Part shown: in pieces, positions 1-64,000 of the stretch
Layout of the letters: each line of letters starts with the position of its first letter
How positions within the stretch are numbered: the first letter of the stretch is position 1
Origin: Chrysemys picta bellii
Taxonomy: Eukaryota > Chordata > Testudines > Emydidae
NCBI RefSeq assembly: GCF_011386835.1
Contig: NC_088791.1
Coordinates: 55,695,498 to 55,759,497, forward strand
Direction of reading: 5' to 3'
Length of the DNA: 64,000 nucleotides
The notes under the pieces: model-generated
Databases searched by the model: none
What the model was told of the DNA's origin: nothing
The model's input: the letters and a program-made list of their open reading frames with translations, nothing else
Translations under genes and position numbers: made by a program

Positions 1-989
1 GGTATAAATATCCATCGCTTTCCTGGAGAGGAAGGAGAGGGAAAGTGGACAATACAGCTTTTTCTTCAGCTCACAGTGGGGAGTTTACAGAAGCCCAGGA
101 GAAGATGATGCCACAGAAGCAGCACTCAACTTCTCTGTTCCTCTCCTCACGCAAGCAGATACAAGCTCTTCTGTTCAGAAAGCATAAGGGGGCAATCTGA
201 CCCTATATTTGTAAGCAGCAGTTTGTTGAACCAGTCAAGCTGACCTTTTATCTATTTTTTAGAGTTGGTAGTTCTACTTTTTAAATGAACGATAGATTAA
301 GATGCTCTTTTTCCACTAGGGAAAAAGAAATCAATTTGTGTGTTCTAATTATGGCAGAGCTAAGCACTATGGAATAGCCAAGTTTAAGGACAAGTCATTG
401 CTTTCAGATGAAAGCCAGAAGGATGGAGGAGGTTTCTAGCTGATGGTGGCCCTTCCCCAAACCTTTCAAAAAAATAATAATGCAAGCTGGTCAAGTTTCC
501 CTTTAGAAGATGGTACCAATATCATCTCTGTCTTATCTAAATTAATCTTGACTCAGGTATTCATTCAAATCTCTATATCTTTCAGACCATGCAACAGCAA
601 GATAGCTAAAGAAGAGGAGACTGGTGGCACTAACACCAAATTTATTAACCCCACTTGCACACATTTAAAAAAAATAACTAAATTATATTAACACACACTA
701 TTTAGGTGAAAGAATGAAGGACAACAGAAGAGCCAGAATCATTAGAATGCTCATTAGGACCCATAGCAGTCCTCCTAGAAGCACCCCAGGAGTAAACACC
801 CAAATTTTCTTTTTTTTTTTTTTAAATGCACTTCAATACCAAAGTGACAGATGCCTTACAAGTAGCTAAGATCGATCAACAGGATTCAGCACAACCCTGA
901 CCTGGAAGAGAACATAAAATCGTCACCCATAAAGTCTGCATATGACAAAAGATTAGGGTGTGGTAAATAATTGAGAGAAATAATATCAG
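1..989. other. Anonymous AT-rich DNA, YAF2 intron 2
   Basis: No coding exon, RNA gene or clear transposon end was recognised. A T-run at 810-823 is the only notable low-complexity tract. The stretch may include the decayed 5' part of the following CR1 copy from about 880. Confidence 0.5.
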
Positions 990-1830
990 GCCAGTAATAT
1001 AGAGTGATGTGGATTGCTTGGTAAGCTGGGCGCAAGTAAACAACATGCATTTTAATACAGCTAAATGTAAATGTATTCATTTAGGACCAAAGAACATAAG
1101 CCATACTTATAAGATGGGGGACTCTATCCTGGAAAGCAGTGACTCTGAAAAAGATTTGGGGGTCATGGTGAATAATCAGCTGAATATGAATTCCCAGTGC
1201 AATGCTGGGGCCAAAAGGGCTAATGTGATCCTTGGATGCGAAAGAGGGAAATCTTGAGAAGAAGTAGAGGTTATTTTACCTCTGTATTTTGTGGAGAGCT
1301 CGGTGCTGGAATAGTGTGTCCAGTTCTGGTGTCCACAATTCAAGAAGGATGCTGATAAACTGGAGAGTGTTCAGAGAAGAGCCACGAGAATGATTAAAGA
1401 ATTAGACAACACACCTTATAATAATGACTCAAGGATCTCAATCTATTTAGCTTAAAGAAAAAGGTTAAGGGGTGACTTGATTATAGTCTATAAGTACTTA
1501 AATGGGGAACAAATATTTGATAATGGTCTCTTCAATCTTGCAAACAAATGTCTAATGGCTGGAAGATGAGGCTAGACAAATTCAGCCTGGAAATAAGGCA
1601 TATATTTTTAACAGAAAAAGTAATTAACCACTGGAACAATTTACTAAGGGATATGATGGATTCTCAATTTTTAAATCAAGATTGTTTTTTTAAGATATGT
1701 TCTAGTTCAAAAAAGATTATTTTGAGGAAGTTCTCTGGCTCTGTCTTATACAGAGGTCAGACTGTCAATAGATGATCATAATGGTCTCTTCTGGCCCTGG
1801 AGTCTGAATCCCTAGGAGTCTATGAATCCC
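990..1830 (+). mobile_element. CR1 LINE, 5'-truncated copy
   Basis: Translations in shifting frames match the C-terminal reverse-transcriptase and post-RT region of CR1 ORF2. Examples are NNMHFNTAKCKCIHLG, SEKDLGVMVNNQLN and FSLEIRHIFLTEKVINHW. The 3' end has the usual CR1 tail wording (gaggtcagactg...gatcataatggtctcttctgg) and ends near tctatgaatc. Several stops and frameshifts make it a dead copy. It lies in YAF2 intron 2, antisense to the gene. Confidence 0.85.
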
Positions 1831-2168
1831 TCCTATGCAGTACATCCTCAGACCTTTTTCTTTCACCTCCCCAAACCCTTTCAACTATGCCTATGTTATC
1901 CAGCATACATTTGCATCAGATGTGCCCTTCAGGAAACACATCTACCAACGGTGTAAAAGGAGGGTTGAACAACACTTGAAGTACTGGGATCTAGAAGGCC
2001 AAGAACAGCAATAAGTAGAGGTTTTCCAATAGCTCTGACTTCATCAGTTCCAGTGACAATAGGAAGGGGGAGAAAAGGCCTTTCCCTTGACAGAGTGCGA
2101 AGTAAACCCTGATTCCTATTTCTTTATCATCATAGTTCATGTTCTCGCAGAAAGTCAAGGTGTCAGAG
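1831..2168. other. Spacer between CR1 and hAT element
   Basis: No gene or repeat structure was recognised here. Confidence 0.4.
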
Positions 2169-2539
2169 AAAGTTACTAGAGCTGTCAAGCGATTAAAAAA
2201 ATTAATCACTCTCTTAAACAATACTAGAATACCATTTAAATATTTTTGGATGTTTTCTACATTTTCCAAATATATTGATTTCAATTACAACACAGAATAC
2301 AAAGTGTAAAGTGTTCACTTCATATTTATTTTTGATTACAAATATTTTCACAGTAAAAAACAAAAATAGTATTTTTCAATTCACCTAATACAAGTACTGT
2401 AGTGAAATAACTATCATGAAAGTTGAACTTACTAATGTAGAATTATGATAAAAAAAACCTGCATTCAAAAATAAAACAATGTAAAACTTTAGCACTTACA
2501 AGTCCACTCAGTCCTACTTCAGCCAATCAAGTTTGGTTA

Positions 2540-3166
2540 CAATTTGCAGGAGATAAAGTTGCCCGCTTCTTGTTTACAATTTCACCTGAGAGAACAGGAG
2601 TTCACATGGCACTGTTCTAGCCAGTGTCACAAGATATTTACGTGCCAGATGCACTAAAGATTCATATGTCCCTTCATGCTTCAACCACCATTCCAGAGGA
2701 CATGCGTCCATGCTGATGACGAGTTTTGCTCAATAACGATCAAAAGCAGAGTGGACCAACATATGTTCATTTTCATCATCTGAGTCAGATGCCACCAGCA
2801 GGTTGATTTCCTTTTTTTTGGTGGTTCGGGATCTATAGTTTCCTCATCAGAGTGTTGCTCTTTTAAGTCTTCTGAAAGCATGCTCCACACCTCGTCCCTC
2901 TCAGATTTTGGACGGCACTTCAGATTCTTAAACCTTGGGTTGAGTGCTGTAGCTATCTTTAGAAATCTCCGATTGGTACCGTCTTTGCATTTTGTCAAAT
3001 CTGCTGTGAAAGTGTTCTTAAAATAAACAACATGTGCTGGGTCATCATCCAAGACTGCTATAACATGAAATATATGGCAGAATGCGGGTAAAAAAGAACA
3101 GGAGACATATTCTCCCCCAAGGAGTTCCGTAACAAATTTAATTAATGCACTATTTTTTTTAAACAA
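2540..3166 (-). pseudogene. hAT (ZBED1-like) transposase fragment, minus copy
   Basis: An open stretch at 3166-2681 carries the ZBED/hAT motif IATALNPRFKNLK followed by an acidic and basic linker (EPPKKRK). A frameshift near 2760 moves the frame, after which ACPLEWWLKHEG and the dimerisation-domain sequence LARKYLVTLARTVPCE follow down to about 2540. The 5' half, with the BED finger and most of the catalytic core, is absent. It cannot encode a working transposase. Confidence 0.8.
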
Positions 3167-3169
3167 GCA

Positions 3170-3392
3170 TCATCAGCATAGAAGCATGTCCTCTGGACTG
3201 GTGGCTGAAACATGAAGGGGCATGCAAAAGTTTAGCATATCTGGCATGTAAATACTTTGCAACGCCAGCTACAAAAGTGCCATGTGAATGCCTGTTCTCG
3301 CTTTCAGGTGCCATTGCAAATAAGAAGCAGGCAGCAGTATCTCCCATAAATGTAAACAAACTTGTTTGTCTTAGCAATTGGCTGAACAAGAA
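3170..3392 (+). pseudogene. hAT dimerisation-domain fragment, plus copy
   Basis: The plus strand encodes CPLDWWLKHEG, then CKYFATPATKVPCECLFSLSG and VNKLVCLSNWLNKK, and ends in a stop. This is the C-terminal hAT dimerisation domain, better preserved than the minus-strand copy at 2540-2700. It is not continuous with any catalytic region. Its orientation opposite to the other fragment defines the head-to-head structure. Confidence 0.82.
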
Positions 3393-3543
3393 ATAGGACT
3401 GAGTGGACTTCTAGGCTCTAAAGTTTTACATTGTTTTGTTTTTGATGTAATAAAAAAAATCTACATTTGTAAGTTACACCTTCACCATAAAGAGATTGCA
3501 CTACAGTATTTGTATGTGGTGAATTTAAAAGTACTATTTCGTA

Positions 3544-3715
3544 GAACAGAATATCAGGGTTGGAAGGAACCTCAGGAGGTCATCTAGTCCAACCCCCTGC
3601 TCAAAGCAGGACCAATCCCCAACTATTTTGTTTGCCCCATATCCCTAAATGTCCCCCTCAAGGATTGAACTCACAACCCTGGCTTTAGCAGGCCAATGCT
3701 CAAACAATTTCTTTT
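3544..3715 (-). mobile_element. tRNA-derived turtle SINE (minus strand)
   Basis: Read on minus it has a B-box-like segment (gggttgtgagttcaatcc), a middle with gattggtcctgctttgagca and the CR1-like tail tggactagatgacctcctgagg. It interrupts the right arm of the hAT foldback element, so it is younger than that element's rearrangement. Confidence 0.8.
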
Positions 3716-3953
3716 ATCATTTTTACAGTGCAAATATCTGTAATAAAAAGTAATAATATAAAGTGAGCACTGTACACTTTGTATTTTGTGTTGCAATAGA
3801 AATCAATATATTTGAAAATGTAGAAAAACATCCAAAAATATTTAATAAATTTCAATTGGTATTCTATTGTTTAATAGTGCAATTAATCAAGATTACATTT
3901 TCTGAGTTAATCGCATGAGTTAACTGCGACTAATCGACAGCCCTAAAAGTTAC

Positions 3954-5617
3954 CTAAGCTTCACTTCAAGCTCCTCAACACAAAGCTGGCTGTCAATAAA
4001 ACCAATATATTCTGTGACTTGATCTCAGATGAAATCTCTAATTTAGTTTGCATCAACCAGACATAGTTGTATGACATAGCTCATGTACTACTGGAACAAC
4101 TTTAAATTTAAATTCAAATGAAATGCTTGTTTGGTTTTTTACAGACACAGGAGAAATCAGGAAATGGTTACATAAAACAGTCAAAATATCAGGTTCAGAT
4201 TTTTTGAAAAACAACATTTTGCAAAAGAACATGGGTTGAAATTTATCAGTTAGGTTTAAAATATCAAATACATTTAACACTAAGAGCTAATTCTGAAAAA
4301 CAGGCTATAAATATTCTTCAAACGCACTACTTCAAGTCTGCTCTTCTGTTTATCAGCTAATTATGACCTCTTCTTCCCATACAAACTGCTCCTAACAGTG
4401 TTCAAAATAAAGATGGCACCCCATCATGACACAAGAACTCCATTTCATTTGACTACTTGTGCAAAAAATAAAGCTTTCTGAAACTCAAAGTTCATTACGT
4501 TTTTGATAAAAATTTTAAAAAATCAGCACTGTGATGCACAGCTTTAACAAAGGTCATATAAACCTTAAAAGAGTCCAATTCAGTATTTCTGACTCCTAAT
4601 GATTACGTATAGAAAGTGAGGAAGCAATTTACTTACGACATACTCAGCTCTTCCTCATAATAATTTCATATTAAAGACCAATGGCATAAGCAGTCATATA
4701 CATTACAATGTCTTTGTAAATTTGTTTTCACTCTCAACACTTGCAAATATTTCTTTTTCAAAAACTGCCATATGTACATTCAAATGCATGCCCTTTTGGC
4801 TCTTCAATACATTAAGCTTGATTCAGTCCTGAATTTGGTAAAATCAGCATAGCAGCCAATTCTCCCCCTCCCCCAAAATACAAATCTGAGTATTGGAATA
4901 CAAAAGATCAGTCCTTAATAAGCTGCTGTAACCTAGACGTGTTAAAACTCAGATATGCTAGATATGCTCTGACCATCAGCACTGAGAGGTACTGCATTTC
5001 AAAAGAAATAAACATAGCAGATTTGGTTAAATGTAACTCATTTGTAACTGTAAATATCCAGATGGCACATGACCAAACATATTTCACATGTTTTATGAAG
5101 AAAAATGACCCTGATAACCAACTAAAAAAAGCATTTTATTTATAATTTCTCAATGCATATTAAGTCACATGAGAGTTTCAAATGGAAATCTATATCTCAC
5201 ATTTACAAGTTTACCAGGAACAGCCCAGTCTTTTTTAAAATACATGCAGAAAACTAGTGGCCCAGATCACAGAATCTCTGCTATAGCCAAGAAATGCAGA
5301 ACAAATATCTAGGGGGAAGGGGTTCGAAGGTGGCTTTTGAGCATCTTGTTTCCTAGCCCAGTTGTGCACCATTGTCAGTCTCCTGGTATAACTCAGCGAG
5401 GTCTTTTGCGTTCCTCAAAATCAGGCTGGGTGGAAGGGGCAATCCTATAACTGAGATAAGCAGAGCATAAGGATACTCCAGCCGCGCCCCCTTTTTTCCC
5501 ATCATATTCCCATTTCAGCAGTGGAGTGTGGTGAGGCTGCATCTCTATGCCTCTAGAAGCTTCCCTGAAACTGGGGTGATCCTCAAATACCTGTCTACAT
5601 CTCTTGCATTACTGGTG
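3954..5617. other. Anonymous AT-rich intronic DNA
   Basis: No gene, RNA or clear transposon was recognised. Short ORFs here have no recognisable domain. Confidence 0.45.
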
Positions 5618-5619
5618 TA

Positions 5620-6001
5620 CAGTAGAACCTGAAAGTTATGAACACCTCAGCAACAGTGGTTGTTCATAACTCTGAAATGTTCATAACTCTAAACAAAACG
5701 TTATGGTTGTTCTTTCAAAGTTTACAACTGAACATTAACTTAATACAGCTTTGAAACTTTCAGCAGAAGAAAAATGCTGCTTTTAACCATCTTAATTTAA
5801 ATGAAACAAGCACATAAACAGTTTCCTTGTCTTGTCAAGTCTTTTTTTTAAACTTTCCCTTTATTTTTAGTTTATGTTTCACACAGCACTGTACTGTACA
5901 GTATTTGCCTTTTTTTTTGTCTTTGCTGCCTGATTGCGCACTTCCTGTTCCAAATGAGGTGTACGGTTGACTAGTCAGTTCATAACTCTGAGATTCTACT
6001 G
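5620..6001. mobile_element. 382-bp TA-flanked MITE (Tc1/mariner or Tigger type)
   Basis: Terminal inverted repeats match: cagtagaacctgaaagttat at the left, and the reverse complement of the right end reads cagtagaatctcagagttat. TA dinucleotides flank both ends (5618-5619 and 6002-6003). It contains no transposase. The short minus ORF inside is a by-product of the repeat. Confidence 0.9.
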
Positions 6002-6266
6002 TAGTGTAAAGCAGGTGGCCCAATATGTTTATTAAAGAGTGCTACATTTTATAAAATGTCAGAATCCACACAAAAAAACCCAAATCCATTTTTTTGGGGG
6101 TTTGTATAGCTTTGCACCAATTTGCCGTTTAGAAGCCAGATGAAATTTTTACTAAATTCAAAGCAAGCAATACAAGTAATTTAAAGATCAATTTATGAAT
6201 AATAAGCCCCAAATCATAACTTCAGAAATATAATTCAAGAAACCATAACTATTTAACTTTATATAT

Positions 6267-6402
6267 CAGTGGTTTTCAATCTTTTTTTCATTTGTGGCCC
6301 CCTAAAAAATTTCATATGAAGGTGCAAAACCCTTTGGAAAGCTTAGGCATAGTAGGGGCCCGCAGACCATGGCTTGGGGGGGGGGGGGGGGGGGGAACAT
6401 TC
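6267..6402. mobile_element. hAT MITE with internal G tract
   Basis: It begins cagtggttttcaatc, a common hAT terminus, and is flanked by ttatatat (6259-6266) and ttatatag (6403-6410), an 8-bp duplication with one mismatch. A run of 20 G occupies 6376-6395 near the right end, where the terminal repeat appears replaced or degraded. Confidence 0.65.
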
Positions 6403-6410
6403 TTATATAG

Positions 6411-8175
6411 CAATTCTGCTGTTCTTATATTCCTAAAGAATACTATTTGAAATTATATTAATAAAAGTGGGTTTTAGATTTCCACCTATTTAGTTAGTTT
6501 GACATACCATTTAATTTTGTTAAATCTAAAGAAAGCCACCTATTAAACGAAAAGCCTCTTTAATTACATTTTAAAAACTATGTTAAAAGAATGTTGTTTA
6601 GTTTACACAGTTAAGCACCTGAAAGTTAGGAAAAGCCAGATTTACAGTTGCCCATGTAACCTTAATTCTGCCCCCTTGTGTGTTTATCCTGTGCAATGAA
6701 TGAAACAGGGATAGAAAGGGAGGGTGGGCAGCAGTGGGGGACGTAGCATGTAATCAATTAAAAGCATAACTAAGGTTGCATGAGCAACCTTACATCTTGC
6801 CTTTTTAAACTTTTGAGCACTTGACTTTGCAACCCAAACAACATTATTTTAACATACTTTGGGTCATACAATTTCCTAGGGAGTTTATTTGTTTTCAAAA
6901 GGAAAAAAGGTAAACAAAAATTCTATTAGGTACAACTCTAACAAGTCCTTCATCAAGCATCTTCAGCAGGGTTGGAACCCTGAACATTTAGCATTCCAGC
7001 ATAGACGTCTATCACTTGAACTACAGGCCTAACTACTTTAGCTTTCAGCAGAAGACTTACTACAAAGCATGTGAGTGGAGGAAGATGAAGATGGGCTTCA
7101 GGGATCATGTGCTGGGTTCACGGGTGGTCAGGGTAACCCAGCTCAGTTCTCTTTCCCTCTCTCCTACCCCCACCCAAAGTTAGGAGGACACCTGCCCCAC
7201 AATTAGGTAGGTATAGGAGGGAGGTGGAACAGGCATCTACTCTCAGGGATCCCACTTCAGTGTCCACCACTGCTTTGGGAGTGATGTGGGCCTGGTATTA
7301 TAGAATGTTTTCATGTTCTGTTATTTTGGCATGGTGCCACAATTTTCCTTAACAATGCAAGTGACAGAAAGTAATGATTTTCAGCTCTTTATATCTCAGC
7401 AAAATCTGAGCAAAATTTCATGGGACAAATAAAAAAAGGCACTTAATCTAACTGTAGGGCTCTCCCCTGCTACATTTCAAAGGCTTGGTACAAGCAACAG
7501 AGGTTTCAGAGCTTCTCAAGAGAGATCATAAGAATCTTTTATAATGGAAAGTATTAGGCAACCTAAATATAGAGATCACTACCAGTTCCTTCTATAAAGA
7601 AATATCTTAGGGCTCTACTGAATTTCAGTGAGAGATTTGGCTGCATAAGGCATGATGAATATTACAGCATCTTTCATCCAGAAAGTTCCCAAAATGTTTT
7701 ACAAATGACAGAGAAATCACTTCACTCTGCTTTGAAATGCAGTTTCCTATGCGGTGGAACGCAATAACTTAGCACCCAGCAACTACAAACAACATAGGTT
7801 AGAAAGTAAATAAAAATACTGTATCTATCTACAGGAAGAATTTAGGTCATGAGTGAAGTTACCCAAAATGGAATCCAGCTTTACTGTCCAAAGTAATGGG
7901 ATTTTTAACTTAAAACAAAGGTCTTGACTGTATGTCTTATCCAAATGGCAGTATATTGAAGCCTGGCACCATGCTAGGGCACTGATTTAGTGTTAACAAA
8001 AAGAAAAGAGTGCGCTACCTAATGAATCACATCACTTCCTGCAGCATCCAGGATTTCTCTGGGAGGTCTCCAGTCCAAATACTGCCCAGTTTAACCATGT
8101 AAGATGAAAACCCACATTTAAATTGTTTTTACTTATCTTTTTATAAAATCATAATCAATGCCTATCTATTAGCAT
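6411..8175. other. Anonymous intronic DNA with one tRNA-like patch
   Basis: No coding exon was recognised. A tRNA-like patch is listed separately at 6961-7031. Confidence 0.4.
6961..7031 (-). repeat. tRNA-like repeat, decayed
   Basis: On minus, an A-box-like tagttcaagtg (7023-7013) is followed about 35 nt later by a near-perfect B box, gggttccaaccc (6980-6969). No proper acceptor or anticodon stems can be folded, so it is more likely a SINE or tRNA relic than a tRNA gene. Confidence 0.45.
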
Positions 8176-8382
8176 GGGAGGGGAGGGATAGCTCAGGGGT
8201 TTGAACATTGGCCTGCTAAACCCAGGGTTGTGAGTTCAATCCTTGAGGGAGCCACTTAGGGATCTGGGGCAAAAATCAGTACTTGGTCCTGCTAGTGAAG
8301 GCAGGGGGCTGGACTCGATGACCTTTCAGGGTCCTTTCCAGCTCTATGAGATAATAATATATGGAGATATACCTATTATTAT
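8176..8382 (+). mobile_element. tRNA-derived turtle SINE (plus strand)
   Basis: It has an A-box region gatagctcaggggtttga, a B-box region ggttgtgagttcaatcc, the block atcagtacttggtcctgcta and the tail ggctggactcgatgacctt shared with CR1 3' ends. It ends in an AT-rich run. It is a near twin of the copy at 15155-15358 and resembles the Cryptodira Pol III SINE family. Confidence 0.9.
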
Positions 8383-8590
8383 AAAAAAGTCAAACTTTGT
8401 GGAAATGTAAAAAAAATTCCATTATTTGACAGTGAAAAGATTGAAAATATTTATTATATTGTATTAATAGCATGCACTTAATATTGGAACAATGAAAATT
8501 CAAGTATCTCATTTTCAGCTGTTCTCCAGTGGCTTTCAAAAATACAACATTCACGGTCTGTAGTTGTCTGCATTTTTTTCTCTGCAATTC

Positions 8591-10253
8591 TGAGTAAACT
8601 TAACAAGTCACCGGGACCAGATGGCATTCACCCAAAAGTTCTGAAAGAACTCAAATGTGAAATTGCGGAACTACTAACTTTGGTTTGTAACCTGTCCTTT
8701 AAATCGGCTTCTGTACCCAATGACTGGAAGATAGCTAATGTAACGCCAATATTTAAAAAGGGGTCTAGAGGTGATCCTGGCAATTACAGACCGGTAAGTC
8801 TAACGTCAGTACCGGGCAAATTAGTTGAAACAATAGTAAAGAATAAAATTGTCAGACACATAGAAGAAAATGAATTGTTGGGCAAAAGTCAACATGGTTT
8901 CTGTAAAGGGAAATCGTGTCTTACTAATCTATTAGAGTTCTTTGAAGGGGTCAACAAACATGTGAACAAGGGGGATCAAGTGGACATAGTGTACTTAGAT
9001 TTCCAGAAAGCCTTTGACAAGATCCCTCACCAAAGGATCTTACGTAACTTAAGTTGTCATGGGATAAGAGGGAAGATTCTGTCATGGATTGAGAACTGGT
9101 TATAAGACAGGGAATAAAGGGTAGGAATAAATGGTAAATTTTCAGAATGGAGAGGAATAACTAGTGGTGTTCCCAAGGGTCAGTCCTAGAACCAATCCTA
9201 TTCAACTTATTCATAAATGATCTGGAGAAAGGGGTAAATAGTGAGGTGGCAAAGTTTGCAGATGATATTAAACTGCTCAAGATGGTTAAGACCAAAGCAG
9301 ATTGTGAAGAACTTCAAAAAGATCTCACAAAACTAAGTGATTGGGCAACAAAATGGCAAATGAAATTTAATGTGGATAAATGTAAAGTAATGCACATTGG
9401 GAAAAATAACCCCAACTATACATACAATATGATGGGGGCTAATTTAGTTACAACTAATCAGGAAAAAGATCTTGGAGTCATCGTGGATAGTTCTCTGAGA
9501 TGTCCACGTAGTGTGCAGTGGCAGTCAAAAAAGCAAACAGGATGTTAGGAATCATTAAAAAGGGGATAGAGAATATCTTATTGCCCTTATATAAATCCAT
9601 GGTATGCCCACATCTTGAATACTGCGTACCGATATGGTCTCCTCATCTCAAAAAAGATATACTGGCATTAGAAAAGGTTCAGAGAAGGGCAACTAAAATG
9701 ATTAGGGGTTTGGAACAGGTCCCATATGAGGAGAGGTTAAAGAGGCTAGGACTTTTCAGCTTGGAAAAGAGGAGACTAAGGGGGGATATAATAGAAGTAT
9801 ATAAAATCATGAGTGATGTGGAGAAAGTGAATAAGGAAAAATTATTTACTTGTTTCCATAATATAAGAATTAGGGGCCACCAAATGAAATCAATGGGCAG
9901 CAGGTTTAAAACAAATAAAAGGAAGTTCTTCTTCACACAGCACACAGTCAACTTGTGGAACTCCTTACCTGAGGAGATTGTGAAGGCTAGGACTATAACA
10001 GGGTTTAAAAGAAAACTGGATAAATTCATGGAGGTTAAGTCCATTAATGGCTATTAGCCAGGATGAGTAAGAAAGGGTGTCCCTAGCCTCTGTTTGTCAG
10101 AGGGTGAAGATGGATGGCAGGAGAGAGATCACTTGATCATTACCTGTTAGGTTCACTCCCTCTGCGGCACCTGGCATTGGCCACTGTCGGTAGACAGGAT
10201 ACTGGGGTGGATGGAACTTTGGTCTGACCCAGTACGGCTATTCTTATGTTCTT
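8591..10253 (+). mobile_element. CR1 LINE, long 5'-truncated copy
   Basis: The copy starts within the reverse transcriptase (KLNKSPGPDGIHPKVL) and runs to the CR1 3' end near cttatgttctta. Visible motifs include NYRPVSLTSVPGKLVE, QHGFCKGKSCLTNLLEFF, VYLDFQKAFDKIPHQRI, the catalytic KFADDIKLL and SLEKRRLRGDIIEVYKIM. The three open blocks (8680-9105, 9246-9548, 9518-10057) are separated by stops and frameshifts, so the copy is dead. It lies antisense in YAF2 intron 2. Confidence 0.95.
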
Positions 10254-10281
10254 AAAAGGCTACAGAATTCATCCACACTGT

Positions 10282-10284
10282 CTG

Positions 10285-10319
<35 letters not shown>

Positions 10320-10320
10320 C
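10282..10320. repeat. TC microsatellite
   Basis: An imperfect (TC)n run directly follows the CR1 3' end. Confidence 0.9.
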
Positions 10321-11055
10321 AAAAGTGTTATTTGGGAGTGTCTAGTCTTCCCTCTGATTAAAAACATTTTTTTTGTTTGCACTACCTGGAACACATTTTC
10401 AGAAGGTCCTCACTCTAGCCTCTAAGGCTCCTATAATTGGATCCATACATGGAGCCTAATGAAGTTCTTCATGGGCACAGGCATCCACTAGCACAAATCC
10501 AAATGCAGGATTAGGGCTTAATTTGTGCACACAAATGTAACTGAACATGTGAATCAACTATCTGTACATATGACTGGCATGTGTAAATCCAGGACTTTGC
10601 ACACATGGTGCTGTAAACAAAACTTAGAAGGCTGGTTTTGAAAATATGACTAAGTTTTATGGCAAGAAATCCATATGTCTAGTCAGTTACACGTTTGGTT
10701 TAGGTTTTCAAGTGGGGGAACAAAAATCCATGAATCTACTGAAACCCTCCATATCAGAACATCACTGAACAAGGAAAAACAAAATTAGGGTTTTTTTCTT
10801 TTTAAAATACCATAGAATACAGCAATGGTTTCCCACAGCTGCCTCTCTAGCCAATGCCACCTGTAGATTCTAATACTTTTCTCCCAAATGATTTTTTTAG
10901 TGTAATAAAACACTATTTTAATTGGCTTTGAGTCCTTAATGAAGTCTAGGAGAAGGTGTCATCTTCACTTGTATTAAACTTGTTGGGGAAATTTTGCTTT
11001 CACTCTTCTGGCATTGTAACTTTTTATGGATGCTGTCTGACTATTAAGACGTATG
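10321..11055. other. Anonymous intronic DNA
   Basis: No gene or recognisable repeat was found. Confidence 0.4.
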
Positions 11056-11260
11056 TCTGCAGTGCTGTTGTACTCATGTTGGTCCCAAGGTAGTAGAAAC
11101 ACAAGGTGGTTGAGGTAATCCTTATAGGACCAAGTTCTGTGGGTGAAAGAGACAAGCTGTGGCGCTTAGCCCGAGCTCTTGTTCAGGTTTTTGAAGCTTG
11201 TCTCTTTCATCAACAGAAGTTGGTCCAGTAAAAGATATTACCTCACCCACCTTGCTTCTA
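11056..11260. mobile_element. Paired inverted Penelope-like termini
   Basis: The plus-strand segment aaggtggttgaggtaatcc...gtgaaagagacaagct (about 11103-11158) is repeated in reverse complement at about 11193-11255 (aagcttgtctctttcatcaa...gatattacctcacccacctt). The same terminal wording occurs at 37040-37098 beside a GIY-YIG Penelope fragment. I read this as two inverted copies of a Penelope-like element end with a short spacer. Confidence 0.6.
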
Positions 11261-11714
11261 TTAAAGATTTATAGCTTATTAAATTCTCTGAAAACTGACG
11301 AAGTGACTTAAGCAGAAAGCCAGTCTCATTTTAATTTAAAAGTTAGCTTTGAAAAAATACTTAAAAATACATTATGGTTTTCCCACCCACCCCCCCAAAA
11401 TATCCTGAAATTATTTTACTGAATTCTACACAGTTTTGTATTCTAACATTGATTTACCATAAATTCATTGCAAAATTCATATTCAATATTGTTATGGTTT
11501 ATGTCTGGAATGAAGTTCTTATAACTCTTGAGAATACTGCGACTTCTATGGCCACAAACTTCTTTTGCTAGCAAGTTTAACTGATAAGGTATGATAGTAA
11601 TAATAATAAAACCTCATTAAATAAGTATTTTCTTATGCTAATAGGCAAAGGACTCTACAATTGCACTCTTGTTGGTTTTACAGAATTATCCATCCTCTAG
11701 TGCATGTTCTAAAC

Positions 11715-11911
11715 CAGGAGTAATCAATAGGTGGACCGTGGGCCAAATCTGGACCACCAAACGCTTTTGAACAGACACCAAAATATTTTTATTTTCTTAT
11801 TGTCATTATTGGGGCGGGGGGGGGGTTATTATTATTTCCTCTGAGTCTGGACCTTGACTATATCTTGATTAGGAAATGTGGACCTTGACAAAAAATAATA
11901 GACTATCTCTG
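11715..11911. mobile_element. hAT MITE, 197 bp
   Basis: The left end caggagtaatcaatagg and the reverse complement of the right end cagagatagtctattat are inverted repeats. Flanks ttctaaac (11707-11714) and ttctaacc (11912-11919) are an 8-bp duplication with one mismatch. No coding capacity. It contains a short G run (11819-11826). Confidence 0.78.
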
Positions 11912-11919
11912 TTCTAACC

Positions 11920-12699
11920 TATAATATTAAAACTATACAGACGTGTTGGATCCAAATAATTCCCAGCATGCTTTCTGAAGGAGTTTTAAAAAAAAAAAAA
12001 AAGGTTGTTCTAGGAAGTCACTGATTTTCAGACTGACTGTATAACAAAACTCAGCTAATTTATATTTCTTTTGTAAAATTAATAGGGGCAATCACCTCTG
12101 TAGAGAAATGGAATCTCAAAGGTGGGGTTGAAAATAAACAGAACAGTTCTTTAATGTAAGAGATAAAATAAACAAAATTTAGGGTTTTTTGTTTAGGGTT
12201 TTTAAGGAAACAATTAGGCTACTGCAAAAAGAAAAAATACTAATACAGGCAAATGCGTTAGGTAAAATAGCATAAAGGTGACCCACACCTGTCTTTCTTT
12301 CAATTAAAAAAATAGTTTAACACATTGTACTTTGTACAAATAGTTTTATACATTAAAACTTGAAAATAATTATCTCATGCTGCACGGAATTATTTTCATA
12401 ATTAGGTGAATATACTCCATAGGCATTATATAAAAAATGTAACATTGCATACGCTATTTTAGTACAACATACAAAAGGAAACCTGCTTGGATACTACTAC
12501 ACATTAATCAAAGCACAACAAGATGTTAGTCAAGCCCAGGGAGCTCCTTGCAATGAAGGGAGCTCACCTCTTCTTCCCTTCCAGATGATTTCAGAGCTGA
12601 ATCAGCTAGTGTCTGGACAAGTATTCTGTTAATTTTATAAAGGAAAATGCCTCTTAGCTGGCAGAGCCAAAGGGTTAAATGACTCTGGGATCAAACGCT
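11920..12699. other. Anonymous YAF2 intron 2 DNA next to exon 2
   Basis: AT-rich, with an A run at 11988-12002. No repeat or exon was recognised. Confidence 0.45.
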
Positions 12700-12851
12700 G
12701 CAGCATTTCTGGTCCCTGTCCCTGCAGCCCGCGGGCGACAGAGTCCCCAATAAATCTGACCTAGTTCCTACTGCAGCAGGCGGCTCACTGGCATGCCGGG
12801 GCTGCTGCGAGCTGCTCGCCGGCGGCCGGGCCGGGGTGGCCGGACACTCAC

Positions 12852-13243
12852 CGGGTGGAGGTGCCCTTCCTCACATCGCACATCATGCACTTGAAGGCCT
12901 CGGCGCTGTTCCGGAAGGTGCACACGCTGCAGTCCCAGTAGCCCTCGTCCGAGGAGGGTTTCGGCTGCCGCTTCGGCCTGCAACACACACAACGAGGGGA
13001 GGGACAAAACAGGCAGGGCGGTGGGTCAGGCCCGGCTCTCAGCCCGGCCCGACCGCCCCCGCTGCAGCCCGGCTCCCACGGCCGCCATGGCCGCTGCACG
13101 GCGGAGCCGGCTCTCCGCCGCCGCCGCTGCTCCCGGCGCAGGGTCGGGCCCGGCCAGGAGGCGCCGCTAATCCAGGGCGCGGGCGCTGCCGGCGCCAGGC
13201 CCCCGCGCCGCCCTTACCTGGTCGGGCTCTTCTTGTCTCCCAT
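12852..13243 (-). CDS. YAF2: YAF2, coding exons 1 and 2 (5' part of gene)
   Basis: YAF2 binds YY1 and is a RYBP-like subunit of non-canonical Polycomb complex PRC1, acting in the nucleus. Coding exon 1 is 13243-13218 (ATG at 13243, 26 nt, starting MGDKKSPT) and ends at a consensus donor CAG|GTAAG. Coding exon 2 is 12977-12852 (126 nt), preceded by a CAG acceptor and followed by a CG|GTGAGT donor. The split codon AG|G restores Arg, so the two exons join in frame. Exon 2 encodes a RanBP2-type zinc finger containing [11 protein letters not shown] and [11 protein letters not shown]. The Pro after KRQ, SSDEGY and KCMMC match YAF2; the paralogue RYBP has KRQA, ADEGF and KCSIC. The intron between the exons is only 240 bp. 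The YY1/RING1-binding C-terminal exons are not in the window and must lie beyond the left edge. No frame damage is seen. Confidence 0.95.
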
Positions 13244-13399
13244 GCCGGCTGCAGACGCGACCCCGGCCCGGCCCTTTGTGTGTTTGTAAATAAGGAGGAG
13301 CGCGGGGGGCCCTGGCTCGAGCGGGGAGGAGGAGCCGCCGCCGCAACCTCCAGCTGTCGGGGAAACTCCGGCTCCCGCTGCCGCCCGCCGCCCCTCCTC

Positions 13400-13527
13400 C
13401 CTCACGTGTCCCCCCGCCGCCAACCAGCGGCCGCCCGCAGCCCTCCGAGCCCCAGGCAGCGCGAGGCGGCAGGTTCGCATCTGCTGGCGGCGCCGGGCGG
13501 CCGGAGGGGCGCGGGGACGCGGCTGCG
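13400..13527 (+). other. Candidate non-coding first exon of the divergent neighbour (PPHLN1?)
   Basis: On the plus strand a good splice donor, GCG|GTGAGC, occurs at 13527/13528 inside the CpG island, about 285 bp from the YAF2 ATG and pointing away from it. A GC-rich exon ending there would fit an untranslated first exon of a divergent gene. The name PPHLN1 comes only from known amniote gene order. The exon start is arbitrary. I saw no periphilin-like coding exon downstream in this window. Confidence 0.3.
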
Positions 13528-13640
13528 GTGAGCAGGCGGCAGCCAGGGGAGGCGGACGGAGAGCTGAGGCGACTAGGGCAGCCCGGCCCCCTCACCCCAC
13601 ACAGCGCTGGCTGTCGGGGTCGCCCTTTCACGGCCAGCGC

Positions 13641-14295
13641 CCGGGAGGCAGGTGGCAGGGAGATGGAAACTCGTGCGTGTGCTGGGCCAGCAAACCCCCC
13701 CCCCCCCCAGTGTGGGTTGGGGTCCCCGCCGCGCGTGGATTGACGGGGTTGGGGTCCCCCGGGCCATTGTGTTGTTTCCTGCGCCTGTAACAGCTTGCCT
13801 AACAGCACATGGCAAGCAAGCTGCCAGGCGGGCTGAGAGACAGATCCCCTCTCCAGCGATGACATATGTATTTCATATAGGCCATGCGTGTTTTGATGCA
13901 TTACAGATGCAGAGTGCATGGGCTGAAATACATGACAGAACCATTTTCCTATTACGTGTAAATCAATGTCATCTCACGTAGGACGATATGTAAATTACAC
14001 ACAATGCAATATTGCACCCAATCCTCGTAAAGCCAGGACTGATCCAGAAAACCTATACCTTTCATCTCTTCTGTGAGCCAGAGACCTGGCCTCATTTATC
14101 AACTCCAGACTGTATAATCATAATTCCCTGAATATAAATATGAACAATAGTAAGTAAGGTTGCAGGTAGTACAGACTAAGACAGCCCACTTTCTCCACAG
14201 GTTAGGCCACATCAGCACTAGCTCTTGGTCCATTTTCACTGCCAGTTCAAGGCCTTGGGCATTTTCTTCAGAGCCATTAATGGATCTGGTCCTAA
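13641..14295. other. Flank of CpG island
   Basis: GC content falls off. No exon or repeat was recognised. Confidence 0.4.
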
Positions 14296-14420
14296 TTATG
14301 TTGCCAACCCTCCAGGATTGTTCTGGAGTCTCCAGGACTTAAAGATCAATTTTTAATTAAAGATTATGTCATGTGATGAAGCCTCCAGGAATATGTCCAG
14401 CCAAACACTAGGCAACCCTA
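14296..14420. mobile_element. hAT-like MITE, 125 bp
   Basis: The left part ttatgttgccaaccctcc and the right end taggcaaccctа-type sequence form short inverted repeats (gttgcc/ggcaac). A perfect 8-bp duplication ggtcctaa flanks it (14288-14295 and 14421-14428). The inner caggattgttctggagtctc block is also an imperfect palindrome. Confidence 0.75.
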
Positions 14421-14428
14421 GGTCCTAA

Positions 14429-15154
14429 GTACATGAGAGACTACATTTCCATCTATGAACTACCAATATAGCTGCATTCCACTGACACAATGCTGATCAA
14501 AGCTCAGGACAAAACACTATGCGAGCCAGAGTTAAGGCGTTATCCGTTAAGGAGATCTGGCTTTGGAACAAAATTCCAGAAGAGAGTAATCTAAACTAGA
14601 ATCTGACCACTTTAGAGCATGCTGTAAGACCTCCCCTCTTTGATAAAACTTTCATATTATCACAGAGTAACATTTACCACAATAATTAGACCCCCTTGCC
14701 CAAGAAAAAAAAATGTATCCCAGGCACTGCTGCCTATAACCAGGGTCAGGAGAAGAGCAGAAGACTCCACGAAGTTCCATTGGGTACCTTGCTATGCCAG
14801 ACACTGGTACTAGTGTGACAGATGCAGGTACAAACTCATAAGATAATAGATCTTATCCAGCATTAGATACAAGGATACAAATAATATTAATATTTGTACT
14901 TATAGATTAAGTACAAATAAATTGTGATTAACATGGTATGCTCTAACATCATTAAACAAAACACTAAGAATGTTCTTCCTTGGCCTGAAAGTTGCCGAAA
15001 AGACTTAGCTAGGAATAGTGGGGTGTAATAAAGAAAAGGAAAATGTAGGCTGAAAATCTAGAAGAATCTACTAATAGGGAGCTAGGGTCCAAAAATACTG
15101 AAAATTTCTTTTCACCATATTTGTAGATATCTATACAGGGCCTTACGTCTACAC
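14429..15154. other. Anonymous DNA
   Basis: No gene or recognisable repeat was found. Confidence 0.4.
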
Positions 15155-15358
15155 AGGGGGGAGGGATAGCTCAGTGGTTTGAGCATTGGTCTGCTAAACC
15201 CAGGGTTGTGAGTTCAATCCTTGAGGGGGCCATTTAGGGATCTGGGGCAAAATCAGTACTTGGTCCTGCTAGTGAAGGCAGGGGGCTGGACTCAATGACC
15301 TTTCAAGGTCCCTTCCAGTTCTAGGAGATGGGATATCTCCATATATATATATATATTA
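15155..15358 (+). mobile_element. tRNA-derived turtle SINE (plus strand)
   Basis: It contains gatagctcagtggtttga (A box), ggttgtgagttcaatcc (B box), atcagtacttggtcctgcta and the CR1-like tail ggctggactcaatgacctt. It ends in an (AT)n run at about 15339-15356. Pol III promoter boxes look intact. Confidence 0.9.
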
Positions 15359-16285
15359 TACTAAAAGGTTGTCTCCCCATTTCTTGGGGCATTCAGCATT
15401 TACCTAAAAGCACCACAGCCCCTCTCTCTGGACCTTGCCATCTATGGTTGTAGCAGACTACTTGTTACAATATGAAGAATGAATATTGTTTTCTGTCTGA
15501 TGATCACTGCCCTCCATGCTCCTCTCCCCATCCTCACTTCTTCCTCTCCCTCAATGTCTACTTCTTCCTTTTCCCTGCCGCTCCCAGAGCCTGGTCTGCA
15601 ATAGGAACCCAGAGATGCACTGCTAAGCTGGACACTTGGATACTGTGAAGAAATCTTTAGATTGGAAATGATGGTAGAACCTGTCTCCTGGTGCCCTTTT
15701 ATTTATAACAGTCTCTACTGTATACGTAACTTTTTTTCCCCTTTTGAGAAAGCAATTATTTTGAAATAACCCCTTTTTCTTGACCTCTTCTCTGACATTA
15801 TGAATTTTCCCATAGAAATGAAAAGAAACGAAATAAAACTCAGACCACTACCTATGAAACACTATGATAGGTTGCAACATAGTAAAAAGCAACTTAAGAG
15901 TAGCAGCTTTTCTCTTTCCTCTAAGGGAAAATTTCCTGGGGAGTATCATTTCTGATCAGCAGGGAGAGCAACCACTGCTAATCCCCAACTATCATTCCTA
16001 ACTGCCCACTAATCTTTCAGATTCCACCATTCTGACCCTGCTCGAGATGCGTGAAATTTACCCACATGCAGAGGGGTAACAACAGAGAGAAGAAATATTA
16101 TTTTCTGCATACTTTGGTACACTTATAGAGGCACAGGAAATCACCAATGACATGTGCCTACCTTTGATGTAACCACATCTAAAATATTGTTGGTCTGTGA
16201 CACAGGACAGAGTGACTTTTGAAAGATGGATTCGTGCTCCAGGCAGTAGCACTCAGCAGCATTCTTCAACCTAGGAGGCAGGAAG
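15359..16285. other. Anonymous DNA left of Gypsy element A
   Basis: No gene was recognised. If the 3' LTR of element A were complete, its U5 part would be expected at 16285 and below. Instead the sequence differs, so this is the breakpoint flank. Confidence 0.4.
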
Positions 16286-16928
16286 AAGAAGCCTCTTTTA
16301 CAGACTAGCCTTCTTCTAGTCTGGGTCCAGCTATCACTCACACCCCCTGTAGTTACTGTCCTTTGTCCCAGTTTCTTTCAGGTATCCTTTGGGGGTGGAT
16401 AGGCTCTCTCTTGAGCCATCTGAAAACAAAATGGAGGGGTTTAAATAGACTCTGTCTTGTGGGTGGACACCTCTCCCTCCCCCTGTGTAGAATCCCAGCT
16501 ACAAGATGGAGTTTTGGCGTCACATGGGCAAGTCACATGTCCATGCATGACTCAGAACTTACAGGTAGCAGCCATGGCTAACACGCTACCTTGAACATCC
16601 TCAAGTAGAATTCTTATGTGGATTGGAGCCTTCCAAGATCCATTGTCCATAAGGTGTTTCTTGATTGGGTACTTAACTTGCAAATTCCTTTCTAAAGAAA
16701 CTGCCCAAATGCCTTACTAAGGCTACTAAAAATCAAACCAATACACAGCCAATATTCATAACTTTGAATACAAAAATGATATATGCATACAAATAGGATG
16801 AATAGATTCAGCAGACCATAACCTTTACAGAGATGTTACATGGCATATGTAGCATAAAACATATTCCAGTTATGTCATCTATACATTCATAAGCATATTT
16901 CCATAAAGCCTTATGGGATGCAACATCA
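16286..16928 (-). repeat. Truncated 3' LTR of Gypsy element A
   Basis: On minus it starts tgtgatgttgcatccc at 16928, right after the purine tract aggagaaggg. It aligns by eye along its length with the 5' LTR (26708 to about 25908), apart from a MITE present only in the 5' LTR. It contains a TATA-like tatttaaa near 16440. Similarity stops near 16288 (aagcctcttttacagac), so the R/U5 part is missing. Confidence 0.85.
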
Positions 16929-17702
16929 CACCCTTCTCCTGAACTTACTGCCAGAGACTTGAACACTGTCCACGGCAGAGGCAGTACATATAAAATCCCT
17001 GTTTGTCTTTGGTCACACTCCATATGGTTTAAAGGTACGGAAAGGATGTCATTCATAAGCATACCAACATGTTTTGGGGTTTCAGGCACCTGGGGACCAG
17101 GAAACAGGTTGGGGTGTAATATTGCTAAACAGAATGCAGACAGCAATATTTGTTAAAGTGTAGGCCTACTGGCATTTAGCCACCAATGCCATGAGGCAGT
17201 GTGCCTCAGTTTTCCCTTCTACACAGCAGCATATGCCTGTTATGCTTTTGCTGCTGTGCCAAGCTTCCAGTCTGTTTACAGGTATAAGCTGAAAGGTAAC
17301 ATGCTTGTGGGACTGTCTTGTCACCATCCCTAGCATGTACAACAGGTTTTTTTCCACAAATCAGGTATGTTCCACATCTTTAAAGGGTTTACGACTAGTA
17401 TTAACTCCTTTGACATGACCCATAGATTAAGTAGCAAAAGACACAAGATTAACAACAAATCTACAGCGGACAGGCTCTGTTCGCACATTTTGGCTTGGTT
17501 AGTGTCTATTACCTTTTTCACTTCCTTTGCGTACCATGATAGGTGCCCTGATGCAGATTCTTCTGCCTCTTTGGAGAAGGCTTTTAATTCCGGCATGTGT
17601 TTAAGTCTTTGGCAAGGAAAGGGTGTACTACAACCATGCCTGCCCTCGGCCCCTCCCTCTGGAATTTCTCTGAGCTGGACCTCACACACTTGTGAAGTTT
17701 CC

Positions 17703-18360
17703 CTAAGGCAAAGGTTTTCTTCCTCCTGCCTTGAAGAGACAGTTTTTATCTCTTACAAGCTTAGCAGGAACATCTTTCAATGGAGTGCTTTGGATTGGTA
17801 GGACCCCTTTGGACATCCCACTTTCTGTTCCCAAAAGGTTAGCTGTGGGGGCTCTCCCCTCCAGGAGATCGGACCCCCTGTTTTCCCTTAAACCCTGATC
17901 CACAGGAGATTTTTCACCCTCCTCCTGGGAAAGATCCTCCTTACAAAAGGTGGGCAGACTCTCTGACCCCCCGTCACTTTTCGTCTGGACATCTCTCTCT
18001 GGACTCCCCTCTGGGTCAGACACTTCTGTGTCCCCCAGAAGGGAAGGTAACCCTGGTCCGGCTATGGACTCATAGCTACCAGCTCTGACAGACCCTTCAC
18101 TGGCCAGCAAAATTCCCCCTCTTTCCCTCAGGTTGGGCTTGCTTCCAGCTACAGAGTCCTTGGGGCCTATTCTCACTGCAGCGGTTATCAGGACCCCAAC
18201 TTCCACCTTTGGGACACATGTGTTTGTGCACCCCAGGATAGGCCCTGTCCCCTGCTGATCTGCAACTTCCTGGCAGTCAGCAGCTGGGATGGCCTCCCTG
18301 CTACAAGGTGGAACATTCCAGGCAGATGATGATTACGGGACAGGAGCTGGCCTCCTCCAG
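17703..18360 (-). pseudogene. Gypsy A linker region after protease
   Basis: An open minus-strand stretch (18206-17703) encodes a Ser/Gly/Glu-rich, low-complexity polypeptide with no catalytic motif. It lies where the Gmr1-like polyprotein has a linker between protease and integrase. It ends near SLKAGG-type residues and no integrase follows, so the deletion junction lies close to 17700. Confidence 0.55.
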
Positions 18361-18361
18361 C

Positions 18362-19060
18362 CTCATAGACTCATAGACTTTAAGGTCAGAAGGGACCATT
18401 ATGATCATCTGGTCTGACCCCCTGCATGCTGCAGGCCATAAAACCGTCCCTACCCCTTCCCTGGACTCTGCTGCTGAAGTCCCCAATCCTGTTACTAGTG
18501 ACTTCAATCGGCAGAGACCCTCCTGCTAGAGATCCCTGCCCCATGCTGCGGAGGAAGGCGAAAAACCTCCAGAGGCTCAGCCAATCTGCCCTGGAGGAAA
18601 ATTCCTTCCCGACCCCAAATATGGCGATCAGTAAGACCCCGAGCATATAGGCAAGAGTCTCCATCCTGACCCCTGTTAGCCATTATGCTATTTACCTACC
18701 ATTGCTTTGTTTTCTTGACTACTATGTTTTACCATTAAACCATTCCCTCCATAAACTTATCTAACTTAATCTTAAAACCAGACAGGTCCCTCGCCCCCAC
18801 CGTTTCCCTTGGAAGGCCGTTCCAATATTTCACCCCTCTGACGGTCAGAAACCTTCGTCTAATTTCAAGCCTGAACTTCCCCACGGCCAGTTTATATCCA
18901 TTCGTTCTTGTATCCACGTTAGTACTAAGCTGGAATAATTCTTCTCCCTCCCTTGTATTAATCCCTCTAATATATTTAAAGATAGCAATCATATCCCCTC
19001 TCAGCCTTCGCTTTGTCAGACTAAACAACCCAAGCTCCTCTGGGACTTGCCTTGAGCCTG
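18362..19060 (-). mobile_element. CR1 LINE fragment in Gypsy A
   Basis: On minus the end of CR1 ORF2 is open at 19028-18735 (FSLTKRRLRGDMIAIFKYI, VKYWNGLPRETV, LDKFMEGMV). Its 3' UTR runs to gactctatgagtctatgag near 18362. It splits the Gypsy A sequence between protease and linker. The 5' truncation is at about 19060. Confidence 0.9.
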
Positions 19061-19165
19061 GGGCTACAGGAACTGGTTACAACATTGCTGCCCCTAAAGC
19101 TCCATTCTTTACTGCCACAGAGAAGTTTAAGAGACACCCTCCTATTCGCCCAGCAGTCCATGTGA

Positions 19166-19621
19166 CTACACACACACACACACAGGGCTTTTAGCACAGG
19201 ATTCCTTCTCACTGCTAACGAACCCTGGGACAGATCCTGCCATATCAAAAAAATCATTCTCTAGTAGAAACGGTTCAAAATTGTGTGCCACTGTTGCAAC
19301 AGTCAGCTTAGCCTGCAAATGACCAGTTTTCATGTGTACCTTAGCTAAAGGTGCAAGGACTTTGTAACCTCCCACCAGTTCTAATTCTGCCATTTTCCCT
19401 GGCAACAAATCCTTCTCCTGGATCAGGTCCCTCCTGACCATAGAAATCTCAGCACCTGTATCTCTTAATCCAACAAGTAATTTACCATTAAGTTTAACAG
19501 CATGCACATGCTCACTGCTTGGTTGGGTAGAAGCAACCTTTACAAACCCTGTGTGGAAAGAGGCTGCAGTCTGGCTCTGAGAAGCAGCAGCTTCATGTGT
19601 TGCCTGCTCCCTCATAGCCAA
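19166..19621 (-). pseudogene. Gypsy A aspartic protease
   Basis: The open frame contains VGLRDTGAEISMVRRDLI, where D-T-G is the retropepsin active-site triad, followed by GGYKVLAPLAKV as expected for the flap side. Upstream it joins a Cys-rich segment (CYHCKSTEHL at about 19670-19640), a partial gag zinc knuckle. The downstream part runs into a CA microsatellite (19168-19184) and then CR1. The protease region itself is unbroken, but the polyprotein around it is not. Confidence 0.8.
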
Positions 19622-20684
19622 GGACCATTATTCCTCAGGTGCTCAGTGGACTTACAATGATAGCACCTCTTGGGCTCCTCTGCTTGTACAGGAGATTTGG
19701 GATGAGTAACAGGGAAATGGGGAGGTGACCGCCCAACCTACCTTTTCCCAGGGGTAAAATGGTGATTTTGCTTTCCCCCAATCCTGTACCCCTCTGCCAA
19801 TGGTTTATGCTTAATTGCAGCTTGTGCTTGCTCATAAGAGTTTGTAAACCCAGCTAATTCACCCACTGCTTTCACCTTTTTGTCTCACAAATACTGTTTT
19901 ACATTATTACTGTACATATTTAAGAATTGTTTCTGAGTAACCAAATTACACATTCCTTCAAAGCTTGTAATGCCTTTCTCCCTCACCCACTTATCTACCA
20001 AATTTTTCATTGCATTTACATAGGCCACATTACTGAATTCAGATCCCCTCTTAAGACTCCTGAATTTAACCCTCTAGGTTTCAGGTGTAATGTGAAACTG
20101 TTTCAAAACCCATTCCTTAAATTTACCATAGTTTGAAGCATCATTAATAGCATTTTATTGAATATATCTAGAGCTCTGCCCGTCAATTTTGCCATCAATG
20201 TGGTCATCTTTTGATCTTCAGGGATAGCATAGAGGGTGCATAGTCTCTCAAAGGTGATGAAATATTCAGCAGTATCGCCGGATTCATCATACTGTGGACA
20301 TAGTCACTCCCATTTGTGGATTTTTGGGGAAGTGGAACCAGCAGCTGGAGGGTTTTGTCTCTTCAACTCCATAACAGCCAGTTCATGCTTTTGGGCCTCA
20401 ATTTTGGCCTGTATTTCTCTCTGTCTCTTAACTCCACGGCTCTTTTATGGGCAGCCTCCTCCCTGGCTGCCTCTGCCTCCATAGCCCTTCAGTGTGCAGT
20501 TGTCTTTGCTTCTTTGAGTTTCAACTGAAACTCCCGATCCTTTGCCTTCTCGTCTGCTTCCAGTCTAGCCAGCTATAGTTTAGTAGCTGCTTCACTGCTA
20601 GTAATTTTCCTGCTTTCTTGTGCTGGGCCACACCCCCTCTGCAGTTCACTGAAACTGGGATGCACTCAGCTCAGGGGCTTCTTA
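19622..20684 (-). pseudogene. Gypsy A gag with SCAN-like capsid region
   Basis: Translations in shifting minus frames show EYFITFERLCTLYAIPED (about 20270) and MTTLMAKLTGRALDIF, then a SCAN-like block at about 20085-19830 with VKFRSLKRGSEF, VDKWVREKGITSFEGM and TQKQFLNMY. The W, the EQFL-like QKQFL and the spacing fit a SCAN fold. At least two frameshifts and one stop break it. A short leader and gag start lies on the other side of the Harbinger insertion (25370-25104). Confidence 0.7.
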
Positions 20685-20849
20685 GAGTATGTCTACACTA
20701 CGGGATTAATCCGAATTTATATAATTCGAATTTGGAAAATAGGTTGTATAAAGTCGAAATGTATGCGGCCACACTAAGCACATTAATTCGGCGGTGTGTG
20801 TCCAAGTACCGGGGCTAGCGTCGATTTCTGCAGCGTTGCGCGGTGGGTA

Positions 20850-20880
20850 GCTATCCCATAGCTATCCCATAGTTCCCGCA
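20850..20880. promoter_or_regulatory. Subterminal repeat motif, left end of Harbinger 1
   Basis: Two adjacent copies of agctatcccatag lie about 165 bp from the left end. The inverse form, tgggatagct, occurs at 24873-24882 near the right end, and gcagctatccca lies near the end of the MITE at 60926. Such subterminal repeats are typical binding sites for Harbinger proteins (inference). Confidence 0.5.
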
Positions 20881-21077
20881 GTCTCCCGCGCCCATTGGAA
20901 TTCTGGGTTGAGATCCCAGTGCCTGATGGGACAAAAAACATCGTCGCAGGTGGTTCTGGGTACAGCCTCACCTCCTCCCTCCCTCCCTCCCTGCATGAAA
21001 GCAACGGACGGCAGACAACCATTTCACGCCTTTTTTCCTGGGTGGGTGAACACTGCAGACTCCATACCACAGCAAGC

Positions 21078-22385
21078 ATGGAGCCCGCTCAGCTCAAAAC
21101 AGCAGTCATGAACATTGTAAACACCTTGCGCGTTCTCGTGGAGTTTATGCTGAGCCAGGACCAGAAAAACGAGGCGAGGAGGCAGCAGCAGCGGCAGCTC
21201 AGCGACAAGCATGATGAGGACATGGACATGGACACGGACACGGATACAGAATTATGTGAAACCGCGGGCCCCGGTGCTTTGGAGATCATGTTGTTAATGG
21301 GGCAGGTTCTATCCATGGAACGCCGATTCTGGGCAAGGGAAACAAGCACAGACTGGTGGGACCGCATAGTGTTGCAGGTGTGGGATGATTCCCAGTGGCT
21401 GCGGAACTTTTGCATGCGTAAGGGCACTTTCATGGAACTTTGTGACTTGCTGTCCCCTGCCCTGAAACGCCAGAATACCAAGATGAGAGCAGCCCTCACA
21501 GTTGAGAAGCGCGTGGCGATAGCCCTGTGGAAGCTTGCAACGCCAGACAGCTACCGGTCAGTCGGGAATCAATTTGGAGTGGGCAAATCTACTGTGGGGG
21601 CTGCTGTGATGCAAGTAGCCAAAGCAATCACTCAGGTGCTGCTACGAAAGTTAGTGACTCTGGGAAATGTGCAGGCCATAGTGGATGATTATGCTGCAAT
21701 GGGATTCCCTAACTGTGGTGGGGCGATAGATGGAACCCATATCCCTATCTTGGCACCGGAGCACCAAGCCACCGAGTACATAAACCGCAAGGGGTACTTT
21801 TCAATGGTGCTGCAAGCACTTGTGGATCACAAGGGACGTTTCACCAACATCAACGCGGGCTGGGCGGGAAGGGTTCATGACGCTCGCGTCTTCAGGAACA
21901 CTACTCTGTTTAAAGGGCTGCAGCAAGGGACTTACTTTCCGGACCAGAAAATAACCGTTGGGGATGTTGAAATGCCAATAGTTATTCTTGGGGACCCAGC
22001 CTACCCCTTAATGCCATGGCTCATGAAGCCATACACAGGCAGCCTGGACAGGAGTCAGGAGCTGTTTAACTACAGGCTAAGCAAGTGCAGAATGGTGGTA
22101 GAATGTGCATTTGGCCGTTTAAAAGGTCGCTGGCGTTCATTATTGACTCGCTCTGACCTCAGCCAAAGAAATCTCCCCATTATTATTTCTGCTTGCTGCG
22201 TGCTCCACAATCTCTGTGAAAGTAAGGGGGAGACCTTTATGGCGGGGTGGGAGGCTGAGGCAAATCGCCTGGCTGCTGATTACGCGCAGCCAGACCCCAG
22301 GGCGATTAGAAGAGCACACCAGGAAGCGCTGTGCATCAGAGAAGCTTTGAAAACCAGTTTCATGAGTGGCCAGGCTACAGTGTGA
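21078..22385 (+). CDS. Harbinger DDE transposase (HARBI1-like), intact
   Basis: This nuclease cuts and rejoins the element's ends. From ATG 21078 (MEPAQLKTAV) the protein is 435 residues; an in-frame upstream ATG at 20895 would add 61 residues, but those look like leader. An acidic MDMDTDTDTE tract lies near residue 54. The catalytic residues are visible as D218 in GGAIDGTHIPI, D306 in ILGDPAYPL and E342 in VECAFGRLKGRW, a D-88-D-35-E arrangement expected of DDE_Tnp_4 (spacing counted here as position differences 88 and 36). A helix-turn-helix-like part precedes it (SYRSVGNQFGVGKSTVG). An AATAAA signal follows at 22487-22492. No lesion is seen. In this family the protein needs the partner Myb-like protein for nuclear import and end recognition. 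Confidence 0.95.
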   Translation: MEPAQLKTAVMNIVNTLRVLVEFMLSQDQKNEARRQQQRQLSDKHDEDMDMDTDTDTELCETAGPGALEIMLLMGQVLSMERRFWARETSTDWWDRIVLQVWDDSQWLRNFCMRKGTFMELCDLLSPALKRQNTKMRAALTVEKRVAIALWKLATPDSYRSVGNQFGVGKSTVGAAVMQVAKAITQVLLRKLVTLGNVQAIVDDYAAMGFPNCGGAIDGTHIPILAPEHQATEYINRKGYFSMVLQALVDHKGRFTNINAGWAGRVHDARVFRNTTLFKGLQQGTYFPDQKITVGDVEMPIVILGDPAYPLMPWLMKPYTGSLDRSQELFNYRLSKCRMVVECAFGRLKGRWRSLLTRSDLSQRNLPIIISACCVLHNLCESKGETFMAGWEAEANRLAADYAQPDPRAIRRAHQEALCIREALKTSFMSGQATV

Positions 22386-22687
22386 AATATCTGTTTGTTT
22401 CTCCTTCATGAAAACCCGCCCCCTTTATTGACTCATTTTCTGTAAGGAACCCACCCTCCCCCTTCCCCCAGCTTTCTTTCAAACCAAATAAAGTCACTAT
22501 AATTTAAAAATCATTTATTCTTTATTAATAGATTAGAAAAAGAGGGAGGGAACCCGGGTGGGATTTGGGAGGAGGATCGGTGGGAAGGAAAAGGCCACTA
22601 AAAAAAGGTTAAAAAAATGACAGCCTTTTGCTTGGGCTGTCCACTGGGGTGGAATGGGAAGGTGTACGGAGCCTCCCCCCCGCGTTC

Positions 22688-24752
22688 TTACACGTCTGGG
22701 TGAGGAGGATATGGAACATGGGGAGGGGGGTACATGGGCTGTAGTAGCACTCTGTTTTCCTGCAGCCGTTCCTGAAGCTCCACCAGACGCCGAAGCATGT
22801 CTGTTTGCTCACGCAGCAGCCCCAGCGTTGCATCCTGCCTCCTCTGATCTTCCTGCCGCCACCTCTCATCTCGAGCGTCTCTCCTCTCCTCACGTTGGTC
22901 CCTCCTCTCCTCACGTTGGTCCCTCCTGTCCTCACGTTCACTGGCTTCTTTCCTATACTTTGAAACCATTTCCTTCCACTCATTCAGATGAGCTCTGTCA
23001 CTGCGGCTGGATTCCATAATTTCTGAAAACATCTCGTCTCGCGTCTTCTTTTTACGACGCCTTATCTGTGATAGCCTTCGGGATGGAGGAGGAAGGCTTG
23101 AGGAATTTGCAGCTGCTGTAGGGAGGGGAAAAAAGAGAGAATTGTTTAAAAAGATACATTTTGCAGAACAATGCTTATACTCTTTCACGGTGACCAACAC
23201 TATTCACATTACATAGCACATGTGATTTCTGTGCAAGGTCGCATTTTGCCTCTTAATGCTGAGTGCCTGTGGCTTTGCTGCTAGAGATCACAGGTCCGGG
23301 CAACAGAATTCGGCTTGCATGCGGCCATGGTAAGCCATTGTCTTACAGCTTCTGCGCCCTCCTTTCCCACATACCAAGCATAGCCTGTAGAGTGCTGCGG
23401 TTTTTCTGTTAACATTCAGCAGCAGCAGAAAACAAACTAACCACCCCCCCCCTCCCGCCATGAATTCTCTGGGATGATCGCTGTACCCCTCCCCCCACCG
23501 CGTGGCTGGTATCAGGGAAGATCCCTGCAGGAACCAAACTAACCCCCCCCCCCCCCGCCGCCGCCCCCCTCCCGCCATAAATTCTCTGGGATGATCACGG
23601 TACCCCTCCCCCCACCGCGTGGCTGGTAACAGGGAAGATCCCTGCTAGCCAAACGCGAAAAGCTCAAGGCCAATTTCCCATCTGCGCTTGGCTAACTGCA
23701 GGGAAGGATTTATTTTCCGTCCCAGTAGGAACGGCCACCTCTGTCCCCTTAATTAAGTTCCCGTATTTCAACCAGGTTACCATGAGTGATATCACTCTCC
23801 TGAGGATTACACAACAAGATAAAGAACGGATGTTGCTTGAATGCCAGCAAACACCGGGACCATACGCTGCCAGGCTTTGTCAGGCAATGATACCAGATTA
23901 CTTGCTGCAAGCATGGCGTGGTCAAGTGTCCTACCATGGAGGACGGAATAAGGATGCACTGCCCAGAAACCTTGTGGCAAGGCTTTTGGAGTACCTCCAG
24001 GAGAGCTTCATGGAGATGTCCCTGGAGGATTTCCGCTCCTTCCCCAGACACGTTAACAGACTTTTCCAGTAGCTGAACTGACCGCGAATGCATCCCAAGT
24101 CCTCAGGGCAAAGTAATCATTAAAAACCGTTTGCTTTTAAAACAAGTTTTATATTTTAAAAGGTAAACTCACCTGAGGTCCCTTCCATGGGGTCAGGGTC
24201 TTGGATACTGGCTTGGGAGGGTTGGGAGGGTACTTCAGTCAGGGTGAAAAAAAGATCCTGGCTGTTGGGGAGAACGGAGTGCTGGGTGCTCTCTGCAAGC
24301 TCATCCTCCTCCTCCTCCTCCTCCTCTCCCCCATCGGCAGAATCCTCAGGTGTAGCTGATGAGACTATCCCTGACCCGGAATCCACGATCACAGGTGGGG
24401 TAGTGGTGGCGGCCCCCCCTAGAATTGCATGCAGCTCGGCGTAGAAGCGGCATGTCCGCGGCTCTGACCCAGAGCGACCGTTTGCCTCCTTTGTTTTTTG
24501 ATAGGCTTGTCTGAGCTCCTTGACTTTCACGCGGCACTGATCTGAGTCCCTATTGTGGCCTCTCTCCATCATGCCCTTGGAGATTTTTTCAAAAGTTTTG
24601 GCATTTCGTCTTTTAGAACGAAGTTCTGCAAGCACTGAATCCTCTCCCCATATAGCGATCAGATCCAGTACCTCCCGTACGGTCCATGCTGGTGCTCTTT
24701 TTCGATTATCGGCCTGCATGGTTACCTGTGCTGATGAGCTATCTGTGGTCAC
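22688..24752 (-). CDS. Harbinger Myb/SANT-like DNA-binding protein, two exons, intact
   Basis: Exon 1 is 24752-24173 and ends TCAG|GTGAG. Exon 2 is 23115-22688 after the acceptor CCTACAG. The join (G|CA, Ala) is in frame and gives 1008 nt, 335 residues plus stop. Residues about 18-112 form a trihelix/Myb-like domain (RAPAWTVREVLDLIAIWGED, CRVKVKELRQAYQK, CRFYAELHAILGG). An acidic EEEEEEED run follows. Exon 2 is a long charged coiled coil with REERRDQ-type repeats, encoded by tandem ctcacgttggtccctcctct units, and a proline-rich tail. Two AATAAA signals follow on minus (22526-22521, 22519-22514). In this family the protein binds transposon ends and carries the transposase to the nucleus. Confidence 0.9.
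23437..23651. repeat. Two tandem copies of a ~105-bp C-rich unit in the Myb intron
   Basis: The block ccgccatgaattctctggga...ccaccgcgtggctggta...ggaagatccctgc is repeated once, with the second copy carrying a longer C/CCG tract (23544-23572). It lies between Myb exon 2 and ORF3 of Harbinger 1. Confidence 0.85.
23782..24072 (+). CDS. Harbinger ORF3, 96-residue protein of unknown function
   Basis: A complete ORF lies on plus inside the Myb-gene intron, so antisense to that gene. The start MSDITLLRIT has A at -3. The stop is followed 47 bases later by ATTAAA (24119-24124). The product is small, mostly helical-looking, with GPYAARLCQAMIP in the middle, a basic RGQVSYHGGRNKD segment and an amphipathic LVARLLEYLQESFMEMSLED near the end. 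No known domain was recognised. The same protein, in the same place and orientation, is found decayed in Harbinger element 2 (51033-50766, minus). That conservation between diverged elements argues that it was under selection as protein. I cannot assign a function. Confidence 0.65.
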   Translation: MSDITLLRITQQDKERMLLECQQTPGPYAARLCQAMIPDYLLQAWRGQVSYHGGRNKDALPRNLVARLLEYLQESFMEMSLEDFRSFPRHVNRLFQ

Positions 24753-25370
24753 CTGTGCTCTCCACGCTGGGCAAACAGGAAATGAAATTCAAATGTTCGC
24801 GGGGCTTTTCCTGTCTACCTGGCCAGTGCATCCGAGTTTAGATTGCTGTCCAGAGCGGTCACAATGATGCACTGTGGGATAGCTCCCGGAGGCCAATACC
24901 ATCGAATTGCGGCCACACTATCCCTAATTCGAAATGTTAAAATCGATTTTGGCGCTACTCCGCTCGTCGGAGTGGAGTACAGAAATCGATTTAAAGGGCC
25001 CTTTATATCGAAATAAATAGCGTCGTTGTGTGGACGGTTGCAGGGTAAATTCGAATTAAAGCTGATAAATCCGAATTAAAGTCGTAGTGTAGACCAGGCC
25101 TAAGTTAACAGAGACTTTCCCAGCGCCCAGTGTTCAGCCTTTCTGGGCAATTTGCAACCTGTGTAGTTCTAGCTTCTTCTGATCTTTACTCTTACTTATT
25201 TTGCTTACTTTTCTGTCCCTACTTCCCTTACCTGAAATAAGCAAACAGAAAATAACAAACCAGTAACCACTTTGTCTGTTCTCCAGCCACCACACCCAAA
25301 ACTCACTTAAAATCACTACCAGTATCTCAAAGCAATCAGCTGTGCACAGATCCTGCTCAACTACACCACT

Positions 25371-26708
25371 GTGATGGGTTGGCTCACAGAAACCCCCTTG
25401 GGGCTGCTAACTGATGTGCTGAGACTACCCCTGAGCCCACTTTCCCTGGCTGCTTGGGGGTTCAGTGCCCTGCCTGGTTTGAGCCAGGCCCGCTAGCCTG
25501 GTACGAACCCAGACCCAAGTCTGAACCACGTCCCCCAGAAGCTGCAGGCTTAACTGAAAACGGCTTAAGAAGGGTTTTTGTTTGTAACACTCAGATGCCC
25601 AGCTTCTAATGGGGTCCAAACCTCAAATAAATCCGTTGTACCCTGTATAAAGTGTTTGCCCTCTATAACACTGATAGAGAGATATGCACAGCTGTTTGCT
25701 CCCCCAGGTATTAATACATACTCTGGGTTAATAGATAAGTAAAAAGCGATTTTATTAAATACAAAAAGTAGGATTTAATTGGTTCCAAGTGTTAACAGAC
25801 AGAACAAAGTGAATTACCAAGCAAAATAAAATAAAACACACAAGCCTATGCCTAATACAGTAAGAACCTGAATACAGATAAAATCTCACCCTCAGAGATG
25901 TTCCAATAAGCCTCTTTTACAGACAAGCCTTCTTCTAGTCTGGGTCCACCAATCACTCATACCCCCTGTAGTTACTGTCCTTTGTCCCAGTTTCTTTCAG
26001 GTATCCTTTGGGATGGAGAGGCTATCTCTTGAGCCAGCTGAAGACAAAATGGAAGGGTTTAAATAGACTTTCTCTTGTGGGCGGACACCCCTCCTTCCCC
26101 TTGTGTAGAATCCCAGCTACAAGATGGAGTTTTGGAGTCACTTGTCCATGTATGACTCAGAATTTACAGGTAACAGCTGTGGTTCACATGCTACCTTGAA
26201 CGACCTCAAGTAAACTTCTTATGTGGATTGGAGCCTTCCAAGATCCATTGTCCATTAAGTGTTTCTTGATTGGGCACTTAACTTGCAAATTCCTTTCTAA
26301 AGAAGCTGCCCAAATGCCTTACTAAGGCTATGGCTACACTGGTGCTTTGCAGCGCTGCAACTTTCTCGCTCGGGGTGTGAAAAAACACCCCCCTGAGTGC
26401 AGCAAGTTACAGCGCTGTAAAGCGCCAGTATAAACAGTGCCCCAGCTAATCCCCTCATGGAGGTGGAGTACCTGCAGCAGCGCTTTGAAGTTTCGAGTGT
26501 AACCACGGCCTTAGGCTACTGAAAATCAAACCAGAACACAGCCAATATTCATAACTTCGAATACAAAAATGATACATGCATACAAATAGAATTAATAGAT
26601 TCAGCAGACCATAACCTTTACAGAGATATGTAGCATAAAATTCCAGTTCTGTCATATATACATTCATAAGCATATTTCCATAGAGCCTTATCGGGTGCAA
26701 CGTCACAA
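25371..26708 (-). repeat. 5' LTR of Gypsy element A
   Basis: On minus it runs tgtgacgttgcaccc (26708) to gccaacccatcaca (25371), with TG...CA ends. A TATA-like tatttaaacc lies near 26060 and an AATAAA-like signal near 25755. It carries a Harbinger MITE at 26326-26510. The sequence just inside (gtggtgtagttgagcagg) should contain the primer-binding site. I could not name the tRNA. Confidence 0.85.
26326..26510. mobile_element. Harbinger MITE in the 5' LTR, 185 bp
   Basis: Ends: ggctatggctacactgg at the left, ggccgtggttacactcg as the right-end complement. Flanks are TAA (26323-26325) and TTA (26511-26513). The 3' LTR of the same element has the uninterrupted site (ttactaaggctactaaa, near 16718-16734), which fixes the boundaries exactly. 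It shares cagcgctg and ggtggagtacctgcagc motifs with the longer element at 60926-61573. Confidence 0.92.
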
Positions 26709-26714
26709 TAGGAC

Positions 26715-27445
26715 ATTACAGAAATGTACTGCGAAGGAATATCTCTAGATTCCTAGGTGAACTTTATTCCCCTCTTCCCTGCAAAATGCAGCACCTAGGG
26801 GCACTTTGTCCACTCAGCAGCTGCACAGTTCTCATCGGTCTTGTTCATTCTGGAGGAGGCACTGCCAAATCATATACAATGGGCCTCAGACCCTCCTGTC
26901 CTTTCTACTCCCCTTGGGGTTCTGTCGTAGCAGAGGGGAGTAGGAGCAGTACAGAGGGACCCAGGCCCCCCACTTCATCGGGTCCAAATCAAGGGCTGTA
27001 AAGGAGTATTGCAGGGTCCAGACCACTCGGTTCACCCCAAGTTATACTTTTCCCTGGGTCACTTGTGACTGGACTGTGGCTCTTCCATTTGGGGCACGGT
27101 AACAGTCATAGTAGTATCAGCTTAATCTGCCAGGAACACAATAACCCATTCTTTGGGGCCTCTTATGGGTTTCCAACTCGAACAAGAGGAGGAATATGAA
27201 TCACTTCTTGCAGATTAACTTTATCAAGGCTGTAGTCACTATTCCACAGCTCCAGGCTTTAAATCTCACTTCCCAGTGCAGCCTATAACTCTTTCCCCTT
27301 TTCCTCTGGACTACAATGCCCTTTTAAACTGTCCCTCAACCTGGAGCATGCCCTGCAGCTGCTATGGGGTGGGGGTCTCCCTAACCCAGTATTGCCTTAT
27401 GCCTTGCTCTGGTTTAGTGTGTAGTCTGTAAATCCCATCTCACAC
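26715..27445 (-). repeat. 3' LTR of Gypsy element B
   Basis: On minus a purine tract, ggaggaggg, is followed by tgtgagatgggatttaca at 27445. The stretch has a TATA-like gtttaaaaggg near 27330 and AATAAA near 26767. The far end meets the first base of element A's LTR, so A probably inserted in or beside this LTR. The exact end is unclear. Confidence 0.65.
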
Positions 27446-27479
27446 CCTCCTCCTCAGCTCTGGAGTCACTGGGTGAACT

Positions 27480-27868
27480 TGTGTTGAGTCTTCCTGCCTC
27501 CACCAGTCTTGTGAAAAGAAGTCTGCATTTTTATAATCCATGCCAGCTTGATGTAGCACTGTGAATTGGTATGGTTGCAGAGACAAATACCACCACATCA
27601 CTCTGGAGTTATGGTCCTTCAGGAACTGTAGCCATCACAGGGGACAGTCACCAGATGGAATGGGTGGCCCCATAGGTAATAGCATAGGGCATCTACAGAC
27701 CATTTTACTGTTAGGGCCTCCTTCTCAATCTCTGAAGAGGCAACTTCCTGGGGGAACAAGTTCCTGCTGATGTTGAAGACAAGAGGTTCCCCTCCCACCA
27801 CTTCTTGTGACAGTACAGCTCCAAGGCTGACATCAGATGCATCCATTAAGTGTGGTATGTAATAATAG
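27480..27868 (-). pseudogene. Gypsy B RNase H
   Basis: The minus frame shows MDASDVSLGAVLSQEV, then SEIEKEALTVKWSVDALCYY and HPFHLVT. These are the D, E and downstream motifs of retroelement RNase H. A stop follows in what would be the connection region. CR1 separates it from the reverse transcriptase. Confidence 0.85.
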
Positions 27869-30033
27869 TTTAAATCAGCTTCTGTACCAGATGACTGGAG
27901 GATAGCTAACGTGACACCATTTTTTTCAAAAGGCTCCAGAGGCAAACCTGGCAAGTACAGGCCAATAAACCTTTCTTTAGTACCAGACAAATTGGTTGAA
28001 ACTATACTAAAGAACTGAATTATCAGACTATAGTGGGGCAGCTGCCCCATTCCCACAGAACGGGGGTTGAAAGCAGCCCTAGAGAGAGCTGTGGCTGGGG
28101 AAAAGAGTGAAAGCAGCTGAGGGAGTAACTGACCACAGGTGTGGCCAGCCCAATCAGGCCACAGCTGGTCGTATAAAGGGGCTGCGAGCCAGGCACTGAG
28201 GAGTCTAACTCTAGCCCTGGAGTGAGAAGGGCTAGTTGTCTAGGAGCAAGGTACCTGAGGTGGGGCAGTGGTGGAAAAGGGTAAAGGGAGCTGGGGAGCT
28301 CCAGCCTGGTAAACCCCCAGGCTGCAGACCTTGATGAAGGCCTATGAAGAGGTACTGGGGCTGTAGAGATACAGCCTGGGAATAGGCAGAGGTAGCTGGT
28401 CCTAACCCCTTGCCAATGATGAGTGGCCTTTACAGACTGCAGTTTGCCCCAGAGAGCGGGGGCTAGATGATGACCCTCAGTAGCCACTGATGCAAGGTGG
28501 GTTTAGAGGTTTGGGGGTTCCCCTGGGAGGGGAAACCCAAAGTAAGGGGGTACTGCTGGGGGCAGAACCCCAAGGTAAAGGGGCACTGGGGTCTGGGAGG
28601 GATATTGGGGCCCTAAGGTGGGTGAGCCACTGGCCAGCAGAGGGTGCTCTGGACCTGAAAAGAGCTAATTCCCTTATGAACAGCAGGAGGTGCCGTGCTG
28701 GTCAGTCTTCACTTTGCTACACAGACCCATAGATTAAAACAATTTGTTGGGGGAAGAGTCAGCATGGCTTTTGTAAAGGGAAATCTTGCCTCACCAATCT
28801 ATTAGAATTCTTTGTGGGGGTCAACAAACACGTGGACAAGAGTAATCCAGAGGATATAGTGTAATTAGACTTTCAGAAAGCCTTTGACAAGTAAGCAGTC
28901 ATGGGATAAGAGGGAAGGTTCTCTCATGGATCAAAGACCGAAAACAATGGGTAGGAATAAAGGGTCAGTTTTTGCAATGGAAAGAGGTAAATAGTGGTGT
29001 CCCCCAGAGTTCTGTACTGGGACCAGTGCTGTTCAACATATTCATAAATTATCTGGAAAAAGGGATTAACTGGTAGCAAAATTTGCAGATGATACAAAAT
29101 TATTTGAGATAGTTAAGTACAAAGCAGACTGCAAAGAGTTACAAAGGGATCTCGCAAAACTGGGTGACTGGGCCATAAAATGACAGATGAAATTCAATGT
29201 TGGTAAATGCAAAGTTATGCACATTGGAAAACATAATCCGAACTATACTTACAAAATGATGGGGTGTAAATTAACTGCTACCACTCAAGCAAGAGATCTT
29301 GGCATCATCGTGGATAGTTCTCTGAAAACATCTGCTCAGAGTGCAGCCAAAAAAACCCCAAAGAATGTTAGGAACCATTAGGATAGGAATAGATAATAAG
29401 ACAGAAAATATCATAATGCCTCTATATAAATCCATGGAATACTGTGTGCAATTCTGTTCACCAATCTCAGAAAAGATATATTAGACTTTGAAAAGGTACA
29501 GAGAAGGGCAACAAAAGGGTTTGGGACAGCTTCCATATGAGGAGAGATTAAAAAGACTGGGACTTTTCATCTCAGAAAAGAGATGACTTTGTTGTGGAGA
29601 AAGTGAATAAGGAAGTGTTATTTACTCTTTCACATAACACAAAAACCAAGGGTCATCCTATGAAATTAATAGGCAGCAGGTTTAAAACAAACAAAAGAAA
29701 GTCTTCACACAGCACACACTAAACCTGTGGAACTTGTTGCCAGGGGATGTTATGAAGACTAAAACTATAACAGGGCTCAAAGAAGAACTAGATAAGTTCA
29801 TGGAGGATAGGTCCATCAATGCCTATTAGCCAAGATGGTCAGGGATGCAACCCCATGCTGAGTGTCCCTAGCATCTGTTTGCCAGAAGCTGGGAGTGGAT
29901 GATAGGGGATTGATCACTCGATGACTGCCTGTTCTGTTCATTCTCTCAGAAGCATCTGGCATTGGCCACTGTCAGAAGACAGGATACTGGGCTAGATGGA
30001 CCACTGGTCTGACCCAATATGGCTGTTATGTTC
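27869..30033 (+). mobile_element. CR1 LINE in Gypsy B, itself split by a solo LTR
   Basis: Part 1 (27869-28028) encodes FKSASVPDDWRIANVTP. Part 2 (28722-30033) continues with QHGFCKGKSCLTNLLEFF wording and FADD-like sequence, MKFNVGKCKVMHIGKHNPNY, and a CR1 3' end near ggctgttatgttca. The interruption is a 693-bp LTR. Many stops and deletions occur. Confidence 0.9.
28029..28721 (+). repeat. Solo LTR in CR1, 5-bp duplication cagac
   Basis: The insert is flanked by perfect cagac repeats (28024-28028 and 28722-28726), and CR1 sequence resumes in register on the other side. It starts tatagtggggcagctg (TG changed to TA) and ends gctaca. A TATA box (gtataaaggg) lies near 28169. No internal retroviral genes remain. 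Length and 5-bp duplication fit an endogenous retrovirus or LTR retrotransposon. Confidence 0.85.
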
Positions 30034-30090
30034 ATTTACAAAATAAAAGGCTTCAAGAGGTCAGGGTGAAACAAAATGGGTTCCTGGATC

Positions 30091-30278
30091 CAGGGCCGGC
30101 TCCAGACACCAGCGGAGCAAGCACGTGCCTGGGGCGGCATTCTGTCCATTCTTGGGGCGGCACATTCCAGGCGACTTTTTTTTGCACTTCAGCGGTTCGG
30201 GCAGCGGCAGTCCGAGCGTGGTTTTTTGTTTGTTTGTTTGTTTTGCTTGGGGCGGCAAAAATGGTAGAGCCGGCCCTG
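30091..30278. mobile_element. hAT MITE, 188 bp
   Basis: Ends are cagggccggctccag and, as complement of the right end, cagggccggctctacc. Flanks cctggatc (30083-30090) and cctgaatc (30279-30286) are an 8-bp duplication with one mismatch. It lies in Gypsy B pol. The short ORFs across it are not genes. Confidence 0.88.
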
Positions 30279-30299
30279 CCTGAATCAGTCATTCTTTTA

Positions 30300-31181
30300 A
30301 TAGCTGGAAGGTTTTGCCAAAGGGCTTCAGTCCAGTGGGGTTTCCTTGGTGAGGCATCTTTCACCAGTTATGTTAAAGAGATGATGATCATGGCAAAGTT
30401 GGGGATGAACCACTATAATATTGTGCTAGCCCCAGAAAGCGGCACACCTGTTTCTTTGTAGAGGGGATAGTGCATTCTGACAAAGCCTTAATCTTTCCCA
30501 CCAAAAGGCATGACTATTCCCCACCCACAGTATATCTCAGGTAGTTCACTTGTTGGTCAATCGACATTTAGCGGGGTTGGCTTTCAGTCCAGCTTCCTGG
30601 AATGCCTGTAGGACTGCTGTGAGATGTTTCATGTGGTCGTCCCAGGTTTCACTACAAATGACACTATCATCGATATAAGTGACTGCATACTATCTGTGTA
30701 GTCGTAACACTTTTTCAAATAACCTCTGGAATGTAGCAGCAGCCCCATGCAGACCAAAGGGTATGGTTTTAAACTGGAATAAGTCCAGGGGTATATAGAA
30801 GGCAGTCTTCTCCTGGGATTCAGGGGTCAGGGGATCTGCCAGTATCTCTTGGTCAAACCAAGGGTGAATATATAACCAGTATCCCCAACTTCTCCAGATC
30901 TGAGGCATGGGATAGGCACCAACTTGGATACTGCATTCACTTTTTGAAAGTCAGTGCAGAATTGTGTTGAACCATCTGGCTTGGGCACAAGTATGATCAG
31001 ACTTCGCCACTTGTGGGACTCTTCGATAACCGCTAGGATCAACATTGTTCTGCTGTTCTTGCTGCACCATCTCCCACATTTTCCTGGGTAACGGTTGCAC
31101 GGTTTCCCCTGCTTTTTGTTTGGGTTCAGTTTCTATATGGTGCAACACCAAGTGAGTCTGATTTGGGTTTGCCAAAAACAC
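30300..31181 (-). pseudogene. Gypsy B reverse transcriptase
   Basis: Minus frames show IILVPKPDGSTQFCTDFQKV, LTKRYWQIP, FKTIPFGLHGAAATFQRL, then YIDDSVICSETWDDHMKHL with the catalytic Y-x-D-D, and GLKANPAKCRLT. These are successive fingers, palm and thumb motifs. Frame changes between 31045 and 30690 and stops beyond show it is dead. Confidence 0.88.
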
Positions 31182-31399
31182 AGAAAGGAAGCTTGTGTAT
31201 CTGCTGCTCCCATTTAAGTCATAACCCTTCTCCGATCGGCACTGTCTCTGGATGGGGAACCGTTATAGCCTAGGAGCCAAGCTCAGGGTCAGGAGGGAAC
31301 AGAGTGATGAGGACTCTCTCCTGCTCTTTCTATGCTTTCAGCAGGTTTGTGTGATATATCTGAGTACTCTTTCTCTTCCCCGGTTGGTGAACTTCATAA

Positions 31400-32330
31400 T
31401 CTACGGTTCTGTCCCAACTCACTACTTCAAAGGGACCTTGCCAATGGCCAACAACTTGGATTCAAAGGTAGGTAACAAAAGCAATACTTGGGCCCTCAGT
31501 TGGAATTCGCAGATATGGGTGTCTTTATTATAGGTCCGCTCTTGGTCATGTTGCACCTTCAACATGTCCTCCTTTGCAAATTCACCCAGGGTCTTTAGCT
31601 TTTCCCTTAGTTGTAGCATGTATTGCACCAGGTTGATGGTTCTTACATCCTGTCCCTCCCACGTTGTCTCCCATACAGTAACTCAAATAATACTTAGTCC
31701 TGCCTTGAGTGCAGGGGACTGGACTAGATGATCTCTTGAGGTCCCTTCCAGTTCTGTGGGGTTTTACCCATTTGAATCATAGAAGTTTGGGGAACTTCCT
31801 GGACAGCAAACATGAGGGAAGGCAGGAATTGGTCCCAGTAACAAGAGTAGGTGGCCACAAACTTTTTAAACATCTCTTTCAACATTTTATTAAAATGTTC
31901 CACCAACCTGGTGGCCTGTGGGTGGTAGACAAATGTTCTTAAGGCTTTCACTTTTAGTCAGCTGCACATCCCCCTCATTAACTGTGAAATAAAATTGGTC
32001 CCTTGGTTGGTGATTATTTCTTTAGGGATCCCCTTTGTAAGCTCTAGCAGCAATGACTGCAACTGGATCAGAGGTTAATTGCCTCGGGCTAACACATGGC
32101 ATATTCCATGATCACTAAGATATATTGGTGTCCTGCCACACTCTTTTCCAGCGGGCCTATTAAATCCATTCCTACCCTTTCGGATGCGGCCTACCAAAGG
32201 AAGGGGCCCTAGAGGGATCTTGGGGACCTTCTTGGGGCTCATCCACTGGCATTTGGGGCATGAAGCACAATAGTTCTATACTTTCTTGTGGACACTAGGC
32301 CAATAAAACCTCAGTCACCCTTTCAAGCAT
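31400..32330 (-). pseudogene. Gypsy B integrase
   Basis: Minus frames show a zinc-binding part (FYWPSVHKKV, CASCPKCQW, about 32310-32230), core pieces (GIPKEIITNQGTNFISQL near 32010), TFVYHPQATRLVEHFNKML (31930-31880) with the last catalytic Glu, and the C-terminal part MQYMLQLREKLKTLG (31628). Several stops are present. A SINE/CR1 tail interrupts it at 31684-31767. It lies upstream of the RT. Confidence 0.82.
31684..31767 (+). mobile_element. SINE/CR1 tail fragment in Gypsy B integrase
   Basis: The stretch agtcctgccttgagtgcag...gactggactagatgatctc is the 3' tail shared by the turtle SINE and CR1. Integrase sequence resumes on both sides. Confidence 0.7.
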
Positions 32331-33215
32331 TTTTTCCACTCAAGGTATTGCATGGGCCAGCTTCAATACCTCCCTTCAGAACTTGGGGACGAGGAGTTGC
32401 ATCCTGACCTCCCCAGTCTGAGTGTCCTTCACCACTCAGTATATCTTTTCCCCTTGCAATTCAAAGTGTGGCCATTGTTTTAGTAGCTGAGGTTTCTTTG
32501 CCTCATTGTTGACCCAGTGCACTGCTTGTAGGATCTGCTCAGCATCAAATCATTTCATTGTTGCTCAATGAAGTCAAATTGGCTCAAGAGCAGGTCTATG
32601 TCAGGAGGTGTGGTTTGTGGGTCCTTGGCTCAAGTCTCTGTGGGGCCTGGGTCATCAGCAGGAGTGGGATTATTAACCAGGGATGCATAAGGTTTTTGGC
32701 CTAGGGTGTCATCCATGGGGGATGGGACTATTAACTGTAGACAGACGTTCCTTCCCCCAGATCATCATTCCTGCCCTCAGCCTGACCGTTCCCTGGGGGT
32801 CTACTGTCATTGTGTCCACTTACTCCTCCCTTTTTTCCTGTGGGGACCCCCCTCATCATGCCTCTATCAATTCCTGAAAGAACTTCCACGCCCACCCAAT
32901 TATCACGGGGCAGGCTAGGTTCCTGGCCACCTATATGCAAGCCATGTCAGTGTGGTTCTGTATTGTTAACTGCACCCATCTCATGGAGTAGGGGTGCATA
33001 TCCCTGTGGATGCATTGTAAAAATATGATACCCAAAGGCTCTCCCTTTGCCCTTGCCAGGTATTCTCTGACCATCATGACTATATACTGAATCTATTAAG
33101 CTTTGAACTCTGATTCCATTAACCTGTACTGTTATCTAGACACACCTGTAATTGTATTCCATGTATGGACAGTCCCATCAGAAGTGGCCCGGTTGTCGGC
33201 ACACAAACAGTTCCC
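32331..33215 (-). pseudogene. Gypsy B gag knuckle, protease remnant and linker
   Basis: Near 33215-33170 one minus frame gives FVCRQPGHF, a stop, then WDCP, a CCHC zinc-knuckle pattern. VNGIRVQ with an LIDS-like residue pattern follows near 33110-33060, where retropepsin should be. The rest is an unconserved linker. The evidence for protease is weak. Confidence 0.5.
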
Positions 33216-33439
33216 TGCCTCAGCTGTTTGTGCCCTCTCATTCAATGATATTCCCATGGAGAAGCTTCTCACTGGGCTGGAACCTCCCTCTTGTCCCATC
33301 TCTCCACAGAAGCGCACTCCCAAGGGTGGTCAGTGGTGTTGTGCATTTGTGCTCCAACCTTGCATGTCATAACCATGTCGGATTTAAAACTTTTAAGGGA
33401 ATGAGAGGAGTTCTGAAACTCATCTTTCACTTTGCATTG

Positions 33440-34095
33440 TGCCTGTAAACTCAATGATATTTGTCTGTTTTATCTGTAGCTGCTGCCATGGCAGTCTTGA
33501 GGGGTCCCCACACCTGTGGAATGTCTGACCCTGATGAGAAGGAGAAAGAAGCAGATTAGGGAGAACATGTTCAATGAGATCCTGCAAGTGAGTGCTGCCC
33601 TGGACCTAGAACAGAGTGCCCGGAGGGTGAATAGAGCACACAGCCTGGAGAAGAAAAGAGCAGACAAGAGAAAGACCCAGGAGTCAGTGAGGAAGATGCA
33701 CCAGGACATAATGGGGTTTCTCAGGCAGCAAACACAAATACTGTAGAGTCTTTTTGACATACAGGTCCAACAGTCATGTGCTCGCCTCTGTTGGCAGTCA
33801 ATGGAGAAAGCCATTTCAGCAACTCCCTACACTTCCCAACATTCCATGTGGCATCATGGGCTGTATCCCTACCTACCCCTACCACTCCATACCAGGGGAC
33901 AGTAAGGAAAACCACAGCTTTAAACACACTGACCTGTGGAGAGCCACAGTTGGTGCATGTTTAGCTGAAATGGACACAAATTTGACCTGTGTGCATTATC
34001 TTGGAAATGTCAAGATAACAGGGGAGTATGGAGGACTTATGTATCAGGAGGGGAGAAAGATCTTTGAACTGCACTCTTTTTAATTAATGTAATAG
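33440..34095 (+). mobile_element. Harbinger relic (Myb-like protein last exon)
   Basis: After an acceptor-like tttatctgtag (33469-33479) an open frame from 33516 encodes MRRRKKQIRENMFNEILQVS, SLEKKRADKRKTQESVRKMH and GFLRQQTQIL. This matches in layout the C-terminal exon of the Harbinger 1 Myb-like protein (RRRKKKTRDEMFSEIMESS ... LLREQTDML). A stop then breaks the tail. No transposase or terminal repeats were found, and the ends are uncertain. Confidence 0.7.
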
Positions 34096-36045
34096 TTAAG
34101 TAATTAACTAATTAAGCAACCTTTTTACAGGAAAAACTTATGGAAGTGATAACTTCTTTAGAAGAATGCACTCTGAGGACTACAAGAAACAAGCACCTAT
34201 GTGTATAGTACCACAAGATCTCATGCCAATTATTTATTGTATCAGATCTTCCCCTCCCAGAACAAAACCCATGGGAGGGAGCTCTGGAGGAGGAAGTCTT
34301 CATGAGAATCTCTTTACAGAGCTCCTGTCCCCATATCATCCCGGAGGGGGGAGAAGGAAACAGGTTTAATTCAGGTGAGGCACCCAGGAGTGATGTTAAT
34401 AGATCACTCTTTATTTCTTGGTCCCAGTCACCTGATCTGAGTCGGGACTTTGAAAGTTTTCCCCATCCCCCCACATAGCAGGTGTCAATAATCACTGATT
34501 CCAGTGGATATTGTTATGCTTTCCCTTTTCTTTAATTAAATCAAAATAAAATATAATATCAAGCAAACACAGCCACACACTAATACAGCCAATAAATAAC
34601 ACACACAATGGAGAAGTCTATGATGATGGTCAGGATAGACAATTAGAAGCTCTTTAATAAATGAGAGGATGATTCTTACTGGATGCCCCACCACTACTAT
34701 TGTTTGTTCTATAATCTGATAATAAACTCACCTTTTTTTCTTCCTTACATCCTTTCCCATTGGTTTTACTTTTATTGTTGGTAAGTGTAATATTTCAATT
34801 TACTATTTTATAGAACCTGTTTATTATGGTTCTTTTTCAAAATAAATGAAAGAAAGAGCAAGGAGGATTTTTAATTAATGTGGAGTGCACCCTCAGGCTC
34901 TGCCCTTAGGTACAGTACACTGTATACAGTGAGACCATGGCAATGACAGGTGGTCTGGAGTTGTGAGGAGAAACCTCTCAAGGGGACCTGTAAGTCATAT
35001 TAGATCAGGCTTGATTCACTCTGTTAGATGATTGTTCAAAGAGAAGCAGTTAATAAAGTCTAGATGACCCATTAGAATTGAATTTTTAAGGCCATTTTCA
35101 TGTTGCAAGAAGTGTCCAGAAACTAGTAAATTATAATAATACTGACCTCTACTGATTTTCACTCTTGGAACTCTTAAGTTGAACACTGCGGGCTGGCTCC
35201 TTCAGTGGGATGCAGCGGCTTTGCACTATCTTGCTGGTGTTGTTTGGCTGCAAAACCTGTTCAAATGGCTCTTGGAGGATGCAAATTTAACCCTGCAATG
35301 GCATACAGCTGACAGGGGCTCTTATGTAACATAGCTTCCTTGTTGCTGGTGAGCAGGAAAAGGGGATGTGGTTACTCAAAAGGAGGAGTGATGAAGATAT
35401 ACCTACACAACATCAATCTTGAATTAGAATTTTAACCTTTTGCAAACACTACAGGTTGGTGTAAGTTAGAACTACCATAAGAATGCTCTAATGCAGTGGG
35501 GGAGGGGGATATAAGTGTGGAAGGGGGTCAATTTATGAATTTTCCAGGGTGCTGAAATCTGACAACTTAGGTTTGCAAATATATAATAGAATCCAGTAGG
35601 ATAACCCCATTTTATTGAGCCCAAGAGGTGTTAGCTTACTAGTTTTAACTCTGGTTTCTTTTCAGGTCAACTTTTAACTTGAATAGTATTTTTCAAATCA
35701 GAACTCCTGCTTATTCTTAACCAACAAACAATTTATTAATTCACCCAGAACCACATTAGTATACAATCAACAGTTCACGACTCAAATGTAGACACAGCCA
35801 ATTGTGTGTACTACAACACAATACGGTCTTGCAAGAAATTATCATAGACTAGAGCTGAGGCTCAGCAGTTGTATTTAGGAATAATGCAAATTACCAAGAT
35901 TTCTTATTACATTTACTTATGATCATAAATTCTCAATTCCTAACACATTTCCAAGGATGCACTCATCTTGAAGGCATCTTTTAAGAATGTGGTATTCCTT
36001 TTTGACCTGATTGGTGCAAAAGAGAACAGTTTAGAATATCAAAAG
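34096..36045. other. Anonymous DNA
   Basis: No gene was recognised. The ORFs are short and featureless. Confidence 0.4.
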
Positions 36046-36092
36046 TAGGGCTATTGATTAATCACAGTTAACTCACTTGATTAACTCTTAAT
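36046..36092. repeat. Fragment of a hAT terminus
   Basis: tagggctattgattaatcac followed by agttaactcacttgattaac matches the end of the head-to-head hAT element at 3945-3900. Only this end is present. Confidence 0.6.
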
Positions 36093-36145
36093 ATCCAAAG
36101 TTACACATTGGTTTATATCTTCTAACTTTTCTTCTTCCTTGTACA

Positions 36146-36413
36146 AGACAAGCAATGGTCTCAAGTTGCAGTGGGGGAGGTTTAGGTTGGATATTAGGAA
36201 ACACTATTTCACTAGGAGGGTGGTGAAGCACTGGAATGGGTTACCTAAGGAGGTGGTGGAATCTCCATCCTTAGAGGTTTTTAAGGCCTGGTTTGACAAA
36301 GCCCTGGCTGGGATGATTTGGTTGGTGTTAGTCCTGCTTTGAGCAGGGGGTTGGACTAGATGACCTCCTGAGGTCTCTTCCAACCCTAATCTTCTATGAT
36401 TCTATGAATTCCT
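36146..36413 (+). mobile_element. CR1 LINE 3' end
   Basis: It encodes [20 protein letters not shown] and [18 protein letters not shown], then has the tail ggggttggactagatgacct and an ending with attctatgattctatgaat repeats, the diagnostic CR1 3' terminus. Confidence 0.92.
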
Positions 36414-37029
36414 ATTACTTCTAGAATGCAACAACTTTTATTTAAAATGAAAACCAACAAAATCCACATAATCATCTACATTTGGATGACATACTCCATA
36501 CCTTTTTAATTGTGCATAAGCAGTTCACTTTATTTTGGACTTAAAACAGATCAAATGACATTTTCACATATAGAAGGATGTAGATCTGACCCACAAGGCA
36601 AACAAATGTGCAGATTCCGATTTGGGGTGAAAGAGATTATTCATGGTATATTTGATTTATAAGGCACACAATGTATAGTTTATACTTTGGGGTGAAAACA
36701 CTGATAGGAAAGAAGGGTGTGACCCTTGGTTAGTGACTTGCAGTTCTTTTCAACTAGATTAGGATGGAGAAAGAGGTTTTATACATATACAGATTATGAG
36801 AGTTTCTTGCCTAGGTGATTAACAATTTAGCCATTTTAGTTTCTATAGGTTCTGTTCTTGGGGAGAGGAACTTCCGACCTTGGCTGATTGGTGGGTATTT
36901 AAATAAAGTGTCTCACGTGATGTGAACCATTTTCTTATTTTATTTATTCTGAGGTGGATCCTATTTTTGGGATAAACAGAGATGTATAACATTACTAATT
37001 CCTTTTGGCCCTCCTAAAATTAGAAGTTA

Positions 37030-38225
37030 TTAGGAGGACAAAGTGCATGGGGTAATATCTTTTATTGGACCAACTTCTGTTGGTGAAAGAGACAAGCTTT
37101 TGAATTTAAATAGAGTTCTCATTCAGGCCTAGGAAAGGTATAAGAGCAGTGGTGGGCAACCTGCAGGCCACGGACCGCACACGGCCCATCAGGGCAATCC
37201 CCTGGCAGCCGCAAGACAGTTTGTTTACATTGACCATCGCAGGCACGGCCGCCCAAAGCTCCCAGTGTCCGCGTTCCTGGCCAATGGGAGCTGCAAGAAG
37301 CGGCGCGGGCCACAGTGACATGCTGGTTGCTGCTTCCTGCAGCTCCGATTGGCCATTGGGAGCTGTGGGCGGTTGTGCTTGCGTACCGTCAATGTAAACA
37401 AACTGTCTTGCGGCCGCCAGCGGATTGCCCTGATGGACCACGTGTGGGCCACAGGTTGCCCACCACTGTATTAGAGTGTCACAGCTAAATAAAAGGTGGA
37501 ACAGATTGTTTAGCATAAGGAGTTAACATGTTGTAAGAGACCATTCAAGGTGAAGTGGGCAGTTAACACCACTGCAATCATAGGACGAAGGAGGATTAGT
37601 GGGTTATAGATTGTTGTAATGAGAGATAAATTCAGTGTCTTTATTCAGTGCATGATTTTTAGTGTCTAACAAAGTTATTAATTTTAGCTTCCAGATTATT
37701 TTTTTGAAAAAGTGTTGTGCAAGTTTCCTTTTGGTCATATATAGAGTGACCATTTTGTGAAAAGCCCACAGGTGATAGCGTGTTTTTGTCTTTTATCATT
37801 TTTCTATGTGAGTTTGTTACAGTGTGTGATTGTCTCATTTCACCCACATAGTTGTTATTGGGGCATTTAATGCACCAGATGAGGTACAGCACAGGTAAGT
37901 GATAGGTAAGTGTAGGACCCAGTAATCTTGAGAGGTGAGTTGTGGAGGTACTGATATTGTAACAGCAGATATATATCTGCAAGTTTTCATCTGTTGTTCC
38001 GGCAGGGTGTGGTGCCGCTTTGAGTTGATGGATCCTGGTCTGTGTGGACCTTGTTTCTGATGATGAGCTTGGAGAGATTGAGGGTTGTTTGAAGGCCAGA
38101 AAAGGGGGTTCAGGAAAGATATCTTTCAGGATCAGTTTCCCATCTAGTAGTTGTAGTTTTTTAATGATACGTCATATGGGTTCCAGTGTGGGGTGCAGAG
38201 TTCTTTTAAAATATATTCAGCTATT
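37030..38225 (-). mobile_element. Penelope-like element, GIY-YIG part
   Basis: A minus ORF (37982-37659) encodes VLYLIWCIKCPNNNYVGEM followed by NSHRKMIKDKNTLSPVG, the GIY-YIG nuclease pattern used by Penelope-like elements at their C-terminus. Sequence down to 37030 continues the 3' part and ends in a terminus (tctttcaccaacagaagttgg on minus) shared with 11056-11260. A hAT MITE splits it at 37147-37468. The reverse transcriptase is missing. Confidence 0.75.
37147..37468. mobile_element. hAT foldback MITE, 322 bp
   Basis: The two halves are near-complete inverted repeats of about 150 bp, starting cagtggtgggcaacctg at both ends. Flanks tataagag (37139-37146) and tattagag (37469-37476) form an 8-bp duplication with one mismatch. 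Overlapping ORFs on both strands are products of the palindrome. Confidence 0.92.
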
Positions 38226-41200
38226 ATAATACCCTAGTAAGAAGATTGCAAATAAATGCAGTGGTTATTTCTCTAGTGTAATACATTTAAAAAAACCCCA
38301 TCATATAATTGGCTTTATTTGTTGACAAAAGCTATATCTCAGATCAGCAGACAGCAGCCCTTTAGCCAAGCCTGTGACATCGATGTATAGTAAATGCGCA
38401 AGATTCTCAACTGGTGTGAAACCAGCATACCTTCATTAAAGTCAATTGTCCTACACAGATTAAAACTATCTGAGAATCTGGCCCTATGAGACTGGGAGTA
38501 GAAGATCACAAATTATGTAGTGGATGTATTAAAAATGCACCTTTCAGTGGCAGAAAATGATTGATAGACTTTGTATTCAGGAGGTCAAATATAAGAGAGA
38601 ATATAGAGTTTAGAAGTTTAAAATGGGTGCATATTCAAACAGCTATTTTCTGTCTGGATTTAAGTCTTAATAATTTGCCTGGGATGCTAGCCAGAACAGC
38701 TTTGCAATAGCACCCAACAGATAGAATTAAAGCATGAATCATTATCTCTCTGGTCTGCCAAACTAGGGTTTATTCAAGTGGAATTTGTAAGATAGAACAC
38801 AGTTCATAATTTGATGGTATGCCTGTGTCTGAAAGCTAACAATCCCTTAATTTCAAATGGTGTTATGGGCAAGTCATAAATTCAGGGTGAGGTACACACT
38901 AGGGTTTCAAAGATGAGATTTGATTGAAGGGATTCAAAATCATAATAGCTTCTGTTGTTTAAGTTGATGTACTGGCTGAACATTTGCCAAGATAAAATAT
39001 TATTCTGACAGATTTTAATGCCGAAGTGTATAAAAAAGGATATCATATCATTTTCTTGCAAGGCAGGGTAAATATGCAATGCCAGAAGTCCAAGCAGAGA
39101 GGCCATATCTAAAATTGCAGCCATAATAAAGGATTCAAACAGCATTTGGAATTCTTGCGGTTTGAAGCCTGTTTTGCAGATATGATGAAAACAACTGAAA
39201 CACTAGTCCTGAAAGCCCATTACAGGGTTGTAAGGTATTATTTTCATTACTACTGGGATTATTGATAGACTAATCTTCAAAAGCAAGTCTACTTAATCTA
39301 TAATCTTTGAAGCTATAGAATCCTTTGTATACCACAGTAACTATCATTCTTCCAGTGTTAATTTTAGACACAGTAGCAATCAAAGGATGAAAAAGCTTCA
39401 AAGAGTAACAAGACATAATTTGAAGTACAATTTACCATGCTGCTAAGGGACCAACCAATGGGAATTTTTATTTGACTGGACTAGGACAAGCCATGGACAA
39501 ATAGCAGTCTTCAATCATCAGATTACGTTCATATGCATGGCTAATTCCAGGTCTGAATATATAGTTCTGTAAACTAAACAGCCTGTAATTGACAGTAAAT
39601 TGCCTGCTTACATCAACACTAAGGAAAAAGGATAATGTTCCTCAAACAGAATAGAATTTTTCTCTCTATGACTAGCCTTGTAACAGATTTATATCACTTT
39701 AGGAGAGGTGAAAATATTTTGTTGTCCATTGATAAAAGTATAGAAGATTTCAGAAACAAACCAGACAATGCTCTGTATAAATCAATACAGTTCTAAACTG
39801 AGATGTCAGGATTAAAATACATCAGACTTAAATGTTTGAATATCTGTTCCCTTTTTGGTCTCTTGAATACTGTATTGTCCATCTAACATTGGACATTCAG
39901 TTAATCAGTGGCAGATTTGATCCACTATGTGAAAAAAGAGATATGTGGTTTTTAAGACAACTATCAATGCTAACTGAGATAGGATGCAAGTCATGTCCTT
40001 TCAAAAGATTCTGGGACTTTGAGACTGGGTATCTATGTCTGAGGTGAAGATTATCAAACTTTGGTGCCAAAAGTAAGGTGTCTAAATCCATATGTAGGCA
40101 CATACATAACTGTCCTGATTTTCAAATAACTTTGCACCTTTATATCATGCCCATATATATAGTATATATATATATTCCCAGACCAAAAAAAAATGTATGT
40201 TAAGGTAGAGTTATGGTTGAGAGTAGGTTTCTGTAATTTAAGAGTAAAAAACATTAGAATGATGTAATTATCCACAAAACAAGCATTATAAACCCAAGAA
40301 ATTCAGAGTTAAGGTTAAACTTAAAAGAAATACAAACATGTTAAAGTTTGGAAATGCACAGTTAAGGCACTTAGACAACCTTAACACGCTAGTAATGCTA
40401 TGAGGAAAACAAACAAACAAAAGAGAGAAAACTATCCATAAAAACCAATTTAATGTAATCTGGGACCACAAACTCTTAAATGCATTAAACAGAATTGTAT
40501 ATTTATTGCATGGTGTCATTACTGAGCACAATTAAGATCGTTTGAGCACCTCAATTGTACATTTCAGTACTTTAGCATGTTTAGGTTTAATTTAATTTTA
40601 ACTTTAACTCTGAATGTTTGGGGGTTGTAATGCTTGTTTGGGGGATAATTATATCATTCATACTTAATTTAATTACTGAAATGTACTCTCAATCTTAATT
40701 CCAATTTAAAGCAGACTTTTGTCTGAGAATTTCTTTCATTTTAAAAAAAGTATTTTAAATGTTATATGTGAACATTGCACAAGAAACCCAAACAGAATGC
40801 TATCATGATATTGCTCATGAGTTGAAGATATGTAGTATCATCCTTAGATGATATTTTTTTACATTTTAACTTTTCAAGATACATTCACCAGTACGCTCTG
40901 GCTGCTTTGTGCCACTCCAGAACAGTGGAAAGCAGCCAGAGTGCACTGGCCAGTGAGGTCAGGTTTACAGCCACTTTGCATCACTGGAGAAGCACAGAGC
41001 AGCCATAGAGAACTCATGAATCTGGCCCTTAATTTAGTTGCATGCAGTCCTGGAATTTTTTGGGAGCAGACACATATGGGACCAATCCAGTGACAACTGT
41101 GGGCCAAGTAATCTGTCAATGAGAATTATTAACATATGTACAGTCCCCTCATGTCACTGATTCATTTTTTCCAATAAAACTAAAGCATGCAAATTAACTG

Positions 41201-42333
41201 GAGAGGAAGCGTGACAGTTAGTTAAGTTACATCTGGTGTCACAATGGCACTTAAGAATTACCTGAACTATTGACCTGGCTTTGTTTATTACCTATAAATC
41301 ATAACAATTTTACAAAATAATCATGAATAAGCTAACTCAATTACTACCTAATTTCTTCATATGTAGTCTACACACAAGATTTCAAGAGTTTTAACTCTAT
41401 GGAAAGTTTGAAAGGTCAGTGTTTTTCCATTATTGAGATCATTCAGAACAAAAAAGGTCTGAGAAGTGATAAATTTCTAGTTGGACCCATTTAAAATTTA
41501 AATGTAACTTATAAACTAATTAAAAGATTTAATTGTAAATTGTCACAAATAAATTCTGTACTCAGAGAGTATGTGCTGTATTCTTCATCCATAAGAAAGA
41601 GCTTGAATTCTTGCTTTAAGTGTAAAATTCAGATCAGTCTGTGACTGACACCTCTATAATGTCCTACGACTGACTCGGCTACAACTACACTGCATACATC
41701 TATAATGATACACACAGCACATACAGCTGAGTATTATAAGCACTTGTTCCTTATGGTAGACCCAGTCTGTAAATATGACGCAATAACCACATGAAATGAC
41801 AGCATTATCTATATTCCCAGGTTTAGAACAGGTTGGAGAACTAAGCATGGTCAAGACGATCTCTCACAGCACACAGCCATTTCAATTCAATAGCCTCAAT
41901 GAGGATCTTGGAAGAACTATTACTGGTCAATCCAATCAGTGTCTTGGATGTGCTGATAAATGGCCCAAACATACAAAACCCCCAAATTCAGAAGTAACCT
42001 TGAAATTTCTGTTTCCACTGTTATCAGAGATTGGCAAGGCTGCAAATCTAATGTTTCTTATATAAAGAGAAAAGGAACAGCAGGGACACCTTATGGTAAC
42101 ATGAACATGCTTCAACTGTACCAATAAGTGGGAAAGCCAGGGAGTTAAAAGAAGGAAACTATCAGTTCCATAGGCTAGGCTGATTGACAATTCTCCCTTA
42201 TTGTTTGCTGTTTTATTTAATTTTCAATTGGCAAGGAAGGGAGGTCATGTTCTGATGTCAGAAACCTTCCAAAAGTCAAGAGCCGCTGTATATAAAGTAA
42301 CTTCGCATAGTCTGTCTTGGGAAATCTACAAAG
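38226..42333. other. Long anonymous stretch
   Basis: AT-rich with no exon recognised. It contains a 13-bp perfect hairpin at 40896-40941, a (TA)n run near 40154-40175 and an aacactaac/aagtcaattg patch at 38405-38465 resembling a common short amniote palindrome. Confidence 0.4.
40896..40941. repeat. Perfect 13-bp hairpin
   Basis: ctctggctgcttt at 40896-40908 pairs with aaagcagccagag at 40929-40941. The loop has a second ccact/agtgg stem. The following 100 bp repeat part of this wording (agaagcacagagcagcc), so it may be part of an old MITE. Confidence 0.6.
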
Positions 42334-42335
42334 TA

Positions 42336-42523
42336 CACCTCTACCCTGATATAACGCTGTCCTCGGGAGCCAAAAAATCTTACTGCGTTATAGGTGAAAC
42401 CGCATTATATCGAACTTGCTTTAATCTGCTGGAGCGTGCAGCCCCGCACCCCCGGAGCGCTGCTTTACCGTGTTATATCCGAATTCGTGTTATATCGGGT
42501 TGTGTTATATCGGGATAGAGGTG
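42336..42523. mobile_element. 188-bp TA-flanked MITE
   Basis: Ends cacctctaccctgatataac and (complement of right end) cacctctatcccgatataac are inverted repeats. TA flanks both sides (42334-42335, 42524-42525). Further internal gatataac copies occur. This is a Tc1/mariner-type element without coding capacity. Confidence 0.92.
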
Positions 42524-42525
42524 TA

Positions 42526-44610
42526 CCAAAGAACATAGTGCTACTTGCTATCAGCAAATACATTTAAGTAGCAATGAAACAATATAGGCAAGGCAACGAT
42601 TCACACATATCTGTATTTGTCCCTACAAATCTATTGTTTGTTTTGAAATAAGCGTTGCAAATTAAATCAACCACTTTGTGCAGGCAAATGTGAGTGCTCC
42701 CAAGTTTTTGTGTATGAACTTTGACCTCTTCCCTCTGAAATACTGGGCTTGATTCTGATCTCACAATGATATAAATCAATTAACTCCAATGAAGGCAGTT
42801 TAGTTACTCTATTGCGAAATGCGTGCAAATGATTTGATAAGATGACCATGGGCCTTTATGTTTCTCGGAGAAAATAGCAACAGAAATCTCAGTGCCATGG
42901 TGAGTACATCCTATAAGTCCTTTTACGGAGATAGAAAAAAACAGTTGTAAAAGAGATCAGATTGTAAAGTTACTTGAAGGCCACGGCTCCCAGCTGTGCT
43001 AGTGTCACTCTGCGGGGGAAGTAAGAGTAGCCAGACACGGGAAGATCACCCCAACATGAGGAAATTCTCTGGTAACTCTTGCGCTCAGACCCCCACCCCC
43101 AAAGACTGGAACAGGGAGTGCTGCCAGGAGGAAATAAGCGTGGCTGGGTTTTCATGTACACCAGTGATTCCCAGATGCCTTAGACCCTTGTGACCCTTGG
43201 CATATGGGGTAAATTAGAGCAGTGTTCATAGCCTTCAATCCAAAGGAGCTTCAGCAGCTTACACTAGAAGTGAATATGCCCCCAGACCTAATTCCTTCCT
43301 CATTTCAACCTGCTTCCAGACTGTGTTCACAATACTGTAGTCTAACTTCTATTTTGAGTACAATTTTTGGCCACATTCTGCAGGCAGTTTCATCACTATA
43401 AATCCAGAGTAACTGTATTGAGGTCAATGGAGTTACTCTGGATTTGCAGAGGTTAAAGTGAATGCCGACTTTAGTACTTAAGTTTTGTTGTTGTTGGTTT
43501 GATGGTTCACCCGCCCCCTTTCCTTGCTTGGGTAATAAAGGGGACAGATGGAATCCCAGCTTTTCTGAGAGCTACTGCAGAGAAGGAGCCTTCTGTGGGA
43601 GTGCAAAAATAAGTTAGAGGACAATTTGTAATTATTGCTGCATTGTAGAATCTAGAGTAATTTTGTCAATTGGTAGAGGCTGAAGAGGCTGGAAAGGATG
43701 CTGTGCTAATACCTGAAGGTCACTTGAAAGCAAGTGAAATGTCAACTTGATTAGTTTCCACAAAAACTCACAGGTGTATGAATAATAGAAAAATTGTTAT
43801 TTTTGTCAGTAGTGTTAAACTAGGTATGGATTAAGTTGCATTAAAAATAAATATATTTGCAACTTTCCTGGTTAGAAACCTGTGTTAATGGATGGAAATA
43901 CAACATTAAGAATTATTTATTACCTTAGGAAGCATTCTGATGCAATTTTAGCATTTTGTGGTCTTTCCTAATGGGTTAGTGTTAACTGTAGAGCCTATTT
44001 GGGGTTGCAAAAAATAGCCACAGTATTAATAAGTGCCAGCTGTGAAGATAAACCACTGACAGCTTCTTAAAAATACCACTGCTCTTTCACACTGATTTTA
44101 TGTAAAGCTAACGAGAAAAACAACAGTACTTCAGTCTGCTCTTCTGAAATACATAACTGATGAAGTAGGAGGTTTAGTAGTATAAAGTATTTTCCACCTT
44201 AGACATTCTATGACAGCAGTAATAATCAGTCTTTTTTGTTACATTTGTGGGGGAAGTGATAAATTGTACAGTCTCTTATGTGGATTTCTGTAACTTCCTT
44301 TTAGAAATTTTATTTCTTGTGTTTTATTTCCATGTACTTTCACTCAGGCAAATTTTTTGGGATGGGGATGTTTCAGAAGAGCTAAAAGAGACTAAGAAAG
44401 AGCTGATAGCTCCATTATCTACATAACAAATCTATTATATAAAAATATAACTCGAACATCCTGAGGGAAGTTGGATGTGAAGCCCTGCTAGGCTACCAGG
44501 AGTTGAAAGTTGAGTTGTATATCATTTTAAAAGTAATTTCCCCTAGATTGTCAAAAAAGTCATGAGTCTAACCTATGACCAAGAACTATTACAAATCTTC
44601 ATACAGGTAA
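42526..44610. other. Anonymous DNA
   Basis: No gene was recognised. An inverted pair, aaatccagagtaact and agttactctggattt, lies at about 43400-43446. Confidence 0.4.
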
Positions 44611-44618
44611 TATACAAG

Positions 44619-45005
44619 CAGTGGTGGATTAGTCACTTGGCCAATGGGGCCCATGCCCAAGGGCCCCGGCCAATTGGGAGGCCCATGGCAAAATGGCCTC
44701 CCCCGCCCCCTGACCCATTCTGCCCACCCAGTGCTCCTGCCAGGAAGCAGGGTTGGGGCTTGCCCCACTCCACCTGCACACCCGGAGCTCCTGCCAGGGA
44801 GAGGGGTCGGGGTGTGGCAGCTTGCCCCGCTCCCCAGCCAGAATACCAGGTGGGCGGAGTGGGCAAGCCCCCGGACCCCGACCCCATTTCCCCAGCAGGA
44901 GTGCCACAGAGAGAGGGGTTTGGGGGGGTACTGCAGGCAGAAGGGGTGGGGAGGGATCCCTACTTGCTCTGGCCCAGGGCCTCACAAAACCATAATCCGC
45001 CTCTG
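44619..45005. mobile_element. hAT MITE, 387 bp, GC-rich
   Basis: Ends are cagtggtggattagtcac and (complement of right end) cagaggcggattatgg. Flanks tatacaag (44611-44618) and tatacagg (45006-45013) form an 8-bp duplication with one mismatch. The interior is GC-rich, which creates long spurious ORFs on both strands. Confidence 0.88.
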
Positions 45006-45113
45006 TATACAGGCAAACATGATTTTTGTAGATTATTTTTTCCACTCCACACATATAAATGGTGCTGTATAGACATGTTATATGATCCCTGCCACAGGAA
45101 GATTATATTCTAA

Positions 45114-45187
45114 GGCCCTAATCTTGCAAGGAGCTCTGTATGGGTACAGAGGTCTCCTTGCTTGAACCTCCTTGCAAGATAGGGGCC
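45114..45187. repeat. Short palindromic repeat
   Basis: ggccctaatcttgcaagga at the left pairs with tccttgcaagataggggcc at the right, with a loop of about 36 bp. It resembles short palindromic dispersed repeats of amniote genomes. Confidence 0.65.
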
Positions 45188-45970
45188 TAGGTTAAATAAA
45201 ATTGAAAACTGGGAGAGATAACAAAGGTGATGGGGTATGAAAAGGAAGATGGTTTGATTGTACTGTATTGATTTATCAGAATAAAGCAAGTCTCCAAAAT
45301 TTAATACCTCTGATGGATAGCTTCACTATTTTATTACTATAAATGGAGCTGAGAGCAAACCCTGTATTTAGGTTACCTAATATTTTCTATTATAAAGGAT
45401 CTTTTCTTTGAGAAGCTCTCACACCTCCACTGCTTGCAGCAAGCCTTTGATATACATCGGGGGAATTGCCTTTTCTTCCTCACTTGAAGTTCTGTTCAGC
45501 TTTTGCAGTAACAAGCTGTAAAAAATTGCCATCTGCCTTCTCTCACTTGTGTTCCTCAATTACATTTAGTTTTTACCTTACTACTTTAAAATAAACTAGA
45601 AACTTAGATACAAAGAAACTAAATTAAAAAAAAAGTTATTTTAGCTTGTAGAATCAAACACTCAAAATTGCCAGTAGGAAATGCCAGTATTATACAAAAC
45701 AAAACCTGCTCGAGCCCCTCCTCTAGTAATCTGGGAAAACTAAACACTACCTCTGGGTGCCCCTAAGAGGCAATTCTGCCCCGCTCACATGCACTGAGTC
45801 TGTGTACAACAAAAACTGTTATTAAAAGGGAAAAGGGGATGCAACATTAATTTGGGAAAACACCACAACCAAAAGTCAAAAGCATGTGACCATAGGCAAA
45901 CACCCACCCCATAGTTTTGTTGGGCAGTATCCTGTGCCTCACTTTCTCACCTTGCAGTGTGAAAGTCTGA
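45188..45970. other. Anonymous DNA left of the hAT element
   Basis: No gene or repeat was recognised. Confidence 0.4.
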
Positions 45971-45978
45971 CAAACAAA

Positions 45979-48900
45979 CAGGGCCAGCCCACAACATTTT
46001 GGCACCTGAGGCGGGGAGCTCAAATGATGCCCCTATGCCCCCTCGCTTGGGCCAAAACTTTGAAAGGTCTCAATTCTGCCTTCCTCCTGTTCTACTCCTC
46101 TCATGGTACTGCTCTGCTACCTACCCCAATAAAGGAGAACTAACAGCTTAAAATGCCTTGTTCAAAAATTTTAAGTAACACTTAACTTTCAAATGTCTGA
46201 ACAGCAAATGTAACTTTTCTTGTCTGCATAGGAAACACTGGCATTTTTATCTGTTTGAATACTCAAAGTGGTGCTTTCCATGCCTTCTTGGTTGCAAAGA
46301 TTTGAACTGCTTCCTGAAGGTCCACAGTCAGGGCCAGCTCATGCTCTATTGAGATGGTTGCAAGGCCAACCAGCCTCTCCTGTGTCATTGTGGAGCACAG
46401 ATGTGTTTTTATTAACTTCAGCTTGGAGAAGCTGCGTTCTCCACTGGCAACTGTTACAGGAAGTGTTAGAAGTATGAGCAGAGCAACAAAAGCATTTGGA
46501 AAGAGGGTGGTCAGCTTATTTGTGCACATATATTCCAGAACAGCCTTTGGAGTTGATCCTGCTGAAATGTATCTTGAAAAGGATTTCAGTTCATCACCTA
46601 AATCACTCGCATCAACATCGCGCATGTCATCATATGTCAACACTGTCTCTAGTGCCCTGCATTGCTGGTGTAGGTCTTCTTCAGGTATAGTGAGGAGTTT
46701 TGGAATATCATACAACATCCCAACTATACTGCTATGTTCCTTGAGCTGCATGAAACGTTCTTCAACTGACTGTATTGCACAATCTAGCACCTGGTTAAAT
46801 AATTCAACTTTGAATTGTTGTTTGGGGTCTCTTATGGGATTATCCCATGCCTCGTAATCAAAATGTCTTCTTCTTCGGTGACTCTTGTATTCTTGAATGG
46901 GTGGGGAAATAGCTTCAGTGTGAAGTTCCTCTGCCAGCTTCTGTGCACTCTTCAGAATGTTTTGAAATCCCTCATCTGACCAGTAAGACTGTAGGTATGA
47001 CTTTGCTTTGTCCAATTGTTCCATTGCTCCAGATATATCAAGGTCAACATCTTGGAGTCTCTGGCTTACAACATTTATTTCAAATAGTATTTCATGCCAC
47101 AACACTAAGCCACACAGAAATTTGAAGTTATGTATGTTTCTGGTGATTCCATTTCCTTCTGCCACTGTTCTCCCACGAACAGTTCCTGTCATAGCATTAT
47201 CCTCCATAATAGCAACTATGGCATCATCTATCTTCTCAATTTGGTGTTTGATAGGCTTTATCGCCTCCACTCAACTTTCCCATCGTGTGGCACTCAGTGG
47301 TTTCAGTGTCAGAGAGGATGTTCCCAGATGTTGTTTCAAAATTTGCCATCGATGAGTTGATGCAGAGAAAAATACATAGATGCTCTGAATTACATTAAAA
47401 AATTCAACAGCCTCCCTAGAAGCTGATGCTAGAATCACTGACCACCAAGTTCAATGAATGAGAACTGCATGGGACAAAAAAAGCTCGCAGGTTTAACTCT
47501 CGGATCCGTGTCTGCACTCCTCTGTTCTTTCCTCTCATGTTGGCACCATTATTGTAGATGACCTCTCATATCAGCTATTGCAATTCCCGTATCTTCCAGC
47601 TTTTTAAGAAGCACATTCGTCATACCAGCTCCTGTAGTATCATCAATGTCAATAAATTCTAGAAAATGCTCTCTGACAGTCACCATTGCAGGGACATTTT
47701 CACTAGGTTCTGTTGTTACAAAACACACCATTAAAGTAATTTGTTCCGTATGGCTGATGTCAGGTGTGCAATCCAGAATAACAGAGTAATATCTTGCTGA
47801 CTTCAGATCTGCCACAATCTTCTGTTTGACTTTTGTTGCCAGTAACTGTATGATCTCATTTTGAATTGTTTTTCCAAGGTAGTGGTGTGTACATTTCTTG
47901 GGTGATGACTCTTCTTAGGTGCTCCTGGAGTACAGCATCAAACTCAGCTATCAGCACCACAATTTTAAGGAAGTTTCCATTGTTTGGCACATACAGCTGA
48001 TCTGAAGTGCCACACAGTGCTAGGTTTTGGGTAGCAAGGATTCTCACAATGGCAGTAAGCCTTTTCAGAACATTTTGCCAGTAAAGAGACTCTGATGCAA
48101 TCTTCTCTTGATGCTGATCATCTATGGTGGCCTTTAACCTTAGTCTCATCTCAAGCTCTTTCCACCTATGGAATGCTCTCTGGTGATTTGCTGCCTTCTC
48201 ATGGCATGCCAGATTTCTAGCCAGATTTTTCCAGTCCTTTGTTCCTGTAGAAGCCAATGTGGCTGGAATATTAGACTGGAAGAGTTTGCAACAAAAGCAG
48301 TATGCAGCATTCTGGGTTTTTGAGTACATAAGCCATGGCCTCTCCACTTTGTCACCGTTGCGGATTTCACACCAGTAATGTGTTGGATGGAAACTGCTAT
48401 TTTCATTGTCTTTGGGGAACATGAAGTTTTTCACTTGCTGTGGCCCATGCAGTACAAGGAAGTCCCTTAGGCCACCTCTCAAGTGGGTCCACAGTCCTGG
48501 ATCATCTAGACTGAAGGAACGAAACTCAGTAGCAGCTGTTTTTTGCGCCTCTTCTCTGATCTACACTTTTCTTCAGGAATGTGCTTGGTCACATCCATTT
48601 GAGATGGAGATATGGATGCTGCAGTAGCTGCCAGGTCACCTGCACTCTGACTAACTGGAAGATCAGGCATCTCTTCACCATTCACATCCTCACTGGGGCT
48701 GGAAGGCTCACCATGAACATTTGTGTCTATGTATCTCAGGAGAGCTCCTTCCTGCTTAGATAGAAAAGCTTCCTTTGCTTTCTTTCTTTTTCTGAATGCT
48801 GCCCCAGAGGGGCGTTTTCTTCTTTCACTCATGACTGCTGTTCTGTGCCAGCTATAGTGGCTCTCAACACTCAATTGAAGGGGACAAATAAGCAGGCTGG

Positions 48901-49365
48901 TAGCAGGGCCTGAGTGAGGGAAGATATCAGCATCTTAAGGGCCTAACTGACTCCTACTACTTCAGTTGACTGCCTGTTCTCCTCAAGTGGGTTCAGGGAA
49001 GCAGCAGAAAACAGGAAGCTCCCTGAGAAGCTGGTGTTAATCAGTCCAGGCTCCTGGGGGTGCTAGAGAGGTACATAAGAGGCTCCTCCTCCTCTCTCTC
49101 CCTGCAGCTCCTGCTGCTTTCTGTTATTCCCTCTCACCTTTTCTCCTGCCTGCCTGTTATGTCTCTTGTATCCTCCTTCCTCCAGCACAGCACTCCACCA
49201 TCTCTGTGCTTCTAGAGCAGAGAGAATACATATGCACCAGCAGCAGACACAATTTTCTATACTCTGGGTCCTAGTGGCACTCCCCCACCACCACCACCAC
49301 CACATACACACAGTCTGGCATCTGAGGCGGCCGCCTCGGTTCGCCTCATGGTAAGCCCAGCCCTG
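45979..49365 (-). mobile_element. hAT transposon with TTF/ZMYM1-like transposase, 3.4 kb
   Basis: Ends are cagggccagcccacaac and (complement of right end) cagggctgggcttacc. A perfect 8-bp duplication caaacaaa flanks it (45971-45978, 49366-49373). The only gene is the broken transposase on minus. Just inside each end sits a gaggcgg motif (46011-46017 and 49324-49330), a likely subterminal repeat. Confidence 0.93.
46263..48832 (-). pseudogene. hAT transposase, TTF-type zinc finger (ZMYM1-like)
   Basis: The ATG at 48832 opens MSERRKRPSGAAFRKRKKAK, a basic N-terminus. A frameshift near 48530 precedes a TTF zinc-finger block (THYWCEIRNGDKVERPWLMY, NAAYCFCCKLF) and a DUF4371-type part (48482-47856). 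A second shift near 47870 leads to ARYYSVILDCTPDISHTEQ with a candidate catalytic Asp (47815-47549). More damage lies at 47549-47270. The C-terminal block (47270-46263) is open for 335 residues and ends with the dimerisation motif PVTVASGERSFSKLKLIKTH. The order fits a ZMYM1/Zaphod-like hAT transposase of about 850 residues. It is dead, but well preserved in pieces. Confidence 0.9.
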
Positions 49366-50101
49366 CAAACAAATATCCCTTAACGTGCCACTCCCCTCTC
49401 TCTCTGCTGCACCCCACTCACGGAGGGCTGCCCCTTCATGGGGGTGTCCTGAGAAATGCCTCTGCTGCTGCTGCCTCTGCAACTGGCTGCTGTCTCTCTA
49501 CCACCGCTCTGCCACAGCTCTTTGCAATATCACATTCTGATGTTCCACCACGTCACCCAGCATTTAGTGATTTCAGCCAATAGCGGGGAACCTCACTGCC
49601 ATTGTAGTTTCTATGTTGTCTTTTGCTGCAACACTGTCCCCACACAAGATCTAAGGCTCAGTCCCTAGACCTGGTCAGCAGTGATGTCAGGTCAGGGAAT
49701 CACCAACCTGAAACAAGAACTCTCAGTTGAGTCTAGTCAGCTCTGTCTTTAGATGCTAGAGAGGGGCAGGTCAAATGGTGTCTAAGGCCTTGTCTACACT
49801 GGCAAGTTTCTGCGCAGTAAAGCAGCTTTCTGTGCTGTAACTCCTGAGGTGTACAAACTGCTAAGCCATTTAGTGTGTAGAAACTGCACAGTTGTAGCGC
49901 TCTACAAGAAACCAGCCCGACAAGAGGCGTAGAGCTTTCTGCGCCAGGGCTACAGCACCACGGTTCCAGTGTAGACATCATGGCAATTACAGCGCTGCGA
50001 TTGGCCTCCCCACCCCGTACATTCTTTTGCAAATTTGAAAGTCCCCTTCCTGTTTGCTCAGTGATGCGTGCAGTGGTCTCAGCGCATCTTTCCAGGTGGC
50101 C

Positions 50102-51883
50102 ATGCCTGCTCCACGCAGCAGGCAATCCCCTGCTTGGAGCAATGCCGAGTTGCTGGACCTCATCAGCATTTGGGGAGAGGAGACTGTGCAATCCCAGCTG
50201 CACTCCAGCCATAGGAATCATGATACCTACAGATGGATTTCACAATGCATGATAGAAAGGGGCCATGACCAGGACACATTGCAGTGTAAGGTAAAAGTGA
50301 AGGAGCTGTGGAACGCCTACCACAAGGCGCAGCAGGCAAACCGCCACTCCGGTGCTGCATCCACAAGCTGCCGGTTCTACAAAGAGCTGGACACAATAGT
50401 CGGTGGCAACCCCCCCTCCACTGCGAAGGCCCCTGTGGATACATTGTTGGCTTGCATGCCAGTCGAGAGTGGACCGAGCCAGGAGGAGGAAATCTTGGAG
50501 GAAGAGGGGGAGAGGGACCCAGAGGCAGAGGATGATTGAGAGGCCAGAGATGCATGCAGTCAGGAACTCTGGAGGAGCCTAGCCAGTCACAGCAGTCAGA
50601 TCTTGGCGAAGCGCAAACAGGGAGAGGAGGCCCCTGGTAAGTGGCTCTGATTTTGGGAATTGCTGAAGCGAGTTGTTAGGGGCAGGAGGGTTGCAGAAAG
50701 CAGGCTTGTCTCCCACTGCATGCCTAGTCTGAGCGGCGGCACAGGCTGTTGAGAGACTCCCTCACTTAACGGGAATCTCCCTCAGAGATCTCCAGGAAAC
50801 TCTCACGGAGATACTTGGCAATCCACTGCCACAGGTTACTTGGCAGAGCTGCTTTGTTTCTTGCCCCATTAATAGTAACTTTCCCACGCCACTTTGCCAT
50901 CACGGTGGTGGAGGAACGGGGGGACCATTGCTGCACACAGGTGAGCTGCATAGGGGCCAGGGCAGAAGACGCAGTCTTGGAGAAGACCCTCCCTTGATTC
51001 ACTGCTCACCCTCAGCAGCGAGATATCTTCCATAATGATCACCTCCTATGGAAAGTGTGGAGGCAAGAATGATTATCAGGCCCCCCCTACAGTGCTGGGA
51101 CTCCCCAAGAGCCACGTGCCCACTGTACAGCAGGGTCCGGGAAGAGTGATTTACCCCGCCCCTGCAGCTACTCACCATTTTGGGGGTCTTGTGGCTCGTG
51201 TGCTTGCCTGGGGTCAGCTAGTTAGTGACAGTTGTGGGAGTACTGGCTGTGTTTTAAAGCACTGAATCAGTGTTGTCTGTGTTGCAAACAATACTGCTTC
51301 TGTAAAATGTTGCATTTAAACTTCACAGAGATGACCTTGGGAGCCCAGCCTCCCTCTTTGTTATCGGCGGTAGAACAACTGCGCAGAATTAGAAAGCAGC
51401 CAAGAAGAACTAAGGAGAACTTTCTCTGTAAGGTTATGATGCACTCTGCCGCCGAGAAACAGGAATTGAAGGAGTGGCGGGACAGTGAGAAGAGGGACCA
51501 AAAGGAGAATGTGGCACACCAGAAAGAAGCCATGGAGTGGCTCTTAAACGTTATGGAGCGCCAAGTGGACATGCTCCAAGCAATACTAGCTCTTCAAACT
51601 GAGCAGCTTTGCACCCGCCCTCCCCTGCAGCCGCCGTCGCAAAACTTTTTCCCATGCTCCCCCGCAGACACCACCAACACATTCTCATCAACCTCTAGGC
51701 TGCAGTCTATACCCACAGCATTCCACTCCTCCCTCCTCACAGTCTAGCACTGTGGACTCCCACTACTCACGGCACTCAACACCCATCCCTTTGCAGTGTG
51801 GCCCTGCTGAAGTACAGCACCTGCTGCATTGTGCTCCAAAGGAGAAGGTTGGGTATGATCCCTGGACATACACAAATCTGTAG
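50102..51883 (+). pseudogene. Harbinger 2 Myb/SANT-like gene, two exons
   Basis: Exon 1 is 50102-50636 (MPAPRSRQSPAWSNAELLDL, IWGEETVQSQLH, CKVKVKELWNAYHKAQQ, CRFYKELDTIVGG), ending CCTG|GTAAGT. Exon 2 starts at 51329 after CTTCACAG (MTLGAQPPSLL, RRIRKQPRRTKENFL, a charged coiled coil). The join is in frame. One TGA at 50537-50539 (codon 146, likely a CGA to TGA change) and one frameshift near 51660 break it. The last residues, reached in the shifted frame, are DPWTYTNL with stop at 51883. AATAAA follows near 51958. Confidence 0.85.
50766..51033 (-). pseudogene. Harbinger 2 ORF3, one frameshift
   Basis: On minus from ATG 51033 the sequence reads MEDISLLRVS, then CPGPYAAHLCAAMVP. After a frameshift near 50900 it reads KWRGKVTINGARNKAALPSN and AKYLRESFLEIS, ending in TAA. 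It aligns from first to last residue with the intact ORF3 of Harbinger 1. It lies inside the Myb intron (50637-51328), antisense, exactly as in Harbinger 1. Confidence 0.75.
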
Positions 51884-52099
51884 CCGTCCCGGGACCCCTC
51901 CTTCTCTTGAGACCTTCCCTTCCCCCATTCCCCTCTCTCCTCTGGTTGTTGTCTTTTAATAAAAGAATTGTGTTTGTTTGAAGCAACCTTTATTCCATTA
52001 AGTGAAAGCAAAAAGCACTGCAAAAAGTACTGCAAAGCAACATACAATTATGTTAAGGCCCCTTCTTGCATCATGTGCACCAATCACCTCCTAGCATTA

Positions 52100-53352
52100 C
52101 AAGCACTGCAATCCCGAGCATAGCCACAAATATTTGTGGCTTTCAGCTTCAAATTGCTGCCTCAAAGCATCCCTGATCCTTATGGCCCCACACTGTGCCC
52201 CTCTAATAGCTCTAGTCTCTGGCTGTTCAAACTCAGCCTCCAGGTGCTGTGCCTCTGCGGTTCAACCCTGGGTGATGCTTTCATCCTTCCCTTCACAAAT
52301 ATTATGGAGCGTACAGCACACGGCTATAAGCATAGGAATATTGTCATCAGCCATGTCCAGCTTCCCATACAGGCATTGCCAGCGAGCTTTTAAACAGCCA
52401 AATGCACACTCAACAGTCATTCAGCACCTGCTCAGCCTGTTGTTGAACCACTCCTTGCTCCTGTCAAGTTGCCCTGTGTATGGCTTCATAAGCCACGGAA
52501 TTAAGGGGTAGGCAGGGTCTCCCAGGATCACAATGGGCATTTCGACTTCCCCTACGGTGATCTTCTGGTCCAGGAAGAAAGTCCCTGCTTGCAGCTTCTT
52601 GAACAGGCCAGTGTTCAGTCCTTTCCGGACCAGCCTGCATTAATGTCTGTGAAACGCCCACAGTGATCCACAAGTGCCTGGAGAACCATTGAGAAATACC
52701 CCCTGCGATTAATGTACTCTGTGGCTAGATGGTCTGGTGCCAAAATTGGAATGTGTGTGCCATCTATCACCCCTCCATAATTAGGGAAGCCCATTTTTGC
52801 AAAGCCATCCACAATGTCATGCAGGTTGCCCAGAATCACAGTCTTTTGGAGCAGGATTAATGGCCCTGCACACTTCCATCAACACGACTCTAACTGTCTA
52901 CTTTCCCACTCCAAACTGGTTAATGACCGATCGGTAGCAGTCTGGAGTAGCCAGCTTCCACAGTGCAATCACCACACACTTCTCCAGCGACCGGACAGCT
53001 TTCATTGTTGTGTCCTTGCACCACAGGGCTGGGGCGAGCTCATCACACACTCCCATGAATGTGGCTTTCCTCATGCGAAAATTCTGCAGCCACTGCTTGT
53101 GATCCCAGACATGCATGACGATGTGATCCCACCACTCAGTGCTTGTTTCCCGAGCCCAAAAGTGGCATTCCACTGTGGTCAGCACCTCCATGTATGCCAC
53201 AAGCAATCTTGTGTCACAGCTACTATGCGTGGTGAGATCAACGTCACACTCCTCTTGACTTTGTAATTTAAGGAATAACTCCACTGCCACTCGTGATGTA
53301 TTGGTCAGAGTGAGCAGCGTACTGGTCAGCAGTTCGGGATCCATTCCTGCAG
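52100..53352 (-). pseudogene. Harbinger 2 DDE transposase
   Basis: From MDPELLTSTLLTLTN (near 53342) the N-terminal half is open to FGVGK at 52898, then a stop and frameshifts follow. GVIDGTHIPILAPDHLATEY (about 52780) holds the first catalytic Asp. VILGDPAYPLIPWLMKPYTG (about 52530) holds the second, and MTVECAFGCLKARW (about 52420) the Glu, each in different frames. The catalytic residues are kept, but the frame is lost at several places. Confidence 0.85.
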
Positions 53353-53706
53353 CCCAAAAGAGGCAGGGCGTGCAGTACACAAACCATTGAAAGATGGCGC
53401 CAAATGTGGATGGAAGTACAGGGATTGCTGGGATGCGAAGCAATGCCTCATGAGGCATTGGGACTGGACCCAGGATGACCCCTTTGCCTTCCCACAAGTC
53501 TTAGCGGCAGAAGAGAAAGAGATGCTCTGTGGGAGAGCTGCCCAGAGTGCACCGCTCCGAATAGTGCTGCAAGTGCCACAAGTGTGAACACGCTATTACG
53601 CAGGCAGCTGTCAGTGTGAACACACAACAGCGGTTTTCCTTTTGCGCTCTCTGAGTGGCGCTGTAACTGCTGGTGCTATAACTTTGCCATTGTAGACGTG
53701 CCCTAG

Positions 53707-55076
53707 AACTCGTTAGGCAGAATCCATCCCACCAGCTAGAAACATCTGTCCCTACCAATGCTCATCTCCACTGGTATTTGTTATCTGGGTGTGGTTCAGT
53801 TTAACATGACCCCTCTCAATCCAGGCATGCTAAGCATAGTTCTGCTTCCATTTACTTATACAGTAAAGATAACAACATTTAATTACTCCTGCATTCAAAT
53901 ACTAGAGTGATTTGTAACCCAAAGCCATCCCAAATGCCCTTGTGGCATTCCTCCCAATTGTTCCATTAGGTGAAGGGGTGATTTGCCCGCTAACTAGAGC
54001 ATCTGAATTCATTCCATGTACCTCCCTTCACATTCAGAAAGTGAGAGAACTGTTTCATTTTGGAAATAACACAGGTTGGCTGGCTACAGTGAGGTCAGGA
54101 GGAGTTTTGCAACTGTCTTCAATGTAGCCAGGATTTCATCCATTGTTTTTACAAAGGCATCAAGCCATAATAATACAAACGGACAAATGCTGAACAAATG
54201 TTAATCAGAAAAAAATGACTTGCAAACTATGAAATCCTATTTGGTATAAACAGGATATTTTAAAAACATACTATTTTAAATTCAGATAAATTGTTTGCCA
54301 ATTAAGAGCATTAGCTGGGGACACAGTCTTCATAACTGACACATCCATTCATCCATTGATATAGCCTGGAGGGATGATGATCAATTATTCAGCAAGACAT
54401 TTTAAGCTGCATCCATCTTCCATAGTTTATCATCTGCTACTATGTGAAAAGCAGCAAATAAGGAAACAATTTGGTATTTCTTGGTTAAAATGTCACATAG
54501 CTTCAGTTTCCTAGGTGGAAACTTGACTCAGACACTAGCATTGCTAGAAAATATGTGTAACTCCAGCTTCTTATAGTCTTAGAATAGAAGAAATATGTTG
54601 GTTTCCCATTGACAAAATATTACATCTTTTTAGAATAAAAGCCCTCAAAATGTTGCTCCTTCCATCACACACTATTCGCACACACCTCCTCCCTCTGTCA
54701 GCATATAAATGTCCATAGAGAAATGCTTTTCTAATTTACTGTTCAAATTCTAAGCCAATTTCACTCTTCGGTTTTGTTTAGACTAGGAAAAAAAGAGGTT
54801 GTTTTAAAAATCATGTTAGCCTACATGTTAGCTGACACATCTAGACAAGGCCTCAGAAACATGGCACCCATGTACAGAAAATACCCCGCATGGAAGTGAG
54901 ACTCTCACTGATTCACAAGTGGGGTTGTTGTATTGAACCTGAACCCTCTGTGAGATTTGCAGTGAGTGCTGTGGTACAGAAATCCCCTAAATGTCCGGTA
55001 GTACACTAGATATACTATGAGCTTGGCGGGAAATAATGTGGATGCCCCAAGCACTAGGCTCTTTAGGCCTTAGCCC
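53707..55076. other. Anonymous AT-rich DNA
   Basis: No gene or clear repeat was recognised. Confidence 0.4.
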
Positions 55077-55320
55077 AGGGGTGGGCAAACTGGCTGCGTC
55101 TAGCCTGTCAGATGTTTTAATCCGGCCCTTGAGCTCCCGCCAGGGAATGGGATCTGGGGCTTGCCTCGCTCCGGCGCTCCAGCTGGGGAGCAGGGTCGGG
55201 GGCTTGCCCCGCTCCGCACAGCTCCCAGAAGCAGCGGCATGTCCCCCCTCTGGCTCCTATGCATAGCGGCAGCTAGGGGGCTCCACACGCTGCCCCCATC
55301 CCAAGCGCTGCCCCCACAGA
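55077..55320. mobile_element. hAT MITE fragment
   Basis: It begins caggggtgggcaaactggc, a common amniote hAT terminus, and continues GC-rich. No matching right end or duplication was found, so the right limit is only approximate. Confidence 0.5.
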
Positions 55321-56009
55321 GTCCTTTCTAGGGCAGCCAGAAATAAAAGGTGTAGATAATCTTGGCCACAACTTCTTTAACATTTACAAGCAAAAGATCA
55401 ACCAGCCATTCATAATTCAGCCCTAAGGGCAGCCCAGGAGAAGAGTATAACAGTAAACTTGTCTCATTGTGATCTGTTCTCACTGTCCTCTTGCCTGAAT
55501 GCTGCAGCCCTGTGTACTCCTCTGGCAACTACTGCTGGCTCCCCGACAGCAACAGGGTATGTCTCTGTCCAGCTTCAGGCCCTCCAGAGCCCCTTTCAGG
55601 CTTCTTGCTTTCCAACATTCCCTCTCCACCCAGCTTCTAGTCCCCAGCCCTCACCTGAGCAATGTCTCCTATGACCTTTGGTTGAGCTCCCATTTTCTGT
55701 ATATGGAGGTTATGGAGCTCTCTGCTGGCTAGGTGTTGAACTAGGGGTTAAAACACCGAGCCCAGTAACAAGCCAGCAGGTTCATTACAGTATCTCATCA
55801 GTGGGGAGAGGAGACGCACAGTGGGTTTGTATGAAACATATTTAATAAGGTGAACTTTTTCTTTTGATTTTCTCATAGCTATAGGCAGAGTTGGTGGCGG
55901 TTGCCTACACTTAAGATTTTCAGGCACTTCCTATTATGAAACCCTGTTTTCAGTTGCTTATAACGTTGCCGAACTTTAACCATTTGGGCTGACATTTCCC
56001 CCCAAGACT
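55321..56009. other. Possible 5' part of Gypsy element C
   Basis: No domain was recognised. Position suggests LTR or leader sequence of the Gypsy copy that follows, without direct proof. Confidence 0.3.
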
Positions 56010-56689
56010 GTACGCGTATGGCCTCCACAACTGTCCACCAGTACCCTAGCAGCAGTCCATCAACATCTGATGCACCTTCTACTTCTGCTTTGTCTGCGAC
56101 ATTCTGCCATGTGAGAGGTCAGCTTGATAACACTAAGAGACTCTGGTGCTTCCAGCTGTTTTACGGACTCAGGTTTTGCTTCAGCTCATGGAATTCCGAC
56201 CCAGTGCAAGGCTGTCCCCAACCTGGTCTAATCCATTGATGGGGCACTCCTTTCCTTGGGTCCTGTTGTGCATTAGACAGCACCCTTACAAGTCACCACC
56301 CTGCAGGGACACTGTGAGACCCTGCAGTTTGGTCTGATGCATTCCCCATATTCTCTAGTCATCCTCAGGATCACCTGACTTACTACTCCTGACCCATGTA
56401 TTCTCTGGAAGGCTGGTGAGGTTCTGCTCATTGTTCTGTCAACAATACAGCTTCCACGAACTTCAAATCAGAAGCTATTTACAGTTCAGCCCCAAGGCTG
56501 CCCTTCTAAGGGCCTCACAACGGCGGGGGTGAACTCCATGAAACCCCAGATATGTGCTATCCAAGCAATGGTGGTGAAATACCAGGACCTTGCAGACATT
56601 TTTGACAAGGGGAGGGCAGACATACTCCCCCGGCCTGCATTGTCGCTACAACTGCCTCGTAGTCCTCTAGCCAGGGGCCAAGATTCTAT

Positions 56690-58968
56690 TTGGCCATATT
56701 GACTTCCTCTCAGAGCCTGAGTTGGAATGAGAGAAGAAGAGTATGTTAGAAAGAACCTGAAAAAGGGATTCATCCACCCATCCACATCCCCAGCAGGAGC
56801 CCTGATTTTCTTCGTGGCTAAGAAGGATGGCTCCTTGTGCCCTTGCATGGACGATCAGGCTCTGAACATGGTCATCATTTGAAACAGATACCCTTTGCCA
56901 CTCAATTAACTTTTTGAGGGACTTGGTTCTGTAGGGACTTTTACCAACCTGGACCTCCATGGGGCCTACAGCCTAGCCAGTAGCCGGTCAGGGAACAAAT
57001 GGAAGACAGGGTTCTGTTCCCACTATGGGAACTTCAAATACCTCATGATACCCTTTATAATGAGAGAATTTGCCTTTAGCTGTCTGAAATATCTTACAGC
57101 ACCTTAAATAAAGGCTTGCAGAAAAACTTTGTAAGGGGTTTAAAAATCAGAAAAATTATAATTCTCTTAATTGGACAGTTAAAGAGAGGCGATAGTATCA
57201 GGACACTTTGGAGTGCATAAAACAGTAAAATTAAAGCTTTGATTAAATAAAAATTAATAATAGTTTATAGTTAGACAATCCAACATGGCTGACAAAAATG
57301 GCGGACATAGAGATGATGTAGTGGAAGAGTCCATCTCTGAGAAAGATAGGGTGACGTAGTAATTCCATTTTCCTGTGATGTAATAATTTCACTTCCTGTG
57401 ACATAATGCCAGATTCCATTTGCTGTAGGGAATGACTCAGCAAAAAGCCCTAACTTTGACAACTGACAATCCCATAGAGGTGTATGTGACTGGGACACGC
57501 TACCAGGCATGTGTAGGTACACGTGACTGGGCAGGACTAGAGGCAGAGCCAGCAGAAAGATGGAAGTTGATTGGCTGAGCCTGGGAGACGAACCAGAATA
57601 TAAAGGCGACGGCCAACAGGCTGAAACGGGAGTGGGATTGGGACTTTGAAGGAGAGCAGAAGCTGCAAGACACCTACAAAGAAGTTAGCTGAGAAGAAGC
57701 AGCGACAACAACAATAGAACCCTACAAAGAAGAAGCTACCTGAGGAGAAACAGTGGAAGCAGCAGCAGTAGCAACATTCTAAGGTTGCCACAGCAACAGC
57801 TTCCTGAGCAGCCTAGCCAGCAGCAAACTGCCAGCAGCAGTAACTGAGAAGACTGCAGCCTCAACGATCACAGCAAGCACCATCTTAGCTTCATTATTGA
57901 CAGAGCAGAAGGACCAATAGACAAATCAGAGAGAATTTGATTGTGAGAATGTAAGTTTGATTTTTCTTTCTATTTATTGTTAAAGAGTGTATGGGTTTTG
58001 TCTGTCAATAAAGCTGGATGCTTGTGTGCTGAGTGAGACCTTCCCCTACCCATCTGTTAACTGCCCGGCCAGCACTTATCGGATGCTTACTGTTAAATGT
58101 TAAATGTTTAAATGTTAACTGTTACGTGTTTAATGTTAATGTTAAGTATTAGTGTTAAGTGAATGGTTAAATTGTTATATGCTATATAGTCTGTGTCTTT
58201 TATTTACCCTGCCACTTTATTCTTTTAACTATAACTGCTATTGTATTTAACTCTATTCTTTCCTGCTTTATTTTACATTGTAACTACTTATTTCTTTAAA
58301 TAAATATTATTTCTGTTTTCGAAGAATTTCTGCTTGTGTGCCTATTCTTGATTGGAGGGCTGTATCCGTGTCCTTTCAAGGATCAACAAGGCTAGCTTGT
58401 TCTGGGGAGCTCTCTGTATATCAGAGACAAACACCGTGGTAATATCCAGGTAATTCCTTTAGGGTGGGCCACAACCTTGGTTACAGGTTCAAATAAATTG
58501 TAAATTAAGGTTTAAAATTAAAAGCTTTATTCTTAGATAACATCATTGGCTTAATATAATTGGATCCAAATCTTCCAGTAACACTTCAAGCTATGTAATG
58601 CCCCTGGAATCTTTCAGCTCTTTATCAACAACACACTAAGGGACAGGTTGGACCCGTTTTTCATGATCTATCTAGGTCACATCTTTATCTTTTCTGAGAA
58701 CCAGGCCCTTCACGATCAGCATGGATACCATGTTCTGGGGAGGTTCCATCAAACCCACCTCTATTGTAAATTCAAGGAATGCAAATTCAATTTTAGCATG
58801 ATTGAATTCTTCAGGCATGTAATATCCCGAGATGGGTTAACTAGGGATCCATGCAAAGTGTCTGCCATCTCTGAGTGGTCTGCTCCAAGTGACATACATG
58901 GGAACAACGGTTCCTCAGCTTCACCAACTTCTGTTGGTGTTTCATCAAGGGGTTTTTATGCCTGGTAG
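56690..58968 (+). pseudogene. Gypsy C reverse transcriptase, split
   Basis: Before the insertion, plus frames give [34 protein letters not shown] and FTNLDLHGAYSLA. After it come NAPGIFQLFINN, then FFMIYLGHIFIFSENQALHD, where the usual Y-x-D-D reads YLGH, and FRHVISRDGLTRDP. The catalytic Asp pair is therefore lost as well as the frame. A 1.5-kb LTR-like insert lies in the middle. Confidence 0.85.
57058..58583 (+). repeat. LTR-like insertion in Gypsy C RT
   Basis: RT sequence breaks at ccctttа-type wording (57051-57057) and resumes at ctatgtaatgcccc (58591), so about 1.5 kb is inserted. ctttа/cttca words at 57053-57057 and 58584-58588 may be a 5-bp duplication with one mismatch. Inside are a TATA box (gaatataaagg, near 57594), AATAAA near 58010 and again near 58302, and no coding sequence. 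A run of tgttaa-type units lies at 58089-58165. It is best read as a solo LTR. Confidence 0.6.
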
Positions 58969-59039
58969 CTTCCATTCCTGCACTTCTTTGAAAGGGGAGC
59001 CAGTTAATCTAGTCCCCTGAGGCCAGTCCACCTTTGACC

Positions 59040-59668
59040 AGCTGAAGAAGGCTTTTACTACCTCTCCAATACTTGTCCATCCTGATCCTACCAAGACTTT
59101 CATTGTGGAGGCTGATGCACTGAACTTCACTATAGGAGCTGTATTATACCAACAAGTGGGACCCCATTAACAACTCTACCCTTGTGATTTCTAGTCCAGA
59201 AAACTAAGCCCAGCTGAGTGGAACTCTGACATCTTGAACAAGGAGCGGCTTGCAGTTAAGGTGGTTTTTGAGGAATGGCATCATCTCCTTGACAAGTTCC
59301 AATTCCCAGTTCAGGTCCTTACAGACCACAAAAACTTGGAGTACATCTGTATCACGCAAAACCTAAACCAGTGCCAGATCCAATGGTCCCTTTTCTTCTC
59401 CCAATTTGATTTCATTATGACATACTGTCCAGGTGCAAAAAAGGGGAAGTCAGATGCACTGTCCCACAAGAATGAACTTGCTGAGTCATGCATGACACCA
59501 TGTTCAACCATCCTTAAGCCATCCAACTTTGCCCTTGGAACAGTTGATAGGAACCTAATGTCACTCATTCAATCCCTGCTGTCTCATAACCCTTTCACCA
59601 CCCAGACTGTGGGTGATGCAGACACCCAGCCTGGTTCAAAGTTTCAAATACAGGATGGAATTCTCTAG
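59040..59668 (+). pseudogene. Gypsy C RNase H and connection region
   Basis: Visible pieces are [13 protein letters not shown] sequence with EADALNF (about 59105), then an open block from 59234 with ERLAVKVVFEEWHHLLD, LTDHKNLEYI and FFSQFDFIMTYCPGAKKGKS followed by DAL-S. This is the usual RNase H end and tether. The block stops at 59668, just before a MITE. Confidence 0.82.
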
Positions 59669-59709
59669 TCCAGAGACCTCATTTATGTTCCAGATAACCA
59701 GCCTAGTTA

Positions 59710-59829
59710 GGGTGACCAGATGTCCCCATTTTATAGGGACAGTCCCGATAATCAGGGTTTTTTCTTATATAGGTGCCTATTACCCCCCACCTTCTGTCCC
59801 GATTTTTCACACGTTCTATCTGTTTACCC
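59710..59829. mobile_element. 120-bp MITE with gggtgacc ends
   Basis: gggtgaccagatgtcccc at the left and a gtttaccc right end (consensus ggtcaccc) are inverted, with TA on both sides (59708-59709, 59830-59831). It interrupts Gypsy C between tether and integrase. Confidence 0.7.
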
Positions 59830-60057
59830 TAAGCCTAGCTTATGTCATGATTCCCAGCTCACTGGCCATTTCAGCCAAACTAAAACCAGGAACTTGATTT
59901 TGTGAAATTTCTGATGGCCAAATAAGCGTTTGTATGTCAGGAAACATTGACTTCTGTAATCTGTGTTCCCAGATCAGCAACCCTTGCAGAAGGGCATTCA
60001 GTGTCCTTCAGCCCCTACCCCACCACATCTCATCCCTGGTCTACTGTGTCCCTAAAT

Positions 60058-60475
60058 TTCATAGAACCATAGCGTTAGTAGGGACCGCAAGGGTCATCTA
60101 ATCTAACTCCCTGCCAAGATGCAGGATTTGTTGTATCTAAGCCATCCAAGGCAGATGGCTATCCAGCCTCCTTTGAAAACCTCCACTGAAGGAGCTTCCA
60201 CAACCTCCCAAGTCTGTTCCATTGTCTTTCTGTTAGGAAGTTTTTCCTGAGATTTAATCTAAAATCTGCTGTGCTATAGTTTGAACCCATTGCCTCTTGT
60301 GCTGACCTCTGTGGCAACAGAGAACAACTTTTCTCCATCTTTTTTTATGGCAACCTTTCTATTATATGAAGACCGCTAGCATGGCCCCCGTTAATCTCCT
60401 CTTTTCCTAACTAAACATATCTGGTTCCCTCACCCTTTGCTCATATGGCTTGCATTCCATCCCTTTGATTTTGTA
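60058..60475 (-). mobile_element. CR1 LINE 3' end in Gypsy C
   Basis: Plus-strand text aatttcatagaaccatagcg and ggtcatctaatctaactccc is the reverse complement of a CR1 3' end. It continues into C-terminal ORF2 relics with gaagtttttcctgagatt. Integrase sequence lies on both sides. Confidence 0.85.
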
Positions 60476-60925
60476 GTAGTACTACCCCACTCCCATAGAT
60501 GGAGAGTTGCACTGATTCCATTGATTTCCTGACCAAGATAGCAAACTTTTCCCCCACTCGCACAGTTCCCATTGCCTCAGAAACCACCCGGCTCTTTCCT
60601 GAACACGTCTTTCATCACCATGGACTACCAATCAGTATTGTGTCAGACTGAAGCCCACAGTTTTGTCTCCTATTTCTAGAAAGAGGTCTTTAAACTCTTT
60701 CACTTCCTTTGCATACCATCCACAGTCCAATGGACAGATACAGTAGAGGAACCAGATTCTCAAACAGTACCTCCAATGCTTCCTGAATTACTAACAGGAT
60801 GACTAGGTCTCCCTGCTTCCATATGCTGAATTCTCTTATAACCCCCATGATCCATGCCTCAACTCAGCAGAGCCCATTACAGCCTCTACCCTCACTTCCA
60901 CCCAGCACTGCCTACGTACTCCTTA

Positions 60926-61573
60926 GGGTATGGCTACACTTGCAGCTGTACAGCGCTGTAAGTTAAACCCACCTTCATACAGCTGAGTAGGGAAAGCGCT
61001 GCAGTCTGTCCACACTGACAGCGCACTGGTGTGGCCACATTTGCAGCGTTTGCAGCTGCATTGGGAGCGGTGCATTATGGGCAGCTATCCCAGCATTCAT
61101 GTGGCTGCAATGTGCTTTTCAAAAGGGGGGGGTGGAGTGTGACAGGGAGTGTGGGGGGAGAGAGAGTGGGTTTTGGGGTGCTGAGAGTGTGTCAGCACGC
61201 TGCCTTTCAAGTTCTGACCCCCCTGCTTTTCATTCACTCACTCAAAGCAAACAGCAAAATGTTTGCTTTTTCTCTCTGATACGGAGCTTTGAAACAGCAC
61301 TTCTGCATTCCTGGAGCCAATCACAACAATGAAGAGTGGCCACTTGATAAGGGGATTATCACAGGGCAGCAAGTTAACTTCTCATTCACACTGACACCCG
61401 GAAGTTGTAGCCACTACACTGCATCTCTCATTCCTCTCCGGGAGGTGGAGTACCTGCAGCGCTGTAGCCAGGGAGACAAAGCGCTGTATGTGCCTTGCCA
61501 GTGTGAACGGGGAGTGAGGTACAGCGCTGTGGGCGGCTTTATTGCGCTGTAATTCGCAAGTGTCACCAAGGCC
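60926..61573. mobile_element. Non-autonomous Harbinger element, 648 bp
   Basis: Ends are gggtatggctacacttgcag and (complement of right end) ggccttggtgacacttgcga. TTA (60923-60925) and TCA (61574-61576) flank it. It contains several cagcgctgt motifs, a tgcattatgggcagctatcc subterminal block and ggaggtggagtacctgcagc, shared with the 185-bp MITE at 26326. ORFs inside have no known domain. Confidence 0.85.
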
Positions 61574-61849
61574 TCAGTCCCTGCAGCAGCAGACTTGGTC
61601 ACCCATCTGCATCACATACAACAAGAGCTCATCTAGAGACTGCTAAAAGGCTCTATAAGCAGTATGCAGATAAGGGCCATCAAGCCACACCTAACCTAAT
61701 TATCAAGGACAAGATCTGGGTGTCAGCTCAAAACATCTGGTCTCCTCAGCCTGCAGCCAAGTCAAATCACCAGTACATGGGGCCATTCAGGATCATTGAG
61801 CAGGTCAATCTGGTGACATTCAGGATTGTCTGCCTGAGTCAATGAAAAA

Positions 61850-62120
61850 AATCTACCCTGTGTTCCATGTTTCCCTCCTGAAACTGTATCTTGAGAACCC
61901 TTTCTCAGGGTGAACTAACCTGCCACCAACACCCACCATGGTCCAGGGACAAGAGGAATACCTTGTCCACCAGATTCTTCTCTTTAAATGAGTTCAAGGA
62001 AAGCACCACTACTTGGTGGAGTGGGAGGGTTATAGTTCTGATGACCAGTCATGGGAATGAGCAGAAACTGTCCATTCCCCCAACCTGGTACAAGCATCTT
62101 ATCAAGGTCTTCCCTAGTCT
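61850..62120 (+). pseudogene. Gypsy C chromodomain
   Basis: Plus frames give YPVFHVSLLKLYLENPF, then EEYLVHQILLFK, a stop, and KHHYLVEWEGYSSDDQSWE. The aromatic and WEGY residues are those of a chromodomain, which in such elements guides integration to marked chromatin. It is broken by at least two stops. Confidence 0.85.
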
Positions 62121-62493
62121 CTGAGCAATTTATGAGCACAGCTGAGCCATGGCAAGACTGCTTGATTAACCACTCCACCTAATTGGCTAAGGAAGTCTGC
62201 AAACCTGTTCTTAAGTCCAACAGTAACAACTGATCTCTAACTGCTCAATGAACATACTGCAGCTGTAGTTTCTCCTGTACTTGATCCACACCTACCCTTG
62301 CTGCTGTCCTGATCCTGGCTTAATCCCAGCCTTGCTCCTGTCCTGCCCAGTCCACTCCAGCCCTGCTTGTTTTCTGACTCTGAGTCTGACTCCTGGTTTC
62401 TGACTCCAACTCTGATCTTCAGTTCTGTTCCTATGGCTGACCACCCCAAGTGCTGACCACTAGGCCTGACAGCCCACATCCTGGTTCGTGACA

Positions 62494-62900
62494 GGTGGAA
62501 CAGTGGCCACCCTCTTGGCCAACATGCCAGGATTGAACCGTGGACTTCCAGAGCTAAAAAGCACAAGTGGCTATAGCTTGAACTAAAGCTCTGTAGCTGG
62601 GGACTCTAACCACTCATGTTCTCTGTGGATCAGCACAGAGTGGGACCTGTAACACATACTCACCTGTGGGTACATACTTTCTCTGCTCAAAGAAAGCTTG
62701 TACTGAGCATCTTAAGCCTACCACAGTTCGAATCCTAGACACCCTTTTGGTCAATACACTGGTTACTGAATTGGGGCCCTCCAGAGCTAAATTCAGGAGC
62801 TGTTACAACTTGAGCTAAAAAAACAAGGCTGTGTAGCTCGGGGCTGTAACAACTCACATCCTCTATGGATAGGCACAGAGGGGGACCTGGAACACACTTA
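62494..62900 (-). repeat. Two tandem tRNA-like units
   Basis: On minus the unit at about 62653-62503 has an A-box-like tagttcaagctatag and a perfect B box ggttcaatcc (62539-62530). A second, more decayed unit at about 62893-62741 has matching blocks (agctcaagttgtaaca, tagctctggagg, atgtgagttgttacagcccc). It looks like a tandem pair of a tRNA-derived SINE. Confidence 0.55.
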
Positions 62901-63506
62901 CCAGATACATTGGGTATCTGCCTCAGGCAGATTTTTTTTTTTTTTTAAGTTTCAGCAAATATGGTTCAGCCATTTCAAGGAAGAGATTGGGGGGAAATGG
63001 GTATATTTTCCCATGTTTAAAACATTCTCAGAACTGTTTTATTGAAAACCTCTAGCAGCCCTATTCTTTGGGTGTGTCAGGGATATGCCATTTGCTGTTC
63101 CCATGACAAACACTCAAACTTGTCCACGTTTTAAGCTTTTGAAAAACTACAGTTTACACATGCTCATTAGAGACTTGTTAGGGTTTGACTGCTAAATTCT
63201 CCAGAGATTTCATATGCACTGCGCATGCTCCTCCATCCCAGCGGTGCTGGGGCTGAGCAAGACTTTTCCTGAAATTGCTATTTCTAGCTGCCACTGGCAG
63301 CCAGAACTGAGATGGGAAGACTGTCTCATATGTACTCTCAATGCTTTCCTTACTGGAACCAAGGCAGCATGGAGGAGGAAATGGCCTGATTAGAATGCAC
63401 AGCGGACAAGACCCAGATCTGGCAGGGGCAGTGGAGGGACTAGACTGGGACTGAGACTAGGAGCGGAGATGGGGAAAGGAAGGTGGGGAAGGAGCCAATG
63501 GAATGG
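62901..63506. other. Anonymous DNA
   Basis: A T run at 62931-62945 is the only feature noted. Confidence 0.4.
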
Positions 63507-63514
63507 AGGAAGAC

Positions 63515-63940
63515 CAGAGGTGAAAGTAAGCCGGTACAGTATGGTACGGCATACCGGCAAGAGCTGGTACACAGCTGACCATACTGGCAGGGGGCAACTT
63601 CCCCAGGCCAGCAATTTAAGAGGGCCCTGGGCACTGGGCAGCAGCAGCTGGGCCCTGGGGCTCCAGTGGCCATTTAAATCGCCACCAGAGCTTTGGGGCT
63701 CCCAGCTGCCGCCGCAGCTACCACTACCATGGGGCTCCAACAGTGATTTAAAGAGCCCAGGGCTTCCAGCCGCCGCTGCCACAGCTGGAGCCCCAGGCCG
63801 TTTAAATCTCAATTTAAAGGATTTAAAGTCCCCGCCTTTTCTGGTTGAGGCCCCGACCCCTTCAGGTTGAGGCCCCCACCCCCCTGCTCACTACCCCAGC
63901 CCTGCGTACCGGTAAGTCCTTTAAGTTACTTTCACCCCTG
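63515..63940. mobile_element. hAT MITE, 426 bp, perfect 8-bp duplication
   Basis: Ends are cagaggtgaaagtaagccgg and (complement of right end) caggggtgaaagtaac, with accggtac repeated near both. A perfect duplication aggaagac flanks it (63507-63514, 63941-63948). GC-rich inside, giving spurious ORFs on both strands. Confidence 0.92.
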
Positions 63941-64000
63941 AGGAAGACTCAAACAGACAAAGAGCTGCGGAGAGGAGCGGGACTGGAATTAGCTGGGATA

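Follow-up and report, generated by a model that had tools for sequence, protein, structure and literature searches.

Two Harbinger elements in the turtle window

Analysis of a 64,000-nt stretch of Chrysemys picta bellii DNA, from now on referred to as the window, revealed two Harbinger elements. Element 1, representing family A, extends from one terminal inverted repeat (TIR) to the other over positions 20691 to 25094. The two TIRs (20691-20720 and 25065-25094) are 30 nt long and 83% complementary, and 16 of 20 genome copies fetched align with the element end to end, the remaining 4 being partial. Outside its apparent ends, which are approximate, the left flank reads TTA and the right flank TAA, to be compared with the 3-bp TWA target-site duplication. 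The forward strand encodes a DDE transposase of 435 residues (21078 to 22385; PF13359, E 2.1e-36) and the reverse strand a Myb/SANT gene (22688 to 24719). The latter comprises an exon 1 matching PF13837 (24719-24173; E 1.5e-20), a putative intron with canonical donor and acceptor sites (24172-23116) and a predicted exon 2 running from 23115 down to about 22688. Short tandem repeats encoding RRDQREE units are visible in the ORF list at 22854-22960, within Myb exon 2. Further along the window, an ORF on the reverse strand at 27619-28050 resembles, by eye, the RNase H region of retroelement polyproteins.

The PF13359 transposase, the PF13837 Myb/SANT protein and the short TIRs of element 1 are shared with the PIF/Harbinger group (PHIS superfamily), from which the turtle element differs by a third, antisense and probably spliced gene in the Myb intron whose product is predicted to adopt a BEN fold. 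According to passages of PMC4482050, most candidate autonomous elements of PIF/Harbinger have two ORFs. The third gene, here called ORF3, contains an open frame of 96 codons at 23782-24072 on the forward strand, between Myb exons 1 and 2, exactly where the first-pass annotation of this DNA had placed a 96-residue antisense ORF. The ATTAAA polyadenylation-type signal that had also been reported lies 3' of ORF3 on the same strand (24119 to 24124) and is kept in 19 of 19 aligned copies of a Myb-selected set. This set of 20 elements was drawn from a search with the Myb exon (best 150 of 19,813; ranks 2-20 plus one near the bottom), because selection by ORF3 similarity was to be avoided. ORF3 is present in 19 of the 20, and 11 of those 19 have kept the exon intact. 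The antisense position within the Myb intron could couple ORF3 expression to that of Myb.

Element 2, representing family B, repeats the layout of element 1 in the opposite orientation and has a frameshift that disrupts ORF3. Its ORF3 spans 50766 to 51178 on the reverse strand, with an ATG at 51178-51176, a putative intron of 130 nt (51175-51046) and a frameshifted exon 2 from 51045. Exon homology covers 51033-50766 (reverse strand) at 51% and 38% identity in two frames (tblastn E 5e-12 and 4e-11). A transposase remnant lies on the same strand as ORF3 (52151 to 53344; tblastn E 3e-103, 45% identity), and the Myb gene occupies the opposite, forward strand (50102 to 51747), its exon 1 starting at 50102 (tblastn E 3e-34) and its probable exon 2 being assigned, by position and eye, to an ORF at 51307-51747. 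The frameshifted homologue in the same place and orientation that the earlier reading had described is thus present, and it additionally has the same arrangement of ATG, intron and exon as element 1.

ORF3 is predicted to be a two-exon gene

In each window element, the ORF3 strand carries a single ATGGTRAG, which places a start codon directly at a splice donor and in the reading phase of ORF3; the motif occurs 5 times in the 128,000 nt of both window strands. For element 1, the proposed start codon at 23327 to 23329 would be the last codon of exon 1 (ATG/GTAAGC, the slash marking the predicted splice boundary), followed by a putative phase-0 intron of 446 nt with donor and acceptor (23330 to 23775) and by coding exon 2 at 23776 to 24072 (VTMSDITLL...LFQ, stop). 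The in-phase splice from 23327 to 23776 predicts a protein of 99 residues beginning MVTMSDITLL. The GT of this donor is found in 21 of 21 aligned rows and the whole site in 17 of the 19 Myb-selected copies. As for the ATG at 23782, which had been regarded as the ORF's own start, 5 of the 19 Myb-selected copies have AGG instead, 4 of them keeping ATG/GTAAGC, and 22 of the best 150 ORF3 genome matches start only at residue 2. The open frame itself is real, but this ATG is probably not its start.

The same layout was found in the other two families. In element 2, CAAAATG/GTGAGT lies 130 nt ahead of the ORF3 acceptor, and the Chelonia gene model P0017 is joined at a point that matches, by eye, the ATG/intron junction of this element. 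The consensus exon of a third family, family C, has no ATG at its head, the first in-frame ATG being codon 39. An in-frame stop is located just 5' of its acceptor (CCCCACATTTTCCACAG/GAGTTC), and an AATAAA is found 3' of its stop codon. In nine family C loci, a strong donor ATG/GTRAGT 114-131 nt upstream of the exon would supply the start codon, giving a joined product of 101 residues, as in Chelonia protein P0020. ATG/GTRAG is kept in 11 of 12 family C loci, with the sixth base changed in L051; no ATG/GTRAG was present in the stretch scanned at L043, and the acceptor pattern was not found at L054. Across the three families, the predicted product measures about 99-101 residues. It should be noted that families B and C share words around the ATG, so that the independent comparison is that of A with B/C. 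Because ATG/GTRAG is shared, the ATG at 23782 is dispensable and family C has no head ATG, ORF3 most likely starts at 23327 and, judged from these sequence signals, most likely has two exons in each of the three families.

At four family C loci (L050, L051, L052 and L054), an acceptor-like motif, CCCACAG/GAG or TCCACAG/GAG, is found 13 nt before the ATG/GT donor, roughly 144 nt 5' of the coding exon of ORF3, an arrangement suggestive of a start codon carried by a 13-nt micro-exon.

ORF3 is conserved as a coding sequence across families

Protein searches, which relied on shared 5-residue words and predicted proteins, yielded 26 different ORF3 relatives, some of them partial. The 18 that carry a species name are all from turtles (Chelonia, Malaclemys, Chrysemys, Caretta, Lepidochelys, Gopherus and Pangshura). 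At the genome level, the best 150 of 14,487 candidates were scored and 147 of these 150 are free of stops, and 20 of 20 fetched copies sit inside an element of the element 1 type. Family C copies of ORF3 (best 150 of 12,775 scored) are 42-46% identical to the window ORF3. Transposase sequence is found upstream on the ORF3 strand in 10 of 12 family C loci, and a Myb match downstream on the opposite strand in 12 of 12. At L047, the Myb match overlaps ORF3 in part. The element at this locus is shortened, its transposase, ORF3 and Myb sequences being far more tightly spaced than in the other copies, which suggests internal deletions with ORF3 kept.

Substitutions between families show the pattern of a protein-coding sequence. 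Over 82 codons, the two window copies differ at 30, 23 and 52 sites at codon positions 1, 2 and 3 respectively (52 of 105 at the third position; hypergeometric P 3.2e-6), with pS at 0.78 and pN at 0.33. When these copies were read in either shifted frame, or in a single antisense phase, pS was no higher than pN. Comparison of the family A window copy with a family C copy (L046) over 95 codons gave 44, 38 and 67 differences (67 of 149 at the third position; P 9.4e-6). It could be argued that the open frame is incidental and that what is conserved is a DNA element serving regulation or splicing of the Myb intron, since part of the adjoining intron likewise shows little divergence among recent copies (1.5%, compared with 0.9% in ORF3). 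We regard this as extremely improbable: the inter-family substitutions follow the ORF3 frame and not the other frames tested, and it is from ORF3 that a compact, confidently predicted fold results.

Within the Myb-selected set, copy-level substitutions in ORF3 number 17, 21 and 13 at the three codon positions. Single copies therefore decay without visible selection, and the third-position excess between families must presumably stem from active lineages. A sub-family comprising L022, L027 and L028 is about 90% identical to element 1 and near-identical in ORF3. Between the two sub-family consensuses, 3 of 288 sites differ in ORF3 and 66 of 1287 in the transposase, a difference set aside as evidence because the copies were picked by ORF3 similarity.

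The best reading of ORF3, and a supported one, is that of a third conserved gene, based on conservation across families, third-position excess, a layout common to three families, and the same place and strand in each. The corresponding claim of the first-pass annotation, protein-level conservation of a third component, is upheld on these grounds.

The ORF3 product is predicted to adopt a BEN fold

The predicted structure of an ORF3 relative, P0005, revealed a five-helix BEN fold. It matches the BEN domains of BEND3 (BEN4, 7W27/7V9I; BEN3, 7V9H) over 87-90 residues at 17-24% identity. Pfam analysis of the window ORF3 and 14 members returned neither BEN nor any other shared family, and PF10523 matched 0 of the 14 members at E values up to 10. 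A PF10523 match is a detection test and not a defining trait of BEN. PDB sequence searches returned no BEN chain for the window protein (sole match AcrIIA7, E 0.97), no match for member A3 and five weak, unrelated matches for A4; a Foldseek search with a low-confidence model of the window protein gave no BEN domain among the best 50 of 68 matches. Profile comparison using hhalign gave probabilities of 28.8 to BEND3 and 7.2 to other BEN domains, with 0 of 200 shuffles scoring as well in each case. The comparison used 12 of the 14 PF10523 matches identified in the host genome, leaving out L040 and L042 and with L041 below the Pfam cut-off. Relative to the BEND3 domains, ORF3 has the same predicted five-helix fold and a tentative, colinear profile match, but is too diverged for PF10523, stands alone, is borne by a transposon and has a helix 5 that ends with the protein.

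Drosophila insv, presumably a BEN-only repressor, and LIN-14 share the BEN fold predicted for ORF3, and LIN-14 was likewise recognized by structure and not by sequence; both differ from it in being host genes that are not mobile, and DNA binding by ORF3 is a prediction. For LIN-14, whose motif logo has minimal similarity to BEN, the fold was detected via structure, its BEN identity was confirmed by mutation and DNA binding was established experimentally (passages of PMC10080584). Because PF10523 misses ORF3, and LIN-14 is similarly diverged in motif, the ORF3 product is referred to as a predicted BEN-fold protein and not as a Pfam BEN member. BEN proteins are mostly related to chromatin, and in the solved structures of BEN domains on DNA the major groove is read by helix 5, the backbone being gripped by helix 2 and the loop between helices 3 and 4 (passages of PMC11472053). 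In the predicted structure these three DNA-contact parts are all present, the chain ending within helix 5; the aligned range reaches position 316 of BANP (Arg316, a base-reading residue of helix 5) only at the last residue of the model.

Transposons do capture exons, and the host genome has BEN genes of its own, 12 of its 14 PF10523 matches being above the cut-off. A host BEN exon might accordingly have been captured once and since hitch-hiked in the Myb intron as a passenger. This origin is highly improbable, given that the third-position excess over deep divergence and the three-family layout require selection on the ORF3 product.

Possible functions of ORF3

We consider it fairly probable that ORF3 is a genuine third gene of the turtle Harbinger, through which the element makes its own BEN-fold, DNA-binding regulator. 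According to this model, translation would begin at the start codon set on the splice donor at 23327, one intron would be removed and the exon at 23776-24072 would encode what is predicted to be a solitary BEN-fold domain. If expressed, this protein may bind the DNA of the element or of host chromatin through helix 5 and so modulate transcription or transposition in the manner of host BEN-only repressors. An element-encoded DNA-binding regulator is the most likely role, in line with the accessory or regulatory factor envisaged in the first-pass annotation, and would suggest that turtle Harbinger elements are subject to additional control or targeting.

It is also conceivable, if unlikely, that ORF3 has a structural role in the transposition complex, in which the BEN fold and the Myb protein would bind the element ends and aid pairing or cutting. 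Its retention across diverged and numerous families fits such a role, as does the sequence-specific DNA binding of BEN domains (passages of PMC11472053). The BEN-like domain of Tn3 TnpA (DBD1) reads the inverted repeat at the transposon ends (passages of PMC9579193) and is, like the predicted ORF3 fold, encoded by a transposon; it belongs to a bacterial transposase, whereas ORF3 is a separate gene. However, mobilization in the superfamily is described as requiring two element proteins (PMC2836001), and two ORFs are the number given for most families of PIF/Harbinger (PMC4482050).

In the literature covered, consisting of titles and the starts of abstracts together with parts of sources including PMC9179366 and PMC5704228, nothing describes a BEN protein or a third gene in Harbinger. 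If correct, the regulator model would, for at least one group of vertebrates, extend the parts list of a well-known superfamily of eukaryotic transposons and provide the BEN fold with a mobile carrier. It would also allow experiments on how cut-and-paste elements may control their own activity or direct themselves to chromatin, and suggest a route by which host genes could acquire BEN exons.

Gene models joining ORF3 to upstream exons

Several gene models join the ORF3 exon to transposase sequence. In the Malaclemys model P0004 (198 residues) and the Chelonia models P0012, P0021 and P0025, transposase N-termini run into ORF3 (by eye; for P0021 also by tblastn). Element 1 contains an in-frame donor within the transposase (CAG/GTGTGG, cut between 21377 and 21378, forward strand) that is in phase 0 with 23776. 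Its use would yield a fusion of transposase N-terminus and ORF3 of exactly 198 residues, with a junction that by eye is the same as in P0004, and its GT is found in 20 of 20 aligned rows.

These models raise the possibility that ORF3 serves chiefly as an alternative terminal exon of the transposase gene, a splice form that would skip the catalytic domain and generate a truncated transposase-BEN fusion as a self-made repressor. The P element offers a precedent: its 66 kDa repressor is likewise a truncated transposase produced by alternative RNA processing, although there intron retention and a THAP domain are involved and here, if the fusion models are real, an alternative last exon (passages of PMC7776569). 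The fusion forms are annotation models, however, and gene-prediction programs might just link a strong acceptor to whichever exon upstream happens to be in frame. The ATG/GT start exon shared by families A, B and C is not needed by a fusion. Furthermore, inspection of five family C transposase N-termini yielded one phase-0 G/GT in L060 and another, in a shifted frame, in L055, with no common in-frame donor site. We therefore do not favor the fusion as the main form of the gene and view it as somewhat unlikely.

The favored model of a separately started regulator and the fusion models might also be combined. Tentatively, the BEN-only protein could be a resident third gene of vertebrate Harbinger, made alone via its start exon and, through the ORF3 acceptor, fused both to the transposase N-terminus, yielding an inbuilt repressor, and to exons of host genes such as RAB3C, with very many copies spreading the BEN exon through turtle genomes.

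A further model, P0003 (Chrysemys RAB3C isoform X3, contig C6), by eye splices a RAB3C exon to the ORF3 exon of a related Harbinger element, possibly representing a gene trap. P0012 and P0025 include only the first part of ORF3, and in P0018 a DDE-containing piece is joined, by eye, to ORF3 via another acceptor.
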